The notes under the pieces are model-generated. The model was not told the origin of the DNA. It ran no database searches and saw only the letters and a program-made list of their open reading frames with translations. A program made the position numbers and the translations under genes. Below, in pieces: positions 1 to 63,782 of a stretch of 63,782 nt of DNA (its first letter is position 1; each line of letters begins with the position of its first letter). The DNA lies in assembly GCA_009839485.1 (NCBI GenBank), contig VXPQ01000039.1:1-63782 (forward strand), written 5' to 3'. Origin of the DNA: Bacteroidetes bacterium SB0662_bin_6. Lineage in GTDB: Bacteria > Bacteroidota > Rhodothermia > Rhodothermales > VXPQ01.

Positions 1-2
1 CT

Positions 3-890
3 GATGGAAGTATGCTGGCCTCGGGAGGCAATGACCATACCGTCAGGCTGTGGGAAGCGGCTACGGGGGACAACACCGCAACGCTCAAGGGGCATACCGG
101 GCGTGTCCATTCGATAGCCTTTTCGCCTGATAGCAGTACCGTGGCGTCCGCGTCCGATGACGGAACCGTCAGGCTGTGGGATGCGGCTACGGGAGACAGC
201 ACCGCAACGCTCGAGGGGCATACCGGACGTGTCTATTCGGTAGCCTTTTCGCCCGGTGGAGACATGCTGGTTTCGGGAGGCGATGACCATACGGTCAGGC
301 TGTGGGATGCGGTTACGGGGGACAACACCGCAACGCTCTTCGGGCATACGTTTTGGGTCAGTTCGGTAGCCTTTTCGCCCGATAGCAGTACCGTGGTGTC
401 CGCGTCCTATGACCATACGGTCAGGCTGTGGGATGTCGCTACGGAGGACAACATCGCAACGTTCGAGGGGCATACCGGGAGTGTTTATTCGGTAGCCTTT
501 TCGCCCGATGGAAACATGCTGGTGTCAGGGGCGCGGGATGGCTTCATTAATCTGTGGGACGTATCGGCGGGCATAACGACGCATGCATTCAATGCCGAGG
601 GGGAGATTCCAACGGCCTTTCATCTGCGCGGCAACTATCCCAATCCGTTCAATCCGTCCACGCGCGTGGTCTTCGACCTGCCTGCGGCAGCCGAAGTGAC
701 GGTGCATGTCTTTGACGTATTGGGAAGGAACGTGATGGTCACAGACCCCGTGTCTGTATCGGGTGGTCGGGACCATTCGCTTGAAGTGAACGCATCCTCG
801 TTGCCTTCGGGCGTATACGTCTATCAGGTAAGGGCGCAGGCGGGTTCGGACATGCTTATCCGGTCAGGGCGCATGATTCTTGCGAAATGA
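3..890 (+). CDS. WD40-repeat protein with T9SS sorting domain, 5'-truncated by the window
   Basis: The reading frame is open from the first complete codon at base 3, so the true start lies upstream. About 4.5 WD40 blades are visible. Each is about 42 residues (126 bp) with core HTVRLWD and the spacer VAFSPD, and they are very alike at DNA level. A linker then leads to a C-terminal type-A T9SS sorting domain (NYPNPFNPST, ending SGVYVYQVRAQ). Such proteins are normally carried through the outer membrane by the type IX system and kept at the surface or released. The propeller probably mediates protein binding; no catalytic residues are seen. The near-identity of the blades suggests recent tandem expansion. 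Confidence 0.85.
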   Translation, partial: DGSMLASGGNDHTVRLWEAATGDNTATLKGHTGRVHSIAFSPDSSTVASASDDGTVRLWDAATGDSTATLEGHTGRVYSVAFSPGGDMLVSGGDDHTVRLWDAVTGDNTATLFGHTFWVSSVAFSPDSSTVVSASYDHTVRLWDVATEDNIATFEGHTGSVYSVAFSPDGNMLVSGARDGFINLWDVSAGITTHAFNAEGEIPTAFHLRGNYPNPFNPSTRVVFDLPAAAEVTVHVFDVLGRNVMVTDPVSVSGGRDHSLEVNASSLPSGVYVYQVRAQAGSDMLIRSGRMILAK

Positions 891-975
891 CGAGGGGGGT
901 ACAACGATATCAAATACAGCATGGGTGGCCCTGACGTTTTTTGGACCGGTGTTGCCGGAGGGCTTGCAGGAAGAT

Positions 976-1812
976 ATGAGTGAAGGATACCGCCACGACC
1001 CGGTTTCGGCGATTGCAGAGGCAGAAGCGACGGGTGAGACCGCCGCCATTTTTGCAGACATCCGACGAACCATGCAGCTTCCGCTGATCACATCGATCTG
1101 GCGCACGCTCGCCGGCGTGGAGGGGGGCTTGCGCGCCGTCTGGGCGGCGGCGAAGCCGCTCTATGAATCAGGCCAGCCTGATGCGGCGCTATCCAGGGTA
1201 TTGGAGCGTGTCGTGCTGCCGGCGCCTGAACCGCTCGTTCCCGGTCAACTGGACCGTGCGGGTGTCTCGGCGGGTGACCTGCCGGCGATCCGGGCGCTCC
1301 TCAATGCCTATAACCGCTCGAACGGGCTGAACCTGATCGCGCTGAGCAGCCTCGTCGTGACGCCTGCCGGACCACCCGCGAACCATCCGGTTCCTCCTTC
1401 GCCATCGCCGTGGCCGATCTTGCCTCCGTTGCTTGCACAGGCCGACATGGCAGCGGATACATGGATCCTTCTTCACGATCTGAACCGTTTCGGCGCCACA
1501 TCCGACGAACCCGGCCTCGCCACGCTCTGGCGACACCTTGCCCACTGGCCCGGCTTGCTCGCCGTTATTCATTCAGGCCTCGCCCCGCTTCAAAAAGACG
1601 GAACGATCCGGCGCTCGATCCGGCAGTTGCTGGCGGGAGCACAAGCAGAGGGAGCCTCCCTTGCGCGTCTTCGCCCGGAGCGCATCGACATGCCGGAGGC
1701 GGCGCGGGCGATGGTCACGCAGTACGTGCGCCATCCGGGGCTGGTCGTTCGCATGGTCGCCATCGGCCACGGCCTCGCACACTGGCTGCGGCAAGCGGAT
1801 CAGCAGGTTTGA
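976..1812 (+). CDS. DehI-family (group I) 2-haloacid dehalogenase-like protein
   Basis: This 278-residue protein resembles the DehI family (cofactor-free, non-HAD dehalogenases acting on D- and L-2-haloacids). It shows that family's internal duplication: the segment around LPLITSIWRTLAGVEGGL is echoed by EPGLATLWRHLAHWPGLL about 150 residues later. I chose ATG 976, preceded by the purine-rich GCAGGAAGAT. The in-frame ATG at 880 would overlap the previous gene and add 32 residues unlike the family. The next gene is a type II HAD dehalogenase. Family membership is fairly secure; dehalogenase activity itself is inferred, since most members are uncharacterised. Confidence 0.8.
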   Translation: MSEGYRHDPVSAIAEAEATGETAAIFADIRRTMQLPLITSIWRTLAGVEGGLRAVWAAAKPLYESGQPDAALSRVLERVVLPAPEPLVPGQLDRAGVSAGDLPAIRALLNAYNRSNGLNLIALSSLVVTPAGPPANHPVPPSPSPWPILPPLLAQADMAADTWILLHDLNRFGATSDEPGLATLWRHLAHWPGLLAVIHSGLAPLQKDGTIRRSIRQLLAGAQAEGASLARLRPERIDMPEAARAMVTQYVRHPGLVVRMVAIGHGLAHWLRQADQQV

Positions 1813-1840
1813 TCAGAGTATCTTGTAGCCCGTGTATCCC

Positions 1841-2551
1841 ATGAATCTTTCCTCCACCAAAGCGTTGACCTTCGATGTCTTCGGCACGGTCGTCGATTGG
1901 CGAAGCACCATCATTCGCGAGGGGAGAGCGCTCGGCAAGCAGAAAGCGCTGGCGGTGGACTGGGAGGAATTTGCCCATGCATGGCGGGCCGGATACGAGC
2001 CGTTCATGCACCGCGTCCGCACGGGCGAGCTGCCCTGGTTGAATATCGACGCGCTTCATCGGATGATCCTGGACGAATTGCTGGTCCGGTTCCAGGTTGT
2101 GGGGCTTAGCGAGGCAGAGAAAGATCGTCTGAACCGCGTATGGCACCGGCTCGATCCCTGGCCGGATGCCCGCGCAGGGCTGGAGCGGCTTCGCCGACGC
2201 TTCCTCGTAGCCCCGCTCTCCAATGGAAACGTTGCGCTCCTGACCCACATGGCGAAGCGGGCCGACCTGCGCTGGGATTGCATTCTCTCCTCAGAGCTGG
2301 CGCATCGTTACAAGCCCGACCCGGAAGTCTATCTGACGGCGGCCCGGCTGCTTGGCCTCCGCCCGCAGCAGGTGATGATGGTCGCCGCCCACAATACCGA
2401 TCTCGTGGCGGCGCAGGCGGTGGGGTTTCGTACCGCTTTCGTCTATCGAACCCGGGAATACGGCCCAACCCAAACGACGGACCTCACTCCGGATCCCTCG
2501 GTCGATGTCATCGCCAGGGATTTCGAGGATCTCGCAGATCAGATTGCTTAA
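1841..2551 (+). CDS. haloacid dehalogenase type II (HAD superfamily)
   Basis: A 236-residue HAD hydrolase. The nucleophile motif is FDVFGTVVDW near the N-terminus. The LSNGN segment matches motif II and YKPDPEVY supplies the motif III lysine. VAAHNTDLVAAQ near the C-terminus is typical of L-2-haloacid dehalogenases. These enzymes hydrolyse 2-haloalkanoates to 2-hydroxyacids in the cytoplasm through an aspartyl ester. ATG 1841 is preferred; a GTG at 1832 is also in frame. The gene lies 28 bp behind the DehI-type gene on the same strand, so co-transcription is likely. A related HAD phosphatase activity cannot be excluded. Confidence 0.85.
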   Translation: MNLSSTKALTFDVFGTVVDWRSTIIREGRALGKQKALAVDWEEFAHAWRAGYEPFMHRVRTGELPWLNIDALHRMILDELLVRFQVVGLSEAEKDRLNRVWHRLDPWPDARAGLERLRRRFLVAPLSNGNVALLTHMAKRADLRWDCILSSELAHRYKPDPEVYLTAARLLGLRPQQVMMVAAHNTDLVAAQAVGFRTAFVYRTREYGPTQTTDLTPDPSVDVIARDFEDLADQIA

Positions 2552-2572
2552 AGCGTCCACCGATGCCGGTAG

Positions 2573-3391
2573 CTAACGACGACGCCGGCGACGTCCGAAG
2601 CCGTCGCTGCGGCCGACCGGGGCATCCGTCAGGTCGAGACCGATACCGAACGTAGCATCGTATGCATCGTCCTGCGACGTGACGTCGAGCAGGAGTTCCT
2701 TGCTGAAGATGCCGTCCCTCGTATTCAGTCTGTTCCGTCGCCCATGCTCCGCATAGGGCTCGCGGGCGTGGACGATATCGTTCAGCGATTCGTCAAAAAA
2801 CAGTTGGGACGTGAATTCGTACGCCTGCCCCTCTGCATCTTCCGTGCGGATCTTGAAGTGGATGTGGACCGCCCGGCCCGGATACCAGCCGGGATAAATC
2901 GTTGCAAAAGAGGCGGCACCGTACTCGTCCGTTCGCTGATATCCTCTGAGGAACGATTCGCCCCGCGTATCGAAGCCGAACGCATTGTCGTTGAAGGCCG
3001 AATAGCGCCCATGCGCGTCGCACTGCCAGATGTCTACGAGCGCTCCGGCAAGGGGGGCGCACGCCCCGTCCCGGATTTGCGATACGTTGAAGGTGAGCGT
3101 GAGCGGCAGTCCGGGTTTTACCTCTCCGGTCGAGGGTTCGAGCCGGATGTCCGATCGTTCGAGTCGTTCGTTGGTGAAGTAAGGCCCTTCGGTCATTTCC
3201 GGGCGAACGATGCAGTCGGGTAGCGGTTCGCCGTTCGCTCGGGCCGGGATACTCGCGGAAGCAGACGTCCCGGCGATCGAGGCGTGCGCTGCACCGCCGC
3301 CGAGGAGGAATGTCCCACCGGCCCCGGATAGCAGTTGCAGCACTTCCCTGCGACTCAGAATTCGCCCGACGGGCAGATCGTCCTGATCCAT
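2573..3391 (-). CDS. TAT-exported intradiol ring-cleavage dioxygenase
   Basis: A 272-residue protein with an N-terminal twin-arginine signal (SRREVLQLL, then a glycine/alanine hydrophobic stretch), so it should be folded with iron before export. The core matches protocatechuate 3,4-dioxygenase-like enzymes. The non-haem iron ligands are visible: Tyr in HGRYSAFN, Tyr in YPGWYPGR, and two His in VHIHF. The segment TEGPYFTNERLERSDIR is also characteristic. The enzyme would open catechol-type rings between the hydroxyls to muconates. The substrate is unknown; exported members are common in soil and marine bacteria. It converges with the HAD gene and ends 21 bp from it. Confidence 0.88.
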   Translation of the reverse strand: MDQDDLPVGRILSRREVLQLLSGAGGTFLLGGGAAHASIAGTSASASIPARANGEPLPDCIVRPEMTEGPYFTNERLERSDIRLEPSTGEVKPGLPLTLTFNVSQIRDGACAPLAGALVDIWQCDAHGRYSAFNDNAFGFDTRGESFLRGYQRTDEYGAASFATIYPGWYPGRAVHIHFKIRTEDAEGQAYEFTSQLFFDESLNDIVHAREPYAEHGRRNRLNTRDGIFSKELLLDVTSQDDAYDATFGIGLDLTDAPVGRSDGFGRRRRRR

Positions 3392-3483
3392 TGCGGCCTC
3401 CGATTGGTTGTGTTCCGCAGCGGGATGCTCCGTTATGTGTCTTCAGCGTGTGTCGAGGGAGAGCCGATCACATCGCTTCATCC

Positions 3484-3513
3484 TATATGATTTGATTCCA
3501 TATGATTTCATTC
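3484..3513. repeat. short direct repeat upstream of the dioxygenase
   Basis: Two adjacent 15-bp units, TATATGATTTGATTC and CATATGATTTCATTC, differ at two positions. They lie about 95-120 bp upstream of the dioxygenase start, in an A+T-rich patch of an otherwise G+C-rich region. They could be a tandem operator or simply promoter-region low complexity; nothing further supports either. Confidence 0.4.
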
Positions 3514-3530
3514 CATTATGGCGACGGCGT

Positions 3531-4202
3531 TCAAAGAGCCGCGATGGACCGGAGATGCTGTACGCTCGTGACGATTGCCGGACGATCTTTCCCTGCATAA
3601 GGCACTCCCTCGTCCGTGTGGCTGAGCCACTGCTCCGCGTTCCGTATCGCTTCATCGGCCGTCGTTCGGATATGTGCTTCCGTCCAGTAGCCATCCAGCA
3701 CTTGCAGCGCCTCGAAAATCATGTCCGCGTTAGGAGATTCTATGGAAATCAGCATGTCCGTGAAATACCCGACTCCCTCCTGGGAGGCGTTGTCATCCTG
3801 GAGTAAATAGTTCAGCAATTCGGGCGCAATGGATTCTACTACATACGATGGAATCGCTTCATCCCCTGCAATCACTTCCTCGTCGTCGGCTTTTTCGATG
3901 ATGGACCGGGAGGCCCTGTACAACTCCTCAGCAGAGATTATACCCTCTTTGTATTGTCGTTCAACTCCCCACAACGGGTCGAGCACGGTCTCGTGAAGAC
4001 GATCAAGTCGTGCCATCATTTCCTCGTACCTGACTTTTTCCGCCTCTGTGGAGAAAGTCAGCTCGCCGGCATCGGAGGAAGATGCGTCTGAGGATCCCGT
4101 GGAGCCATTGTTGCAGCCCGCAAGAAGCGCCAGCGCCAGAATCGGCAGGTACATGGTCCGGGCAAGAGGGCTGAATAGAAGTTTTTTCATGAGTTTGTTC
4201 AT
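3531..4202 (-). CDS. lipoprotein of unknown function
   Basis: A 223-residue protein I do not recognise. ATG 4202 is chosen because it has a near-perfect ribosome binding site (GGAGGAG, 6 bp spacing) and begins a lipoprotein signal: basic MNKLMKKLLF, hydrophobic ILALALLAG, lipobox Cys at residue 30. A Gly/Ser/Asp linker follows. The mature part is acidic, predicted helical and without cysteines. It has no visible catalytic motif, and ends in a segment around WLSHTDEGVPYAGKDRP. It would be anchored to the inner or outer membrane. It is divergent from the LysR gene across a 267-bp gap. Confidence 0.8.
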   Translation of the reverse strand: MNKLMKKLLFSPLARTMYLPILALALLAGCNNGSTGSSDASSSDAGELTFSTEAEKVRYEEMMARLDRLHETVLDPLWGVERQYKEGIISAEELYRASRSIIEKADDEEVIAGDEAIPSYVVESIAPELLNYLLQDDNASQEGVGYFTDMLISIESPNADMIFEALQVLDGYWTEAHIRTTADEAIRNAEQWLSHTDEGVPYAGKDRPAIVTSVQHLRSIAAL

Positions 4203-4393
4203 TGCGTTCTCCTCCTTTTTCAAGGTATATCTGTCCGGTTTGGATGAGCGCATGGGAGAACTCTCGGCCTGATACAGACCCTAGCTCAACCGCGTCCCAA
4301 GGTCCTCGCCCTTGCGGATTTCATCAGAGCTTCCTACTGATTATAAGTGATGACATTCCAGGTTCCCAAATGAAAAAAACTTCCATCCACAGA

Positions 4394-4448
4394 TGCATCT
4401 ATAGAATAATTGCATAATAGACCCTATCTTTATGCAGTTTTTGCATAG
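4394..4448 (+). promoter_or_regulatory. putative LysR operator: TGCAT half-site array
   Basis: The A+T-rich region just before the LysR gene contains TGCATCT (4394), then a dyad TGCATAA (4411-4417) / TTATGCA (4430-4436) with a 12-bp spacer, then TGCATAG (4442). LysR-type regulators usually bind interrupted dyads in the divergent promoter region and repress themselves. The array ends 21 bp before the GTG start, as expected for an autoregulatory site. The assignment rests on position and symmetry only. Confidence 0.45.
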
Positions 4449-4469
4449 ATCACATTTTTCCGCCTGGTT

Positions 4470-5369
4470 GTGGACACCCAGCACATCCTTTCTTTCGTAG
4501 CCGCCGCCGAGGAAAAGAACTTCAGCCGGGCCGCCGAGCGGGTTTCCCTGACCCAGCCCACGCTGAGTCGTCACATCCAGCGTCTCGAGGAAGAACTGGG
4601 CGTGGAGTTGTTCGACCGGAGCGGGCATGCCGTGGAATTGACCGGGCCGGGCGCGGCGTTTTTGCAGGAAGCCCGGCGTACGCTCGATCAGGTGGAGATC
4701 GCCCGCCGTGAAGCGCAGCGGGCTGCGGAGGGGGAAGTGGGCCGTCTCGTGATCGGATTTACAGGGTATGCTATGTACGGCGCGTTGCCCCGTTTTCTGC
4801 GCCGCTTCCGGGAACGTCACCCCCGCGTGGCGCTCACCCTGCGCGAGATGCGGACACACGAACAACCGGATGCGCTCCGCCGCCGAACAATTTCCGTAGG
4901 ATTTACCGGCGCGTGTCCCGAAGATTTCGCTTCCGAGGTGGTGGCCCGCGAGGAGATGCTGCTGGCGTTTCCGGCCCGCCACCCTCTTGCCGGCGCCTCC
5001 GAAATCGCTTTGGCCGATCTGGCCGAAGAATCCTTTGTGATGGTGGCTCGGCCTTCCGAGCCGGAATTGTTTGACGGCCTTGTAGATTTGTGCCGGCGGG
5101 CAGGATTCGGCCCGCGTATTGCGCAGCGGGCAAACCGTATGGGCGTGGCGCTGGGTATGGTGGGAGCCGGACTGGGTGTGGCCTTTGTGCCCGCCTCCCT
5201 GCGGAATCGACCGGGCATGCAGGATGTGCGGTTCGTGCCGCTTGCCGGCCCCGCACCCCACCTTCTGCTCAGAATGGTGTGGTCGGAAGAGGATCCGGAT
5301 CCTGTGCTTCGTCATTTTGTGGAAGCGGTTCGTTCCGTACTGCCATCTGCGCTGTCCCCGTCCCTGTAA
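4470..5369 (+). CDS. LysR-family transcriptional regulator
   Basis: A 299-residue regulator with GTG start. The N-terminal winged helix-turn-helix (residues about 1-60) contains FSRAAERVSLTQPTLSRHI and the usual EEELGVELFDR. The remaining two-lobed effector-binding domain begins near VGRLVIGFTG and includes an intact HPLA segment and a GLGVAFVPASL hinge. The gene lies 7 bp upstream of the sugar-porter gene, so that transporter is a likely target and co-transcribed partner. The candidate operator lies just upstream. The effector is unknown. Confidence 0.93.
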   Translation: MDTQHILSFVAAAEEKNFSRAAERVSLTQPTLSRHIQRLEEELGVELFDRSGHAVELTGPGAAFLQEARRTLDQVEIARREAQRAAEGEVGRLVIGFTGYAMYGALPRFLRRFRERHPRVALTLREMRTHEQPDALRRRTISVGFTGACPEDFASEVVAREEMLLAFPARHPLAGASEIALADLAEESFVMVARPSEPELFDGLVDLCRRAGFGPRIAQRANRMGVALGMVGAGLGVAFVPASLRNRPGMQDVRFVPLAGPAPHLLLRMVWSEEDPDPVLRHFVEAVRSVLPSALSPSL

Positions 5370-5376
5370 AGGCCGT

Positions 5377-6747
5377 ATGTCCCGTTCTTCTTCCGGTTAT
5401 CTGCTGCGCCTCGCGCTCATCGCATCGCTCGGCGGGTTTTTGTTCGGTTACGACACGGCGGTTATTTCCGGCACGATCGGGTTCGTAAAGGACAAGTTCG
5501 AGCTGGGCCCTGTCATGGAGGGATGGTATGTCAGTTCGGCGCTGATAGGGTGTATTGCGGGGGTTTCGGTGGCGGGCTTCCTGAGCGACCGGTTCGGGCG
5601 CAAGCTGATTCTGATGCTGTCCGCCGCGCTGTTTCTGCTTTCCGCGATCGGGTGCGCGTATTCCGGCGGGCATTTCATGCTTATTGTGTACCGGCTTATC
5701 GGGGGCGTGGGCGTGGGTGTGGCCTCGATGCTGTCCCCGTTGTATATCTCCGAAGTTTCGCCGTCCCGCGTGCGCGGCCGCATGGTTTCCATGTACCAGT
5801 TGGCCATCACGGTCGGCATCCTGTGTTCGTACTTCATAAATGCCTGGCTGCTGCACCGGGCGCCCGGCGTGTCCGAAGGCATTTTCGCCGGAGACGAAGT
5901 GTGGCGCGGCATGCTCGGTAGCGAATCCGTGCCTGCGCTGCTTTTTCTTTTGCTGCTCTTCATGGTGCCGGAAAGCCCTCGCTGGCTGGTTGCCCGAAGC
6001 CGTCCCGACGAAGCGCGCAAAATTCTGGCGCAGGTGGCGGACGAGGAAACCGCCGCCGGACAGGTCGAGGAGATCGAGACGACGCTGGCCCAGGAGCCGG
6101 AATCCTGGAAACGTATTCTGGGGCATCGCGGCATCCGGTTTTCGATCGTGCTCGGGGTGGCCTTGGGCTTTTTGACGCAGGTGAGCGGCATCAACGCCAT
6201 CATTTACTATGGCCCGAGGATTCTCGAGGAGGCGGGTTTTACGCTGGGCGATGCACTGGGCGGACAGGTGGTGATCGGCGTGGTGAATGTGTTGTTCACC
6301 CTGGTCGCCATCTGGAAAATAGACGATCTCGGCAGGAGGCCGCTGCTCATCGGAGGCGTATCGGGGCTGGTCGTTTCGCTGCTGGTCATAGGAGCGCTCT
6401 TCCAGGCCGGCGCGACGGAAGGCCCGTGGCTGCTGATCTTTATTCTGGTCTACATCGCCTGCTTTGCGGCGTCGTTCGGCCCGGTGATCTGGGTGTTGCT
6501 TTCGGAGATGTACCCGACGCGCGTGCGGGGGCGGGCCATGTCCGTCGCCACCTTTGCCCTGTGGGGCGGTACGGCGCTCGTGGGACAGACGGTGCCGTGG
6601 CTGCTGGAGACGTTGCAGCCAAGCGGTACCTTCTGGCTGTTCGCTGTGCTGTGCGCCCCGGCCATCTGGCTCGGCTGGAAGGTGTTGCCGGAAACGAAGG
6701 GCAGGAGCCTGGAGGAGATTGAAGCCTACTGGATGGGGAGGGGGTAA
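5377..6747 (+). CDS. sugar porter family MFS transporter
   Basis: A 456-residue major facilitator of the sugar porter family with 12 predicted membrane helices. Diagnostic motifs are present in order: FLFGYDTAVISG in helix 1, DRFGRK in the loop between helices 2 and 3, PESPRWL after helix 6, QVSGINAIIYYGP in helix 7, and PETKGRSLEEIE at the C-terminus. Such proteins bring in xylose, glucose, arabinose or inositol with H+ (or Na+). ATG 5377 gives the family-like N-terminus; the frame is open further upstream inside the LysR gene but is not used. The natural sugar cannot be told from sequence. Confidence 0.93.
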   Translation: MSRSSSGYLLRLALIASLGGFLFGYDTAVISGTIGFVKDKFELGPVMEGWYVSSALIGCIAGVSVAGFLSDRFGRKLILMLSAALFLLSAIGCAYSGGHFMLIVYRLIGGVGVGVASMLSPLYISEVSPSRVRGRMVSMYQLAITVGILCSYFINAWLLHRAPGVSEGIFAGDEVWRGMLGSESVPALLFLLLLFMVPESPRWLVARSRPDEARKILAQVADEETAAGQVEEIETTLAQEPESWKRILGHRGIRFSIVLGVALGFLTQVSGINAIIYYGPRILEEAGFTLGDALGGQVVIGVVNVLFTLVAIWKIDDLGRRPLLIGGVSGLVVSLLVIGALFQAGATEGPWLLIFILVYIACFAASFGPVIWVLLSEMYPTRVRGRAMSVATFALWGGTALVGQTVPWLLETLQPSGTFWLFAVLCAPAIWLGWKVLPETKGRSLEEIEAYWMGRG

Positions 6748-6804
6748 TAGGGCAGGGTACTCGACCCCTGCATAGACATAAGGGATGCTACGGCTCCCGG
6801 TAGT

Positions 6805-7134
6805 CTATTGGAAATTCAGCCCGGTCAGGTTCAGGATACCGAGAAAAACAAGGGTACCGGCAATAGCCGTTCCGACGACCCACTTGATGATCCTGGACTC
6901 TCCCTCTTTAACCTCGGCGCGGAGGTCTGAAATTCCCGTCCGTACCTCTGCAACCTCGGTCCGGACCCCTGCAATCTCGGTTCGTACTTCTGCAATCTCG
7001 GTTCGTACTTCCGCAATTTCGGTCCGCACTCCTGCAATCTCGGTCCGCACGAAGTCCTTCGTGGCAATGCCATGCTCAAGCAGTTCCTTGTACTCCATCG
7101 TTACCGGCGTTTGAGAAGAATGGCGCAGCAACAT
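6805..7134 (-). CDS. small coiled-coil protein with C-terminal membrane helix
   Basis: A 109-residue protein (97 if it starts at ATG 7098). After a short head (EYKELLEHGIATKDF) come five to six tandem heptads of the type RTEIAEV, then RAEVKEGESRIIKW and one hydrophobic helix (VVGTAIAGTLVFLGILNL). The layout matches DUF1640-like proteins that form trimeric coiled coils anchored by a C-terminal helix. The function of the bacterial members is not established. The heptads are encoded by a 21-bp DNA repeat (6943-7050). The gene converges with the sugar porter and is 177 bp from the lactonase gene. Confidence 0.75.
   Translation of the reverse strand: MLLRHSSQTPVTMEYKELLEHGIATKDFVRTEIAGVRTEIAEVRTEIAEVRTEIAGVRTEVAEVRTGISDLRAEVKEGESRIIKWVVGTAIAGTLVFLGILNLTGLNFQ
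6943..7050. repeat. 21-bp in-frame tandem repeat (about five units)
   Basis: Units of the form CTGCAATCTCGGTTCGTACTT follow one another with few substitutions and always in register. On the minus strand they encode the heptads RTEIAEV and RTEIAGV of the coiled-coil protein. Copy number can be expected to change by slippage, lengthening the coiled coil in whole heptads without breaking the frame. Confidence 0.85.
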
Positions 7135-7311
7135 AATTGCATTACGTCTTCTGCCTCGATTGGGGTCCGTAAAAAATCACAAAAATTGCTTTTTACCGAC
7201 TTTCGTGGCGTCATGGACCATGCGTTACGCTTCATGCCGGGTGGATTCGAGAGCATGCGGGCTACAGCGCCGGGTCCATACAGACACCTGCTCCCTTCAA
7301 ACATAACCCCT

Positions 7312-8364
7312 TCAGGCAAAACAAATACACACAGGGGAAGGCATATCGAGCCCCTGACCGGTTGCGGACAACCTCCCGGTAGCCTCGTCGATCTCAAAAA
7401 CGGCAATGTGATCCGTGTGCCGGTTGGCTACCAGCAGAAAACGGTCATGGATGCAGAAATTGCGCGGCCAGTGTCCGCCGGTATGGATGTGCTGCACGGG
7501 CCGCAATCCATCCGAAGCGATTTCGAATACCGCAATGCTGTCGTGCCCCCGGTTCGATCCGTACAGAAACCGCCCGTTCGGATGCACATGCAGGTCCGCC
7601 GAATCGTTTCGTGCGACAAAATCCTCCGGCAGGGTGGTGATCGTCTGCGTTTTCGTGAGCAGGCCCTGCGCGGCGTCCCAGTCGAAAGCGGTCACCGTGG
7701 AACCCAACTCGTTGATCACGAAGGCGCGTGCCCCGTCGGGATGGAACACGAAATGCCGGGGGCCGGCGCCCGGCGCCAGATCGACGGCGGGCTGGTCGGC
7801 AGGATGCAAACCACCATCCTCGCCAAGCCGGTACACCAGTACCCGATCCTGCCCCAGGTCGGCCACCACTGCATACCGGCCCGTCGCATCGGGCACGATA
7901 CAATGCGCATGAGGACCTTCCTGCCGCGCAGGGTTTACGCCGGAAGCCCCCTCGTGCTGCACGAAGGTGACCGCCTCGCTTACCCCGCCATCCTCGCGCA
8001 CCGTAAACACGGCGAGACTCCCACTGGTGTAATTGGAAACGAGCACGAACCGCCCGTCCGGCGTAAGCGCCACATAACACGGATCGGTACCGTGCGTAGG
8101 TACCGCATTGATCGGATGCAACCCGTTGTCGACGCCGAATGCATGCAGCCCCCCGCCAAACACGCCCTCGAATTCGAGCGTCTCGCTGACCGCATATAAA
8201 AACTTCCCGGAGGCGTCAAGGGTCAGGAAGGAGGAATTTTGTATCCCCCCGACATGGCCGGTGATCCGCATGGCGCCGGACTGCAGATCGAATTGCCCGG
8301 TGTAGATCCCCTTGCTTCCCCGCTCCGAATACGTCCCTACGTAAAAAGTCACTCCTGTATCCAT
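7312..8364 (-). CDS. lactonase family protein (6-phosphogluconolactonase-like propeller)
   Basis: A 350-residue seven-bladed beta-propeller of the lactonase (YbhE/Pgl-type) family. The start is MDTGVTFYVGTYSERGSKGI, then repeats such as TLDASGKFLYAVSET and TPDGRFVLVSNYTSG, the segment GPHAHCIVPDATGRY, and DLGQDRVLVYRL. These enzymes open sugar lactones; cytoplasmic Pgl acts in the oxidative pentose phosphate route, but many homologues act on other lactones. There is no signal peptide. Start 8364 overlaps the end of the upstream amidohydrolase gene by 16 bp, implying translational coupling. An upstream in-frame ATG at 8394 is less likely. Confidence 0.88.
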   Translation of the reverse strand: MDTGVTFYVGTYSERGSKGIYTGQFDLQSGAMRITGHVGGIQNSSFLTLDASGKFLYAVSETLEFEGVFGGGLHAFGVDNGLHPINAVPTHGTDPCYVALTPDGRFVLVSNYTSGSLAVFTVREDGGVSEAVTFVQHEGASGVNPARQEGPHAHCIVPDATGRYAVVADLGQDRVLVYRLGEDGGLHPADQPAVDLAPGAGPRHFVFHPDGARAFVINELGSTVTAFDWDAAQGLLTKTQTITTLPEDFVARNDSADLHVHPNGRFLYGSNRGHDSIAVFEIASDGLRPVQHIHTGGHWPRNFCIHDRFLLVANRHTDHIAVFEIDEATGRLSATGQGLDMPSPVCICFA

Positions 8365-9809
8365 GCTTCTTTGGAAATACCATTCAGATCCCACACAACG
8401 CGGCCCGCCCGCACTGTGAGTTCGGCTTCGATTTTATGGGCGCCATCCATCCGATACCCCTCTATATCCCAGAATCCGAAATTCCCTGCACGGACCCGGA
8501 ACACGGTCACATCCGCCTCTGCCCCCACATTCAGATGCCCCAGTTCGTCCCGCTGTATCACTTGCGCCGGGGTCCAGGTCGAGGCGCGGATCACTTCTTC
8601 GAGCGGCATGCCGAGATTGAGAAATTTGGACATGACGTTCGCCATGTCCTTCATCCCATGATTCATGCTGCCGGTATGCAGGTCCGTGCTGATCGTATGC
8701 GGCCAGAGACCCGCTTCCACCGCGGGAACCGCCACGGAATAGACGAAACTCCCGCCGCCATGCCCCACATCGAACACAATGCCGCGGTCCGCCGCTTCAA
8801 GCACAAAGGGCCGCAGCGCCCCGTCCTCCACAATGGCTTCGCGGCGTGACACCGCCGCATACGCATGGGTAAAGATGTCGCCGGGGCGAAGGTAATCCAG
8901 GAAAAGCTCTCGCAGCGGCAACGGGGGCTCGGCTCTCCCGAAATCGATCATCACGGGAATACCGGCCTGCCGCCCCGCCTCCACAGCCCGCTCCACGGGA
9001 GTCCAGTCCCGCCCGAGATAATGAGCCAGTTTCACGCCCACGACCACCTCCGCGTGCAGCCCGGCGGCCATCGCCGTGAGTTTGGGGTCCATGTCGGACA
9101 GATCCTGCTCGATGGGCTCGCCCTTCATTCCCTGGCCGACGATATTCAGGAACGCCAGCACACGGGTTTCCGCATGATCTACCGTTTGTTCGATGAACGT
9201 GCGGAGGGTGCGCCAGCCGGGCCCGCCCGTATCCACGATCGTCGTGACCCCGGATCGGAAGGTGAAGGCATCCGGCGGCAGGCTGCCGTAGCTGTTCGCC
9301 AGATAGTTGTCCGGCGTCGTTCCGTGAAATACATGGGCGTGCAAGTCGATGAAACCCGGCGCCACATAGAGCCCGGAGGCATCCACCACCTGCTTCGCAC
9401 GCGCGGGATCGATGTGTTCGGCCACTTCGGCGATCCGCCCATCGGCGATTCCCACATCGCGCACGCCGTCCACGCCGTTTTTCGGGTCAATAACGTGTCC
9501 GCCCGAAATGAGCAGGTCCAGGGTGTCGGGGGGTATCAAGGAAGCGTCGCGGGATGTCAAGGGAGCGTCATGAGGCATTAAGGGGGCGTCTTGGGACATC
9601 GGAGAGATGTTCTGAAACATAAAGGGTGTATCGTGAGACAAAAAGGGTGCGTCGCGGGACGTTAAGGTAGCCACGCGGGATATCCAGGGAGCAGAGCGAG
9701 ATATATCGCTACTCTGCGGCGGCGTCCTGTCCTGTCCGGCAAAACTTCCCGGCACGGACAGGAGCAAAAAGATTATCAAACACGAAGATGTTACGAAATG
9801 TGACTTCAT
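8349..9809 (-). CDS. secreted amidohydrolase/deacetylase family metallohydrolase
   Basis: A 486-residue protein: signal peptide (residues 1-25), a repetitive low-complexity segment (about 37-100), then an amidohydrolase TIM barrel. Metal ligands are visible: HAH in GFIDLHAHVF, a probable carboxylated Lys in VVGVKLAHYLG, His in DIFTHAY and GHGGGSF, and the catalytic Asp in HTISTDLHTGSM. The domain resembles the EF_0837/AHA_3915 deacetylase group; members act on small amides or N-acyl compounds, and the substrate here is unknown. The odd part is the insert of about nine heptapeptides between signal and enzyme. The gene is translationally coupled to the downstream lactonase. Confidence 0.88.
   Translation of the reverse strand: MKSHFVTSSCLIIFLLLSVPGSFAGQDRTPPQSSDISRSAPWISRVATLTSRDAPFLSHDTPFMFQNISPMSQDAPLMPHDAPLTSRDASLIPPDTLDLLISGGHVIDPKNGVDGVRDVGIADGRIAEVAEHIDPARAKQVVDASGLYVAPGFIDLHAHVFHGTTPDNYLANSYGSLPPDAFTFRSGVTTIVDTGGPGWRTLRTFIEQTVDHAETRVLAFLNIVGQGMKGEPIEQDLSDMDPKLTAMAAGLHAEVVVGVKLAHYLGRDWTPVERAVEAGRQAGIPVMIDFGRAEPPLPLRELFLDYLRPGDIFTHAYAAVSRREAIVEDGALRPFVLEAADRGIVFDVGHGGGSFVYSVAVPAVEAGLWPHTISTDLHTGSMNHGMKDMANVMSKFLNLGMPLEEVIRASTWTPAQVIQRDELGHLNVGAEADVTVFRVRAGNFGFWDIEGYRMDGAHKIEAELTVRAGRVVWDLNGISKEAWIQE
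9530..9710. repeat. degenerate 21-bp minisatellite inside the amidohydrolase gene
   Basis: Roughly eight consecutive 21-bp units, for example GGGATGTCAAGGGAGCGTCA and following variants, keep the reading frame. On the minus strand they encode heptapeptides such as SRDAPFL, SHDTPFM, SQDAPLM, PHDAPLT and SRDASLI. They form a flexible proline-containing spacer between the signal peptide and the catalytic domain. Confidence 0.85.
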
Positions 9810-9838
9810 TGTTTTTTCAGGATACTCTGATTACGTCC

Positions 9839-9860
9839 GCATAGTGTCAACAGGCCCTAA
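9839..9860 (-). repeat. solo terminal-inverted-repeat remnant
   Basis: Read on the minus strand this is TTAGGGCCTGTTGACACTAT followed by GC. It closely matches the left end of the element at 63677 (GGGCCTGTTACCACTATGC) and the inverted ends of the element at 59263-59531. No element body adjoins it, so it is a decayed or one-ended remnant. It lies 30-51 bp upstream of the amidohydrolase start, within the probable promoter. Confidence 0.6.
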
Positions 9861-9968
9861 TCCCGCACCGCACTTGGACAGCGAAGCACTCAGCTTCCTG
9901 CCACCCCTGTACTTTGCCGCCCTACACCTGCACCGCACCCGAGCCGTCATTCGCCCCCCATCTCCCGA

Positions 9969-10967
9969 TCACCCTGCATTTCCCTGCTCGCCCGATGCTG
10001 CACGCTCCGCCCGTTCCCAAGCAAGCGCCGCCGCGCCGAGAACCCCCGCATGATTCCCCAATTCCGAAAGTACGACCGGGACCGAACTTCCCCGCGGATA
10101 TCGAAAAACATGCGCGTCGATGTGCGTCTGCACCCGGTCCAGAAAATGTTCGGCGGCGTTTGCGCCCCCGCCCCCAAGGATAATGATTTCGGGCGCATAC
10201 ATATGCACCACGCTCACCAGAAACCATCCGAGGGCCGTCGCCCACCGGTCCAGCACATCCAGACACAAGGCATCTTCCTGTTCCACCCCGCGAATGACCG
10301 CCGCGAAATCGACGGCATGAGGATTCTCGAAATACAGATCGTTGAGCACCGACGGCAATCCGCGCTGAAGGCCGTCCCGCGCCATCATGGCGAGACTCGC
10401 CGCCGCACAAAGAATATTGGCGGTGCCCATCCCCCGCGTAATGCAGCGCCGGTCGCTATGCGCATCCTGAATGATGTGGCTCGCCTGGGTACCGAACATA
10501 AGATGGGGATCGCGGAGCACCTTGCCATCGAGCATCACCCCCGATCCTACACCGGTTCCCAGCGTGATCGTGACGACCCACTTGCGGCCTCGCGCCAGCC
10601 CGTAGCGGGCCTCCGCAAGAATACACAGGCGCGCATCGTTGTCCGCAATGACCGGGACGCCCGTGGCCTCCGTCAGTCGCGGCACAATGGGAAACCCCTC
10701 GACTTTCAGTTTGCCGGGCAGGAGCACGCTCCCGAATTCCGGATCGACGGCGCCGGGAAATCCCAGCCCGATCGCCGCAGGCCGGCGCCCGAGGGCTTCC
10801 GCAATCCGTTCCGTCTCTTCCGCCATGGCGCTCAGAATTCCCTCCGGCGGCAAGGAGAACCCCGACGGACGGATGCCCGGCTCCGTCAGTTCGCCGGAAG
10901 CCGACACGGCCCCGCTCTTGATACGGGTCCCCCCGACATCGAACCCTATAACGTATTCCTCAGGCAT
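9969..10967 (-). CDS. ROK family sugar kinase/regulator-like protein
   Basis: A 332-residue ROK protein starting MPEEYVIGFDVGGTRIK, the ATP phosphate-1 motif. GFPGAVDPEFG, the acidic catalytic region VIADNDARLCILAEA, and LGTGVGSG follow in family order. There is no helix-turn-helix, so it is a kinase-type member, perhaps for an amino sugar or another hexose. The usual zinc loop (CGCGRRGCLE-like) is replaced by RRCITRGMGTAN with a single Cys, so the structural zinc site looks degenerate. Its start overlaps the end of the SIS gene by 8 bp (10960-10967), so the two are coupled. Confidence 0.88.
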   Translation of the reverse strand: MPEEYVIGFDVGGTRIKSGAVSASGELTEPGIRPSGFSLPPEGILSAMAEETERIAEALGRRPAAIGLGFPGAVDPEFGSVLLPGKLKVEGFPIVPRLTEATGVPVIADNDARLCILAEARYGLARGRKWVVTITLGTGVGSGVMLDGKVLRDPHLMFGTQASHIIQDAHSDRRCITRGMGTANILCAAASLAMMARDGLQRGLPSVLNDLYFENPHAVDFAAVIRGVEQEDALCLDVLDRWATALGWFLVSVVHMYAPEIIILGGGGANAAEHFLDRVQTHIDAHVFRYPRGSSVPVVLSELGNHAGVLGAAALAWERAERAASGEQGNAG

Positions 10968-11751
10968 GCTCCGAGTTATTGCCGGTATACATGTGCGCAA
11001 GGCTCTTTCGGTAGGCCTCGTAAAAACGATCCAGCTGTTCCTCGGCGCTCGTGTCGCCCACGAACTGGTGACTTGGAAGCACCTCCGGACAAATACCTTT
11101 TGCGAGGAGCCGCTCCGCCACCTCCACGCGCAACATATTGATCAACATGCCGCCCGTGACGGTGGACACGGGGCCCGTGCGCCACTCCATCCCTTCCAGT
11201 TCCAGCACGCAATCCCCCGGAGGAGACAGGTTGTCCAGCACCACATCGGCGACATCCACGAGTTTTTTGCCGGAGGAATGGGCCGGCGGGGACTGCTCGC
11301 AATGCCCCCGGGACAGAATACCGATTACCGGCATGCCGCGGCGCTGCGCCCCCAGCGCCATTTCCACGATGAGCGGACGAATCCCGGACGTCGAAATGAT
11401 GATGAATGCATCATGCGGACCGAAATGAAACCCCTTCAGAATTTCCTCGGCATAGCCCTCGTATTTCTCGAGAAAAAGCGGTCCGCGGAGCCCATTCGTC
11501 CCCACAATGGAGGCATGATTCGAAATAGCGTGCTCCACGAGCGCCACGAAACCCACAAAGCCGCCTTGCCTCGGGGTCATCTCCTCGCACATCATCCGGG
11601 AGTGCCCGGCGCCGAAGAGGAACACGAGGCCCCCTTTGGCGATGCGCTCGGCGCACAACTCGGCGGCCTGCTCGATGTGGGATATCTGTGTATCCTGCAG
11701 GCGTTTCAGCAAGTCAATGGTTTTGTCGTAGTAGGTTTGTGCGGATCCCAT
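10960..11751 (-). CDS. SIS (sugar isomerase) domain protein
   Basis: A 263-residue protein starting MGSAQTYYDKTIDLLKRL. The SIS fold motif FLFGAGHSRMMCEEMTPRQGG binds phosphosugar. FIIISTSGIRPLIVEMAL, GMPVIGILSRGH and a conserved C-terminal TVTGGMLINMLRVEVAERL follow. It resembles the sugar isomerase domain group (UPF0309-like) found beside sugar kinases and transporters. Coupling to the ROK gene suggests that the kinase makes the phosphosugar handled by this protein, or the reverse. The exact reaction (isomerase, deaminase or etherase) is not resolved. Confidence 0.85.
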   Translation of the reverse strand: MGSAQTYYDKTIDLLKRLQDTQISHIEQAAELCAERIAKGGLVFLFGAGHSRMMCEEMTPRQGGFVGFVALVEHAISNHASIVGTNGLRGPLFLEKYEGYAEEILKGFHFGPHDAFIIISTSGIRPLIVEMALGAQRRGMPVIGILSRGHCEQSPPAHSSGKKLVDVADVVLDNLSPPGDCVLELEGMEWRTGPVSTVTGGMLINMLRVEVAERLLAKGICPEVLPSHQFVGDTSAEEQLDRFYEAYRKSLAHMYTGNNSEHA

Positions 11752-12091
11752 GCGTTTCGGTGGGGGAAAGAGTAAAGATTGCGGGCGGACAGAAGGCGGT
11801 TCGGCTTGCTTGAACAGATTTTGGCGGAATTTAAGGTGTATTGTTGTGACTTTGTTTCGATCCAATCAACCCGACGGGAGTCCATATCCATACGAATACG
11901 CCGAACGTTTCGGGTTTGCCCCGAACCGGATATAACTTCGGAAAAGCAGAGCATACAGACCACCCCGCCGCTTATTCACGTTTGTTTTACCTCAAAGGGT
12001 TATGTTTACGGGACGGGGGTGTCTATGACCAATACTATGTTCCGTGTTTACGTTCCCCCCGATCCACCCCGAACCCATACGTATATTCCTC
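11752..12091. other. 340-bp divergent intergenic region
   Basis: It separates the minus-strand SIS-ROK pair from the plus-strand TolB-like gene and must hold both promoters. I see a small hairpin TTCGG-GTTTGCC-CCGAA (11909-11925) and several A+T-rich patches. There is no convincing TAnnTTTG box, no gene and no riboswitch. Confidence 0.5.
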
Positions 12092-13030
12092 ATGCTCCGT
12101 ACCTCTTTCGCATTCATCGCCTTGCTACTCCTCCTGACCGGCTGCGCCCCGCAGGCCGATCCGGATGCTACGGATAGTCCGGCAGAAGAAGCCGCTCCCG
12201 TGCTGTACAGTTCGCTGGAAACGATCGACATTGAAACAGGGGAGCGCGACGTCGTGCTCACGCTCCCTGCGCATTTCGAGGCGCCCAACTGGTCGCCTGA
12301 CGGGACCTATTTCCTGTTCAATTCGGGGGGGAGGATATTTCGGCTGCCGGTAGAGGGGGGCGAGCCTGAACTGGTCGATGCCGGATTCGCCGTGCGGGCA
12401 AACAACGATCACGGCATCTCGCCGGACGGCAAGACGCTTATCATCAGCGACGGCACGGAAGAGGGGGTATCCCTCATTTACACGTTACCCATCGAAGGCG
12501 GCGAGCCGCAGCGCGTGACCGAACACGGCCCATCCTACTGGCACGGTGTATCGCCGGACGGCCGGACGCTGGTCTACACGGGCCTGCGCAACGACGACTA
12601 CGACATTTATGCGATCTCTGCGGAAGGCGGCGAGGAAACCCGGCTGACGACGGCTCCGGGGCTGGACGACGGGCCGGATTATTCGCCGGACGGGCGATAC
12701 ATCTACTTCAATTCGGTGCGCACCGGCACCATGCAGATCTACCGCATGGATGCGGCGGGCGGCAATGTGGAAGCCCTCACCTCGGATCCTTATAACGACT
12801 GGTTTCCGCACCCGTCGCCCGACGGGCAGTGGATCGCGTTCCTCTCGTACGAGCCGGATGTGGAGGGGCACCCGGCCAACAAGGACGTGATGCTGCGGAT
12901 TATTCCTGCGGAAGGCGGCGAGCCCCGCGTGCTGGCGCACCTCTTCGGGGGGCAGGGTACGATCAATGTGCCGTCCTGGGCGCCCGACAGCAAACAGTTC
13001 GCGTTCGTCAGCTACAGACTGGAGGAATAA
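12092..13030 (+). CDS. TolB-like beta-propeller lipoprotein
   Basis: A 312-residue lipoprotein: [18 protein letters not shown] places the lipidated Cys at residue 18. The mature protein is a row of WD40-like PD40 repeats ([60 protein letters not shown]), as in TolB/DPP-type propellers. It has no peptidase domain. It is probably a periplasmic or outer-membrane binding protein; homologues are often hypothetical. The ATG at 12044 would add 16 residues before the signal and is less likely. Its end overlaps the convergent DUF547 gene by 19 bp. Confidence 0.85.
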
Positions 13031-13821
13031 TAGATATTTAACGTCCAGTCGTAGTCGGTGAACCGGATGCGGGCCTTGCCGGAGGCGAGAAACGTACGTT
13101 CCGGGCCGGGCGGGAAAAAGCGCGCCAGATACCGGGTGATTTCGGCGTCGTTTTTTCCGAAATCCCTTGCATACCAGTCGAATACCTTGGTCAGGTATAC
13201 CGTGTTGCTGGCAATGTCCACGCGGTTTTTTTCCGGGAAATCCAGTAAGAACCGTTTCGACTGATCGTTGAGTTGTTCGTTGAGATGCGTGCCGATGTAC
13301 GCTTCCTGCCGTAGAGGCGGGCACGAGACCGCTGCGCAGACCAGCGCGAAGTGAATGCGCGGATCGTCGAATTCCTTCCGGATGATTCCGTGCTCGATGT
13401 CGTCGAGCGTGTACGTGACCCCGCCCACCTTCGCCAGAGGCTGCGTCCAGGGGCCCTTTATCGCAAGGCCCAGCGTCTTGTTGATGTTGCGGATGCTTTC
13501 GCGCTCGTCGTGCAGGTTGATGAGCTCGATGGTCCAGGCGTTATAGGCGTTGAGCCAGAGCGCCAGTTGGCTGTTCCGGGATAGCGATGCCGGATCGACA
13601 CGGTCCAGCAGGTCGAGATATTCGTCGAATGCTTCGGAAGCGGCGAAGGCGTCGTAATCGACCATACCTTCGTAGGTTACATGGTTTTGCAGGAGTGTGG
13701 TGAAGATCGAATGGTCGACTCCTTGCGCCTGCGCCGGCTGCGGCGCGGTATGCGCGACGAGGAATAGGAAGAGAGCCAGTGATATCCCGCGATGCTCCCT
13801 GTATGATCCGGCGTGCTTCAT
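13012..13821 (-). CDS. exported DUF547 domain protein
   Basis: A 269-residue protein with a signal peptide (hydrophobic [12 protein letters not shown], cleavage near AQAQG). DUF547 features are clear: [50 protein letters not shown], read in pieces, and [13 protein letters not shown]. The family has a papain/transglutaminase-like arrangement with conserved Cys and His; its biochemical role is not established. It is probably periplasmic. The gene is convergent with, and overlaps, the TolB-like gene. Confidence 0.88.
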
Positions 13822-13895
13822 GGCATAGTGGCGGCAATGCCTGTCTTCGGTGTCAAAATGGACTATGTTGGACTATGTGGTGCGGAACTCCGGTT

Positions 13896-15653
13896 TCAGT
13901 ATCCGAGCGCGTTCCCGTCCTTACGCATATCGGCGCCTCCGTGATACACTCCTTGCTCGGCGCCCCAGAGGATGGCCTGATACCCCCCGAAGTAATCGGT
14001 AGGGGCAAGAATGTGCCCCCGCCGGACCAACTCCTCCCGTACTTCCGGCGCGATGCCGCTTTCGAGCGCCAGGCGGCCACCGTCCGTCATGGTTCCGCCC
14101 GTAGGTTGTAGTGCGCTGGAGTGGCTGAACCGCGCCGCATCTCCGGCCTCCTGCACATTCATGCCGAATTCAATCATGTTCAGCAGCACCTGCACCTGTC
14201 CCTGCGGCTGGAACGGTCCTCCCATGACCCCGAAGGCCATAACCGGCTGCCCGTCGCGCATCACGAAACCGGGAATGATGGTATGGAAGGGGCGCTTGCC
14301 GGGAGCATACACATTCGGATGATCCGGGTCGAGCGAGAACTGGGATCCCCGGCTTTGCAACACGAAACCGAGGCCGTCCGGGGTCATGCCGCTGCCGAAC
14401 TCGAAGAAATTGCTCTGGATGAGCGATACCATGTTTCCGTTCGCATCCGCAACGGTCAGGTAGACGGTATCCCCGTGTTCGAGATCGCCGGTTGCGATGC
14501 GTTGCATCGCCTGCGTCATGTCGATGCGGCCGCGTTGTTCGGCGGCGTATTCTTCCGAAAGCAGGCGTTCGAGCGGGATGTCCGCAAAAGCCGGATCGGC
14601 ATAATGCCGGGCGCGGTCCGCGAAAGCGAGTTTTTTCGCTTCCACAAGGACATGGAGGTAATCGGCGGTATTATGTCCCAGCGACGCGAGGTCGAAGCCT
14701 TCGAGAATACGGAGCATCTGCAGGACAGCCATTCCCTGTCCGTTCGGGGGCAGTTCATACACCTCGACATCCCGGTAGGGGACGGATACCGGGTCTACCC
14801 ATGTGCTTGTGTGCGCCTCGAAATCGGCCTTCCGAAGCGGCGTGTTCGTGCGGCGGGCCCATGCGTCGATGGCATCGGCAATGGCGCCCTCGTAGAATAT
14901 GTCGCGTCCCCCTGCGGCAATCCGTTCGTACGTGGCGGCAAGATCGGGATTGCGGAAAATTTTACCCTCGGGCGGCATGCGCCCATCCACGAACCAGGTG
15001 TTTTCGAAGCTGCTGAGATCGCCGATTTCGTGGATATGATCTTTTAGCCGCTGGTGCGCCTGTGCCCATGAGAAGCCCACGACCTGTGTGATGGGCGTTC
15101 CCTCGCGGGCGTACCGGATAGCGGGAGCCAGCACATCCTGCATCGGAAGCACCCCGAAACGCTCGTGCAACGCGAACCATCCGTCCACGGCGCCCGGTAC
15201 GGAAACGGCCAGCGGTCCATGCAGCGGGATCCCGTCGGCTCCGTCCAGACGCTCCATGAGATCATCCAGGGATTGCCCGAGGGGTGCGCGTCCGCTCGCA
15301 TTCAATCCATGGAGTTGTCCCGATGCTTCGTCCCACACGATCGCGAACAGGTCTCCGCCGATTCCGCAGTTGTTCGCTTCGACGAAACCCAGCACGGCGT
15401 TGGCGGCAATCGCGGCGTCCACCGCCGATCCGCCCTGTTTCAGAATATCGATGGCGGTTTGGGTGGCCAACGGGTGGCTGGTCGAAGCCATGCCGTTTTG
15501 GCCGACCGCGGGGCTGCGTGTGGCGAAGGTGGCTCCGGTCAGGCGGTCTCCCCGCCCCGTGGGCGGTGCGTTTTGGTCGGGGGCGGGCTGGCAAGCCGTT
15601 TGCCAGACGAGCGCCGGAAGAATAAGGAGCATGAGCCGGCTGGTCGATCGCAT
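13896..15653 (-). CDS. ggt: gamma-glutamyltransferase family lipoprotein
   Basis: A 585-residue Ntn-hydrolase precursor with a lipoprotein signal (Cys at residue 21). The large-subunit signature ATQTAIDILKQGGSAVDAAI is near the N-terminus. The self-cleavage/catalytic threonine lies in HGDTVYLTVADANG, followed by VSLIQSN. The glycine pair GGPFQPQGQ and the C-terminal GGADMRKDGNA are also family-like. It would cleave or transfer gamma-glutamyl groups from glutathione or related amides in the periplasm. Some homologues have other substrates, such as cephalosporin acylases. It starts only 4 bp after infA and is probably translated from the same mRNA. Confidence 0.9.
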   Translation of the reverse strand: MRSTSRLMLLILPALVWQTACQPAPDQNAPPTGRGDRLTGATFATRSPAVGQNGMASTSHPLATQTAIDILKQGGSAVDAAIAANAVLGFVEANNCGIGGDLFAIVWDEASGQLHGLNASGRAPLGQSLDDLMERLDGADGIPLHGPLAVSVPGAVDGWFALHERFGVLPMQDVLAPAIRYAREGTPITQVVGFSWAQAHQRLKDHIHEIGDLSSFENTWFVDGRMPPEGKIFRNPDLAATYERIAAGGRDIFYEGAIADAIDAWARRTNTPLRKADFEAHTSTWVDPVSVPYRDVEVYELPPNGQGMAVLQMLRILEGFDLASLGHNTADYLHVLVEAKKLAFADRARHYADPAFADIPLERLLSEEYAAEQRGRIDMTQAMQRIATGDLEHGDTVYLTVADANGNMVSLIQSNFFEFGSGMTPDGLGFVLQSRGSQFSLDPDHPNVYAPGKRPFHTIIPGFVMRDGQPVMAFGVMGGPFQPQGQVQVLLNMIEFGMNVQEAGDAARFSHSSALQPTGGTMTDGGRLALESGIAPEVREELVRRGHILAPTDYFGGYQAILWGAEQGVYHGGADMRKDGNALGY

Positions 15654-15657
15654 GGTT

Positions 15658-15879
15658 TCAGCCCTTGTACCGGAACACGATGCGACCTTTGGAAAGGTCG
15701 TACGGAGAAATTTCGATGTCTACCCGGTCTCCGGGAATGATGCGGATATAGTGTTTGCGCATCTTGCCGGAGAGCAGCCCGAGGATTTCGTGCCCATTGT
15801 CGAGCCGGACGCGGAACTGTGCGTTTGGCAGCGCCTCCGTCACGATGCCCTCCTGTTTGATTGCTTCCTGTTTCGCCAT
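15658..15879 (-). CDS. infA: translation initiation factor IF-1
   Basis: A 73-residue single OB-fold protein of exactly family length. It carries [35 protein letters not shown] and [16 protein letters not shown]-1 sits in the ribosomal A site during initiation. All RNA-binding landmarks are intact, so it should work. The position is unusual: no ribosomal protein, secY, map or rpmJ gene is nearby. It is instead 4 bp upstream of the gamma-glutamyltransferase gene. Whether it is the only copy cannot be judged here. Confidence 0.95.
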
Positions 15880-16014
15880 GTAAAAGGTATGTTTGCGGAA
15901 TGCCGGATTGCGAGTGATACGGCATGGTCGTTCGAAAGTGCCTTGCGGTCACAATTCGTTACTTTTTGGTGTATCGCGGACGCAAATCCGGAACACTTAC
16001 GGAACCGTATATCC

Positions 16015-16029
16015 CTGAAAAAATTTCAG
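16015..16029. promoter_or_regulatory. 15-bp palindrome in the infA / choice-of-anchor divergent region
   Basis: CTGAAAAAATTTCAG is a symmetrical A+T-rich dyad about 95 bp before the plus-strand secreted-protein gene and 135 bp before infA. A TACCTTGA box, partly matching the Bacteroidota -7 hexamer, follows at 16042. It could be an operator; only symmetry and position support this. Confidence 0.35.
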
Positions 16030-16122
16030 TATAAAAGATGTACCTTGAGAGTGTGAAAAAATTATTACGGATTTCCCCAGGTCTATCTTCCCCATGCGCT
16101 AAGGAAAAATCGGAGGTGCAAG

Positions 16123-17922
16123 ATGTATAGCGTACGCCTGCGGTATCCCGTAACCGTGTCATCACGGCTTCTCCCTTGTGCGGCTCCAGTGCTCCGCTCC
16201 CCCGGAATCTTCACGAAAGCGATAAGGGGGAATGTTTTTTCCGAGCTTTCTGTTCGTTTCGCAGGGTATGCTCTTACCAGCCTTGTGCTTCTGTTCGTCG
16301 TTTCTCCCACAGAGGCTTCTTCGGCTCGATTCTTCCAGCAGCAGGCCGGGGATGGAAAAGCCGCGTCCGCTAATGTGGAAGTGGAAGACGCCCATGATGG
16401 AGTTTCCCGAACGGTGCGCATTACAGGACGGGTGCCTTGTGTGGATGGAGAAGCCGCCGGGTATCCCTGCAAGGACATGGATTTGCTGGCCGTAGTCCCG
16501 CGAGAGGATATGACGGGATTTCCATGCCCTGATCCGGCGGACTGCTTCAGTGACATTTGGGGCTGGACTGATCCGGTGACGAGGATAGAGTATGCACTGC
16601 TCGCCCGGGTCGACGGCGTCGCATTCTTCGACTTGAGCGATCCCGAAAATCCCTCGTTCGTCGGAATGTTGCCGATGACGCCCGGTAGCCAGGCCAGTTG
16701 GTGGCGCGACGTAAAGGTTGTGAACGATCATGCCGTTATTGTGGCCGATTTTGTCGGCCCGCATGGTATGCAGGTGTTCGATCTTTCGCAACTTCGGGAT
16801 GTAACGGATGCTCCGGCGACCTTCGAGCCTACCGCCCTGTACGACGCCTTCGGTCCGGCGCATAATGTGGTGGTCCACGATGAGACGGATCATGTATATA
16901 TCGTGGGTATACAGGGCGCTCAGCAGACACCGTCCGGATTTCCATGTGGTGCGGGCCCGCATATCGTGGACATGAGCGATCCGGCGCAGCCCACGTTCGC
17001 AGGGTGCTACCATTCCTCCGTGAGAGGTATTACAGCCGGTAGTTACACGCACGATGCGCAATGCGTTCGATACAGCGGACCGGATACGAGACATCAAGGG
17101 AAAGACATTTGCTTCAGTTCCGATGAGACGGGCGGTGCCATTACGGATGTGACGAATCCGGCTTCGCCTGAAGAACTCGGTGTGTTCGGATACCCGAATT
17201 TCGCCTACACGCACCAGGGATGGCTGACGGAAGACCACCGCTATCTTTTCGTAAACGACGAACTGGATGAGGATGATGGCGCCAGGACTCGAACCATGAT
17301 CTTCGATGTGCAGGAGTTGGATGATCCCGTTTTTGTGGGTGTCTGGCATGGGCCGACCACTGCCATAGATCATAACCTGTATATCCGCGGGGATAAATTG
17401 TACGAAGCAAACTATACGGCCGGATTGCGCGTCATGGATATTTCCTACGACGGCGAGTTGTCGCTCGACGCGATCCGCGAAGTGGCGTATTTCGATGTGC
17501 TTCCTCAATCGAACAGGCCAAACTTTGCAGGCTCCTGGAGCAGTTATCCCTATTTTGAAAGCGGAATCATTGCGGTTTCCAGCATGAATGACGGGTTATT
17601 TATTCTTGCGCCGCCGTCCTTATCGGTAGGCGTAAGCGCAGAGAGTGAGGAATTACCCGCGGAAGTGGCGCTTCTCGGCAATTATCCCAATCCGTTCAAT
17701 CCAGAGACGATGATACGCTATGCATTGCCGCAGAGCAGTAAGGTGCGTCTTGCAGTGTACGATTTGCTCGGGCAGGAAGTGGCGGTGCTTGTCGACGGTT
17801 CCCGGCCCGCGGGCCATCACACGGTACGGTTCGACGGGGGTGATTTGCCGAGTGGTTCGTACGTGTACCGCTTACAGGTCGGGGAGGAGATCGTGGCCCG
17901 CACGATGGCGCTGGTCAAATAG
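16123..17922 (+). CDS. choice-of-anchor B / LVIVD-repeat protein with T9SS sorting domain (copy 1)
   Basis: A 599-residue secreted protein. An unusually long basic N-terminus (about 47 residues) precedes the hydrophobic signal (ALTSLVLLFVVSPTEASS). The body holds LVIVD-like propeller repeats, e.g. VAFFDLSDPENPSFVGMLP, HIVDMSDPAQPTFAGCY and LRVMDISYDG, typical of choice-of-anchor B proteins. The C-terminus is a type-A sorting domain (NYPNPFNPETMIRYALP ... SGSYVYRLQVG). ATG 16123 has a GGAGG site 7 bp upstream. No catalytic centre is evident; it is probably a surface or matrix protein. A close paralogue follows after 73 bp. Confidence 0.88.
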   Translation: MYSVRLRYPVTVSSRLLPCAAPVLRSPGIFTKAIRGNVFSELSVRFAGYALTSLVLLFVVSPTEASSARFFQQQAGDGKAASANVEVEDAHDGVSRTVRITGRVPCVDGEAAGYPCKDMDLLAVVPREDMTGFPCPDPADCFSDIWGWTDPVTRIEYALLARVDGVAFFDLSDPENPSFVGMLPMTPGSQASWWRDVKVVNDHAVIVADFVGPHGMQVFDLSQLRDVTDAPATFEPTALYDAFGPAHNVVVHDETDHVYIVGIQGAQQTPSGFPCGAGPHIVDMSDPAQPTFAGCYHSSVRGITAGSYTHDAQCVRYSGPDTRHQGKDICFSSDETGGAITDVTNPASPEELGVFGYPNFAYTHQGWLTEDHRYLFVNDELDEDDGARTRTMIFDVQELDDPVFVGVWHGPTTAIDHNLYIRGDKLYEANYTAGLRVMDISYDGELSLDAIREVAYFDVLPQSNRPNFAGSWSSYPYFESGIIAVSSMNDGLFILAPPSLSVGVSAESEELPAEVALLGNYPNPFNPETMIRYALPQSSKVRLAVYDLLGQEVAVLVDGSRPAGHHTVRFDGGDLPSGSYVYRLQVGEEIVARTMALVK

Positions 17923-17995
17923 GTGGTTGGCCGTTCTTTTCCGGGGTATTCACCAGAGTTTTTTCCCGCGCGCTGACAAAAAACGGGGAGGCAAA

Positions 17996-19780
17996 ATGCA
18001 TAACGCACGCATGCGGTATACCGTAAACGTTTCCCGGCCTCTATCTTACACGATTAAAGGGCTCCACTCCCCCGGAATCTTCGCGAAAGCGGTAGGGGGG
18101 AATATTTTTTCCGGTTGTTCCGTCCGTTTTGCACGGTACGCTTTTGCCGGTCTTCTATTTCTGTTCGTCGTTTCTAATGCAGAGGCTTCTTCGGGTCGAT
18201 TTTTGCAGCAGCAGGCCGGGGATGGCAAGGCCGCGTCGGTGAGCGTGGATGACGCGCACGACGGAGTTTCCCGAACGGTGCGCATTACAGGGCGGGTGCC
18301 TTGTGTGGACGGAGAAGCCGCCGGGTATCCCTGCAAGGACCTGGATTTGCTGGCCTTCGTACCCCGGGAGGAGATGGAGGGATTTCCATGCCCTCGTTCA
18401 GGATACTGCTTCAATGATATCTGGGGCTGGACCGATCCCGTTACGGATGTCGAATACGCGCTGCTTGGCCGGGTCGACGGCGTTGCGTTCTTCGACCTGA
18501 GCGATCCGGAGAATCCCTTGTTCGTCGGTATGTTGCCGAAGACACCCGATGCCTGGTCCAGTTCCTGGCGCGACGTAAAGGTGGTGAACGATCATGCCGT
18601 GATTGTAGCCGACGCCGCTGGCGCACACGGGATGCAGGCGTTCGATCTTTCGCAACTCCGGGATGTGACGAATCCTCCGGCAACCTTCGGGCCTACCGCC
18701 CTGTACGACGCCATCCGTTCGGCGCATAATGTAGTGGTCAACGATATATCGGATCATGTATATATCGTGGGCATACAGGGTGATCATGAGGCGCCGGGTG
18801 GCTTTGCCTGCGGCGCGGGGCCGCATATCGTGGACATGAACGATCCGGCGCAGCCCGCGTTCGCAGGGTGCTACACCCCGTCGCGGGGACGGGGGTATAC
18901 GCACGATGCGCAATGCGTTCGATACAGAGGGCCGGATACAAGATACGCCGGGAAAGATATTTGCATCAGTTTTGACGAGGCGGGCGGAGCCATTACGGAT
19001 GTGACGGACCCGGCTTCGCCCGAAGAACTGGGTCTGTTCGAATATCCGCGCATTGGCTACACGCATCAGGGGTGGCTGACGGAAGATCACCGCTATCTCT
19101 TCGTGAACGACGAACTGGACGAAGGCCATGGCTATGCTGATTCGACCCGAACCCTGATCTTCGATGTGCAGAAGCTGGACGACCCTGCTCCTGTGGGCGC
19201 TTGGCATGGGCCGACCCCTGCCATAGATCATAACCTGTACATCCATGAAGGCAAGTTGTACGAAGCGAACTATCAGGCCGGATTGCGCGTCATGGATATT
19301 TCCTACGACGGTGCGTTGTCGCCCGACGACATCCGCGAAGTGGCTTATTTCGATGTCTATCCTCAATCGGATCTACCAGGCTTTATAGGCTCCTGGAGCA
19401 GTTATCCCTTTTTCAAGAGCGGAATCATTGTGGTTTCCAGTATGGATGACGGGTTATTCGTTCTTGCGCCGCCGTCCTTATCGGTAGGCGTAAGCGCAGA
19501 GAGCGAGGAATTGCCCGCTGAAGTGAAGCTTACAGGTAACTACCCCAATCCGTTCAATCCGGAGACGACGATACGGTATGCCTTGCCGCAGGCCGGTAAA
19601 GTCCGTCTTGTGGTGTACGATCTGCTCGGGCAGGAAGTGGCGGTACTCGTCGACGGTTCCCGGCCTGCGGGCCATCACACAGTGCGGTTCGACGGGGGTG
19701 ATTTGCCGAGTGGTTCGTACGTGTACCGCTTACAGGTCGGGGAGGAGATCGTGGCCCGCACGATGACGCTGGTCAAATAA
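17996..19780 (+). CDS. choice-of-anchor B / LVIVD-repeat protein with T9SS sorting domain (copy 2)
   Basis: A 594-residue paralogue of the preceding gene. Architecture and most residues are shared, including the long N-terminal region (SPGIFAKAVGGNIFSGCSVR), the LVIVD blades and the sorting domain. The last roughly 70 bp of coding sequence are almost identical to copy 1, pointing to recent duplication or gene conversion. ATG 17996 has a GGGGAGG site. The frame is open further upstream into copy 1, but that extension is a shadow. The longest differences lie in the central loops, so the copies may present different binding surfaces. Confidence 0.88.
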   Translation: MHNARMRYTVNVSRPLSYTIKGLHSPGIFAKAVGGNIFSGCSVRFARYAFAGLLFLFVVSNAEASSGRFLQQQAGDGKAASVSVDDAHDGVSRTVRITGRVPCVDGEAAGYPCKDLDLLAFVPREEMEGFPCPRSGYCFNDIWGWTDPVTDVEYALLGRVDGVAFFDLSDPENPLFVGMLPKTPDAWSSSWRDVKVVNDHAVIVADAAGAHGMQAFDLSQLRDVTNPPATFGPTALYDAIRSAHNVVVNDISDHVYIVGIQGDHEAPGGFACGAGPHIVDMNDPAQPAFAGCYTPSRGRGYTHDAQCVRYRGPDTRYAGKDICISFDEAGGAITDVTDPASPEELGLFEYPRIGYTHQGWLTEDHRYLFVNDELDEGHGYADSTRTLIFDVQKLDDPAPVGAWHGPTPAIDHNLYIHEGKLYEANYQAGLRVMDISYDGALSPDDIREVAYFDVYPQSDLPGFIGSWSSYPFFKSGIIVVSSMDDGLFVLAPPSLSVGVSAESEELPAEVKLTGNYPNPFNPETTIRYALPQAGKVRLVVYDLLGQEVAVLVDGSRPAGHHTVRFDGGDLPSGSYVYRLQVGEEIVARTMTLVK

Positions 19781-19799
19781 GGCAGGTTGGTCGTATCTT

Positions 19800-19829
19800 C
19801 CTCAGAGTATTCACTGAGGCTGTATTTTT
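19800..19829 (+). terminator. candidate terminator after the paralogue pair
   Basis: CCTCAG-AGTATTCA-CTGAGG forms a 6-bp stem with 8-base loop, followed by CTGTATTTTT. It lies between the stop of copy 2 and the sulfatase start. The corresponding place after copy 1 (near 17940-17966) has a related sequence with TTTTTT but a broken stem, so this region is part of the duplicated unit. Confidence 0.5.
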
Positions 19830-19835
19830 CCCATC

Positions 19836-21314
19836 ATGCGTGCTATTCGTTTTCTCTTTTCCGGCTTTGCACTGTGTGCGCTGGCGGTCGTGTGGGCGGC
19901 CTGCGGCGGTTCCGAACAAGCGGCTCCGCTGCCCAACATTGTAGTCATCCTTGCAGACGATATGGGATACGGCGATCCGGGCGCCTCGAATCCGGATTCG
20001 AAGGTTCCGACGCCGCACATCGACCGGCTGGCGGCGGAGGGTATGCGTTTCACGGACGCCCATTCGCCGTCCGCCGTATGTACGCCCACGCGCTACGGAT
20101 TGCTTACCGGACGATACGCTTGGCGGACCCATCTGAAAAGAGGCGTGCTGGTGGGGTATTCTCCGAACCTGATCGACACGACCCGCCTGACGCTTCCCGG
20201 GATGCTGCGACAAGCCGGTTATGCAACGGCAGGCATCGGCAAATGGCACCTGGGGCTGGGAGACGCCGAACGGACCGACTATGCCCAGCCACTTCGTCCG
20301 GGGCCGGTTTCCCTGGGATTCGATTATTACTTCGGCATTCCGTCGTCGCTTGACTTCGAACCGTATGTCTGGTTCGAGAACGACCGGGTCGAGCAATTGC
20401 CCACGGATTCCATAGAGGCTTCCCGGCCCTGTTGCAAGGAAGATTTTTACCGGGGAGGCGGCATTGCGCCGGATTTCCGGCATGTGGATGTGCTGCCCCG
20501 TACCGTCGAGAAGTCCGTGGAATATGTGATGCAGGCGGGCGACAAGCCGTTTTTTCTGTACGTTCCCTTCTCCGCACCGCATACGCCCTGGCTGCCGACC
20601 GAGCCGTTCCTGGGGAGCAGCGGCGCCGGAACCTACGGCGATTTCGCGGTGCAAGTGGATGCCGGCGTGGGGGATATCCTCAACGCACTCGACGAGGCGG
20701 GCGTCGCGGAAAATACGCTGGTCGTGTTCACCAGCGACAATGGCGCCCACTGGCTTCCGTACGAAATCGAAATGTTCGACCACCGGGCGAATCTTGACTG
20801 GCGCGGGATGAAGGCGGACATTTACGAAGGCGGGCACCGCGTGCCCTTTGTCGCCCGCTGGCCGGGCAGGATCGAAGCAGGCTCGGTGAGCCATGAACTG
20901 ATCTCGCTCGTCGATCTGATGGCGACGTTCGCCTCCGTTACCGGGCAGATGCTTCCCGACGATGCAGGTGAAGACAGCTACAATCTGACGCCCGTGCTGC
21001 TGGGTGAATCTCTGGAAGGACCCATCCGCGAGGCCACCGTGCATCACTCGGTTAACGGCACATTCGCTATCCGGCAGGGCTCCTGGAAGCTGATCGAAGG
21101 ACTTGGGTCGGGCGGTTTCACACAGCCGGTATCCGTCGAGCCGGGCCCGGGAGATCCGCCGGGGCAGTTATACCACCTTGGAGATGATCCGGGCGAGACG
21201 AACAATCTGTATGCGGAGCATCCGGAAGTCGTCGAAAGGCTATCCGCCTTGCTCGCCCGGTACCGGGAACAGGGATACAGCCGCCCTATGACCGGAGCTC
21301 CCGCTCAACATTGA
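19836..21314 (+). CDS. arylsulfatase-type sulfatase lipoprotein (Cys type, CTPTR)
   Basis: A 492-residue type I sulfatase with a lipobox Cys at residue 23. ILADDMGYGDPG gives the metal aspartates. AVCTPTRYGLLTGRY holds Cys82, which must be converted to formylglycine for activity. GIGKWHLG supplies the active-site Lys/His and FTSDNGAHW the second metal site. It would remove sulfate esters from a glycan or small molecule at the cell envelope. The maturation enzyme is not in the window. The next gene, a serine hydrolase, lies close on the same strand. The substrate class cannot be assigned from sequence alone. Confidence 0.92.
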   Translation: MRAIRFLFSGFALCALAVVWAACGGSEQAAPLPNIVVILADDMGYGDPGASNPDSKVPTPHIDRLAAEGMRFTDAHSPSAVCTPTRYGLLTGRYAWRTHLKRGVLVGYSPNLIDTTRLTLPGMLRQAGYATAGIGKWHLGLGDAERTDYAQPLRPGPVSLGFDYYFGIPSSLDFEPYVWFENDRVEQLPTDSIEASRPCCKEDFYRGGGIAPDFRHVDVLPRTVEKSVEYVMQAGDKPFFLYVPFSAPHTPWLPTEPFLGSSGAGTYGDFAVQVDAGVGDILNALDEAGVAENTLVVFTSDNGAHWLPYEIEMFDHRANLDWRGMKADIYEGGHRVPFVARWPGRIEAGSVSHELISLVDLMATFASVTGQMLPDDAGEDSYNLTPVLLGESLEGPIREATVHHSVNGTFAIRQGSWKLIEGLGSGGFTQPVSVEPGPGDPPGQLYHLGDDPGETNNLYAEHPEVVERLSALLARYREQGYSRPMTGAPAQH

Positions 21315-21402
21315 TATAATGAAACCGTACGACGCCGTGGATATCCGGAACGCAACCCCGGATCATTACAGAAGCAACGGCAAGATCACCTGGATCGAAT
21401 CC

Positions 21403-22695
21403 ATGGGATCGCTGCTCTGCTTCCGCGCTGTACTTGTGTTGCTTGCAGCGTTGCTCTTCTGTGCGCCCGCGGCGACGCAGGCTTTCTCCCAGTCTTTTGC
21501 ACCGGCCACCCCGGAGGATGCGGGCGTTTCTTCGGAACGGCTTGCACGCATCGATGCGGCACTCGAACAGTACGTCGAGCAAGAACGGCTACCGGGCGCC
21601 GCACTGGTAATAGGCCGGCGCGGGCATGTCGTCTATGCCAGGGCATTCGGCTACCGGGACCGTGAGGCGGAAGAACCGCTCGATGTCACCGATCTTTTTC
21701 GTATCGCTTCGCAGACCAAGGCGGTCATTTCCGTGGGCGTGATGATTTTGCAGGAGCAGGGACGCTTGCTGATCGATCAGGACCTGAGCGATTTTATTCC
21801 CGAATTCGACAGCACCACGGTGGCCGTGGAGAAAGAGGAAGGGGGCTATGAGATAGTTCCTGCCAAGCGCAAAATCACTGTGCGCGATCTGCTTACCCAC
21901 ACCGCCGGTATCGGATACGGTTGGGGCCCCGCCGCCGAGCGCTGGGTAGAGGCGGGTATTCAGGGCTGGTATTTTGCGGACCGCGACGAACCGATCGCCG
22001 CAACGGTCGAGCGCATGGCGGATTTGCCCATGGACGCCCAACCGGGCGGGCAATTAGCGTACGGCTACGCCACGGACATTCTGGGCGTGGTTATCGAGCG
22101 GGCTTCCGGCATGCCGCTGGACGAATTTCTGCGGGTCGAAATATTCGAGCCGCTGGGCATGGCGGATACGCATTTCTACGTGCCTCCGGAAAAAGCGGAC
22201 CGGCTCGCTGTGGTGTACTCGCTGACGGAAGCGGACGGGATGGTTCGCGCGCCGGATCCGGGTCACATGGTCGGCCAGGGCATGTACCTCGAGGGGCCGC
22301 GAAAGAGTTTTTCCGGGGGCGCCGGTCTGGTTTCCACGCCGGGAGACTATGCCCGCTTTCTGGAGGCGCTCCGGCGGGGAGGCATACTGGGCGGGGCCCG
22401 TATTCTGTCGCCCAAGACGGTCCAATTGATGACGGTTGATCATGTACGCGATGCATGGAAGGGAGACGGAGGCAGCGGGTTTGGTCTCGGTTTCGGCGTT
22501 ATCGAGGAGCTTGGATGGAGCGGATTGCCGGGTTCTCCGGGAGCGTACTGGTGGGGAGGGGCCTATCACTCCACGTACTGGGTCGATCCGGCGGAGGAAC
22601 TGGTCGTTTCGTATATGACGCAGGTTATTCCTGCCCAGGGTCTTGACGACCACCAGCGTATCCGGGCGCTTGTCTACCAGGCGCTGGTGGATTGA
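21403..22695 (+). CDS. secreted serine hydrolase, beta-lactamase class C family
   Basis: A 430-residue protein with signal peptide (MGSLLCFRAVLVLLAALLFC). The SxxK nucleophile is SQTK in FRIASQTKAVISVG. The Tyr motif is YGYATDILG in place of YxN, and the C-terminal segment WWGGAYHSTYW stands where KTG/HxG lies. Family members include esterases, D-aminopeptidases and penicillin-binding-like hydrolases, so it is not necessarily a beta-lactamase. ATG 21403 starts the signal directly; an in-frame ATG at 21319 (5 bp after the sulfatase) would add 28 polar residues. Probably co-transcribed with the sulfatase. Confidence 0.87.
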   Translation: MGSLLCFRAVLVLLAALLFCAPAATQAFSQSFAPATPEDAGVSSERLARIDAALEQYVEQERLPGAALVIGRRGHVVYARAFGYRDREAEEPLDVTDLFRIASQTKAVISVGVMILQEQGRLLIDQDLSDFIPEFDSTTVAVEKEEGGYEIVPAKRKITVRDLLTHTAGIGYGWGPAAERWVEAGIQGWYFADRDEPIAATVERMADLPMDAQPGGQLAYGYATDILGVVIERASGMPLDEFLRVEIFEPLGMADTHFYVPPEKADRLAVVYSLTEADGMVRAPDPGHMVGQGMYLEGPRKSFSGGAGLVSTPGDYARFLEALRRGGILGGARILSPKTVQLMTVDHVRDAWKGDGGSGFGLGFGVIEELGWSGLPGSPGAYWWGGAYHSTYWVDPAEELVVSYMTQVIPAQGLDDHQRIRALVYQALVD

Positions 22696-22722
22696 CGCGC
22701 ATGGACTGAGTCGGAGCGCAAG

Positions 22723-23784
22723 TCAGAAGGAATCGGATCTCTCGTTCCAGAGCCGGGCGCGTTGCATGAAGACGGAAGGATCTTCGCGCCATTGGGCATA
22801 ACCGATCTGCATACTGTCGGTCAGCCAGTCGATTCTTTCGTCGATGCATGCACGCAACGGAGCGTCGTTGACGCTGAGCGTGAAACCGCCCAATTCGATC
22901 GCAGTGTCGAGCGCTGTAACAGCGAACGTTCCGTCGGAGATACTGCTGGCGTCGCGGTTGCCGATTTCGCCGCGGGCGATTGCATCGATATCGCCGTCGC
23001 GAAGCGCATTCAGCAGTTCGGTTTCTCCCGTCAATTCGCCGAGGTAGACGATCTGCGGCATGGAAGCAGCAGGCGGATGTAGATGGCTTCGAAGACGCAG
23101 CGCAGGCGAGACATACCCGGCTGAGATGGTGTAGTCCGCCGTTCCGTCGGCCGTCAGGATACCGTCGGGCGTTTCGATCTGTGTCCCTTCGACCAGTACG
23201 CCGTCGGAGTTTATCAGACCGGTGATTTGCAGCAGCCTGAATTCGCCGGTTGTCGCCGGTAATGCGCCGACGCGGATTTCGTTCGTCAGATCGGCGTAGG
23301 CGGCGATGCGATCGGCGTCTTCCGACCGCACCAGCAACGATTGCCGGAATGTGATGTGTCCGGCAGTGAATTCGACCACTTTGCTTCCGGTCTCATCCTT
23401 CGTTCGCGATTCGAGGATCGTGATTCCTCCGCCCGCCATATCGTAGCCTGTCGCGGAGGGTTTCAGCCAGATCCCGCCCCACTCGGCGACAGGGTAGCGG
23501 TCGAATGACAGATTGGTCTCATTCATGGTTTCCAGCGCGGTGACCAGATCTGCTTCGTAGCCGCGGTGATCGCCGAAACCGGGCGATTCCGGATTCTCGT
23601 CGGCGCTGTAACTGACGGGCGCGAAGAAAGCGTAGAAGCCGAGATTCAGTGTTCGGCCTTCGTCGACGCAGCCCGCGGCGGACATTGGATCTGCGGGCGA
23701 ACACCCTGATGCGTACATCAGAATCGCCAGCAGCCATGCGGCGCCGGCGGCGATGGAAAGACGCGGTCGTTTTGAAGCGAACAA
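22723..23784 (-). CDS. periplasmic substrate-binding lipoprotein (amino-acid ABC type, SBP_bac_3)
   Basis: A 353-residue lipoprotein (lipobox Cys at residue 28). The mature part has the bilobal SBP_bac_3 layout: LNLGFYAFFAPVSY, then GYEADLVTALETM, then a ligand segment MAGGGITILESR, a second-lobe entry IRVGALPATTGE, and a C-terminal RIDWLTDSMQIGYAQW. It would bind an amino acid or an organic acid; some homologues are dehydratases. No ABC permease or ATPase gene is adjacent, so its partner is elsewhere or it works alone. A good Bacteroidota-type promoter precedes it. Confidence 0.82.
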   Translation of the reverse strand: MFASKRPRLSIAAGAAWLLAILMYASGCSPADPMSAAGCVDEGRTLNLGFYAFFAPVSYSADENPESPGFGDHRGYEADLVTALETMNETNLSFDRYPVAEWGGIWLKPSATGYDMAGGGITILESRTKDETGSKVVEFTAGHITFRQSLLVRSEDADRIAAYADLTNEIRVGALPATTGEFRLLQITGLINSDGVLVEGTQIETPDGILTADGTADYTISAGYVSPALRLRSHLHPPAASMPQIVYLGELTGETELLNALRDGDIDAIARGEIGNRDASSISDGTFAVTALDTAIELGGFTLSVNDAPLRACIDERIDWLTDSMQIGYAQWREDPSVFMQRARLWNERSDSF

Positions 23785-23822
23785 GGCGGGTGGTCCCGGT
23801 CACGGCAAGGAAGTTTCCGCAA

Positions 23823-23854
23823 CAAAGATAGCATATGTTTTTATCTGATCGCAA
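23823..23854 (-). promoter_or_regulatory. Bacteroidota-type promoter of the substrate-binding gene
   Basis: On the minus strand TTGC (23854-23851) is followed after 20 bp by TATCTTTG (23830-23823), a full match to the TAnnTTTG -7 element. Transcription would start about 30 bp before the ATG. Confidence 0.65.
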
Positions 23855-23951
23855 GACGCGGCGCAGGGGTTGCGCACGCCGATTCGGATCGGGAAAGCGA
23901 TGCGGTCAGGGACTGCCGAGGTGCGCATTTTGGCACGGCATCACACAAGGC

Positions 23952-23981
23952 TTGATAGCAAATGAAAAATTTGTACCTTCA
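23952..23981 (+). promoter_or_regulatory. Bacteroidota-type promoter of the Gfo/Idh gene
   Basis: TTG (23952-23954), 19-bp spacer, then TACCTTCA (23974-23981), matching TAnnTTTG at six of eight positions in the correct place. This leaves a leader of about 95 bp, in which I see no riboswitch. The divergent 300-bp gap (23785-24084) is explained by the two opposed promoters. Confidence 0.5.
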
Positions 23982-24084
23982 AAAGGAATACACAGGCGCG
24001 GTGGTATTGCAGGTGCGATAGCCTCTATAGCCACGGGAAGATGTACTCATCCCGGTCAACTACTCACGAAGACGCAACACGCTG

Positions 24085-25587
24085 ATGGAAGGATCGAAAA
24101 AGGGTTTCTCACGCAGAAAATTTATCGGGGGCATGGCGGCGGCCTCGGCTCTCTCTGTAGTTCCTCGTCATGTACTGGGCGGTGCGGGCTTTGTAGCCCC
24201 CAGCGACAAAATCAACATTGCGCAGATTGGCGCCGGTACCCAGGCGCTTCGTCAGTTGAACGGTGGTACGATGCAGCGCGACGACGTCCGGATCACGAGC
24301 GTCACCGATCCCAACCGCGATACGCAGGATTATGTGGATTGGGGCCGGTTCGGCACGCGGCGCAGTATCCGCCGGTTGCTGCAGGATGATTCCTGGGGCG
24401 AGGGAGATACGGGCACGCGCGGCGGCCGCGATTATGCCAAGCTCGTTATTGACACGTACTATGCCGAGTCCGGCGATTCCGATGGGGTGCGCACGTACGA
24501 GGATTACCGGGAGATGCTTGCCGCTGAAGACGACGCGGACGCTGTGGTCGTTATTGTGCCGGATCACCTCCATGCACACATTTCCATTGCCGCCATGAAG
24601 GCGGGGAAGGCGGTCATCATGCACAAGCCGGTCGGGCTTTCGCCGCATGAAGTGCGCCGTGTTCTCGAGACGGAAAAGGAAACCGGCGCCGTGACGCACC
24701 TGTTGGCCTACAGTGCGCCGGAAAATCACGGGCGCCTGAAGGCCTGGCTGGAAATCGGCGCCATAGGGCATGTCCTTGAAGTGCATAACTGGACCAATCG
24801 GCCCGTATGGCCCCAGGCATGGCCTGATTATCCCCAGGAGCAGGTGGCGATTCCCGACGGGTTAAACTGGGACCTGTGGCAGGGGCCCATCCCGCATCAG
24901 CAGTACCATCCGCTTCTGGCGCACACGCTGTACCGGGGCTGGTACAACTACGGCGCAGGGTGCCTCGGCGACATGGGCAATTACAGTCTGTGGCAGCCGC
25001 ATCGTTTCCTTAAGTTAGGGGCGCCGGACATGGTGGAAGCATACACCAGCAAGAGCGTTATTCTGGGTGATGACTTGGTATGCCAGACGCGTCATTATTC
25101 GCCGGTCGCTTTTCCGAGCGCCAGCCAGATTCATTTTCGGCATCCCCGCACGGAAGATCGCCCCGAAGTGGATGTCTACTGGTATAGCGGCTCCATGAAA
25201 CCGCAGACTCCGGAGGAATTGTTCATGGCTGATGGACAACTTCCGGGCGAGGGCATGTTGTTCGTGGGCTCGAATGGCAAAATCCTTTGCGGCTTTCGGG
25301 GAGAGAATCCGCGATTGCTTCCGGAGCATCGGATGACGTCCATGAATATCGAGGAAGAGGATGTCCGCGAGATGAATCAGGACGACGAGTGGACCGAAGC
25401 CGTGCGTACGAAGGAGCCCTCGCGCGGATCGTTCAGCGAAGCAGCCAGCCTTGCGGAGACGACAGCGCTGGGTATCGCCGCCGTGCAGAATCCGGCCACG
25501 CGTCTGCTCTGGGATTCGGAGAACATGACGTTTACGAACGCCGATGTTTCTTCACGTCGTACGTACCGGGAAGGCTGGGAACTGTAG
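24085..25587 (+). CDS. TAT-exported Gfo/Idh/MocA family oxidoreductase
   Basis: A 500-residue protein with a twin-arginine signal (FSRRKFIGGMAAASALS). The NAD(P)-binding Rossmann entry is INIAQIGAGTQA. VVVIVPDHLHAHISIAAMKAGK and the active-site segment MHKPVGLSPHE (usual EKP replaced by HKP) follow. The C-terminal half is the large domain seen in bacterial exported members. Folding with tightly bound cofactor before export is expected. Exported members include NAD-dependent glycosidases and sugar 3-dehydrogenases. Nearby TIM-barrel and DUF1080 genes fit a keto-sugar route, but the substrate is unproven. Confidence 0.9.
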   Translation: MEGSKKGFSRRKFIGGMAAASALSVVPRHVLGGAGFVAPSDKINIAQIGAGTQALRQLNGGTMQRDDVRITSVTDPNRDTQDYVDWGRFGTRRSIRRLLQDDSWGEGDTGTRGGRDYAKLVIDTYYAESGDSDGVRTYEDYREMLAAEDDADAVVVIVPDHLHAHISIAAMKAGKAVIMHKPVGLSPHEVRRVLETEKETGAVTHLLAYSAPENHGRLKAWLEIGAIGHVLEVHNWTNRPVWPQAWPDYPQEQVAIPDGLNWDLWQGPIPHQQYHPLLAHTLYRGWYNYGAGCLGDMGNYSLWQPHRFLKLGAPDMVEAYTSKSVILGDDLVCQTRHYSPVAFPSASQIHFRHPRTEDRPEVDVYWYSGSMKPQTPEELFMADGQLPGEGMLFVGSNGKILCGFRGENPRLLPEHRMTSMNIEEEDVREMNQDDEWTEAVRTKEPSRGSFSEAASLAETTALGIAAVQNPATRLLWDSENMTFTNADVSSRRTYREGWEL

Positions 25588-25675
25588 CCGGATCATTCCA
25601 CGGAGAGCCGCACATGGTTTGCAAATCAGGTATTTGTTCTGAGATGTACACCGTGTGCGGCATGTCTTCTTGCCG

Positions 25676-26980
25676 TTAGGCCAGGAATACGTAGCGCAGG
25701 AGGAAAAGGGCCGCGAGCACATGCACCAGCCAGGAAACCTGGCCTGCGCGCCCCCGCAATATCTTGAGGGCGGAAAAGGCGATCAGTCCCATCGCCAGCC
25801 CATCCGCAATGCTGAACGTGAGCGGCATGCCCGCCATGATCAGGATCGCGGGGACCGCCGTGTCGATGTTATCCCAGTTGATTTCTCGCGCCAGCCCAAC
25901 CGTGGTGGCGCCAATGATGATCAGGGCCGCCGCCACGACCGCTGCCGGAATGGAGGTCGCAAAGAATGCGGCCGGCAGGGCGATGAGAAACAATACGCCG
26001 GTGACGACGGCCGTCAAGCCGGATCGTCCGCCGGCGGCGATTCCCGCGGCGCTTTCGATATAGGTGGTCACCGTGGATGTGCCGGTCAGCGCGCCCCCTA
26101 TCGTCGCTGCCCCGTCTACCCCCAGCATGCGTCCGAGACGGGGTACCTCTCCTTTGGTGTTTTCGAGCCCTGCTTTTTTGATCAGCCCGATCACGGTGCC
26201 GAGGGAATCGAAGAAATCCACGAAAAGCATGGCGAAAACGATATCCAGCAGTCCGATGGACAAGGCGCCCTGCAGGTCGAGCGCAAAGAGTGCATCCAGT
26301 GCGCCGCCTTCCTGGGCGCCTCCTCCTCCAAGCATGCCCAGCGGGATGGCTGCCAGCGTGGCTACGACGATACCGATCAGGATGCCGGCCCGTATGCCTC
26401 GCGACAGCAGTGTTGCAATCAGAAACAACGTTCCGATCGCCAGGAGAGCCTGCGGCGAAGTCAGGTCGCCGCGCGTTACGAGCGTGGCCGGATGCGCCTG
26501 AATCAGCCCGGCGTTATTCAGGCCGATCATCATCAGAAAAAGTCCGATGCCTGCCCCGATGGCGGGAAGCAGTTCGCGGGGCATCATGCGCACGATGGCC
26601 TGCCGTACGCCCACGACGGTAAGCAGCACGAAAACCACTCCTGAAAGAAATACGACCCCGAGCGCCTCCTGCCAACCGAGGCCCATACCCTGCACGACCG
26701 TGTAGGTAAAGAACGCGTTCAGCCCCATGCCGGGTGCCACCGCGAGCGGCAGACGGGCCCACAATCCCATGGCGATCGTGCCGAGTCCGCTCATCAGGCA
26801 GGTCGCGAATGCTGCGGCTGCCGGAGGGATACCGGCGTCGGCGAGAATGGCGGGGTTGACGGCGATGATGTAGCTCATCGCCAGGAAGGTCGTTGTGCCG
26901 GCGAGGACCTCTGTCCGCACCGACGTGCCGAGGGCGGGCAGATCGAAGTACCGTTCGAGGCGGTTCAGCAGGGAAGACAT
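25676..26980 (-). CDS. NCS2/AzgA-type purine permease
   Basis: A 434-residue membrane protein with about 12-14 helices. AzgA-type landmarks: LNRLERYFDLPALGTSVRTE at the start, TFLAMSYIIAVNPAIL, LPLAVAPGMGLNAFFTY, PRELLPAIGAGIGLFLMMIG, and GALTGTSTVTTYIESAAGIA. It probably imports adenine, guanine or hypoxanthine with a proton. ATG 26980 is chosen; a TTG at 26992 is possible. A nucleoside hydrolase gene lies 9 kb away, which would fit purine salvage. It converges with the Gfo/Idh gene. Confidence 0.92.
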   Translation of the reverse strand: MSSLLNRLERYFDLPALGTSVRTEVLAGTTTFLAMSYIIAVNPAILADAGIPPAAAAFATCLMSGLGTIAMGLWARLPLAVAPGMGLNAFFTYTVVQGMGLGWQEALGVVFLSGVVFVLLTVVGVRQAIVRMMPRELLPAIGAGIGLFLMMIGLNNAGLIQAHPATLVTRGDLTSPQALLAIGTLFLIATLLSRGIRAGILIGIVVATLAAIPLGMLGGGGAQEGGALDALFALDLQGALSIGLLDIVFAMLFVDFFDSLGTVIGLIKKAGLENTKGEVPRLGRMLGVDGAATIGGALTGTSTVTTYIESAAGIAAGGRSGLTAVVTGVLFLIALPAAFFATSIPAAVVAAALIIIGATTVGLAREINWDNIDTAVPAILIMAGMPLTFSIADGLAMGLIAFSALKILRGRAGQVSWLVHVLAALFLLRYVFLA

Positions 26981-27074
26981 CGTGTTGCGCAATGGATTGG
27001 GGGCGCCGAGCTCCGGATTGCCGGCATGGCCTCGGGCAGGGAAACTGCATCGAAATTAGGCCAATCTCCGCAAA

Positions 27075-27082
27075 CAAAGTTA
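27075..27082 (-). promoter_or_regulatory. -7 element of the purine permease gene
   Basis: On the minus strand this reads TAACTTTG, a full TAnnTTTG match, about 95 bp upstream of the permease ATG. No clear TTG is found 19-21 bp further up, so the call is tentative. Confidence 0.4.
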
Positions 27083-27168
27083 ACCAGAGTATCCTTGAGA
27101 GAATGAATTTTTTCCGTACGTTATGCAAGCGATCCCTTAATCTCTCCCAATCAAAGCACTTACCTGTC

Positions 27169-28017
27169 ATGGACAGACGTTCCTTTTTGCAACGCACCGG
27201 CGCGCTCGTAGCCGGCGGACTCGCATGGAGCCGCGCAGGCTACCCTGCGCTTGCTTCCGCCGCCGACGGTCATCTCTCGCACATTGGCGTGCAATTGTAT
27301 ACGCTGCGCAGCATCCTCGGTGACGATTTCGCCGGGACACTTGAACAGATTGCCGGAGTAGGCTACAAGAACCTCGAGTTTGCGGGCTATTACGGGCACA
27401 CGCCTGCCGATGTCCGGAAAATCCTCGACGATCTGGGCCTCAAGGCGCGTTCCGGACACTTCGGTATGCCTATGGTGCAGGAAAATCCGGACACCATTAT
27501 CGAAGGGGCGGTTACGCTGGGCATGGAATATGTCGTCGTGCCCGCGCTGCCTACGGCCATGCGGGCTGACCTCGACGCCTACAAGACAGCCGCCGCCGCA
27601 TTCAACGAGCTTGGCGAGAAATGCAAGGAGGCCGGCGTCCGGTTCGGCTACCACAACCACGGCTTCGAATTCGAGGAACTGGACGGCGTCCTGCCCTACG
27701 ATGTGCTACTCGATGAAACGGATCCGCAACTCGTGGTCATGGAACTCGATCTGGCCTGGATCGAACATGCCGGAAAGGACCCGCTTGCGTATTTCGAGCG
27801 CCATCCCGGACGCTTTCCCCTGTGGCACCTGAAGGACATCGACGAGGAGGGAGAGCTCGCCAACGTGGGTGCGGGGCGCATCGACTTCCCGGCCATTTTT
27901 GCCAAGGCAGAGCAGGCCGGATTGCACTACGGCATTGTCGAGCACGACCGACCCGGCGACGATCCGGTGGCAAGCATTGCTGCGAGCTACGCGTACCTCG
28001 ACGACATCCTCGGGTAA
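27169..28017 (+). CDS. TAT-exported sugar phosphate isomerase/epimerase-like TIM barrel
   Basis: A 282-residue protein starting MDRRSFLQRTGALVAGGLAW, a twin-arginine signal. The rest is a xylose-isomerase-like AP endonuclease 2 barrel: IGVQLYTLRSILGDDF, GVRFGYHNHGFEFEEL, metal ligands in VVMELDLAWIEHAGKDP and LWHLKDIDEEGEL, then IVEHDRPGDDP. Export means it is unlikely to act on phosphorylated sugars; exported relatives accompany Gfo/Idh and DUF1080 proteins. An in-frame ATG at 27103 would add residues before the TAT signal and is less likely. The PIG-L gene follows 49 bp later. Confidence 0.9.
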   Translation: MDRRSFLQRTGALVAGGLAWSRAGYPALASAADGHLSHIGVQLYTLRSILGDDFAGTLEQIAGVGYKNLEFAGYYGHTPADVRKILDDLGLKARSGHFGMPMVQENPDTIIEGAVTLGMEYVVVPALPTAMRADLDAYKTAAAAFNELGEKCKEAGVRFGYHNHGFEFEELDGVLPYDVLLDETDPQLVVMELDLAWIEHAGKDPLAYFERHPGRFPLWHLKDIDEEGELANVGAGRIDFPAIFAKAEQAGLHYGIVEHDRPGDDPVASIAASYAYLDDILG

Positions 28018-28066
28018 GCGCTCGAAAATCCCGTCCCCGTTGCACAAACGATCTCTACCCGTACCT

Positions 28067-28954
28067 ATGCGCTACACTGTCTCTTTTTTCCTGATCCTGT
28101 TTTTTGCCGTCGTATCGGCCCATGCGCAATCGGCTGAACCCTTACGCGTCATCGCTTTCGGAGCGCATCCCGACGATGCCGAACTGAAAGCCGGCGGCGT
28201 GGCGTATCTCTGGGCGCAGGAAGGCGCCGCCGTGAAGTTCGTGTCCACGACCAACGGCGATATAGGCCATTTCGAACAATCAGGCGGCCCGCTTGCGCAG
28301 CGGCGCGAAGCCGAGGTGTCCGTCTGCGCGGATATTTTCGGGATTACGACGGAAGTCTACGATATTCACGACGGGGAGCTCATGCCGACGCTGGAGAACC
28401 GTAGGAAGGTCGTGCGATCCATTCGCGAATGGGATGCGGATATTGTAATGGCGCACCGGCGATACGATTACCATCCGGATCATCGTTACACAGGCGAGCT
28501 CGTGGACGATGCCGCCGTAACCGTGGTCGCGCCGTTTTTCGAGGCCCTGACGCTTGGCGTGGACCGTAATCCCATTTTCCTGTATCTGTATGACGGCTTC
28601 CAAAAGCCCTATCCGTTCCAGCCGGACCTGGTGGTAGGCATCGACGAGGCGGCGGAAGCGAAGTGGGATTGTATCCGCGCCATGCCTTCCCAGTTTTCCG
28701 ACGCGGATTCCTGGCAGGGGCGGTATCTGCCGAACGTCCCGGAGGATCCGGAGGAACGCACTGAATTCATTCTGGACTATATGAAAACCCGCAGCGCTGC
28801 CGTGGCCGACAAGTACCGCGACCGGCTCATCGAATTGTACGGCGAGGAGAAGGGTCGCGCGATCGTCTACGCCGAAGCGTTCGAGATTTCCGAGTACGGA
28901 CGCCAACCCAGCGAGGAAGAACTCCGGGCGTTGTTTCCCACCTTCGACGAGTAG
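28067..28954 (+). CDS. secreted PIG-L/LmbE family deacetylase
   Basis: A 295-residue protein with a Sec signal (MRYTVSFFLILFFAVVSAHA). The zinc site is standard for the family: IAFGAHPDDAELKAGG near the start and YDYHPDHRYTGELV later. Members remove N-acetyl groups from N-acetylglucosaminyl compounds (PI-GlcNAc, mycothiol and bacillithiol precursors, chitobiose). Secretion suggests an extracellular or periplasmic amino-sugar substrate. Probably co-transcribed with the TIM-barrel gene. Confidence 0.92.
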   Translation: MRYTVSFFLILFFAVVSAHAQSAEPLRVIAFGAHPDDAELKAGGVAYLWAQEGAAVKFVSTTNGDIGHFEQSGGPLAQRREAEVSVCADIFGITTEVYDIHDGELMPTLENRRKVVRSIREWDADIVMAHRRYDYHPDHRYTGELVDDAAVTVVAPFFEALTLGVDRNPIFLYLYDGFQKPYPFQPDLVVGIDEAAEAKWDCIRAMPSQFSDADSWQGRYLPNVPEDPEERTEFILDYMKTRSAAVADKYRDRLIELYGEEKGRAIVYAEAFEISEYGRQPSEEELRALFPTFDE

Positions 28955-29082
28955 ATTACGTTTCGTTCGATGTGCCTCACAAGGGGCGCTTGCCCCTGGT
29001 CCGACGTGTCCGGTTGAAAGCCGGTGCTACCTGATGGTTGCGGGTTGCGGGGCGTGGGGGAATCGGCTTTTTACGTGGGGGG

Positions 29083-30585
29083 TCATTCGAGTGCGTTCTC
29101 CGGATTCTCCAGGGTGTTTTCCTTTCCGGGCGGCATGCGCTGGAAGGTGCGATTCGGAAGGGCGTCTCCGGTTTCCCGGTCGTATTCGTCCGGAGTGCGT
29201 GCTGCCGGACTTGTGTCGCCCGTTGCCTCCTGCCATGCTCCCAGCACGCCGCGCAGGCGCTCGAGGGCTTCGGCGTGCGCGGAGTCCTGTGACACATCGT
29301 ACAGTTCCTGCGGGTCGTCTGCGACGAGATACAATTCTTCTTCCGGGCGGGGAGTATCGAACACAATGTGCTGATGCGGGGTCAGGCTTCCTTCATCCCG
29401 GAGCGCCCGCATTTTCTGAAAAGTGTCCCCCCGGATGGCGTCGGCAGGCGGGCCGTTGGGAATGTCCGTGTAGAAGTTCCGGATATACTTGTAGCGGCTG
29501 TCGCGTACGGCGCGCACGCGGTCGTCGAAGTCGTGCCAGTTTCTCTCGGCAAAGATGTGATCGCGTACCACAGCGGACGGGTCGTTAAGGATGGGCACGA
29601 TGCTTTCTCCCTCGAACGAGAAGGGGCTTTCTATGCCGGCCAGGTCCAGAAGCGTGGGCGCAAGGTCCACGGTGCTCACCAGGCTGGCCGTTGTGGAGCC
29701 GGCCTTCACCCCGGTCGGAAAACGCACGATCCACGGGGTGCGGACGCCGCTGTCGTATACCGTGGTCTTTGCGCGGGGAAACGGAGCTCCGTTGTCGCTT
29801 ATGAACAGTACGAACGTGTTTTCCGCGACCTGCTGCCGGTCCAGTTCGTCCAGCACGCTGCCGACATAGTGATCCAGCCGGGCAATTTCGTCATAGTACA
29901 ATGCGAGGTCCTTTCGCACTTCCGGCGTGTCGGGTAGATAGGCAGGGACGACCACATCCTCAAGGGCATGGGGAGTATCGAGGATGCCCTCCTGGTAGGG
30001 GCGATGGGGATCGAACGAAGAAAGCCATGCAAGGAAGGGCCGGCCTTCGGGCCGCTGCTTCAGGGCGTCCACCCATGCCCCGGCGCCGCTGGCGTATCCT
30101 CCACCCGGCATGAGTTCGTTTTCGCTCGCTTCTTCGGTCGTGCGTTCCCCGCCCCCTTGGATAACCAGATCGAATCGCGCTACGGCGGCATCCCCCAGAT
30201 GCCATTTGCCTGCCGATGCGGTCCAGTATCCGGCCTCTCGAAGAAGGTCTACAAACGTAGTCTGGTCTTCAGGTAAAGGCCAGTGCAATTGTTCGGCGCC
30301 GGTCTGGTGCGGGTATTTTCCGGTCAGGATGGAAGCCCGGCTGGGGCTGCATGAGCTGGTAGTGACGAAGGCATAGTCGAAGCGCATGCCGTGGTCGGCC
30401 AGCCGCTGGAGGTTCGGCGTCCGGATAAAAGGATGGCCGTAGGGCGAGGCGTCCTCCCATCCCATATCGTCTGCCACGAGAATCACGAAGTTGGTCGGGT
30501 CGGTGGGGGCGGGTGCTTCGCCGCAGGCAGCGGCGCTCATAGCTGCCGCAAGCAACAGGATGGCGGGAAAGAAATTTCGGGACAT
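29083..30585 (-). CDS. sulfatase lipoprotein (Cys type, CSPSR)
   Basis: A 500-residue type I sulfatase with a lipobox Cys at residue 21. VADDMGWEDASPYG holds metal aspartates. TTSSCSPSRASILTGKYPHQ has the formylglycine precursor Cys79, and ASAGKWHLGDAA and FISDNGAPFPRAK follow. It resembles heparan-type N-sulfoglucosamine sulfohydrolases in the TGKYPHQTGA region, though substrate is not certain. ATG 30585 begins the lipoprotein signal; the frame runs 73 codons further up without signal-like sequence. Convergent with PIG-L, and an N-sulfated or N-acetylated amino-sugar polymer would suit both. Confidence 0.92.
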   Translation of the reverse strand: MSRNFFPAILLLAAAMSAAACGEAPAPTDPTNFVILVADDMGWEDASPYGHPFIRTPNLQRLADHGMRFDYAFVTTSSCSPSRASILTGKYPHQTGAEQLHWPLPEDQTTFVDLLREAGYWTASAGKWHLGDAAVARFDLVIQGGGERTTEEASENELMPGGGYASGAGAWVDALKQRPEGRPFLAWLSSFDPHRPYQEGILDTPHALEDVVVPAYLPDTPEVRKDLALYYDEIARLDHYVGSVLDELDRQQVAENTFVLFISDNGAPFPRAKTTVYDSGVRTPWIVRFPTGVKAGSTTASLVSTVDLAPTLLDLAGIESPFSFEGESIVPILNDPSAVVRDHIFAERNWHDFDDRVRAVRDSRYKYIRNFYTDIPNGPPADAIRGDTFQKMRALRDEGSLTPHQHIVFDTPRPEEELYLVADDPQELYDVSQDSAHAEALERLRGVLGAWQEATGDTSPAARTPDEYDRETGDALPNRTFQRMPPGKENTLENPENALE

Positions 30586-30721
30586 GGACGGGATGCAAAA
30601 AAATGGGGAGAGCGGGTCTGTTTGTATCTCAAGTATGCCGTACTTTCGGGAAGCCACTTGCAGGGTGTGTCGGCGGTACGACCCCAAAAGATACTGCATC
30701 ACTCGTTTACGATTCGAACCC

Positions 30722-31699
30722 GTGCGATTTGGAAAAACGTTGTGCCTGACTGCGGCGCTATGTCTGTCGGCGTGTACTTCTGGCTCCGATGTGGTCGTCA
30801 TCAAAATGGGCCACGGCCTCGACGCGTCGCATTCCGTGCATCAGGCCATGGTGTATCTCGGCGAGCACCTTGCCGCAAAGTCCGATTCGACAATGCGGGT
30901 GGATGTATACCCCAGCCAGCAACTTGGCACCGAGCGCGAACTGCTGGAGCTCCTGCAGATCGGCAGCGTGGGCATGACCAAGGTGTCATCGGCGGCGCTG
31001 GAAGGATTCGTTCCGGAGTACCAGGTGCTGGGGCTGCCGTATCTCTTCCGGGACGAACGACATCGTTTCGATGTGTTCTGGGACAGCGAAGTAGGGCAGG
31101 ATATTCTTGCCAGCGGGCAGGAATTCGGGCTGCGCGGCCTGACCTACTACGACGCCGGCACGCGCAGTTTCTACACGAAGACGCAGCCGGTGCAGACACC
31201 TGCCGATTTGCAGGGACTCAAGATCCGGGTGCAGGAAAGCCCGGTTGCCATGCGCATGGTGCAGGCACTGGGCGGTTCGCCTACGCCGATCGCATGGGGC
31301 GAACTGTACACAGCGCTTCAGCAGGGCGTGGTGGACGGCGCGGAGAACAATCCGCCATCGTTTTACCTGTCCGGACATTATGAAGTGTGCAAGTATTACA
31401 CGCTGGATGCGCACACCGCCGTGCCCGATGTGGTGCTGGTCAGTATGACGCTCTGGAATGATCTCACGGAGCAGCAACGGGAGTGGCTCCAGGAAGCCGC
31501 GCTCGAATCGGCGGTCCGTCAGCGTGCCCTTTGGGCCGAATCCGTGAATGAGTCGCTGGCGGCGGTGCGCGAGGCGGGCGTTGAGATCATCGAGCCGGAT
31601 ATTACTCCCTTTGCGGAGGGGGTTGCCTCCATGTATGAGGCGTACCGGGACGATCCGGTCATCCATTCGCTGATTGAACGCATCCGGGAGGTCCGGTAG
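30722..31699 (+). CDS. dctP: TRAP transporter substrate-binding protein (DctP family)
   Basis: A 325-residue binding protein from a GTG start that opens directly into a lipoprotein signal (lipobox Cys at residue 18, LSAC). DctP landmarks are present: KMGHGLDASHSVHQAM, YPSQQLGTERELLELLQIG, LPYLFRDERHRF, LQGLKIRVQESPVAMRMVQ with the conserved carboxylate-binding Arg, and GVVDGAENNPPSF. It delivers an acidic solute, often a uronate, sialate or C4-dicarboxylate, to the membrane subunits. Its TAG stop overlaps the GTG start of the small permease gene by one base. Confidence 0.92.
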   Translation: MRFGKTLCLTAALCLSACTSGSDVVVIKMGHGLDASHSVHQAMVYLGEHLAAKSDSTMRVDVYPSQQLGTERELLELLQIGSVGMTKVSSAALEGFVPEYQVLGLPYLFRDERHRFDVFWDSEVGQDILASGQEFGLRGLTYYDAGTRSFYTKTQPVQTPADLQGLKIRVQESPVAMRMVQALGGSPTPIAWGELYTALQQGVVDGAENNPPSFYLSGHYEVCKYYTLDAHTAVPDVVLVSMTLWNDLTEQQREWLQEAALESAVRQRALWAESVNESLAAVREAGVEIIEPDITPFAEGVASMYEAYRDDPVIHSLIERIREVR

Positions 31700-32241
31700 T
31701 GGATACGCTGCGCCGCATCGTGGACAAAAACCTTGCGTGGTTCCTGGTTGCGCTGATGGCGCTTGCCATTGTCAACGTGCTGTGGCAGGTGTTTACACGA
31801 TGGGTGCTTAACGATCCCAGCGCATGGACCGAAGAATTGGCGCGCTATCTCCTGATCTGGATCGGGTTGATCGGCGCGGGATACGCCGCAGGAAAGAAAC
31901 TGCACCTTGCTATTGACCTGCTGCCGAGCGCATTGCACGGGCGCAGGCGCCGCGCCCTCGAATTTTTTATCGACGCCATCGTGCTGCTGTTCGCCGTGTT
32001 TGCAATGGTGATCGGCGGAATTCGTCTCATGAGCCTGACGTTGCTCATGGATCAGACATCTGCTGCGCTGGGCGTTCGGTTGGGCTATGTGTATCTGGCG
32101 ATCCCGCTGAGCGGTGCGGTGATTGCGTTTTATGCAGTGGTTTCGATCATGGACCGCGTACGCGGCAGGACGTCTCCCGAAGCGGATGCGTCAGGCACCG
32201 CCGATGCAGGGCATTCCCAGACCGAATACACCATCGACTGA
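31699..32241 (+). CDS. dctQ: TRAP transporter small permease (DctQ)
   Basis: A 180-residue protein with four hydrophobic helices: NLAWFLVALMALAIVNVLWQ, LLIWIGLIGAGYAAG, FFIDAIVLLFAVFAMVIGG, and LGYVYLAIPLSGAVIAFYAV. The motif DPSAWTEELARYLLIW is typical for DctQ. It pairs with the large permease to form the sodium-driven carrier. GTG start with one-base overlap from dctP, and dctM starts 3 bp after its stop, giving a three-gene operon. Confidence 0.92.
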   Translation: MDTLRRIVDKNLAWFLVALMALAIVNVLWQVFTRWVLNDPSAWTEELARYLLIWIGLIGAGYAAGKKLHLAIDLLPSALHGRRRRALEFFIDAIVLLFAVFAMVIGGIRLMSLTLLMDQTSAALGVRLGYVYLAIPLSGAVIAFYAVVSIMDRVRGRTSPEADASGTADAGHSQTEYTID

Positions 32242-32244
32242 AGC

Positions 32245-33540
32245 ATGGAACTGGCGGGCGTGTTCATACTCGTGGTGGTATTCCTGGCGCTGCTTCTCAT
32301 CGGCGTGCCCGTAGCGTTCAGCATCGGGGTAGCGACCGTGTGTACCTTGCTCCTGAGTATCCATCCCGGCCCGGCCCTGACGACCGCCGCCCAGCGTATG
32401 GCCACGGGGCTCGACAGTTTTGCCCTGCTCGCCATACCCTTCTTTATTCTTGCAGGACAGATCATGAACCGGGGAGGGATCGCCCGCCGGTTGATCGATT
32501 TCGCCAAGAGTCTGGTGGGTATGCTGCCCGGAGCGCTCGCCCATGTGAATATCGTGGCGGCCATGTTTTTCGGGGCCATTTCCGGTTCGTCGGTGGCGGC
32601 AGCCTCTGCCGTGGGCGGTGTCATGGCCCCGCGCATGAAAGAGGAAGGGTACGACACGGGCTACGGCGCCGCCGTGAACATTACGGCGGCGACCACCGGA
32701 CTGATTATCCCGCCCAGCAATATTCTCATCGTGTATTCGCTGGCGAGCGGCGGGGCGTCCATCGCCGCGCTTTTTCTTGCCGGCTACCTTCCCGGTATTC
32801 TGGTGGGAATCACACTCATGGTGGTGGCCGGCGTCATCGCCTGGCGAAGGAGGTACGCCCGTTCGGACCGGGTGCGCGTGGGGGTCGCCGTCCGCAAATT
32901 TCTCGATGCGCTTCCGAGTCTTTTTCTTCTCTTCGTGGTGATCGGCGGCATCGTGGCAGGCATCTTCACAGCGACCGAAGCGTCCGCTGTGGCCGTGGTC
33001 TATGCCTTGGTGCTGGCCCTTCTGTACCGGGAGGTGTCCCTGAAGGATCTGCCGTCCATTTTGCTGCAGTCCGCCTCCACGACCGCCATCGTGATGCTGC
33101 TGGTAGGCACGTCGATGGGGCTATCCTGGGCGATGTCCTACGAAAACATTCCCCAGAACGTGGCCACGACTCTTGTGGCGCTCAGTGACAGCCCGATCAT
33201 GATTCTTCTGATCATAAATCTGGTGCTGCTTTGCGTGGGCACATTCATGGATATCACGCCGGCGGTGCTCATCTTCACGCCCATTTTTCTGCCCATCGTG
33301 ACGGCGCTTGGCATGGACCCCGTTCATTTTGGCATCGTCATTGTCCTGAATCTCTGCGTAGGCATATGCACGCCGCCCGTGGGCACGGTGCTGTTCGTGG
33401 GGTGCGGCGTGGCGGGCGTACCCATTACCCGGGTGATCCGACCGCTCATGCCGCTTTACATCGCCATGATCGTGTCGCTTATGATCGTTACGTACGTACC
33501 GGAACTCAGCTTGTGGCTTCCCCAGGTATTCGGGTTCTAA
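32245..33540 (+). CDS. dctM: TRAP transporter large permease (DctM)
   Basis: A 431-residue membrane protein with about 12 helices. It has the family sequences FALLAIPFFILAGQIMNRGG, GAISGSSVAAASAVGG, ATTGLIIPPSNILIVYSL, GMLLG-type helices, and PVHFGIVIVLNLCVGICTPPVG. It is the sodium-coupled translocating subunit for the ligand carried by DctP. Length is as usual for the family. Confidence 0.95.
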   Translation: MELAGVFILVVVFLALLLIGVPVAFSIGVATVCTLLLSIHPGPALTTAAQRMATGLDSFALLAIPFFILAGQIMNRGGIARRLIDFAKSLVGMLPGALAHVNIVAAMFFGAISGSSVAAASAVGGVMAPRMKEEGYDTGYGAAVNITAATTGLIIPPSNILIVYSLASGGASIAALFLAGYLPGILVGITLMVVAGVIAWRRRYARSDRVRVGVAVRKFLDALPSLFLLFVVIGGIVAGIFTATEASAVAVVYALVLALLYREVSLKDLPSILLQSASTTAIVMLLVGTSMGLSWAMSYENIPQNVATTLVALSDSPIMILLIINLVLLCVGTFMDITPAVLIFTPIFLPIVTALGMDPVHFGIVIVLNLCVGICTPPVGTVLFVGCGVAGVPITRVIRPLMPLYIAMIVSLMIVTYVPELSLWLPQVFGF

Positions 33541-33814
33541 ACCGGGATCGTCGTTTAATACAGGAATCAGACACGCAATGGAAGTAACGGTCGATACATC
33601 CAGGATCGAAAACCCTGACGTATCATCGCGTGAAACACCTGCCGCTGCTGGGTACTTGACCGCTTCGCGGTTTGCTCGAACCGGGCGTTTTCCGGAAAGG
33701 AAGGCCATACATCCGCGAGGCGATTTTATGCCTTGTGTATGGCTATCAGGGAAAGTAGATTGCACGCTGCGGCGCATGGATTCGCCGGCATCCGTAACCA
33801 ATCCATTCTTCATC

Positions 33815-34657
33815 ATGTCACGTACCCTTCGGATTCCTGCTACGACAACCCGGCATGTCCTCCCACCGCATACCTTTCCGGTGTTTGGGACTTTGCTGGT
33901 TCTTGCCTTCGGTCTTTCCGCTTGCTCCGGTGCGGACGCAGACCCTCCCGGCGCCGGGCGATATGCTGACGAAGCTTCCTCCTCTGACATATCCCCGGAT
34001 GATTGGCGCCCGCTTTTCGATGGGGAAACCCTGAATGGATGGATCGGGCTTGGCCGCGATGCGGTTCCCGAAGGCCATTGGCAAGTGGAGGACGGAACCA
34101 TCCGCAAGGTGGCTTCAGGGACCGTTCCGGTGGCCGAGGACGGCCAGCCGCTTTTGGGCGGCGACCTTATGACGACGGAGACATTCGGGGATTTCGAATT
34201 CGCCTTCGAGTGGAAGGTGGCCGAAGGGGCGAACAGCGGGGTCAAGTATAACGTCTCCGAGGAATTGTCCACCTCCCATGTGCCGAGGTATGCGGCGCTC
34301 GGATTCGAATACCAGGTGCTGGATGACGATCGGCATCCCGATGGCGCATTGCCTTCCCACCGGAGCGGAGCACTGTACGACATGATTCCGGCAGGGGAGG
34401 CCAAGGCCCTGAAGCCGGTCGGGGAGTGGAACGAGAGCCGCATCGTGTTTGAGGGGATGCATGGGGAGCATTGGCTGAACGGCGCCATGGTGGTCGAGTA
34501 CGACATGGACAGTCCGCGCTTCGATTCGCTCCTTGCCGCCAGCAAGTATGCCGATATCGAGGGGTTTGCCGACCGCCGCGTCGGACATATCGTGTTGCAG
34601 GATCATAGCGACGACGTATGGTTCCGCAATCTCCGGATCCGGGAGATTGGCGAGTAG
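33815..34657 (+). CDS. DUF1080 (3-keto-disaccharide hydrolase-like) lipoprotein
   Basis: A 280-residue lipoprotein (lipobox Cys at residue 37). A Ser/Asp-rich linker leads to a concanavalin-like DUF1080 domain: WRPLFDGETLNGWIGLG, FEWKVAEGANSGVKYNV, LGFEYQVLDDDRHPDG, GALYDMIPAGEAKAL, EWNESRIVFEGMHGEHWLNG and IVLQDHSDDVWFRNLRIR, with characteristic spacing. Members of this family act as 3-keto-disaccharide hydrolases or glycan-binding modules. ATG 33815 is favoured; the frame extends to 33578 without a plausible signal. It sits 274 bp behind the TRAP operon, in a gap holding only a small hairpin (33659-33671). Confidence 0.88.
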   Translation: MSRTLRIPATTTRHVLPPHTFPVFGTLLVLAFGLSACSGADADPPGAGRYADEASSSDISPDDWRPLFDGETLNGWIGLGRDAVPEGHWQVEDGTIRKVASGTVPVAEDGQPLLGGDLMTTETFGDFEFAFEWKVAEGANSGVKYNVSEELSTSHVPRYAALGFEYQVLDDDRHPDGALPSHRSGALYDMIPAGEAKALKPVGEWNESRIVFEGMHGEHWLNGAMVVEYDMDSPRFDSLLAASKYADIEGFADRRVGHIVLQDHSDDVWFRNLRIREIGE

Positions 34658-34762
34658 ACGCCTGCTGCATCCGTTCGCTGCGGTTTTTCAATATCAAGGT
34701 TCGCTTTGCGCCGGACCCATTCCGGTCTGTAGCCGGACAGGCTTGCGTTTCATGTTTGCCAC

Positions 34763-34794
34763 TTGATAGGCGCAGTGCGATGGCGTATCCTTTG
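34763..34794 (+). promoter_or_regulatory. promoter of the sodium symporter gene
   Basis: TTG (34763-34765), 20-bp spacer, then TATCCTTTG (34786-34794), one base longer than the TAnnTTTG consensus. It lies about 45 bp before the ATG. Confidence 0.45.
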
Positions 34795-34839
34795 TTTGCA
34801 TTCCGTCCGGCCTTTACGTGCAAGTTCTGAGCAACCCCC

Positions 34840-36225
34840 ATGGAAACACAAAAACGCGACGTCTGGAGTTCGAATCTCGGCCTTGTGCTGGCCGCTACCG
34901 GCAGCGCCATTGGACTTGGCAACCTCTGGAAATTTCCTTTCATCACGTGGGAGAACAACGGCGGCGCTTTTGTCCTCGTGTACCTTGTGTGCATTCTGGC
35001 GGTGGGGCTTCCCATCATGATGGCCGAGTTGCTCATAGGCCGCCGGAGTCAGAAAAGCATCGTAGGGGCGCTCAGGGACGTGGGCGGTCCGGCATGGAAG
35101 CTTGTGGGCGGATGGGGCGTGTTGTGCGGGTTCATTTTGTTGAGTTATTACACGGTGATTGCCGGTTGGTCGCTTTTCTATTTCTGGAAATCCCTCGGGT
35201 GGACATTCGGCGGTTTTCCCGCGGATCTTTCGACCGGGGATCTCTTTGGCGCGCAGGTCGGCGATGCAGGGCTCCAACTCATGCTTTCGCTTGCGTTCAG
35301 CATTGCCACGGTCGCCGTGGTGTATTTCGGGGTGCAGAAGGGGATCGAGCGCGTGGCGAAAGTTCTGCTACCTGTCCTTTTCGCCATCCTCATTCTGCTT
35401 CTCGTCAGCGCGCTTGGCATGAGCGGTTCAGGCGAGGCCCTGAAGTTTATTTTCGAACCCCGATTCGGCGAACTCGAGTGGAGCGGCGTGCTCGAGGCGC
35501 TTGGCCATTCGTTCTTTACCCTTTCGTTGGGTATGGGCACCATGGTTGCGTACGGCTCCTATATTTCGCGCAAACAATCCATTGTAAAGTCTGCGGGAGC
35601 CATTGTCGCCTTCGACACGCTGATTGCGCTGGTCGCTACGATCATCATGTTCTCGGTGATTTTCTCGGTGGCCGGATTGAGCGAGGAAGTGGGCAAGTCC
35701 ACGGTCGGTATGCTCTTCATTTCGCTCCCCGAATTGTTTTATACCGCAATGCCCTTTGGAACCGTGCTGGGGCCGTTGTTCTATGTGCTGGTGGCGCTGG
35801 CTGCGCTGACCTCCACCATCTCGCTGATGGAGGTGGAAACCAGTTTTCTGATTGATGAACGCGGCATGAAACGCCAGAAGGCCGTGGTCGTGTCGGGCGC
35901 CGCCATCTTCGTGTTCACGATCTTTGCGGCCCTGTCGTTCGGTTCCACGCCGGTTATTTCGACGATGGCAGCCTTCGGGAAGACAGGCTGGTTCAGCATC
36001 GCCGACCACTTCGTCTCGAACTGGATGCTGCCTACCGGCGGATTGGGGATAGCGATTGCAGCAGGCTGGTTCATGACGCGCAAGGCTACGGAAGACGAAC
36101 TGGTGGATGGTAACCAGCCCGGCTGGTTCCGTTACGGAGCATGGCGATTTTTCATCCGCTATGTGGCTCCGGCGGCGGTGCTGGCGATCATCCTCGCGGT
36201 CATTCTGGGGAGGGACTTCAGTTAG
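34840..36225 (+). CDS. neurotransmitter:sodium symporter (NSS/SNF) family transporter
   Basis: A 461-residue membrane protein with 11-12 helices and the LeuT fold. Helix 1 carries the sodium/substrate segment TGSAIGLGNLWKFPFITWEN, followed by GGAFVLVYLVC. SYYTVIAGWSLFYFW (helix 3) and FTLSLGMGTMVAYGSYI (helix 6) hold the unwound substrate region. Bacterial members import amino acids such as leucine, tryptophan or alanine with Na+. It is monocistronic by context and converges with the nucleoside hydrolase gene. Confidence 0.93.
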   Translation: METQKRDVWSSNLGLVLAATGSAIGLGNLWKFPFITWENNGGAFVLVYLVCILAVGLPIMMAELLIGRRSQKSIVGALRDVGGPAWKLVGGWGVLCGFILLSYYTVIAGWSLFYFWKSLGWTFGGFPADLSTGDLFGAQVGDAGLQLMLSLAFSIATVAVVYFGVQKGIERVAKVLLPVLFAILILLLVSALGMSGSGEALKFIFEPRFGELEWSGVLEALGHSFFTLSLGMGTMVAYGSYISRKQSIVKSAGAIVAFDTLIALVATIIMFSVIFSVAGLSEEVGKSTVGMLFISLPELFYTAMPFGTVLGPLFYVLVALAALTSTISLMEVETSFLIDERGMKRQKAVVVSGAAIFVFTIFAALSFGSTPVISTMAAFGKTGWFSIADHFVSNWMLPTGGLGIAIAAGWFMTRKATEDELVDGNQPGWFRYGAWRFFIRYVAPAAVLAIILAVILGRDFS

Positions 36226-36226
36226 G

Positions 36227-36263
36227 GCCTGTACAAAACGCCATGGCCCGGGGATTTGCAGGC
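36227..36263. terminator. stem-loop between convergent genes
   Basis: GGCCTG-TA-CAAA pairs with TTTG-CAGGCC around a G+C-rich loop containing CCATGG, between the stops of the symporter (36225) and the nucleoside hydrolase (36275). It could be a bidirectional terminator, but there is no long T tract on either side. Confidence 0.35.
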
Positions 36264-36274
36264 CGATTTCTGCT

Positions 36275-37222
36275 TTATCCACATACCCCTTCCAGAAAGA
36301 GCTCCAGGAACCGTTCGACGGCCACTTCCATGGCCACCTGCACGGTGGGTGCGTCCGATGTGCCGTCTGTCGGCTCTGCGGTCATCATGCCCCTGTCCGG
36401 TCCCTGTTTGTCCACCACGTCGCAAACCATTCTTTGCGTACGGATCAGGCTCGGATCCATGGCGGCGCCCATGGCAAGCGGATCGTGCAGGGGACAAGCA
36501 TCGTGTCCGCGTTGCTGCAGGGCGCAATCAAAGTACGCCCTGGTTGCATCGAAAAGAAACCGGCGCAGTTTGCCTTCTTCCATGGATGCAAGACGCTCAT
36601 GAAAGCGGGCACGGGAAAGGAGTGTTTTTTCCGTCACATTCAACCCGACCACCGTGACGGGCAGGCCGGAGCGGATTACTGCACGGGCTGCATACGGATC
36701 GGAGTAGAAGTTGAATTCGGCGCGAGACGTCACGTTGCCCCGCCCGTCGCCGGAGCCGCCCATGACCACGATTTCGCGGATGTTTGCCAGCGCCGCAGGG
36801 TCCTGCTCAAGAGCCATGGCTACATTCGTGAGCGGCCCGAGGGCAATCAGGGTGATTTCTCCCGGGTGACGCCGGGCCAGATCCAGAATAGCGTCCGCGG
36901 CATGGGCGCTCTCGATTTGCAGATGCTGCACGGGCCAGGCTTCCGAGACCCCGCCAATGCCATCCCCCCCGTGTACATGCTCGGCTCGCGTTACGGCCGG
37001 GCTGAGCGGCTTGGCGCATCCCCTGAAAACAGGCGGCGGAGCGACTTCTACAGCTTCGAGGATGCGCAGGGCATTCGCCGTGCAGGCATCGACCGAAACA
37101 TTGCCGGCTACGACCGTGATCGCCCGTACGTCCAGTACCGGCGAACGCAGCGCCAGCACGAGCGCAAGCAGATCGTCCAGGCCGGGATCGGTGTCTATGA
37201 GGACGGGTTTGGGGACAGGCAT
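36275..37222 (-). CDS. inosine-uridine nucleoside hydrolase family protein
   Basis: A 315-residue protein starting MPVPKPVLIDTDPGLDD, the calcium-binding signature of nucleoside N-ribohydrolases. HVHGGDGIGG, ITLIALGPLTNVAMAL, EIVVMGGSGDGRGN, TSRAEFNFYSDPYAARAV and CPLHDPLAMGAAMDP follow in family order. It splits ribonucleosides into base and ribose; cytoplasmic by lack of signal. A longer frame to 37288 would add 22 residues. The purine permease in the window may supply or use the same bases. Confidence 0.92.
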   Translation of the reverse strand: MPVPKPVLIDTDPGLDDLLALVLALRSPVLDVRAITVVAGNVSVDACTANALRILEAVEVAPPPVFRGCAKPLSPAVTRAEHVHGGDGIGGVSEAWPVQHLQIESAHAADAILDLARRHPGEITLIALGPLTNVAMALEQDPAALANIREIVVMGGSGDGRGNVTSRAEFNFYSDPYAARAVIRSGLPVTVVGLNVTEKTLLSRARFHERLASMEEGKLRRFLFDATRAYFDCALQQRGHDACPLHDPLAMGAAMDPSLIRTQRMVCDVVDKQGPDRGMMTAEPTDGTSDAPTVQVAMEVAVERFLELFLEGVCG

Positions 37223-37393
37223 TATGCGAAAGCAGGACGCGTTACCGCCCAGGGGCGACCTTGAGGCTCCGGATGCGGCCGGTTGCAAGGTCGATCCGCC
37301 ACCGAAATCATACGGTGCGACAGGTCAAACCGTAGCCCTCCGGGTTTGATCCGTTATCCCCCTGCCCGGTTTCCACATCCCGATGTAAAGTGG

Positions 37394-37424
37394 TTGTATG
37401 AGGCGAATAAAGATCGTACATTCT
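37394..37424 (+). promoter_or_regulatory. candidate promoter of the TPR lipoprotein gene
   Basis: TTG (37394-37396), 20-bp spacer, then TACATTCT (37417-37424), a partial match to TAnnTTTG. It is 56 bp before the ATG. Confidence 0.35.
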
Positions 37425-37479
37425 ACACTCTACGTTATATCCCGTCCAAACCAGTGTTGCGAACTGACCGTACGGTCCC

Positions 37480-38685
37480 ATGAAACGAACAAAAACTGCT
37501 GTCCTTCTTGCCTGCATCGTGGGTGCTTTCCTGTGGATGGCCCCCGGATGTTCCAGCGACCCGAACGTTGAGGGCGCCAAACTGGATCTCCGCAATCAGG
37601 ATTACGACCGGGCGCTTGAGAACATTGCCGAAGCACTTGCGCGTAACCCCGATAATGCGGAGGCCCATGAATTGAAAGGCCAGGTTCTTCTGGCGCAGTC
37701 CGCGCAGACTCCCGATCATGCAGAGTACATAGGCCTGATTCATGAAATGCTTGACGCGTACGATTTGGCGCTGGCAGCCGATCCCGGCCTGGATAATTCT
37801 ATCTCGCGTTCCCGGACCATGGCGTATGCCGATGTATTCCGTAAAGGTATCCAGGCGTTCAACCGGGCCTCGGAGAACCGCGACGAATTCAGAACAGCGG
37901 CGGATTATTTCGGACTTGCCTCCGAAATCATGCCTGATTCCTCCGGCCCCTATGTCAACCAGGCGTTCGCTTTCCTGAACGTCGGCATGGAGGAGGAAGC
38001 CGTTGCCCCGCTCGAAACAGCTATCGAAAAGGGCGATACGCAGAGCAACACTTTCCTTTTCCTCGGGGATATTTACAATCGCCAGGGCGATACGGAAAAG
38101 GCTATGGGAGTGTTTAGTCAGGCGGCGGAGTTGTATCCCGAGAATTCCGATATTCAATCCCAACTTCTGAATCTGTATGTACAGACAGGTCAGGCTGAAC
38201 AAGCGATGACGGAGTATCAGGCGGCTGTGGATCAGGACCCCAATAACGAGGTGCTCTTGTACAATTACGGCTCTCTGTTGCTTGAAGCGGAACAGTTCGA
38301 CGACGCGATTCACTATCTCGGCCGTGCTGCAGAAGTCAGCCCCGACTATGCGAATGCGCATTACAACCTCGGAGCAGCCTATATCAACAAGGCGGTCAAG
38401 TTGGCTGAGCAGATCAGCGGGATGGACGATGCCCTGAGGGAGGAACGGGATGATCTTGAGGATGATGAGATTTCCGCGCGCGAGAGCGAAATGGACGCCC
38501 TGGCGCAGGAACGCAGCGATCTGTTTGGCGCGGCGATTCCGTCTCTCGAGATAGCCAAGGGCCTTGTAGAAGCCGAGGGCGCCGACCCGACAGGCATCTG
38601 TCAGGCGCTATACACCTCGTATGTGCAGACGAACCAGATGGATCAGGTGGAAGCGGTTACCGAGTGTGCGGGATACGGCGACTGA
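37480..38685 (+). CDS. tetratricopeptide-repeat lipoprotein
   Basis: A 401-residue lipoprotein (lipobox Cys at residue 24). TPR units can be read from residue 30 on: RNQDYDRALENIAEALARNP, DAYDLALAADPG, GDTEKAMGVFSQAAELYP, GQAEQAMTEYQAAVDQDP and EQFDDAIHYLGRAAEVSP. A long charged helical insert (DALREERDDLEDDEISARE) separates the last units. It is probably a scaffold for an envelope complex; no enzyme motif is seen. It has its own promoter and a strong terminator, so it is likely monocistronic. Confidence 0.85.
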   Translation: MKRTKTAVLLACIVGAFLWMAPGCSSDPNVEGAKLDLRNQDYDRALENIAEALARNPDNAEAHELKGQVLLAQSAQTPDHAEYIGLIHEMLDAYDLALAADPGLDNSISRSRTMAYADVFRKGIQAFNRASENRDEFRTAADYFGLASEIMPDSSGPYVNQAFAFLNVGMEEEAVAPLETAIEKGDTQSNTFLFLGDIYNRQGDTEKAMGVFSQAAELYPENSDIQSQLLNLYVQTGQAEQAMTEYQAAVDQDPNNEVLLYNYGSLLLEAEQFDDAIHYLGRAAEVSPDYANAHYNLGAAYINKAVKLAEQISGMDDALREERDDLEDDEISARESEMDALAQERSDLFGAAIPSLEIAKGLVEAEGADPTGICQALYTSYVQTNQMDQVEAVTECAGYGD

Positions 38686-38714
38686 CCTTCCCGCATCTTT
38701 TTCCGAAACGCACG

Positions 38715-38754
38715 GAGCCCGGACCTGAATTTCAGGTTCGGGTTCTTTCTTTTT
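38715..38754 (+). terminator. Rho-independent terminator after the TPR gene
   Basis: GAGCCCGGACCTG and CAGGTTCGGGTTC form a 13-bp stem (two G-U pairs) around the loop AATTT, followed by TTTCTTTT. It starts 30 bp after the stop codon and ends 12 bp before the next gene. Confidence 0.85.
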
Positions 38755-38765
38755 ACAAAATTTCT

Positions 38766-39935
38766 ATGGCGAACCACACCAGACCGTCCCGGGGATTCGG
38801 CACCCTGGCCGTTCATGCGGGGCAGAAGCCGGACCCTGTCACGGGTGCGATCATGACCCCCGTGTACCAGACCTCGACATTCGTGCAGGAGGCCCCGGCA
38901 GAGCACCGGGGATACGAATATGGGCGTGCCTCCAACCCGACGCGTACGGCCCTCGAGGAAAATCTTGCTGCGTTGGAAGGCGCGGCGCACGGCGTTTGCT
39001 TTGCTTCAGGCATGGCTGCCCTCGATGCTATGTTGAAGCGGCTTCGGCCCGGCGATCATGTACTGGGTATGGCTGATATCTATGCCGGCACGATTCGTCT
39101 TTTTCGGGAAGTGTTCGAGCCCTACGGCCTGGCCTTCAGTTTTGTGGATATGACCGACCTGCAGGCCGTAGAGGCTGCCGTGCGGCCGGAAACGAAACTG
39201 GTATGGATCGAGACGCCCACGAACCCGTTGATGCGGGTGGTGGATATTGCGGCCGTATCCGAAATAGCTCATGCTTCGGGGATCGATGTGGCCGTGGACA
39301 ATACGTTTGCCTCACCGTTTCTTCAGCAGCCGTTGGCTCTCGGGGCGGATATGTCTCTGCATTCCACCACCAAGTACCTTGGGGGGCATTCCGATGTTAT
39401 CGGCGGTGCGGTGCTGACGAACGACGACGCATGGGCCGAAAGCCTCCGGTTTCAGGTGAAAGCTTCGGGCGCTTCCCCTGCGCCCCTGGATTGCTTCCTG
39501 GTGCTGCGCAGCACCAAAACACTGCATCTGCGCATGGAGCGGCATTGCCGGAATGCTCGTGCGATTGCAGCCTTTCTCCAGGACCACCCGAAAGTGGGCC
39601 GGGTGCATTATCCGGGCTTGCCGGATGATCCGGGCTACGAAACGGCCCGCAAACAGATGCGGGATTTCGGAGGGATGCTGTCGTTTTCGCTGGCGAACGA
39701 TCGAAAGGAAGAGGCCGTTCGCATGATGGCGGGCCTGCGCATCGTTTCGCTGGCGGAGAGCCTTGGGGGAGTGGAAAGCCTGATTGAACACCCGGCCACG
39801 ATGACGCATGCCTTCCTTTCCCGGGAAGAGCGGGAGGCGTTCGGGATCACCGATTCCCTGATGCGGCTCTCGGTGGGTGTGGAGGAGGAGGCAGATCTGG
39901 TCGCCGATCTTGACGCCGGGCTTTCCGCCGTGTAG
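38766..39935 (+). CDS. cystathionine gamma-synthase/lyase family PLP enzyme
   Basis: A 389-residue Cys/Met-metabolism PLP enzyme. TLAVHAGQKPDPVTGAIMTP opens the family profile. YEYGRASNPTRTALEENLAA supplies the phosphate-binding Tyr/Arg, and the PLP lysine is in SLHSTTKYLGGHSDVIGG. SLAESLGGVESLIEHPATMT and RLSVGVEE complete it. It either joins an activated homoserine with cysteine or splits cystathionine; gamma-synthase and gamma-lyase are not separable by eye. Start 38766 begins right behind the terminator; no riboswitch is present in the gap. Confidence 0.9.
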   Translation: MANHTRPSRGFGTLAVHAGQKPDPVTGAIMTPVYQTSTFVQEAPAEHRGYEYGRASNPTRTALEENLAALEGAAHGVCFASGMAALDAMLKRLRPGDHVLGMADIYAGTIRLFREVFEPYGLAFSFVDMTDLQAVEAAVRPETKLVWIETPTNPLMRVVDIAAVSEIAHASGIDVAVDNTFASPFLQQPLALGADMSLHSTTKYLGGHSDVIGGAVLTNDDAWAESLRFQVKASGASPAPLDCFLVLRSTKTLHLRMERHCRNARAIAAFLQDHPKVGRVHYPGLPDDPGYETARKQMRDFGGMLSFSLANDRKEEAVRMMAGLRIVSLAESLGGVESLIEHPATMTHAFLSREEREAFGITDSLMRLSVGVEEEADLVADLDAGLSAV

Positions 39936-39974
39936 AAACGCCCGTGCGTTTGCCCTCCGAGTATCTTTTAGGGC

Positions 39975-42131
39975 CTAATAATCCAGCAGCCCTCTTGCGG
40001 CGGTGTAAATGTCCTCATCCTGAGGCAGGACCGCTTTTTCGAGGGGGCCTGAAAAAGGAATGAAGGTGAATTCGCCGGCCAGACGCCGCACCGGTGCGTC
40101 CAGCAAGGCAAAGGCTTCGTCCGCGATCCTTGCAGCGATTTCCGCACCGAAACCCATGAATTCATGGTCTTCGTAGGCGATCAATGCACGGTTCGTTTTT
40201 TTGACCGAGGCGAGAATCGTTTCCATGTCCAGCGGAAGCATGGTCCGGATATCGATGATTTCCACGGAAACATCGTCTTCCCGCTCCAGCCGGTTCGCGG
40301 CGTGCGTAGCTTTGTGGACGATCATTCCCCAGGTAACGATGGTCAGATCGCTGCCTTCGCGTGCTACGCGCGCCTTGCCGAAAGGAAGGTAGCCGTTTTC
40401 GTCCGCTACAGGGGTGCGCGCGGCGGCCAGACGATACAACGCCTTGTGTTCGAGGAACAGAATGGGGTCCTGGCTTCGGATGGCTGTCTTCAACAAGCCC
40501 TTCGCGTCAGAAGCAATGGAGGGCATGGCCACCTTGAGGCCGGGGAAGTGCGCGAACATGGCCTCGATGTTCTGGGAGTGGTATAAGCCTCCGTGGATAT
40601 ACCCGCCGCACGGCACACGGATGACCATGGGGCAACTCCATTTGTTGTTCGACCGGTACCGAAGCGAGGCCACCTGATTACGGATGTGCTGCATGGCCGG
40701 CCAGATGTAATCGGCGAACTGTATTTCCACCACCGGCTTGTAGCCGGACGCAGCCAATCCCATTGCAGTGCCCACCACGGATGCTTCGGCCAGCGGCGAG
40801 TTGAAACAGCGATCGGGTCCAAACAAATCTGTCAGATCGCGGGTTGCCTTGAACACGCCGCCTTTTTCGCCGGCTACGTCTTCGCCGTAAACGATAACCT
40901 GTTCGTCCCGCGCCATCTCTTCCTTCAGGGCGGCATTGACGGCATCCACCATGACCATCGGATCACCGGTTGGCTCCGAGGCCTCGTAGTCGATGCCGGG
41001 GTCTCCTTCGAACAAGACATAGCGGGTCGCGCTTTCCGGTGTGGGATCACTTTGCTCCAGCGCCCACGCAGCGGCTTCTTCGAGTTCCTTGCGGATCTCT
41101 TGCTCCATTTCCTCGACCGAATGCGCATCCAGGACGCCTTCCTCGATGAGGGTCATTTCCATTAACAGGAGCGGATCGATTTCCTGGGCTTCCGACAATT
41201 CTTCGGAAGAGCGGTATTTGGCATGGTTATCGGATGAGGAGTGGGGGAAAAGACGAACCACATCGGTTACAAGGCATACCGGTCCCTGTCCGGTCCGGAT
41301 GTGTTCGATGGCATGCTTGGACGCTGCCGCCATTTTGAAAAAATCCGTTCCGTCAACCCGGATGCGCTTCAGCCCCTCGTATCCCGCAGCCAATTTGTAC
41401 GGGGTACCCCCGGCTATCTGATCTTCGACCGGTACCGAGATAGCGAATTTGTTGTCCTGAATAAAAAAGAGCATGGGCGCCTTGATGCGGGAGGCCCAGT
41501 TCAGCGCCTCGTGAAAAGCGCCTTGGGATGTAGCCCCTTCTCCGGCGGATACATACACGAAAGCGTCTTCGCCCCGGCGCTGCACGGCCATAGCAAATCC
41601 AAGCGCGGGAAGGAACTGTGAGCCCACGGAAGATGACGCTGCCAGAATGTTGAGTTCCCGTACGCCGTAATGCTGGGACATTTGCCGTCCGCCGGAACTC
41701 GGGTCGTCGGCCTTGGCAAGATGAGCGAGCAAGGTATCCCGCGCGGTCATGCCGACAGCAAGAGAGATGCACAGGTCCCGGTAGTACATACAGAACCAGT
41801 CGTGTCCGGGCTGTACATACATGCCGATGGCCGCTTGAGCGGCTTCATGGCCGGCACATCCTGCGTGAAAGAAACCCTTGCCCTGCTTGAGCAGGGTCAA
41901 CATCTTTTCATCGAGCCGTCTTGCCAGTAGCATTGTACGGTACGCCTCACGGAGCTGCTTTCCGTCGAAATCGCTGGCGGTCAGCGTGTCTACATGCAAC
42001 TCTTCTGCATAGGCTATACCCGGTATAATCGCTTCGGAAGTATGCCCATTGCCATGGCCGGGATCGGGACGAAGAAGCGCTTCCCGATCCGAGCGGCTCT
42101 TTTTTCGATGTTGATCCTTCATTTTCGCCAT
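39975..42131 (-). CDS. 2-oxoacid dehydrogenase E1 component, fused alpha and beta subunits
   Basis: A 718-residue fusion. The alpha half (about 45-340) has GHEAAQAAIGMYVQPGHDW and the thiamine-diphosphate segment VSAGEGATSQGAFHEALNWA with NKFAISVPV. The transketolase-like beta half (about 375 on) has VYGEDVAGEKGGVFKATRDL, CFNSPLAEASVVGTAMGLA, and MVIRVPCGGYIHGG. It decarboxylates a branched-chain 2-oxoacid or pyruvate and passes the acyl group to an E2. No E2 or E3 gene is nearby. ATG 42131 chosen; GTG 42149 and ATG 42122 are alternatives. It lies 66 bp behind the histidine-kinase gene on the same strand. Confidence 0.92.
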   Translation of the reverse strand: MAKMKDQHRKKSRSDREALLRPDPGHGNGHTSEAIIPGIAYAEELHVDTLTASDFDGKQLREAYRTMLLARRLDEKMLTLLKQGKGFFHAGCAGHEAAQAAIGMYVQPGHDWFCMYYRDLCISLAVGMTARDTLLAHLAKADDPSSGGRQMSQHYGVRELNILAASSSVGSQFLPALGFAMAVQRRGEDAFVYVSAGEGATSQGAFHEALNWASRIKAPMLFFIQDNKFAISVPVEDQIAGGTPYKLAAGYEGLKRIRVDGTDFFKMAAASKHAIEHIRTGQGPVCLVTDVVRLFPHSSSDNHAKYRSSEELSEAQEIDPLLLMEMTLIEEGVLDAHSVEEMEQEIRKELEEAAAWALEQSDPTPESATRYVLFEGDPGIDYEASEPTGDPMVMVDAVNAALKEEMARDEQVIVYGEDVAGEKGGVFKATRDLTDLFGPDRCFNSPLAEASVVGTAMGLAASGYKPVVEIQFADYIWPAMQHIRNQVASLRYRSNNKWSCPMVIRVPCGGYIHGGLYHSQNIEAMFAHFPGLKVAMPSIASDAKGLLKTAIRSQDPILFLEHKALYRLAAARTPVADENGYLPFGKARVAREGSDLTIVTWGMIVHKATHAANRLEREDDVSVEIIDIRTMLPLDMETILASVKKTNRALIAYEDHEFMGFGAEIAARIADEAFALLDAPVRRLAGEFTFIPFSGPLEKAVLPQDEDIYTAARGLLDY

Positions 42132-42197
42132 AAGAACGCTCCAGGACACATCATTTTGAAAATACGAAGAAGGGATCGGGATTTCCAGAAAACAGGG

Positions 42198-43625
42198 TTA
42201 CGCGGGGTTGGCGAGCGGCAACTCGAACCAGAAACGGGAGCCTCGACCGAACGTGCTCTCCACGTAGACAGGTTCGTTGTGCGCACGCAGGATCTGATGA
42301 ACGATGCTGAGTCCCAGGCCCGAACCCCCGCTTTGGCGCGCCCGGTCCGGATCGACACGGTAAAACCGCTCGAACACTCTGTCGAGATGATGTTCCTCGA
42401 TACCGCGACCCGTATCGATTATCTCAATGCGCACTTTGTCGAGCCGTCGCCGGAAACGGCACCGAACAGTACCTTCGTCGGTGTAGGAAATGGCGTTCTC
42501 GATCAGATTTGTCAGAACCTGCCGGATGCGATTCCGGTCGGCATATACATACTCGATAGGATTCTCCAGTTCGAGATGCAGTTCCTTTTCCTTTACTTTC
42601 GAATCCAGGGTATCGCCGATTTCGCGGAGCAGTTCGGACAATTCGAAGGGGGCCGGGTTGATGAGGTCTTCCCGGTATTCGAGCCGGGCAATCTCGATAA
42701 GGTCGCTGAAAAGGGTTTGGAGCCGGTGCAGATTCGCAAGCCCCTTTTCGGCATAGCGCCGGCGTTTTTCGGGGGTCAGCGAATCGCTGCCAAGCGCTTC
42801 GAGGTATCCGCTTACGGCAAACGTCGGGTTACGTACTTCATGGCCCACATTTCCGATGAATTCGTTTTGCAGTTGTGTCAGAGTCTGCAGTTCATTGATT
42901 TGTCTCTGGAAACCGGCGGACATGCGGTTCAGGCTCATCGCAAGGACGCGAAACTCGGCAGCACGGGAATCCACCTCGATGTTTTCGCCCGGATTGCCTT
43001 CCGCAATCCGTCTGGCCGAGTTGTTGAGGGCCTGGAGGGGCGTTGTGATTTTGTTGGTGGCGACCCAACTCCCCGCCAGCGCAAGGAGCAGTATGAGGGC
43101 CATGCTCACGACAAGCGTTGTACGCATATTGCGGAACATGGATACCAGCGGTGATTCCGGTTGTCCCACGGATACGATCAGACCGGTGGGTTCGTGGAAA
43201 AGCAGAGCATACAGCACGATTCGACCGTCGGCGTCGGAGCGCTCGACGAAACGGACCGGATCGGCCCGGGAAGGGCTTTCTTCCGGAAGAATCCGGACTT
43301 GTGTGGAGACATCCGCATGGCGCAGGGCTGCCTGGGCCGGCATGATATCGATGCGCAGATCCGCCAGCGCACTGACCTCTGAAATCATTGCGCGTTGCGT
43401 GTCCGTGGAGTCGGTTTCTTCGAGACGGTCGGCAATTCGTTCGGCATAGCGGAGCAGCGTACTGCGGGCCAGTTCCTGTGCCTGGCCTTGCATTGCGAAA
43501 GCAACATAGACTCCTACGACCACGACGGGCGGTCCTACGAACAAGGTAAACGTGAGAATCATCCACGTTTGCGTTGAGGCTCGCCTGGGAATGATGAGAT
43601 CAGTGAGTCGCTTCAGCAAGCCCAT
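42198..43625 (-). CDS. membrane sensor histidine kinase (HAMP-HisKA-HATPase)
   Basis: A 475-residue kinase. Helix 1 is at about 20-45, a periplasmic sensor of about 120 residues without a recognised fold follows, then helix 2 (LVVSMALILLLALAGSWVA) and a HAMP linker. The phosphoacceptor is His262 in GNVGHEVRNP. The ATPase domain has N box NLIENAISYTD, G1 DTGRGI, F box FERFYRVD and G2 SGLGLSIV, all intact. Its partner is the response regulator encoded 106 bp upstream. The signal is unknown. Confidence 0.93.
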   Translation of the reverse strand: MGLLKRLTDLIIPRRASTQTWMILTFTLFVGPPVVVVGVYVAFAMQGQAQELARSTLLRYAERIADRLEETDSTDTQRAMISEVSALADLRIDIMPAQAALRHADVSTQVRILPEESPSRADPVRFVERSDADGRIVLYALLFHEPTGLIVSVGQPESPLVSMFRNMRTTLVVSMALILLLALAGSWVATNKITTPLQALNNSARRIAEGNPGENIEVDSRAAEFRVLAMSLNRMSAGFQRQINELQTLTQLQNEFIGNVGHEVRNPTFAVSGYLEALGSDSLTPEKRRRYAEKGLANLHRLQTLFSDLIEIARLEYREDLINPAPFELSELLREIGDTLDSKVKEKELHLELENPIEYVYADRNRIRQVLTNLIENAISYTDEGTVRCRFRRRLDKVRIEIIDTGRGIEEHHLDRVFERFYRVDPDRARQSGGSGLGLSIVHQILRAHNEPVYVESTFGRGSRFWFELPLANPA

Positions 43626-43731
43626 GGACCCGGAAATCTTGTTGATGAAGCCGGACCTGAGTCCGGTAAACCCTCATTGCTGCCGCACCCTGCTGTTCCG
43701 GCGCGGCCCTGAAACGCTGCACTGCGCCGGA

Positions 43732-44442
43732 TTACCCGACTTCCTCGGCCTCCTGTGAGAAACGATAACCGACGCCCCGTACCGTCTGAATGTGCCGGGC
43801 GAAATCGCCGAGTTTTTCACGCAGGTTCTTGATGTGTGCATCCACCGTGCGCTCCGTAACCATCATGGCATCCTCCCAGATTGTTTCGAGTAACTGTTTG
43901 CGGCTGAATGCCTTGAGAGGGTGGCGAACAAGGTACAGCAACAGGCTGAACTCGGTTTCGGTAAGGCCGATGTCCTGGTTTGCAATCGTGGCGCGGTGCT
44001 CGTCCTCGTAGATCTTGAGATTGTTGATCTCGATAAATCTTCGTTCCCGGATGCCCGACAGCCGGAGCGCTGTTTTTACGTGCGCCAGAATCACTTCCGA
44101 GGAGACCGGTTTCATGAGATAATTGTCTCCTCCGGCCATGAGCCCCCTGATCTGATCTTCTTCTTCCGTTTTGGCCGTCAGGAAAATGATCGGGATCGTT
44201 TCTGTGGAAATACGCGAACGCAGTTGCTTGCACACCTCGATGCCGTCGAGTTTCGGCAGCATGATGTCGAGCAGGATGACATTCGTGCCGGGTGTCGCTT
44301 TGGCAAGGGCCTCTTCGCCATCGTAGGCTTTCTTTACCTTGTATTTTGCCTCTTCCAGGAAATGGGATACCATTTCCACCACGTCTTCCTCGTCATCCAC
44401 GACGAGAATAGTGATGTCCGAAGGATCTGCAGGTGTATTCAT
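43732..44442 (-). CDS. OmpR-family response regulator
   Basis: A 236-residue regulator. The receiver domain has the acidic pair VVDDEED, phosphoacceptor Asp59 in ILLDIMLPKLDG, the switch Thr in IIFLTAKTEEED, and Lys in NYLMKPVSS. The C-terminal winged helix contains GLTETEFSLLLYLVRHP and TERTVDAHIKNLREKLG, ending VRGVGYRFS. Phosphorylated by the adjacent kinase, it should bind direct repeats in promoters. The order regulator, kinase, E1 fusion on one strand suggests a single transcript. Confidence 0.95.
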   Translation of the reverse strand: MNTPADPSDITILVVDDEEDVVEMVSHFLEEAKYKVKKAYDGEEALAKATPGTNVILLDIMLPKLDGIEVCKQLRSRISTETIPIIFLTAKTEEEDQIRGLMAGGDNYLMKPVSSEVILAHVKTALRLSGIRERRFIEINNLKIYEDEHRATIANQDIGLTETEFSLLLYLVRHPLKAFSRKQLLETIWEDAMMVTERTVDAHIKNLREKLGDFARHIQTVRGVGYRFSQEAEEVG

Positions 44443-44547
44443 ACCGGTTGATGCGCCCTAAGTAGCCCGAGTAGTTCTGAAATACCACATTCTGGAAATA
44501 TACGTCAAATTCGGCAATGAAACGCGCATACGGAGTCGGATGGCGAC

Positions 44548-45807
44548 TCAGTGAAAGTATATTCGCGGCACATGGGCCGGGACGCCAACCAGTATTTCAT
44601 GCGAGATGGTTTCGGCCCATGTGGCCAGGTTCGCGGCGTCGGGTTCGTTCTTGCCGGGTTTTCCCTCCGCTCCGAAAAGTATCACGTCATCCCCCACGGC
44701 GATATTGTGCTCCGGTCCCGTATCGACCATGAACAGGTTCATACATACCGTTCCCACCACCGGGTATCTTTCCCCCCGAATGGTCACAAAGGCCCGGTTG
44801 CCAAGAATTCTCGGATAGCCGTCTGCATATCCTGCTCCGACGGTTGCGATGGATGTAGTACGATCCGTGGTCCACGTACGTCCATAGGATATGTTCGTAC
44901 CGGCTTCGACTTTTTTCAGGTGGATAACTTTCGAGTAGAGGGTCATCGCCGCGCGTAGTCCGTAATCCTCTGCGAATCCCGTATATCCGTAGAACCCGAT
45001 TCCTGCGCGCGCCAGGGATCGATCCCAGGCGGTCGCTTCGGGGAATCTGAGGATGCTGCCCGTAGCCGTGGCGTGTATGGTTTGCGCAGCATCTCCAATC
45101 TTCCTGACTACATGATCGAAGCGTTCCAATTGCTCGTACGCAAACCCGGCGTCACTGTAGGCTGTGGCGAGGTGCGTCCACAGGCCGGCGATTTTTACGT
45201 TCGGCGCGCGATCGAGACGGGTTACGATCCGCTCGGCTTGCCCGGGAGTTATGCCGATGCGTCCCATACCCGTGTCCACCTTGACATGTACGCGAAACGT
45301 GTGGGTGGCGCATTCGAGCACGGCGTCCGCGATCGCAGGCGAGGAAACAGTGACCTCGAGTTCGTGTTCGGGCAGGACATGCAGGTGCTCGAGAGGCGGT
45401 CCGGTAAGGACCAGAATACGCTCCTCGATGCCGCCTTCGCGCAGGCGCAGGCCCTCAGCGGTTGTAGCCACGCCAAACCAGCGTACGCCATCCTGGGCCA
45501 GTGTGCGGGCGGCATGCAGGATGCCATGGCCATATGCATCTGATTTCACGATGGCCATCAGCGGGGCTTTCCCGGCGTATTTGCGAAGAACGGCTGTGTT
45601 GTGCTTCAGTCGATCCAGATGAACATGGGCTCTTGTTTGCGAATACAATACATCGGTTTCGCGGAGCCCGGGAACGGAAGCATTTTCTTTGATAAGAGGC
45701 CGGGGCAAGATCGGAGCAGGATAGTGGTTTCGGATTCGTGGCGACGCGCAATATAATCGCAATCTCACACCGGATACATATCTATTGTCGCATTTTGGCG
45801 CTCGCAT
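44548..45807 (-). CDS. alr: alanine racemase
   Basis: A PLP fold-III racemase supplying D-alanine for peptidoglycan. The PLP lysine is in MAIVKSDAYGHG. KVDTGMGRIG, GSILRFPEA, ISYGRTWTT and the catalytic-Tyr region VGAGYADGYPR and VGTVCMNLFMVD are all present. The start is uncertain: the open frame from ATG 45807 gives 419 residues, about 50 more than usual. Internal TTG codons at 45708 or 45651 would give a family-like N-terminus near VLYSQTRAHVHLDRLKHN. The product partner ddl lies 3.7 kb away on the other strand. Confidence 0.9.
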   Translation of the reverse strand: MRAPKCDNRYVSGVRLRLYCASPRIRNHYPAPILPRPLIKENASVPGLRETDVLYSQTRAHVHLDRLKHNTAVLRKYAGKAPLMAIVKSDAYGHGILHAARTLAQDGVRWFGVATTAEGLRLREGGIEERILVLTGPPLEHLHVLPEHELEVTVSSPAIADAVLECATHTFRVHVKVDTGMGRIGITPGQAERIVTRLDRAPNVKIAGLWTHLATAYSDAGFAYEQLERFDHVVRKIGDAAQTIHATATGSILRFPEATAWDRSLARAGIGFYGYTGFAEDYGLRAAMTLYSKVIHLKKVEAGTNISYGRTWTTDRTTSIATVGAGYADGYPRILGNRAFVTIRGERYPVVGTVCMNLFMVDTGPEHNIAVGDDVILFGAEGKPGKNEPDAANLATWAETISHEILVGVPAHVPRIYFH

Positions 45808-45901
45808 GGATAATTTACGGACTACGGCGTCACGGGGTCATTTTCGTGGTATGCAACGGGACGTTCAACGAACTCGCACGATCCATCCGGATATCAACAT
45901 C

Positions 45902-48169
45902 ATGTACAGATCCATTTCGATATGCTTGTTTGCGGCGCTGTTACCGGCGGCGGCGGTGGCGCAGGAGACCGAAACGCCCATGCTCACGCTGGAAGACATT
46001 CACGCTTCCGGAATGTTTGTTTCCGCATCGTTTCAAGGAGGAAAGTGGGCCGGGGAGGGGCCGGTCGTGACATTTGTCGAACAGGATGGCGAGGTGGCGC
46101 ATCTTATACGGTACGACCTTGAAACGGAACAGCGCGAATTCCTTGTGGACGGCGAGACATTGTACGCCCCGGATGCGGAGCGTACCGTCGGAATCGACGG
46201 GTATGCATACAGCCCCGACGGGTCCGCCATGCTGATATATACCGATTCGGAACAGGTATGGCGATACAATACGAAAGGCTATTATTACCTCTACGACCTG
46301 GCGGCGCAGGAGCTGACTCCCATTGCACGCCGCGAAGACGGGTTCCAGATGTTCGCCAAGTTCAGCCCGGACGGACGCCGTGTGGCGTTTGTGCGAAACC
46401 GGGATTTGTTTGTCGTCGATCTGGCCGATATGTCGGAACGCCGGCTTACCGACGACGGGGCGCCCGGCAGGATAATCAACGGCACATCCGACTGGGTGTA
46501 CGAGGAGGAATTCGGATTACGGGACGGATGGGCATGGTCGCCTGACGGAGCCCGGATTGCCTATGTGCAACTCGACGAATCGGACACGCGGGAGTTCGCT
46601 ATGGCGGACCTGCGTGCACAGTATCCGGAAATTGAACGGTTTCGGTATCCGAAAGCCGGTGAGGCCAACAGCGAAATACGTGTCGGCGTGGTGGATGTGA
46701 TGTCGGGGGAGCGCCGGTTCTTTGATACGGGAACGTGGCGGACCGGGGAAGACGACCCGGAATATATCCCAAGCCTCGGCTGGACTCCCGAGGTGGATGG
46801 TATGTCTTACGTATGGTTTTTCCGCCTCAATCGGGAGCAGAATCGGGTGGATGTGCTCTATGGCTCTCCGGAGGATATGTCTACCCGTCTTGTGCTTCGA
46901 GAGGAGAACGATACGTGGATCGATGTAGAGACAAGTTTCGGGGATCTGGCCGGGGGAACGATTACGTACCTTGACGACGACAGGCACTTCGTATGGATGA
47001 GCGAGCGGGACGGGTACCGCCATCTGTATCTCTACGAAAACGATGGTACATTCGTGCGGCAGTTGACCCATGGCGCCTGGAACGTAACCAGTTTTCACGG
47101 TATTGCTCTCGACCGGGACGCCATCTTTTTTACCGCCACGGAGGCTTCGCCGCTGGAGCGCCAGCTATACCGCGTTTCGTTCGGGGATTCGGATGCCGCA
47201 CCGGTCCGGATTACGGAGCGTTCGGGCAGCCACAGCATTGATATGTCGCCCGATCTGCGGTACTACATCGACCGGTTCACAAACGTGCGAATGCCGCTTT
47301 CCGCCACACTTCACCAGGCCGACGGTACGCTTGTCAAGGTGCTTGAGGATAATGCAGCCTTGCGGGAACGGCTTGCTGCGTACAATCTTCCGGAGCCTGA
47401 GTTTATCGAAGCGCCCGGGAGCGATGGAACCATGCTGAACGCCTGGATGCTCAAGCCCACGGATTTCGATGCATCGCGGCAGTACCCGCTTCTGTTGTAT
47501 GTATACGGGGGGCCCGGGTCGCAGACGGTGCGAAATACATGGGGCGGCAGCCGGTATCTCTGGCATGCGTATCTTGTAGAGGAATACGACATGATTATTG
47601 CCAGTGTGGACAACCGCGGTACAGGAGGACGCAGCAAGGGCTTCAAGAGCGCGACGTATGAAAGACTGGGGATCCTCGAGGCGGAGGATCAGATCGCTTC
47701 GGCGAAGCATTTCAGTGCGTTACCATATATCGATGGGGAACGCACGGGCATGTGGGGATGGAGCTATGGCGGTTTTATGACCCTTATGTCGATGCTGTAT
47801 GAAGATGGGCCGGACACGTTTGAACTGGGCGTTTCCGTGGCTCCGGTGACCAGCTGGCGCCAGTACGACACGATCTACACGGAGCGGTATATGTCCACTC
47901 CGCAACGCAACGAGCAGGGTTATCGGAACAGTGCGCCTGTAACATGGGCAGACCGGTTGAGAGACAACCAGGATCTGTTGATTATACACGGCGATCTTGA
48001 TGACAATGTGCATTTTCAGAACACCGTCCAGATGGCGGATGCGCTGCAGCAAGCCGGCAAACAGTTCGACCTTATGATGTATCCTGGCCGGAATCACGGA
48101 ATTTACGGGGGAATGACCCGCCTGCACCTGTACACGCTCATCACGGATTACATCGCAGACAACCTGTAA
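45902..48169 (+). CDS. secreted S9 family peptidase (dipeptidyl peptidase IV-like)
   Basis: A 755-residue exopeptidase with a signal peptide (MYRSISICLFAALLPAAAVA). The N-terminal half is an eight-bladed DPP-IV propeller. The C-terminal alpha/beta hydrolase has the nucleophile Ser in GWSYGGFMTL, Asp in IIHGDLDDNVHF and His in YPGRNHGIYGG. The N-terminal Glu pair that binds the peptide amine is plausible in YEEEFGLRDG. It removes dipeptides from penultimate Pro or Ala peptides. First gene of a seven-gene operon; pyrC starts 10 bp after its stop. ATG 45902 begins the signal peptide. Confidence 0.93.
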   Translation: MYRSISICLFAALLPAAAVAQETETPMLTLEDIHASGMFVSASFQGGKWAGEGPVVTFVEQDGEVAHLIRYDLETEQREFLVDGETLYAPDAERTVGIDGYAYSPDGSAMLIYTDSEQVWRYNTKGYYYLYDLAAQELTPIARREDGFQMFAKFSPDGRRVAFVRNRDLFVVDLADMSERRLTDDGAPGRIINGTSDWVYEEEFGLRDGWAWSPDGARIAYVQLDESDTREFAMADLRAQYPEIERFRYPKAGEANSEIRVGVVDVMSGERRFFDTGTWRTGEDDPEYIPSLGWTPEVDGMSYVWFFRLNREQNRVDVLYGSPEDMSTRLVLREENDTWIDVETSFGDLAGGTITYLDDDRHFVWMSERDGYRHLYLYENDGTFVRQLTHGAWNVTSFHGIALDRDAIFFTATEASPLERQLYRVSFGDSDAAPVRITERSGSHSIDMSPDLRYYIDRFTNVRMPLSATLHQADGTLVKVLEDNAALRERLAAYNLPEPEFIEAPGSDGTMLNAWMLKPTDFDASRQYPLLLYVYGGPGSQTVRNTWGGSRYLWHAYLVEEYDMIIASVDNRGTGGRSKGFKSATYERLGILEAEDQIASAKHFSALPYIDGERTGMWGWSYGGFMTLMSMLYEDGPDTFELGVSVAPVTSWRQYDTIYTERYMSTPQRNEQGYRNSAPVTWADRLRDNQDLLIIHGDLDDNVHFQNTVQMADALQQAGKQFDLMMYPGRNHGIYGGMTRLHLYTLITDYIADNL

Positions 48170-48179
48170 GACTCGCCGC

Positions 48180-49475
48180 ATGAAGACACCCGATCTTCTT
48201 CTCAAGGGAGGCACTGTGCTTGATCCGGAAACCGGATCAGAGGAAACTGCCGACGTGTTGGTCAGGGATGGCCGGATCGCATCCATGGGGGCAGACCTTG
48301 CTGCGAAGGATGTTCCTGTCTACGATTGTTCCGGCAAGATTGTCTCTCCGGGCTGGATGGACATGCATGTCCATTTTCGGGAACCCGGCTACGAGCATAA
48401 GGAGACGATTGTTACCGGATGCCGCGCCGCGGCGTCCGGCGGATTTACCGCTGTGGCATGTATGCCCAATACATCTCCTCCCATCCACACGCGCGATGTG
48501 GTGGAGTTCATTATTGAGCGTGCCGCGGGAACCCCGGTGGATGTGCATCCCATTGCCTGTGTGTCGAAAGATCGCAAAGGGGAGACGCTGGCCGAAATGG
48601 GAGATTTGATTGCTGGCGGGGCAGTTGCTTTCAGCGATGACGGTTCGCCGGTACAGCATACCGGATTGATGCGGCGCGCACTCGAATACAGTTCCTCGTT
48701 CGGGAAGCCGGTCATTAACCATATGGAAGACCTTACGCTCAATGCAGACGGACACATGCATGAGGGAGAGGTGGCGACCCGGCTTGGCGTTCCCGGTATT
48801 CCTTCTCTTGCGGAAGAGGTGATGATTGCCCGCGACATTCTGCTGGCCGAGTTCACAGGGGGGCATGTGCATGTGGCGCATATTTCCACGGCGCAGGCTG
48901 TCGATCTCGTGCGCCAGGCGAAGAAGCGCGGCATTCGGGTTACCGCGGAGGTGTGCACCCACCACGTTGCTCTGACCGACGAAGCCGTTGAATCGACCGG
49001 TTTCAGTACGGAAGTCAAGATGCATCCCCCTTTACGCACGGCAGCGGATGTGGAGGGCCTCAAGGAGGGGCTTCGGGACGGCACAATCGACGTGATCTGT
49101 ACGGACCATGCTCCGCATGCCCCCTTTGAGAAGGAGGTGGAATTCCTTGCGGCCCCGTTTGGCATTCTCGGCCTCGAAACGGCCTGGGGCCTGATTGGCC
49201 GGGAACTCATTGCGCCGGGTGTGTTGACGGTTGCCGAAGCCGTACAGAAAATCACAGTGGCCCCCCGGCGTATTCTTGGTTTGTCTCTTCCTGTCGTTGC
49301 CGAAGGAGAAGAGGCCAATCTGACGGTGTTCGACGCTACGACGCGCTGGACGTTCGAGTCGCGGCATATCCGTTCGAAGAGCCGCAACACGCCGTTTACG
49401 GGCAGTGAGATGGTAGGGCGCCCCTGGGCCATCTATCATAGAAAGCAGTTCGTGCCGACGGACACTACAGAATAA
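48180..49475 (+). CDS. pyrC: dihydroorotase
   Basis: A 431-residue amidohydrolase of the multifunctional/class I dihydroorotase group. Metal ligands are visible: HVH in GWMDMHVHFREPGYEHKE, a long-helix region CMPNTSPPIHTRD, His in PVINHMED, His in VHVAHISTAQAV, and catalytic Asp in VICTDHAPHAPFEKE. It closes N-carbamoyl-aspartate to dihydroorotate in pyrimidine synthesis. Some homologues are inactive partners of aspartate transcarbamoylase, but here all ligands are present. It begins 10 bp after the peptidase and ends 5 bp before ddl. Confidence 0.95.
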   Translation: MKTPDLLLKGGTVLDPETGSEETADVLVRDGRIASMGADLAAKDVPVYDCSGKIVSPGWMDMHVHFREPGYEHKETIVTGCRAAASGGFTAVACMPNTSPPIHTRDVVEFIIERAAGTPVDVHPIACVSKDRKGETLAEMGDLIAGGAVAFSDDGSPVQHTGLMRRALEYSSSFGKPVINHMEDLTLNADGHMHEGEVATRLGVPGIPSLAEEVMIARDILLAEFTGGHVHVAHISTAQAVDLVRQAKKRGIRVTAEVCTHHVALTDEAVESTGFSTEVKMHPPLRTAADVEGLKEGLRDGTIDVICTDHAPHAPFEKEVEFLAAPFGILGLETAWGLIGRELIAPGVLTVAEAVQKITVAPRRILGLSLPVVAEGEEANLTVFDATTRWTFESRHIRSKSRNTPFTGSEMVGRPWAIYHRKQFVPTDTTE

Positions 49476-49480
49476 CCGGC

Positions 49481-50743
49481 ATGGATCCGAGTGCTCACAA
49501 GATCCGTGTCGGGGTGCTTTTCGGAGGGGTTGCCCCCGAACACGAGGTATCCGTCATCACAGCGCAGCAGGCGATTCATGTGCTGGATCGGGAATTGTAC
49601 GAACCTGTGCCGGTCTACATAGCCAAGGATGGCGCCTGGTTCGTCGGGGACATGCTGGCGGATATCCAGGCGTTTCAGGATATTGAGCGCATTCGTCGTG
49701 AAGCCGTTCCGGTTCATGCCGTTCCGGGCGATGCGCATGCGCTTCTTCTCGTCGAACAGAAACGTGCCGGGTGGTTTGCGCGCCGTCCGAGGACATACCG
49801 GTTGGACGTGGCGTTTCTTGCCTTGCACGGTGGCTCCGGAGAGGATGGGGGCGTACAGGGATTTCTGGAAATGTGTAACGTGCCCTTTACCGGCAGCGGG
49901 ATTGCCGGATCGTCCATCGGCATGGATAAAGCACTATCCAAGTATCTGTGTCGGGATCAGGACATTCCCGTGGTGGATTTTCTGGTTCTGCACGAATCCG
50001 AGTGGGGGGATCAGGAAGAAGCCTGGCTCGATCACTGCGAGCGGGAATTGAGATATCCTGTGGTGGTAAAGCCGGCCTGTCTCGGATCTTCGATAGGGAT
50101 CGCGAAGGCCGGGGATCGAAAGACGCTGGACCGGGCTATCGAGAATGCATTCCGGTACGACCGGAAACTGGTCGTGGAGCACGCCGTGCAGCAGTTGAAG
50201 GAAATCAATTGCGCGGTGCTTGGCAGGGAGGATAACGCCATCGTGAGCGTGCTTGAGCAACCCCTGCATATCGACAGCGAAGAGTTGCTCACTTTTCAGG
50301 ACAAGTACATGCGTGGGGAACCCGGTGGAGAAGCAGCCAAGCGTGGCGCACGGAACGCCAAACAGCCGGAGGCGGGGCGCGGTATGGCATCCCTGGATCG
50401 CATTGTACCCGCGCTGATCGACGAAAAAACCGCCGAACGCATTCGCGCGATGGCATTGCAGGTATTTCGTCTGTTGGGATGCGCAGGGGTGGCGCGTATT
50501 GATTTCATGATTGACGAAGCCGACGGCGCCGTGTATTTCAACGAAATCAACACCATTCCCGGCTCGTTCTCATTTTATCTTTGGGAGCCGGCGGGCATTT
50601 CCTTTGGAGAGCTTGTGCATCGAATGATCGGGTTGGCTTTCGAAAGCCACCGTGCCCGAAACCGGCGTATCCGCACGTACGATGTGAACCTGCTCTCCGA
50701 AACCGGCTTGCGCGGGATCAAGGGCGCGAAATCGGAATCATGA
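49481..50743 (+). CDS. ddl: D-alanine--D-alanine ligase
   Basis: A 420-residue ATP-grasp ligase that joins two D-alanines for the peptidoglycan stem. VGVLFGGVAPEHEVSVITA, ALHGGSGEDGGVQGFLEM, PFTGSGIAGSSIGMDKALSK, VVKPACLGSSIGI and YFNEINTIPGSFSFYLWE are in standard order. It is longer than typical Ddl (about 310-370); a hydrophilic insert around GGEAAKRGARNAKQPEAGRG accounts for part of this. The stop overlaps the nrnA start as ATGA, giving translational coupling. Confidence 0.94.
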   Translation: MDPSAHKIRVGVLFGGVAPEHEVSVITAQQAIHVLDRELYEPVPVYIAKDGAWFVGDMLADIQAFQDIERIRREAVPVHAVPGDAHALLLVEQKRAGWFARRPRTYRLDVAFLALHGGSGEDGGVQGFLEMCNVPFTGSGIAGSSIGMDKALSKYLCRDQDIPVVDFLVLHESEWGDQEEAWLDHCERELRYPVVVKPACLGSSIGIAKAGDRKTLDRAIENAFRYDRKLVVEHAVQQLKEINCAVLGREDNAIVSVLEQPLHIDSEELLTFQDKYMRGEPGGEAAKRGARNAKQPEAGRGMASLDRIVPALIDEKTAERIRAMALQVFRLLGCAGVARIDFMIDEADGAVYFNEINTIPGSFSFYLWEPAGISFGELVHRMIGLAFESHRARNRRIRTYDVNLLSETGLRGIKGAKSES

Positions 50744-51801
50744 CACAGGGTACACCCGCTGACATACTTTCCCTCGTAGAGAAACACGATCGCCTGTTTT
50801 TGACGAGTCATGTTCGTCCGGACGGCGATGCGCTTGGATCGGAAGTGGCCTTTGCGGATTTTCTTGCAAAATTGGGAAAGCAGGTTACCGTGTTGAACAG
50901 TGATCCGCCCCCCATGAACATGGAATGGCTTCCCGGTGTCCGGGACATTCGCATTTTTGACGGGTCTTTGGCGCACCGCCAGTGCATTGACGAGGCAGGA
51001 GCGGTGTTCGTACTTGATACCAACGCGGAGAACCGGCTCGGCAATCTGGCCGGTCCGGTGCGCGGAGCGCGCGGCACGAAGGTGCTGATCGACCACCATA
51101 CGCATCCGGAGGACTGGTTCGATATGCGTTACGTATCTACGACCGCTTCGTCAGCCGGCGAACTCGTGTATGAGATCATTGCCGCCTGCGACCCCGATCT
51201 GATCGACGCCCGTATTGCTACGGCGCTCTATACCGCGATTATGACGGATACGGGTTCTTTCCGATACCAGGGCGTAACCCCAAGGCTGCACCGCATGGTG
51301 GCGAATATTATAGAGCGGGGAGCGATCGTTCCGGGGGTTGTGCACGCAGCCATCTTCGACCACCGTTCCATGGAGGGGTTATATCTGCTTGGACAGGCGC
51401 TTGAAACCGTACGGTTGTATTGCGGGGGACGGGTTGCCGCCATTACGGTGACGCCCCGCATGCTGGAAGATACCGGAGCAAGCAGCGAGGAAACGGAAGG
51501 CTTCGTCAATTTTGCACTGTCGATCGATCGCGTGGAAGCCGCCGTACTGTTTCTGGAAACGGCAAAGGGTACGAAGATGAGTTTTCGCTCCCAGGGCGAT
51601 ATTCCGGTGGATACATGGGCGAGAGCTTTCGGAGGGGGAGGACACAAGAATGCCTCGGGTGCGTTCCTTCTCGAGCCGCTGGAGAAAGCCCGCGACAAGG
51701 TGATGCGCGTTGCTCCACGTTATATCGGCGCTTCCACGAGCAATCAGGACGATGTTGTGCTGAGTTCAGAGGATGATGCCGACCTTGCTTCCCTATCTTG
51801 A
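50740..51801 (+). CDS. nrnA: DHH-family phosphoesterase, NrnA-like (oligoribonuclease / pAp phosphatase)
   Basis: A 353-residue protein. The DHH domain has TSHVRPDGDALGSEVAF, FVLDTNAENRLG and the name-giving DHH in VLIDHHTHPEDW. A second His region is ATALYTAIMTDTGSFRY. The DHHA1 domain ends with FGGGGHKNASGAF. It degrades short oligoribonucleotides or phosphoadenosine phosphate in the cytoplasm. ATG 50740 overlaps the ddl stop by four bases. The C-terminal roughly 30 residues are an acidic tail not seen in most homologues. Confidence 0.9.
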   Translation: MTQGTPADILSLVEKHDRLFLTSHVRPDGDALGSEVAFADFLAKLGKQVTVLNSDPPPMNMEWLPGVRDIRIFDGSLAHRQCIDEAGAVFVLDTNAENRLGNLAGPVRGARGTKVLIDHHTHPEDWFDMRYVSTTASSAGELVYEIIAACDPDLIDARIATALYTAIMTDTGSFRYQGVTPRLHRMVANIIERGAIVPGVVHAAIFDHRSMEGLYLLGQALETVRLYCGGRVAAITVTPRMLEDTGASSEETEGFVNFALSIDRVEAAVLFLETAKGTKMSFRSQGDIPVDTWARAFGGGGHKNASGAFLLEPLEKARDKVMRVAPRYIGASTSNQDDVVLSSEDDADLASLS

Positions 51802-51831
51802 AACCAGGTTCAAAAAACGGTAATCGGGATT

Positions 51832-53343
51832 ATGTTTTCTGTAGATGTTTCGGTCACGGCAGTTCCGCTTGCGGACATGGATGTCGATGTACTGATTGTG
51901 CCGGTGTGCGAGGACCGCGCCGCCGCTCGTCTTGAGGAATTGGCTTCGGAATGGGGCGCTCCGCTCCGCTCCGCAGCGCAGGATTTCGACGGGTCGGCAG
52001 GCGCCGCTGTGTTGGTGTATGCACCATCCGGGCAGGCAAAGCGGCTGGGTCTGGTCGGTATGGGTCCGTCCGGCAAGGTGGGGCCGGAGGAACTGCGCCG
52101 TGCAGCGGCGGCCGGGGAGGGCCTTGCAGCGAAGTGCGGTGCGGCCACGGTAGGTCTTGCGCTGCCGACCACCGGTATGGAGGATGCTTCCAGTGCTGCC
52201 CAGGCGCTGGTGGAGGGGTATATGCTGTCCGCCTATCGCTTCGCCCGGTACAAGACCGCTCCGGGGAAGAAAGAAGTTGCGGCGTTGGAACGAATCGTTG
52301 TACACGCTGGCGGCAGGGACTCGGAGGAGGCGTCCGGAGGCGCTGAACGTGGGCGCATCCTTGCGGAAGCGGTGGCGACGGCCCGCGATCTGGTGAACAT
52401 TTCACCCGACGAGAAGTCGGCGACGGCATTTTCCGGTATGATTGCGGATCTGGGCAAAGCGCACGGTTTTTCCACAGAGGTGTGGGACAAAACCCGCATC
52501 GAACGGGAAGGCATGGGGGGGCTGCTTGCTGTGAACCGGGGCAGCCAGGAGCCTCCGACATTCACCATCATGACCTGGAAGCCCGATCATGCGAAGACCG
52601 AGCCTCCCGTGGTTCTTGTGGGTAAGGGGGTCATGTTCGATACGGGGGGGCTTTCGCTCAAGCCCACGCACAATTCGATGGATCACATGAAGGCCGATAT
52701 GGCCGGCGCGGCGGCAGTGGTGGGTGCGATGAGTGCGCTGGCCCGTCTGAATTTTCCCCGGCATGTCGTCGGCCTGGTTCCTGCCACCGACAACCGCCCC
52801 GGCGAAGACGCGTACGTACCGGGGGATGTCATTCGGATGCATTCCGGAAAGACAGTCGAGGTCCTGAATACCGACGCCGAGGGGCGCATGATTCTTGCCG
52901 ATGCGCTTTCGTATGCATCCGTATACAACCCGCCGCTGGTCATCGAGTTGTCCACTCTGACCGGCGCCCAGGTGGTTGCGCTCGGATCCGAAGTGGCCGC
53001 AGTGATGACGAACGATCGGCCGGGTTCGGAAGCCCGGCTTCATGCGATGGAAGAGGCGGGTCGCCGCACCGGCGATCTGGTGCATCGCATGCCCATGTAT
53101 GCCCATTACGGCGAATTGCTCAGGAGTGAGGTGGCGGACATACAGAACATCAGCAGCAGGCGGGAAGCGGGCTCTATTACGGCGGCCAAGTTCCTGGAGC
53201 ATTTCACGCAATACCCGTGGATTCATATCGATCTGGCCGGTCCGTCGTTTCTGAAGCATGTTCTGCCGTGGCGTCCCAAGGGGGGCACCGGCTTCGGGGT
53301 TCGCCTGCTGGTTGAATTTCTGCACGCATACGATCCTGCATGA
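51832..53343 (+). CDS. pepA: leucyl aminopeptidase (M17)
   Basis: A 503-residue M17 peptidase. The N-terminal macro-like domain is followed by the catalytic domain with LVGKGVMFDTGGLSLKP (Lys and Asp ligands), MKADMAGAAAVVGAMSAL, PATDNRPGEDAYVPGD, LNTDAEGRMILADALSYA (Asp/Glu ligands and Arg) and IHIDLAGPSF. It forms hexamers with two metals and removes N-terminal residues, Leu preferred. It could finish the dipeptides made by the S9 peptidase of the same operon. 30 bp gap after nrnA; one base before pdxA. Confidence 0.94.
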   Translation: MFSVDVSVTAVPLADMDVDVLIVPVCEDRAAARLEELASEWGAPLRSAAQDFDGSAGAAVLVYAPSGQAKRLGLVGMGPSGKVGPEELRRAAAAGEGLAAKCGAATVGLALPTTGMEDASSAAQALVEGYMLSAYRFARYKTAPGKKEVAALERIVVHAGGRDSEEASGGAERGRILAEAVATARDLVNISPDEKSATAFSGMIADLGKAHGFSTEVWDKTRIEREGMGGLLAVNRGSQEPPTFTIMTWKPDHAKTEPPVVLVGKGVMFDTGGLSLKPTHNSMDHMKADMAGAAAVVGAMSALARLNFPRHVVGLVPATDNRPGEDAYVPGDVIRMHSGKTVEVLNTDAEGRMILADALSYASVYNPPLVIELSTLTGAQVVALGSEVAAVMTNDRPGSEARLHAMEEAGRRTGDLVHRMPMYAHYGELLRSEVADIQNISSRREAGSITAAKFLEHFTQYPWIHIDLAGPSFLKHVLPWRPKGGTGFGVRLLVEFLHAYDPA

Positions 53344-53344
53344 C

Positions 53345-54412
53345 ATGGCTTCGGGTGCTGAACCGGTCCAGGCGCCGACGGATGCTTCCGCCCGAACGGG
53401 TGGCCGTTTAGAGCGGCCTCGCGTCGCCGTCACCTTGGGTGATCCCAATGGCATAGGCCCGGAAGTCGTACTCAAAAGCGTGCGAGAGACACACAGGTTG
53501 CAGATAGCGCAACCGGTGATCGTAGGCTCCGCGCAGGTACTCCGTGCACATGCTGCCCGCATGGGAAACAGCTTGCCGGACATCCGGATCGTTACTTCCA
53601 TGCCTGATCGGATTTCGCCGGAGGGGCTGTTCGTGCTCGATATAGCGCAGGACGAACCATTCGAGCCGGAATTCGGCAAGGTGGCTGCGGAAGCGGGTGC
53701 CCTGGCCATGCGCTCGGTCGAACGCGCCGTAGCCATGTGTATTGCGGGGGAAGTGGATGCGGTGGTGACAGCCCCTGTGCACAAGGAGGCGATTTCGATG
53801 GCCGGGTACATGCATCCGGGCCATACGGAATTTATTGCCGGGCTTGCCGGTTGCAGCCGGTATGCGATGATGATGATTGCGGAGGGATTACGCGTCGGTC
53901 TTGTGACGGCGCATATGCCTCTGCGGGATGTGCCGCATGCTGTCACGCGCAAATCCGTACTTGCAGGCATCCGGGTGGTGCATGCCGCACTTCGTGTCGA
54001 TTTCGGCATACAGAGCCCGGAAATCGCCGTGCTGGGACTCAATCCCCATGCCGGGGAAGGAGGTGTGCTTGGCCGGGAAGAAACCGAGGTGGTCGGCCCC
54101 GCTATCCATGAGGCACGGGCCGGCGGACTGCTTGCGTCCGGGCCGCATCCTGCGGACGGCTTCTTTGGGGCAGGCGCCTGGCGCCGGTACGACGCCGTGC
54201 TCGCCATGTACCACGATCAGGGCCTTGCGCCTTTCAAAACGCTTGCTTTCGAGCATGGCGTCAATTATACCGCAGGCCTGCCGATCGTGCGCACATCCCC
54301 GGATCATGGAACCGCATTCGATATTGCGGGTCAAGGAAGAGCGCGTTCGGAGAGTATGCTGAGCGCTATCCGTCTGGCCGTCGATATAGTGCGGTGCAGG
54401 AACCGCACATGA
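53345..54412 (+). CDS. pdxA: 4-hydroxythreonine-4-phosphate dehydrogenase
   Basis: A 355-residue enzyme of pyridoxal phosphate synthesis (DXP-dependent route). RVAVTLGDPNGIGPEVVLK, VTAPVHKEAISMAGYMHPGH split over the metal His, GHTEFIAGL, LGLNPHAGEGG, and MYHDQGLAPFKTLAFEHGVN carry the zinc ligands and substrate residues. A roughly 25-residue polar N-terminal extension precedes the domain. Stop overlaps the ftsE start as ATGA. Its product feeds PLP enzymes such as alr and the cystathionine enzyme in this window. Confidence 0.94.
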   Translation: MASGAEPVQAPTDASARTGGRLERPRVAVTLGDPNGIGPEVVLKSVRETHRLQIAQPVIVGSAQVLRAHAARMGNSLPDIRIVTSMPDRISPEGLFVLDIAQDEPFEPEFGKVAAEAGALAMRSVERAVAMCIAGEVDAVVTAPVHKEAISMAGYMHPGHTEFIAGLAGCSRYAMMMIAEGLRVGLVTAHMPLRDVPHAVTRKSVLAGIRVVHAALRVDFGIQSPEIAVLGLNPHAGEGGVLGREETEVVGPAIHEARAGGLLASGPHPADGFFGAGAWRRYDAVLAMYHDQGLAPFKTLAFEHGVNYTAGLPIVRTSPDHGTAFDIAGQGRARSESMLSAIRLAVDIVRCRNRT

Positions 54413-55092
54413 TCCACCTTTCCGACATATCGCTCTCGCACGTGTTGCCCGACGGCCATCGCCGTACCGTGGTCGAGCACCTTGACCTGACGATCCGGCA
54501 GGGAGAAATGGCGTACCTGGTCGGTCCTACCGGAAGCGGGAAAACGACCCTGTTGCGGATGTTGTACATGGATGTGTTTCCGGATGCGGGTGTAGCGCAG
54601 ATAGGCGAGTACCGGACAGATCGGATGCGTTATACGAAAATCCCGTATTTGCGCCGCTCGCTGGGCGTGGTGTTTCAGGACTTTCAATTGCTTCCCGATC
54701 GTACGGTCTATGAGAATGTTGCATTTGCTATGTATGTCATCGGCAAGCGGGGCAGAGCCGTCAGGGAGCGCGTTATGCAGGTGCTTTCGCAGGTAGGGCT
54801 GAGTCACAAGAAGAAGCACTTTCCTCACGAGTTATCCGGAGGGGAACAACAGCGCGTTTCGATTGCCCGGGCCATCGTGAACGAGCCGTTGATGTTGTTG
54901 GCCGACGAACCCACCGGAAATCTGGATCCGAACGTCGCTGACGACATCCTCAAATTGATTGTCGGGCTTCACCGGCAGGGCATGACGGTGCTGATGGCTA
55001 CGCACAATTATCGCCTGATCAAGCAATTTCCTGCCCGCACACTGGGTTTTATGGGGAGACACATTGTGGATGTAGACCCCGAAACCCTTTAA
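54409..55092 (+). CDS. ftsE: cell division ATP-binding protein FtsE
   Basis: A 227-residue ABC ATPase with Walker [11 protein letters not shown]-loop in [20 protein letters not shown], signature [15 protein letters not shown], Walker B LLADEPTG and H-loop ATHNYRLI. The [14 protein letters not shown] and IPYLRRSLG segments fit FtsE better than LolD. FtsE partners FtsX to activate septal peptidoglycan hydrolases. No ftsX follows; the next gene is a transporter behind a 130-bp gap. Last gene of the operon. Confidence 0.88.
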
Positions 55093-55222
55093 GATATGCG
55101 TACCCTGTTCCGAAATCCTTGCTCCGGATCATGCATGACGCGCAGACCGTTATGTTCGGAATTGCACAGGAAGATGTGAAGAAGAGGGCATTCGTTTACC
55201 AATCCTTTATGCAGGCTTGATT

Positions 55223-56983
55223 ATGGATTTTTTTGAACGGGTTGTTTCCGCACTGGAAAGCGCCATATGGTCATTCGGTCCCTCTATCGGGGGCGAGACG
55301 ATTCCCCTCGTCGTCATCCTGCTTCTGGGCACTGGCGTTTTTCTGACGCTTCGGTTGCAGTTCATTCAGGTGCGTCGTCTCGGGCACGGGTTTGCCGTCA
55401 CATCGGGCAAGTACGACGATCCCGACGAGCCCGGGGACGTGTCCCATTTTCAGGCGCTTACCACGGCTCTTTCGGCTACGGTGGGCATTGGGAATATCGC
55501 CGGGGTGGCCATCGCCATTCACTGGGGCGGTCCCGGAGCGATTTTCTGGATGTGGGTCACTGCCTTTCTCGGCATGGCGACCAAATACACGGAAGTTACG
55601 CTGGCGCAGAATTACCGGGACATGGTGCCCGCGGATGATGCTTCCCGCCGGCAGGGCACGGTAGCGGGAGGACCGATGTATTATATCGAACGGGGAATGG
55701 GCAAGAAGTGGAAGCCGCTTGCCGGATTCTTTGCCGTGCTGCTTGGCATCACCGCTTTTTTAACCGGCAACGCGGTACAGGCCAATACCGTAGCCGATGT
55801 GATGGCCTCGGAGTTTGGTGTCGCCACCTGGATTACGGGTATTTTGACCGCGGCCGTCATAGGCATGGTCATTCTCGGGGGCATTAGCCGTATCGGCCGG
55901 GTGACCGGAATCCTTGCCCCCGCAATGGCCGCTGTGTATGTACTGGGCGCCCTCCTGATCATTCTGATCAACATAGACCAGCTTCCCTCTGCACTGGGAC
56001 TCATTTTCCGGGAGGCGTTCAATCCAAGCGCCGGGGTGGCCGGGGTTGGAACGGGAGCGTTTCTCCTTACGCTCATGTGGGGTGTTCGCCGGGGGCTGTT
56101 TTCGAACGAGGCCGGGCAGGGATCGGCGCCCATTGCGCACTCTGCGGCCAAGACCGACGAGCCCGTTTCGGAGGGGGTTGTGGCCTTGCTCGAACCGTTC
56201 ATCGACACCATCGTCATTTGTACGATGACGGCGCTGGTCATCCTGATCACCGGTGTGTGGAGTGACCGGGTGCCCACGGAACTGGATCTGGCGTCGGGCG
56301 ATATGGGCTATGTACAGCAGGATGGGGCAGGCGCCTTTTCCACTGCCGATCCTCTGGAGGAAATCCTGATTCGTGACGGGATGCCGCTAACCGGTCCGGG
56401 CATGGCGCAACCTGCCTGGCACGATGTGGTCGTCGAGCGATTGTTTGTCGATGCGGCGCATACCGAGCCTTTTACCGGGACCCTGGTGCCTGCCAGTCAA
56501 CACGCCGTCGGGAATGACGGGGATGTGTATGTGGTGCTGTACGGAAATGCCGTCGAGAACGGTGCGCCGATGACGCAACTCGGTTTTCAGCGGGGGCTGT
56601 CGCCTCTGGGGAATTGGGGGGGATACATCGTTATTCTATGCGTGCTGCTTTTCGCAATTTCAACGGCCATTGCATGGAGTTATTACGGCGACCGCTGCGC
56701 CTATTATCTGTTTGGCGAGAAGGGCGTAATCCCGTACAAGGCGGTCTTTGTGGCGATGCACTTTGTAGGCGCCACGCTGGCCCTGACGACGGTCTGGACC
56801 CTGGGTGATGTGTTCCTTGGCATCGTGATTCTGCCGAACCTGCTGGCCATGATTTTCCTTTCGGGCAAGGTTCGGGAAATGACGATCGGGTATTTCAAGC
56901 GCCGGCCCTGGATCGAGAATTATGAAGCGCACAAGCGCAGTATCGAGGAGAAACGCAGGAAGAAACGGCAATCCCGTGGATAA
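55223..56983 (+). CDS. alanine/glycine:cation symporter family protein (AGCS)
   Basis: A 586-residue carrier with 10-11 helices. AGCS landmarks are FLTLRLQFIQVRRLGHGFAV, TALSATVGIGNIAGVAIAI, GPGAIFWMWVTAFLGMATKY, VAGGPMYYIERGMG, and RRGLFSNEAGQGSAPIAHSA. It takes up alanine or glycine with Na+. An additional loop of about 110 residues (about 360-470) near the last helices is larger than usual for the family. ATG 55223 chosen over TTG 55217. Its stop lies inside the start of the NhaC gene (8-bp overlap). Confidence 0.93.
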   Translation: MDFFERVVSALESAIWSFGPSIGGETIPLVVILLLGTGVFLTLRLQFIQVRRLGHGFAVTSGKYDDPDEPGDVSHFQALTTALSATVGIGNIAGVAIAIHWGGPGAIFWMWVTAFLGMATKYTEVTLAQNYRDMVPADDASRRQGTVAGGPMYYIERGMGKKWKPLAGFFAVLLGITAFLTGNAVQANTVADVMASEFGVATWITGILTAAVIGMVILGGISRIGRVTGILAPAMAAVYVLGALLIILINIDQLPSALGLIFREAFNPSAGVAGVGTGAFLLTLMWGVRRGLFSNEAGQGSAPIAHSAAKTDEPVSEGVVALLEPFIDTIVICTMTALVILITGVWSDRVPTELDLASGDMGYVQQDGAGAFSTADPLEEILIRDGMPLTGPGMAQPAWHDVVVERLFVDAAHTEPFTGTLVPASQHAVGNDGDVYVVLYGNAVENGAPMTQLGFQRGLSPLGNWGGYIVILCVLLFAISTAIAWSYYGDRCAYYLFGEKGVIPYKAVFVAMHFVGATLALTTVWTLGDVFLGIVILPNLLAMIFLSGKVREMTIGYFKRRPWIENYEAHKRSIEEKRRKKRQSRG

Positions 56984-58913
56984 TAAACGAAGCAAGGGAA
57001 GCTGTTTTTCCGGGGTACTGCGGCGCCTCTTCTGTGTAAGGGGATGGGTGTTTGTGGCGGTATTCTGCTGGGCCGGCGTCGTACAGGCGCAGACTTATTC
57101 TCTGGATGCGCCCTCCCTGATGCTTCGCGGCAAAGCCTTTGACGTGCGTGTGGAAGGCGTTCAGACAGACGCCGATTCCGCGGCGGTATTCACTGTGCGG
57201 ATTGGGGAAGCGGCGCCCCGGGCGCTGGAGGCTTCGCGGGACGGGCAGGTATATCTGCGTGATGCGGAAGTGGCGTCGACAGGGTCTATATCGGTCGAAT
57301 TATTGCGTAACGGGCAGGTGGTCGCGCAGGCCGGAATGCATGTCATTCCCGGATGGGTTTCTATCATCCCTCCTCTCATTGCCATTGCTGCCGCACTGAT
57401 CCTGAGGCAGGTCATTCCCGCCCTGTTTCTGGGGCTTGTGGTGGGTGCATGGGTTGCGAAGGGAATGGGATTCACGGCATTGTGGACGGGGCTTCTCGAT
57501 ACGTTTCAGGTGTATGTACTCGCTGCGCTGATCGATCCCGGTCATGGCGCCATCATTCTTTTTTCGCTCATGATCGGGGGCATGGTGGGCATCATTTCGC
57601 GCAACGGGGGGATGCAGGACATTGTCGAACGCATTGTCCGCCGGACCCGCTCGCCGCGCAAGGCGCAGTTAGCTACGTGGGTATTGGGTCTGCTTGTCTT
57701 TTTCGATGATTACGCCAATACGCTGGTGGTCGGCAACACGATGCGCTCGGTGACGGACCGGTTCAAGGTTTCGCGCGAGAAGCTGGCGTATATCGTGGAT
57801 TCCACGGCAGCGCCCGTCGCCTGCCTCGCACTGGTTACGACATGGATCGGCTACGAGGTCGGTCTGATCGGCGCGGCTATAGAGAACCTTGACGGCTTCA
57901 CCGAGTCGGCCTATTCGGTATTCCTGCAATCGATCCCGTATAGCTTTTATCCGATCCTCGCCATTTTATTCGTGTTCTGCGTAGCCTCGTCCGATCGGGA
58001 TTTTGGCCCGATGTACCGCGCGGAACAAAGAGCCCGTCTGACCGGGCAAGTGTCTTCTCCGAATGCCGAAATTGTTCAGGATGAGGGAGAATCTGCGGCC
58101 ATCGCACCCAAGGCCGGTGTGAAATACCGCGCCATGGATGCCGTGCTCCCGATAGTCGTACTGGTCGTGTCGGTACTGGGCGGGCTCTATGTGACCGGGG
58201 AAGGCGATACCTTACGGGATATCATCGGGACTGCGGATTCGTACGGTGCGCTGATGTGGGGATCGTTGCTCGGCGTCATTACGGCAGTGGCGTTGTCGCT
58301 CGGGCGCCGCACGCTGTCGCTGAGCGAGACCGTCAACGCATGGTTCGCCGGCGTCAAGTCCATGTTGCTGGCATGTGTTATTCTGGTATTGGCCTGGGCG
58401 CTTTCGGAAATCACTACGGTAATTTATACGGCCGATTACCTTATTTCCGTGCTGGGCGACTCGCTTCCGCCGGGAATCGTGCCGTTGTTAATCTTCGTGC
58501 TTGCGGCACTGACCGCCTTCTCCACGGGGTCCAGTTGGGGGGCAATGGGTATTCTCATGCCACTCGTGATCCCGCTTGTGTGGGCCATTCTGGAAATAAA
58601 CGGGCTGACCGGCGGGGACCACCATCACATTCTTTATTCCTCTGTGGCCTGCGTACTCACCGGAGCGGTCTGCGGGGACCATTGTTCCCCGATATCGGAT
58701 ACGACGATCCTCTCATCCATGGCGTCCGGGTGCGATCACATAGATCACGTGCGCACCCAGCTTCCGTACGCATTGTTTGTCGGGGTTGTCGCCATGCTGC
58801 TCGGTATTCTTCCGGCCGGATTCGGGATGCCCTGGTGGATCGGCATGGCGATAGGGGGCGGCGTGCTGTTTTTCGGACTGCGGATATTCGGCAGGAGTAT
58901 CCCTGAGGCATAA
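56976..58913 (+). CDS. NhaC-family Na+/H+ antiporter with N-terminal signal and extra domain
   Basis: A 645-residue protein from a GTG start, overlapping the upstream symporter gene by 8 bp. Residues 1-35 form a signal (WVFVAVFCWAGVVQAQ). A beta-rich domain of about 85 residues follows (SLDAPSLMLRGKAFDVRVEG ...). Then comes the NhaC transport domain with about 11 helices: FFDDYANTLVVGNTMR, DSTAAPVACLALVTTWIG, STGSSWGAMGILMPLVIP, and CGDHCSPISDTTILSSMASG. It expels sodium against protons. The overlap suggests balanced expression with the sodium-driven symporter. Confidence 0.9.
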   Translation: MDNKRSKGSCFSGVLRRLFCVRGWVFVAVFCWAGVVQAQTYSLDAPSLMLRGKAFDVRVEGVQTDADSAAVFTVRIGEAAPRALEASRDGQVYLRDAEVASTGSISVELLRNGQVVAQAGMHVIPGWVSIIPPLIAIAAALILRQVIPALFLGLVVGAWVAKGMGFTALWTGLLDTFQVYVLAALIDPGHGAIILFSLMIGGMVGIISRNGGMQDIVERIVRRTRSPRKAQLATWVLGLLVFFDDYANTLVVGNTMRSVTDRFKVSREKLAYIVDSTAAPVACLALVTTWIGYEVGLIGAAIENLDGFTESAYSVFLQSIPYSFYPILAILFVFCVASSDRDFGPMYRAEQRARLTGQVSSPNAEIVQDEGESAAIAPKAGVKYRAMDAVLPIVVLVVSVLGGLYVTGEGDTLRDIIGTADSYGALMWGSLLGVITAVALSLGRRTLSLSETVNAWFAGVKSMLLACVILVLAWALSEITTVIYTADYLISVLGDSLPPGIVPLLIFVLAALTAFSTGSSWGAMGILMPLVIPLVWAILEINGLTGGDHHHILYSSVACVLTGAVCGDHCSPISDTTILSSMASGCDHIDHVRTQLPYALFVGVVAMLLGILPAGFGMPWWIGMAIGGGVLFFGLRIFGRSIPEA

Positions 58914-58919
58914 CGGGAC

Positions 58920-59261
58920 ATGATGGATTCCGACGACAGGCCCTGGGGCCGCTGGGAAGCATACCTGAACGAACCGGGGTATCGGGTCAAACGCATTATC
59001 GTGCATCCCGGGAAGCGGCTGTCTCTTCAGAAACATGCGCACCGCCGGGAACATTGGGTGATTGTTTCCGGCGAAGGTCTTTTTACCTTAAATGAGACCC
59101 GGCGGCGCGTGGTGGCGGGGGATACGCTTTTTATCGATAAGGGGGATATTCACCGTGTCGAAAACGATGGGCGGGAACCGCTGATCATCATCGAGACCCA
59201 GCTCGGACTGTGTCTTGAGGACGATGTTGTTCGGCTGGAGGATGATTTCGGGCGGGCCTGA
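58920..59261 (+). CDS. cupin-domain protein, mannose-6-phosphate isomerase type II-like
   Basis: A 113-residue single cupin. RPWGRWEAYLNEPGYRVKRI and the metal motif SLQKHAHRREHWVIVSGEG (HxH and Glu-His) match the C-terminal domain of bifunctional mannose-6-phosphate isomerase/GDP-mannose pyrophosphorylase. The third His is in DKGDIHRVENDG. It could isomerise mannose 6-phosphate or another sugar phosphate; alone it lacks the nucleotidyltransferase domain. It starts 6 bp after nhaC, so it is probably in the same transcript. Confidence 0.85.
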   Translation: MMDSDDRPWGRWEAYLNEPGYRVKRIIVHPGKRLSLQKHAHRREHWVIVSGEGLFTLNETRRRVVAGDTLFIDKGDIHRVENDGREPLIIIETQLGLCLEDDVVRLEDDFGRA

Positions 59262-59262
59262 T

Positions 59263-59531
59263 TAGGATCTGTTAACACTATACAGCGGCGCTCTGCGGGG
59301 CCTATTTTCCTGCCAGGCCAGGCGCCGTGAGCGCAGTGTGGCCCAGCCACATAAGCGAGCGGCAACGCCGCATGGCGGGAAAATAGACCCCGCCCTTCGG
59401 GTTCCGCCGGTCACGGCGTCACTCGTCGTTGCTCGTCGCTCATTTGGAACCACCAAACTTCGCTTCTCGCGCCTTGATTGACGCCGTGCCTGACGGAACA
59501 GAGCATCGCTGTATAGTGTTAACAGACCCTA
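59263..59531 (+). mobile_element. 265-bp terminal-inverted-repeat element (MITE-like), complete copy
   Basis: The left end GGATCTGTTAACACTATACA and the right end, read in reverse, GGGTCTGTTAACACTATACA, continue to GCG on both sides and differ at one base. Both ends are flanked by TA, as in TA-targeting IS630/Tc1-type insertions. Inside, CGGGGCCTATTTTCCTGCCA (59296-59315) pairs with 59373-59392 at 18 of 20 positions, giving a long internal hairpin. No open reading frame for a transposase exists. A second copy starts at 63677 in the same orientation. Confidence 0.75.
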
Positions 59532-59535
59532 GGCC

Positions 59536-61503
59536 CTAGATCACGCGATCCACGCCCCCGTCGATGGGTACCTGAGCGCCTGTAGTGGCCCGAAACGCGT
59601 CGCCGGCCATGACGGAAATGAGGCGTCCCACATCCGCAGACCGTATTTCCGTGTTGAGGAGGTTTTTGGTTTTGTATTCCTCCACCGTCATGTTATAGCG
59701 CTTCGCCGAGCGTTCCAGGGCTTCGTCGGTCCATACCCCGGTGTCGAAGACCGCGTCCGGGTGTACGACATTCACGCGCACGCCGTCGGCGGCCAGTTCC
59801 AGTGCTGCTACACGCGCCAACTGGGTAATGCCGGCCTTGCTGACCGAGTACGCCGCTGCTCCCGGGCCGGGGGCGGCATAGTTGCGTGATCCAACCACGA
59901 TGATGGAGGGACGAATGCCCAGTTTCAGATAGGGGATCGCGATTTTCATAAACCGCTGCGTGGCGGTCAGGTTGACGGCCAGCATCCGGTTCCATGCCGC
60001 ATCGTCCTGTTCTTCGATGCGTTCTCCCGACTGGAAGATGCCGGCGTTGCAAACGATGATGTCGAGGCCGCCGAATGTAGTCACCACCTGATCTACAGCG
60101 GCCTGCATTGCGCTGTCATCGGTTACGTCGCATACGATCCCGGTCATTCCCTCGAGGGCATCGACGACGCCGGGATCGATGTCTATTCCCGCCACGGTGG
60201 CGCCGTCGCGGGCAAGAGCTTCGCATGCGGCTTTACCGATACCGCTGCATGCGCCGGTGACGATAGCGATTTTTCCCTGATGTTCTTTTGCAGCGCCTCT
60301 TTTGCCCAGTTTCGCCTGTTCGAGCGACCAGTATTCCAGGTCAAAAATTTCCTGCTCCGACAAAGCCTGCCATCCGCCGAGAGATTCACCGGTTTGAATG
60401 GCCTGACGGGTATGGCGCGCAATGTCGGTAACGATTCCGCATTCCCTGACACTGCTGCCGAAGGCGATGCACCCGTTCTCTTTCCAGACGGCCATGCGTG
60501 GGGCCGGATCAAGCATGTGCAGTCCCTCGGTTTTGTGGGCTTCGTAATAGGCCGCGTAGTCCCTTGCGAATTCGGCTACTTCAGGTACGTGCTCTTCCGG
60601 GCTTGCGGCCACTATGGCGGGGATGCGCTTGGTACGGATTACATGATCCGGCGTGATGGGCCCCCGCGTGGAGATGTCGGCTATATCCTTGCGGCTTGCA
60701 TAGCCCTGAGCGCTTGCCGATCGGTCGAGCATGGCCAATTGCGCCGAGCCGCGCGCCTCGGACACCGCCCGGCGGATACGCGCCAGATCCGGCAGGTTCA
60801 CGTCGCGTTGCGCTTTGGGGTGGCTTGTCCGGCCATGTTTGGCGATGTACGCTTCGGCGCGGCTCACCAGTTCGATCATGTTTTCGTAGGCTACCCTGGC
60901 GTCATCGCTCCATGTGAATATGCCATGGTGCATCAGGATGATGCCTTTGTACCCGTCCGGATCGATGCCCCGGATCGCTTCATACACCTGTTTGGCCAGG
61001 ATGAAGCCGGGCATCACGTACGGCAGGATCAGGCAGTCGGAGCAGATCTCCTGCATGATGGCTTCCCCTTGCGGATTATTCGTAAGGGTAACCATCGCAT
61101 CGGCATGGGTATGATCTACGAATTTGGCCGGAACGATGGCGTGCAGGATAGCCTCCACCGACGGCGAGGGGGCCGACGGGTCCAGCATGAACGAGCGTAA
61201 TTGCCGCGTCATTTCCTCATCGGACAATGCTTCCAGGTCGGCCAGGCGTTTCGTTTCGTCGAGCCGTAACGCGGGGAATCCCGGTTTCTCGATGGTTTTC
61301 AGATCCCATCCGCTGCCTTTCACATAGAGCACGTCCACGTTGCGTCCCAGCAAGTCCTGCACCACGGCCTTGACCGATGTGTTGCCGCCTCCGTGCATTA
61401 CCAGGTATTCGTCCGATCCCAGCAGGCGCGAGGTGTACACGCGCAACGCCAGATCGTCGCCGGCGCTGGCTTGTGCCTCCTGATCGTTCCACAAACTGTG
61501 CAT
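59536..61503 (-). CDS. bifunctional class II aldolase / short-chain dehydrogenase
   Basis: A 655-residue fusion. The N-terminal class II aldolase domain (about 15-250) shows MHGGGNTSVKA, zinc ligands in FVDHTHADAMVTL, and MHHGIFTW. The C-terminal short-chain dehydrogenase (about 425-655) has the cofactor loop VTGACSGIGKAA, CNAG in IIVCNAGIF, and the catalytic YSVSKAG. Members of this type split rhamnulose 1-phosphate or a similar keto-sugar phosphate and oxidise the lactaldehyde or a sugar. Third gene of the minus-strand cassette, 7 bp after the UPF0261 gene. Confidence 0.92.
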   Translation of the reverse strand: MHSLWNDQEAQASAGDDLALRVYTSRLLGSDEYLVMHGGGNTSVKAVVQDLLGRNVDVLYVKGSGWDLKTIEKPGFPALRLDETKRLADLEALSDEEMTRQLRSFMLDPSAPSPSVEAILHAIVPAKFVDHTHADAMVTLTNNPQGEAIMQEICSDCLILPYVMPGFILAKQVYEAIRGIDPDGYKGIILMHHGIFTWSDDARVAYENMIELVSRAEAYIAKHGRTSHPKAQRDVNLPDLARIRRAVSEARGSAQLAMLDRSASAQGYASRKDIADISTRGPITPDHVIRTKRIPAIVAASPEEHVPEVAEFARDYAAYYEAHKTEGLHMLDPAPRMAVWKENGCIAFGSSVRECGIVTDIARHTRQAIQTGESLGGWQALSEQEIFDLEYWSLEQAKLGKRGAAKEHQGKIAIVTGACSGIGKAACEALARDGATVAGIDIDPGVVDALEGMTGIVCDVTDDSAMQAAVDQVVTTFGGLDIIVCNAGIFQSGERIEEQDDAAWNRMLAVNLTATQRFMKIAIPYLKLGIRPSIIVVGSRNYAAPGPGAAAYSVSKAGITQLARVAALELAADGVRVNVVHPDAVFDTGVWTDEALERSAKRYNMTVEEYKTKNLLNTEIRSADVGRLISVMAGDAFRATTGAQVPIDGGVDRVI

Positions 61504-61510
61504 GAGTATC

Positions 61511-62740
61511 CTATTGTTCGATCAGATGGATCAGCGTTCGTACGGCTTCCTCGATGAAGGCCGGATCTTCTGCGCCGTAATCCAGCTCACGCAATTCAAT
61601 GGAGGCAGGCATGGTGCTGCGCAGCGTATCGAAGAAAACGGTATCGCTTTCCTTGTCGACAAGTGGTCCGCCGGGAACGGAATACCGGCTGACCCCCTGT
61701 AGCGGCAGCATAAAAACAGTCTTTTGCTTGCTGTGGGCGAGGCGGCGGGTAATATCCGTGGCCACCTTGCGGATTTCGTCCGGCCCGAGTCGGGGGGCGA
61801 ACACGACCGGGCTGTGGAAGACGTAGGCGTGATGCTTGTAGGCCTCCGGCGCTTCGTTCGGGGTGTGCAGCAGCAGCCCGATGTGTTCGGCGCCGCCCGG
61901 ACAAATTACCTGTGGCAATCCCAGTTTTCCGGCTACGGTCAGACGTTCGGGGTCGTGCGAAGCACGTAATCCGTCGTATACGTCGTCGGCGATTTCTCCG
62001 AGACCGTAGTCGAAGACCGCCTTGATGATACCCTCCCGCATCATCTGTTCCATGGCTCGTCCCCCGGCCCCGATCGCATGGAAGGTGATGACCTCGTAGC
62101 CTGCTTCGTGAAACAGGTCGATGGCGTGCATGGCGCCATGGGTCAGGACCCCGAGATTGGTCATACCGATGGTTCCCTTGCTGCCCGCTTCGGCAGTGAT
62201 GACGCGTTCGCTCTTCTGGGCCATTCCCACAGCGGCTCCTGCGGCATTCGCCAGGATTTTTCTCGAGAACGGGTTGAGGCCCAGAATGTCGCTGACCGAG
62301 AACATCATGGTGATGTCCTTGATATCGACAAAGGGTTCGGTGTCCCCGGACGCGGCCGTCGAAAGCATGATTTTGGCGAATCCGTAAGGCAGCGCCTGCA
62401 TGACTTGCGAACAGGTCGAGGTGCCCTGGGTGCCGCCCATGGCCAGCAGCGCGTGGATTTTGTGTTCCAGGACCAGATCCAGCAGTATTTTTTGCGCTCC
62501 CCGGACGAGATAAGGTCCGATATCTTCGCGCGTGGGGTTTTTCAGCAATGCATCCGGGTCGCCTCCCCCTGCACGAATCACCGTAGCGGTATCGATGTGG
62601 ACGGGAACGGCCGCGGGTCCGACCACGCCGATATTGACCAGAAGGGCTTCTTCTCCGAGGGCTTCTATTTCCTGGCGTACGAAGTCCGCTTCCGCGCCCT
62701 TCGTATCCATCGTGGCCAATACGGCAATGGTTTTCGGCAT
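61511..62740 (-). CDS. UPF0261 / Tm-1-like ATP-binding domain protein
   Basis: A 409-residue protein starting MPKTIAVLATMDTKGAEADF, the hallmark of UPF0261. GGTQGTSTCSQVMQALPYG, KIMLSTAASGD, ITMMFSVSDILGLN, VITAEAGSKGTIGMTNLG and FHAIGAGGRAMEQMMREG follow. It is homologous to the N-terminal domain of the tomato resistance protein Tm-1, which binds ATP. The bacterial function is unknown. It lies 32 bp after the TIM-barrel gene, which corresponds to the C-terminal half of Tm-1. Confidence 0.92.
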   Translation of the reverse strand: MPKTIAVLATMDTKGAEADFVRQEIEALGEEALLVNIGVVGPAAVPVHIDTATVIRAGGGDPDALLKNPTREDIGPYLVRGAQKILLDLVLEHKIHALLAMGGTQGTSTCSQVMQALPYGFAKIMLSTAASGDTEPFVDIKDITMMFSVSDILGLNPFSRKILANAAGAAVGMAQKSERVITAEAGSKGTIGMTNLGVLTHGAMHAIDLFHEAGYEVITFHAIGAGGRAMEQMMREGIIKAVFDYGLGEIADDVYDGLRASHDPERLTVAGKLGLPQVICPGGAEHIGLLLHTPNEAPEAYKHHAYVFHSPVVFAPRLGPDEIRKVATDITRRLAHSKQKTVFMLPLQGVSRYSVPGGPLVDKESDTVFFDTLRSTMPASIELRELDYGAEDPAFIEEAVRTLIHLIEQ

Positions 62741-62772
62741 GATCGTGTGGCTTGCTGGCGCCGGTGTGGATG

Positions 62773-63642
62773 TTACCCGGCAGGGTTCGTGAAGCGCAGG
62801 GCGGCGAATTCCCGGGCCGCCGCCGATACGGCGCGTTCTATGGGGAGGCGTTCCGTGGAGGAGCCGGTCCAGAAACCATGGCCGGACGTGTGGTCCAGCA
62901 TGTATTGCGCATCGACCGGATTTTCCATGGCTGCGCCGTGCGCAACGAGGATGACCTCGGGATGAACCTTGCGCACAGCCTGATAGGCTTCTTCGGTTTG
63001 TTCGGCGGTCTCCTCGATGGTTAATCCGCTGTCATATCCCTTAAGCCCCCCTTTCGTCGTGCCCGCATGATAGCAAAAAATATGCGGTTTGGCCTGCTCG
63101 CACATGGCCAGCGCATCTTCCATGGTGAACGCCAGACCGATGGTCACCATGTCCATTTCTTCTCTGGCCAGTTTCAGCATCTCGATTTCATTCCGATAGG
63201 TGATGCCGGCGCTGGTCATTACCCGGTATATCTCACTGTCGTGATCCACATAGCTGATGGAGGGGCCGATATTCGAAACCGACTGCACGCCCATGGCCTT
63301 GCACTCGTTTAACACCATCCGCATATCCTTGAGGGGATCGTTTGCATTCAGGCAGGCGCAGACGAACGCATCGCCCTGCAGCGCAGGCATGATGTCTTCC
63401 CGGGTGTAGTCCAGCGTTTGTTTGTTCGAATCGAGGATAGGCCACATCATCGACATGGTGCCCATGCCGTTGGCGCGCAATCGCGCCCCGGAAAACGTAT
63501 TGATACAATCGACGCCGGCGGATTCCAGCAGTTTAGCGACCAGACCGCTGCCCGCACTGGCGATCATTACGGGAATGCGCTGTGCCACCTTGGCTTGCAG
63601 GCGGGCGAGAATATGTTCTGTGGTAAGACGATGAGTGATCAT
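62773..63642 (-). CDS. phosphoenolpyruvate hydrolase family TIM-barrel protein
   Basis: A 289-residue protein starting MITHRLTTEHILARLQAKVA. It has a PEP mutase/hydrolase-like barrel: IPVMIASAGSGLVAKLLESA, GVDCINTFSGARLRANGMG, GVQSVSNIGPSISYVDHDSE, HIFCYHAGTTKGGLKGYDSG, VILVAHGAAMENP and GHGFWTGSSTERLPIE. The family name is by similarity only; no reaction has been shown for this group to my knowledge. First gene of the cassette; a longer frame to 63678 would run into the flanking element. Its partner gene encodes UPF0261. Confidence 0.9.
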   Translation of the reverse strand: MITHRLTTEHILARLQAKVAQRIPVMIASAGSGLVAKLLESAGVDCINTFSGARLRANGMGTMSMMWPILDSNKQTLDYTREDIMPALQGDAFVCACLNANDPLKDMRMVLNECKAMGVQSVSNIGPSISYVDHDSEIYRVMTSAGITYRNEIEMLKLAREEMDMVTIGLAFTMEDALAMCEQAKPHIFCYHAGTTKGGLKGYDSGLTIEETAEQTEEAYQAVRKVHPEVILVAHGAAMENPVDAQYMLDHTSGHGFWTGSSTERLPIERAVSAAAREFAALRFTNPAG

Positions 63643-63676
63643 GGGTAGGGGAATCGTAGGATGCGGGCATCGCAGC

Positions 63677-63782
63677 AAGGGCCTGTTACCACTATGCAGC
63701 GGCGCTCTGCGGGGCCTGTTTTCCTGCCAGGCCAGACGCCGCGAGCGCAGTGTGGCCCAGCCACATAAGCGAGCGGCAACGC
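63677..63782 (+). mobile_element. second copy of the terminal-inverted-repeat element, cut by the window end
   Basis: Over 104 aligned bases (63679-63782 against 59265-59368) I count seven differences and no gaps. The left terminal repeat is GGGCCTGTTACCACTATGCA. Same orientation as the first copy, so the two form direct repeats around the three-gene cassette. The expected TA before the end reads AA here. Confidence 0.8.

What the first reader, a model, noticed from the sequence alone, without database searches (positions are those of the whole stretch)
59536..63642. Bacterial two-gene counterpart of plant Tm-1 linked to a keto-sugar aldolase/dehydrogenase
Tomato Tm-1 is a fusion of a UPF0261 N-terminal domain and a TIM-barrel C-terminal domain. 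Here the two halves are separate adjacent genes and are followed at 7 bp by an aldolase/short-chain dehydrogenase fusion. The linkage suggests that the unexplained UPF0261/TIM-barrel pair acts in breakdown of a sugar acid or keto-sugar, and gives a biochemical context for an orphan pair known chiefly from an antiviral plant protein. The family assignments are by sequence recognition; the pathway is inferred.
Basis: partly seen in the sequence, partly recalled or inferred. Interest (0 to 1): 0.62.

Follow-up and report, generated by a model that had tools for sequence, protein, structure and literature searches.

The report
Rhamnose-operon look-alike with new kinase
A marine bacterium carries a three-gene operon that copies the layout of its own rhamnose-degrading operon (isomerase, kinase, aldolase/dehydrogenase) but fills the first two places with the bacterial relatives of the two halves of the tomato antiviral protein Tm-1, suggesting that this little-understood pair is an enzyme module that phosphorylates and primes a sugar-like nutrient.

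Summary
In detail: three co-directional genes, PF09370 TIM barrel, UPF0261, and a class II aldolase/short-chain dehydrogenase (SDR) fusion, gaps 32 and 7 bp. Separate bacterial halves of Tm-1 were already published. The aldolase linkage recurs: 20 of 78 surveyed UPF0261 loci in five phyla (16 fused; 4 with only the SDR half plus an LsrF-like aldolase), in two gene orders and two aldolase/SDR clades. The same genome has a canonical rhamnose operon, RhaI–RhaB–RhaEW–Lut; the window operon has the same layout, with PF09370 where the isomerase sits, UPF0261 where the kinase sits, and a RhaEW paralogue (31% identical). UPF0261 is no longer a total orphan: N. aromaticivorans Saro_1862 was solved with acetovanillone bound, and a single-component acetovanillone kinase, MarK, is published from that species; I infer they are one protein. 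Best reading: UPF0261 is the kinase of a ketose-like catabolic cassette, PF09370 the preparing enzyme, and the fusion cuts a ketose-1-phosphate to DHAP plus an aldehyde that it oxidises. Substrate and TIM-barrel reaction are unknown. The linkage is confined to one UPF0261 clade; elsewhere the family has other partners.

The parts
62773..63642 (-). TIM-barrel protein, PF09370 (called PEP_hydrolase-like), 289 aa, ATG at 63642; first gene of the operon; place taken by the isomerase RhaI in the rhamnose operon of the same genome
   Evidence: PF09370 E 9e-58; model pLDDT 92; best solved match 2p10, Z 37.6
61511..62740 (-). UPF0261 (Tm-1-like) protein, 409 aa; proposed ATP-dependent kinase; place taken by rhamnulokinase RhaB in the rhamnose operon
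   Evidence: PF06792 and PF23189 over cut-off; model pLDDT 93.5; matches Tm-1 3wrw (Z 44.4) and Saro_1862 9mpy (Z 33.7, 29% identity)
59536..61503 (-). Class II aldolase + short-chain dehydrogenase fusion, 655 aa, RhaEW paralogue
   Evidence: NF006196 852.6 bits over cut-off 831; TIGR02632 RhaD_aldol-ADH 419.5 bits, under its cut-off 567.75; 30% BLASTP identity to the RhaEW of the same genome, 31% in the multiple alignment
60784..61503 (-). Aldolase domain (about residues 1-240): conserved GGGNTS, KGSG, PSxE, HxH and HG motifs
   Evidence: invariant columns N41, S64, G65, S115, E117, H131, H133, H193 in 12 relatives; all but E117 (Asp in the own RhaEW) shared with RhaEW
59539..60303 (-). SDR domain (about residues 401-655): S539, Y552, K556 invariant; Asp441 at the end of the second strand points to NAD(H)
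62741..62772 (-). 32-bp gap between TIM and UPF0261 genes
61504..61510 (-). 7-bp gap between UPF0261 and aldolase/SDR genes

Best explanation
The operon is a three-gene catabolic cassette for a sugar or sugar-like compound, built on the plan of a rhamnose operon. UPF0261 is the ATP-dependent kinase. The PF09370 TIM barrel, which probably handles a phosphorylated intermediate, prepares the substrate or its phosphate, for example by isomerisation. The aldolase domain cuts the resulting ketose-1-phosphate between C3 and C4 into DHAP and an aldehyde, and the fused NAD-dependent SDR oxidises the aldehyde. Shown here: family assignments, conserved catalytic residues, recurrent linkage, the parallel rhamnose operon, and swapping of the aldolase half for LsrF while the SDR half stays. 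Taken from literature: RhaEW converts L-rhamnulose-1-P to DHAP and L-lactate; a one-component acetovanillone kinase (MarK) exists in N. aromaticivorans. Inferred: MarK is Saro_1862, the window UPF0261 is a kinase, the TIM barrel does an isomerase-like step, and the substrate is ketose-like.
For: (1) G000 holds a canonical operon, RhaI-type isomerase > RhaB > RhaEW > LutA/LutB, and the window operon has the same order with a RhaEW paralogue in third place. (2) RhaEW is biochemically proven: L-rhamnulose-1-P to DHAP and L-lactate with NAD+ (PMC3870299). Its conserved histidines and the GGGNTS, KGSG and PS motifs are retained in the window protein. (3) The UPF0261 fold equals Tm-1 and Saro_1862 with bound acetovanillone, and acetovanillone catabolism in N. 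aromaticivorans starts with the single-component kinase MarK (PMC13101465). (4) In none of the 20 linked loci was an FGGY or PfkB kinase, or a RhaI-like isomerase, detected in the same operon; the only such gene found (L009) is 5.4 kb away on the other strand. (5) Linkage recurs in five phyla, in both gene orders, with aldolase/SDR proteins of two well-supported clades. (6) In L013, L014, L015 and L020 only the SDR half remains (58-66% identical to the window protein), with no class II aldolase domain in the locus; an LsrF homologue (L013: NF006081, 428.9 bits, cut-off 297) is present in all four and a ribulose-phosphate-3-epimerase-like gene in three. From my own knowledge of LsrF, its substrate P-HPD is cut at the bond that corresponds to C3-C4 of a ketose-1-phosphate. 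(7) The TIM model resembles phosphate-binding barrels (4ml9, Z 20.9) and has an invariant S261/E264/R265 segment at the last strand.
Against: No activity or substrate has been measured for the window proteins. MarK = Saro_1862 is inferred from species, substrate and date; the MarK paper was not available. MarK's substrate is an aromatic ketone, not a sugar, and the window protein is only 29% identical to Saro_1862. The linkage is absent in many UPF0261 loci, whose neighbours are diverse. No transporter or regulator is conserved with the trio in the Rhodothermales genomes. The TIM barrel is structurally closest to lyase/mutase barrels rather than known sugar isomerases. In L006 two xylose-isomerase-like (PF01261) genes with Tat signals lie upstream in the same run of genes, so an isomerase of another family is not excluded there.
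Confidence: 0.6

Rival explanations
1. The operon degrades a non-sugar compound, for example an aromatic or aliphatic hydroxyketone. UPF0261 phosphorylates it as MarK is thought to do with acetovanillone, and the aldolase/SDR fusion performs a retro-aldol cut and oxidation on that scaffold.
For: The only UPF0261 structure with a small-molecule substrate has acetovanillone bound; MarK acts on several aromatic monomers (title). The Thermomicrobium pair sits near PEP/pyruvate-binding and PEP-utilising genes, as in two-component aromatic kinases.
Against: No carboxylase, ring-cleavage or other aromatic gene was seen in the linked operons that were annotated; the aldolase is a RhaEW paralogue with retained motifs; LsrF and an RPE-like epimerase replace it in some genomes, which fits sugar phosphates.
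Confidence: 0.15
2. The substrate is a five-carbon deoxysugar or diketone of the AI-2 kind: kinase and TIM barrel yield 5-deoxyribulose-1-phosphate or P-HPD, cut to DHAP plus acetaldehyde (aldolase form) or acetyl-CoA (LsrF form). A narrower version of the best explanation.
For: The L013 neighbour is a strong LsrF (335 bits to the E. coli LsrF structure; over the NF006081 cut-off); the same SDR family accompanies both aldolase types.
Against: No LsrK-like FGGY kinase was found in the operons and no LsrG was seen, so the substrate may be any ketose-1-phosphate. An alpha/beta hydrolase and a sulfatase near some loci suggest other sources.
Confidence: 0.12
3. UPF0261 and PF09370 form a metabolite-repair or regulatory pair, and adjacency to aldolase/SDR only reflects co-regulation.
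For: The pair occurs in very diverse neighbourhoods and is often placed with unrelated oxidoreductases, cupins or DUF7133 proteins.
Against: UPF0261 contexts include many catabolic operons with transporters; the pair's place in the operon coincides with isomerase-kinase in the parallel rhamnose operon; a kinase relative is reported.
Confidence: 0.1

Closest known systems
RhaI-RhaB-RhaEW L-rhamnose operon (PMC3870299; also in this genome, G000 C1, locus L164)
   Same: Order TIM-barrel enzyme, kinase, aldolase/dehydrogenase; third gene a paralogue with the same domain fusion and retained aldolase and SDR motifs
   Different: Isomerase and FGGY kinase are replaced by PF09370 and UPF0261, which belong to other families; the third gene fails the RhaEW cut-off; no Lut lactate genes follow
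Tomato Tm-1 and plant Tm-1-like proteins
   Same: Both domains are homologous; the UPF0261 half has the same fold as 3wrw (Z 44.4)
   Different: Two separate genes here; TIM gene before UPF0261, the reverse of the plant fusion; linked to a catabolic enzyme
Saro_1862 (9mpy), probably MarK, N. aromaticivorans
   Same: UPF0261 fold over the whole length, shared DTK and GGxxG motifs, 29% identity
   Different: Distant by identity; aromatic substrate bound; no aldolase/SDR known with it
Mll9387 (2p10), PF09370
   Same: Same fold, Z 37.6, 31% identity
   Different: Uncharacterised; the depositors' name 'putative phosphonopyruvate hydrolase' is untested
LsrF, AI-2 degradation
   Same: A very close homologue sits in the operon of four genomes where the aldolase half is missing
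   Different: No LsrK or LsrG identified; not present in the window

Membership tests
RhaEW (TIGR02632, rhamnulose-1-P aldolase/lactaldehyde dehydrogenase) | Score over the curated cut-off 567.75 bits | tested here: not met
   419.5 bits; the paralogue on C1 scores 946.4
RhaEW (TIGR02632, rhamnulose-1-P aldolase/lactaldehyde dehydrogenase) | Class II aldolase domain fused to SDR, with the conserved histidines and SDR Ser-Tyr-Lys | tested here: met
RhaEW (TIGR02632, rhamnulose-1-P aldolase/lactaldehyde dehydrogenase) | Encoded in a rhamnose locus with RhaB and an isomerase | tested here: not met
   Window has UPF0261 and PF09370 instead; the true RhaEW of the genome is with RhaI and RhaB
RhaEW (TIGR02632, rhamnulose-1-P aldolase/lactaldehyde dehydrogenase) | Activity on L-rhamnulose-1-phosphate | not testable with these tools
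   needs purified enzyme
NF006196 (PRK08324.2-4, aldolase/SDR of unknown substrate) | Score over cut-off 831 bits | tested here: met
   852.6 bits
UPF0261 | PF06792 and PF23189 over cut-off, Tm-1 fold | tested here: met
UPF0261 kinase (MarK-like) | ATP-dependent phosphorylation of a small molecule | not testable with these tools
   Homology to Saro_1862 only; MarK = Saro_1862 inferred, paper not held
Tm-1-like fused protein | UPF0261 and TIM domain in one polypeptide | tested here: not met
   two ORFs 32 bp apart
PF09370 | Score over cut-off 33.8 bits | tested here: met
   195.9 bits
PEP mutase / isocitrate lyase superfamily | Mg-binding Asp-x-Asp just after strand 3 | tested here: not met
   Positions 99-101 are NAN in the window and never Asp in 53 relatives; D102 is conserved. 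The register rests on the strand position in the model, not on a structural overlay
PEP mutase / isocitrate lyase superfamily | Barrel fold similarity | tested here: met
   Z 17-19 to 5unc, 2dua, 1xg4; similar Z to other barrels such as IGPS, so not specific

The most novel reading that the evidence does not exclude
UPF0261 plus PF09370 is a previously unrecognised module that does the work of isomerase and kinase for ketose-like nutrients. Plant Tm-1-like proteins would then be fused descendants of this metabolic enzyme pair, with antiviral binding gained secondarily.
Probability: 0.3. Interest if true: 0.75.

Novelty: new variant of a known kind. Interest (0 to 1): 0.55.

Why it matters
It gives a specific, testable biochemical role to a gene pair found in bacteria, archaea, fungi and land plants but hardly characterised, and a rational list of substrates (ketoses and their 1-phosphates) to try. 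If right, it identifies a further family of sugar-type kinases outside FGGY, PfkB, GHMP and DUF1537, and says what plant Tm-1 was before it became an antiviral factor.

Tried and rejected
(a) The name 'PEP hydrolase' for the TIM barrel: no support found; the Asp-x-Asp metal motif of the PEP mutase/isocitrate lyase superfamily is absent. (b) Simple RhaEW identity: rejected, under the cut-off and in a separate clade. (c) Linkage of the pair with aldolase/SDR as a property of the whole UPF0261 family: rejected; in the tree the label lies in one clade of 34 rows. Chloroflexota relatives carry a divergent FBA-like gene instead, whose first zinc-ligand motif is lost, so I do not count it as a DHAP aldolase. 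(d) Searching the PDB with the aldolase-domain profile for FucA or RhaD: only 3m4r (uncharacterised) was found. (f) Papers naming Saro_1862: none held. (g) Generic SDRs near UPF0261 in L050, L064 and L079 were not counted as linkage.

Full report
WHAT IS THERE. The window is one whole contig of a 2.92-Mb genome whose nearest named relatives are Rhodothermales. On the minus strand it ends with three co-directional genes: a PF09370 TIM barrel (63642-62773), a UPF0261 protein (62740-61511) and a class II aldolase/short-chain dehydrogenase fusion (61503-59536), with gaps of 32 and 7 bp. The fusion passes NCBIfam NF006196 (852.6 bits, cut-off 831) and fails the rhamnulose aldolase/dehydrogenase model TIGR02632 (419.5, cut-off 567.75). 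In the sister genomes L003, L004 and L005 the same three genes stand together, with upstream genes that differ between L004 and the other two, so the operon appears complete.

KNOWN BEFORE. That bacteria carry UPF0261 and the TIM domain as separate proteins, and that plants acquired and fused them, was published in 2016 (PMC5028733). [quoted passage not shown] I infer that MarK is Saro_1862; the MarK paper itself is not held.

SURVEY. One scan of genome contigs gave 79 loci. My own gene calling found UPF0261 in 78; the TIM gene is immediately next to it in 70. The aldolase/SDR, or its SDR half, is co-directional and within three genes in 20: 16 fused (Rhodothermota 3, Planctomycetota 10, Bacteroidota 2, Chloroflexota 1) and 4 with the SDR only (Verrucomicrobiota 3, Planctomycetota 1) (three further hits to generic SDRs were not counted). 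Both orders occur, TIM-UPF-fusion and fusion-TIM-UPF. On the UPF0261 tree all of these lie in one clade of 34 rows (support 100), and 'linked or not' needs 6 changes. The linked fusions form two clades of their own (each 100), apart from RhaEW and from the unlinked sequences sampled. In 296 genomes of the window's phylum, 114 have some aldolase/SDR gene and 18 have UPF0261, but only the window's copy passes the NF006196 cut-off, and from the listed coordinates no other aldolase/SDR shares a contig with UPF0261. So the link is specific to particular aldolase/SDR subfamilies. The loci were found by similarity to the window protein, so they are biased towards its relatives, and shared ancestry makes them non-independent.

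ALDOLASE SWAP. In L013, L014, L015 and L020 the SDR half is kept as a stand-alone gene (58-66% identical). No class II aldolase domain of this kind is in the locus, and a genome-wide search found only the SDR half. An LsrF homologue is in all four operons, with an RPE-like gene in three. The L013 LsrF passes NF006081 (428.9, cut-off 297) and matches the E. coli LsrF structure with 335 bits. From general knowledge, LsrF cuts phospho-HPD into DHAP and acetyl-CoA, the bond corresponding to C3-C4 of a ketose-1-phosphate. Two unrelated aldolases for the same bond beside the same SDR is what a ketose-1-phosphate intermediate would predict.

PARALLEL OPERON IN THE SAME GENOME. On contig C1 (L164) lie, in order of transcription, an L-rhamnose isomerase-like gene (579 bits to TIGR02629, cut-off 646.75), an FGGY rhamnulokinase-like gene (416.5 to TIGR02627, cut-off 527.95), RhaEW (1028 bits to NF006189, cut-off 634) and LutA/LutB-type lactate genes. 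RhaEW is proven to convert L-rhamnulose-1-P to DHAP and L-lactate with NAD+ (PMC3870299). The window operon repeats the plan, TIM barrel then kinase candidate then aldolase/dehydrogenase, with a RhaEW paralogue 31% identical that keeps GGGNTS, KGSG, PS, HxH and HG. No FGGY or PfkB kinase and no RhaI-like isomerase was detected in the operon of any of the 20 linked loci; the only FGGY gene in those loci, in L009, is 5.4 kb away on the other strand. L006 does have two xylose-isomerase-like genes with Tat signals upstream. If the aldolase needs a 1-phosphate, UPF0261 is the only kinase candidate in the operon.

STRUCTURES. The UPF0261 model (pLDDT 93.5) matches Tm-1 3wrw (Z 44.4) and 9mpy (Z 33.7; 29% identity). 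Residues D12-T13-K14, G102-G103, P118, G120, K123, T128, D142, D151, H221, D244, H309 and R317 are invariant or nearly so in 66 sequences. The TIM model (pLDDT 92) matches 2p10 (Z 37.6), then 4ml9, a barrel noted for its phosphate site (Z 20.9), then PEP mutase/isocitrate lyase barrels (17-19) with IGPS and others close behind. The Asp-x-Asp of the PEP mutase superfamily is not present, so the family name is not supported.

SOLO UPF0261. UPF0261 occurs without the TIM gene nearby in L087 (Thermus, where a class II aldolase gene is the next gene), L089, L091 and L094. The UPF0261 half can therefore work alone, as MarK appears to.

VERDICT. Confidence: domains and linkage, near certain; fusion working like RhaEW on a phosphorylated ketose, about 0.7; UPF0261 as kinase here, about 0.65; TIM as isomerase-like step, about 0.4; the overall reading (a kinase-driven, RhaEW-like cassette) 0.6. 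What would change it most is the MarK paper's locus tag and ATP-site data, and a kinase assay.

Noticed in passing
window 59262-59535 and 63678-63782: A ~270-bp repeat with inverted ends of about 33 bp (MITE-like) lies just downstream of the operon; a second copy in the same orientation is cut by the contig end just upstream, so the operon is bracketed. The genome-wide search gave 57 matches (about 40 separate places), many at contig ends, which probably broke the assembly.
   Followed up: partly
L082:7932-13830 (G000 contig C20): Second UPF0261+PF09370 pair in the same genome, with a cupin and a ThuA/DUF7133 protein, 38% and 35% identical to the window pair; copies of the MITE-like repeat lie close by.
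   Followed up: partly
L164:6297-13337 (G000 contig C1): Canonical rhamnose operon RhaI-RhaB-RhaEW-LutA-LutB in the same genome; the RhaI and RhaB genes score under the equivalog cut-offs.
   Followed up: yes
L057, L045, L046, L053, L054, L055, L058, L043: Chloroflexota and relatives: the pair sits with a divergent FBA-like protein lacking the first zinc-ligand motif, often with a formyltransferase and, in several, pyruvate-dehydrogenase-type E1/E2 and SorC-type regulator genes.
   Followed up: partly
L087:7116-9852 (Thermus thermophilus plasmid): UPF0261 without a TIM partner, between a creatininase-family gene and a class II aldolase gene, followed by a tripartite tricarboxylate transporter.
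   Followed up: no
L032:12444-17462 and L008, L012, L025, L035, L040, L060, L065, L070, L078: Large DUF7133 proteins (in L032 with PA14, cupredoxin and cytochrome c domains) recur near UPF0261 pairs.
   Followed up: no
window 58920-59261: Stand-alone mannose-6-phosphate isomerase C-terminal cupin (113 aa), convergent with the operon.
   Followed up: no
window 5-508 and 16162-19443: A 126-bp tandem repeat at the contig start, and a pair of tandemly duplicated coding regions about 1.86 kb apart.
   Followed up: no
literature, PMC2364660: A Brucella UPF0261 gene (BAB2_1127 / BMEII0128) differs between vaccine strain S19 and virulent strains and was hit in a signature-tagged mutagenesis screen; a metabolic kinase role would offer an explanation.
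   Followed up: no
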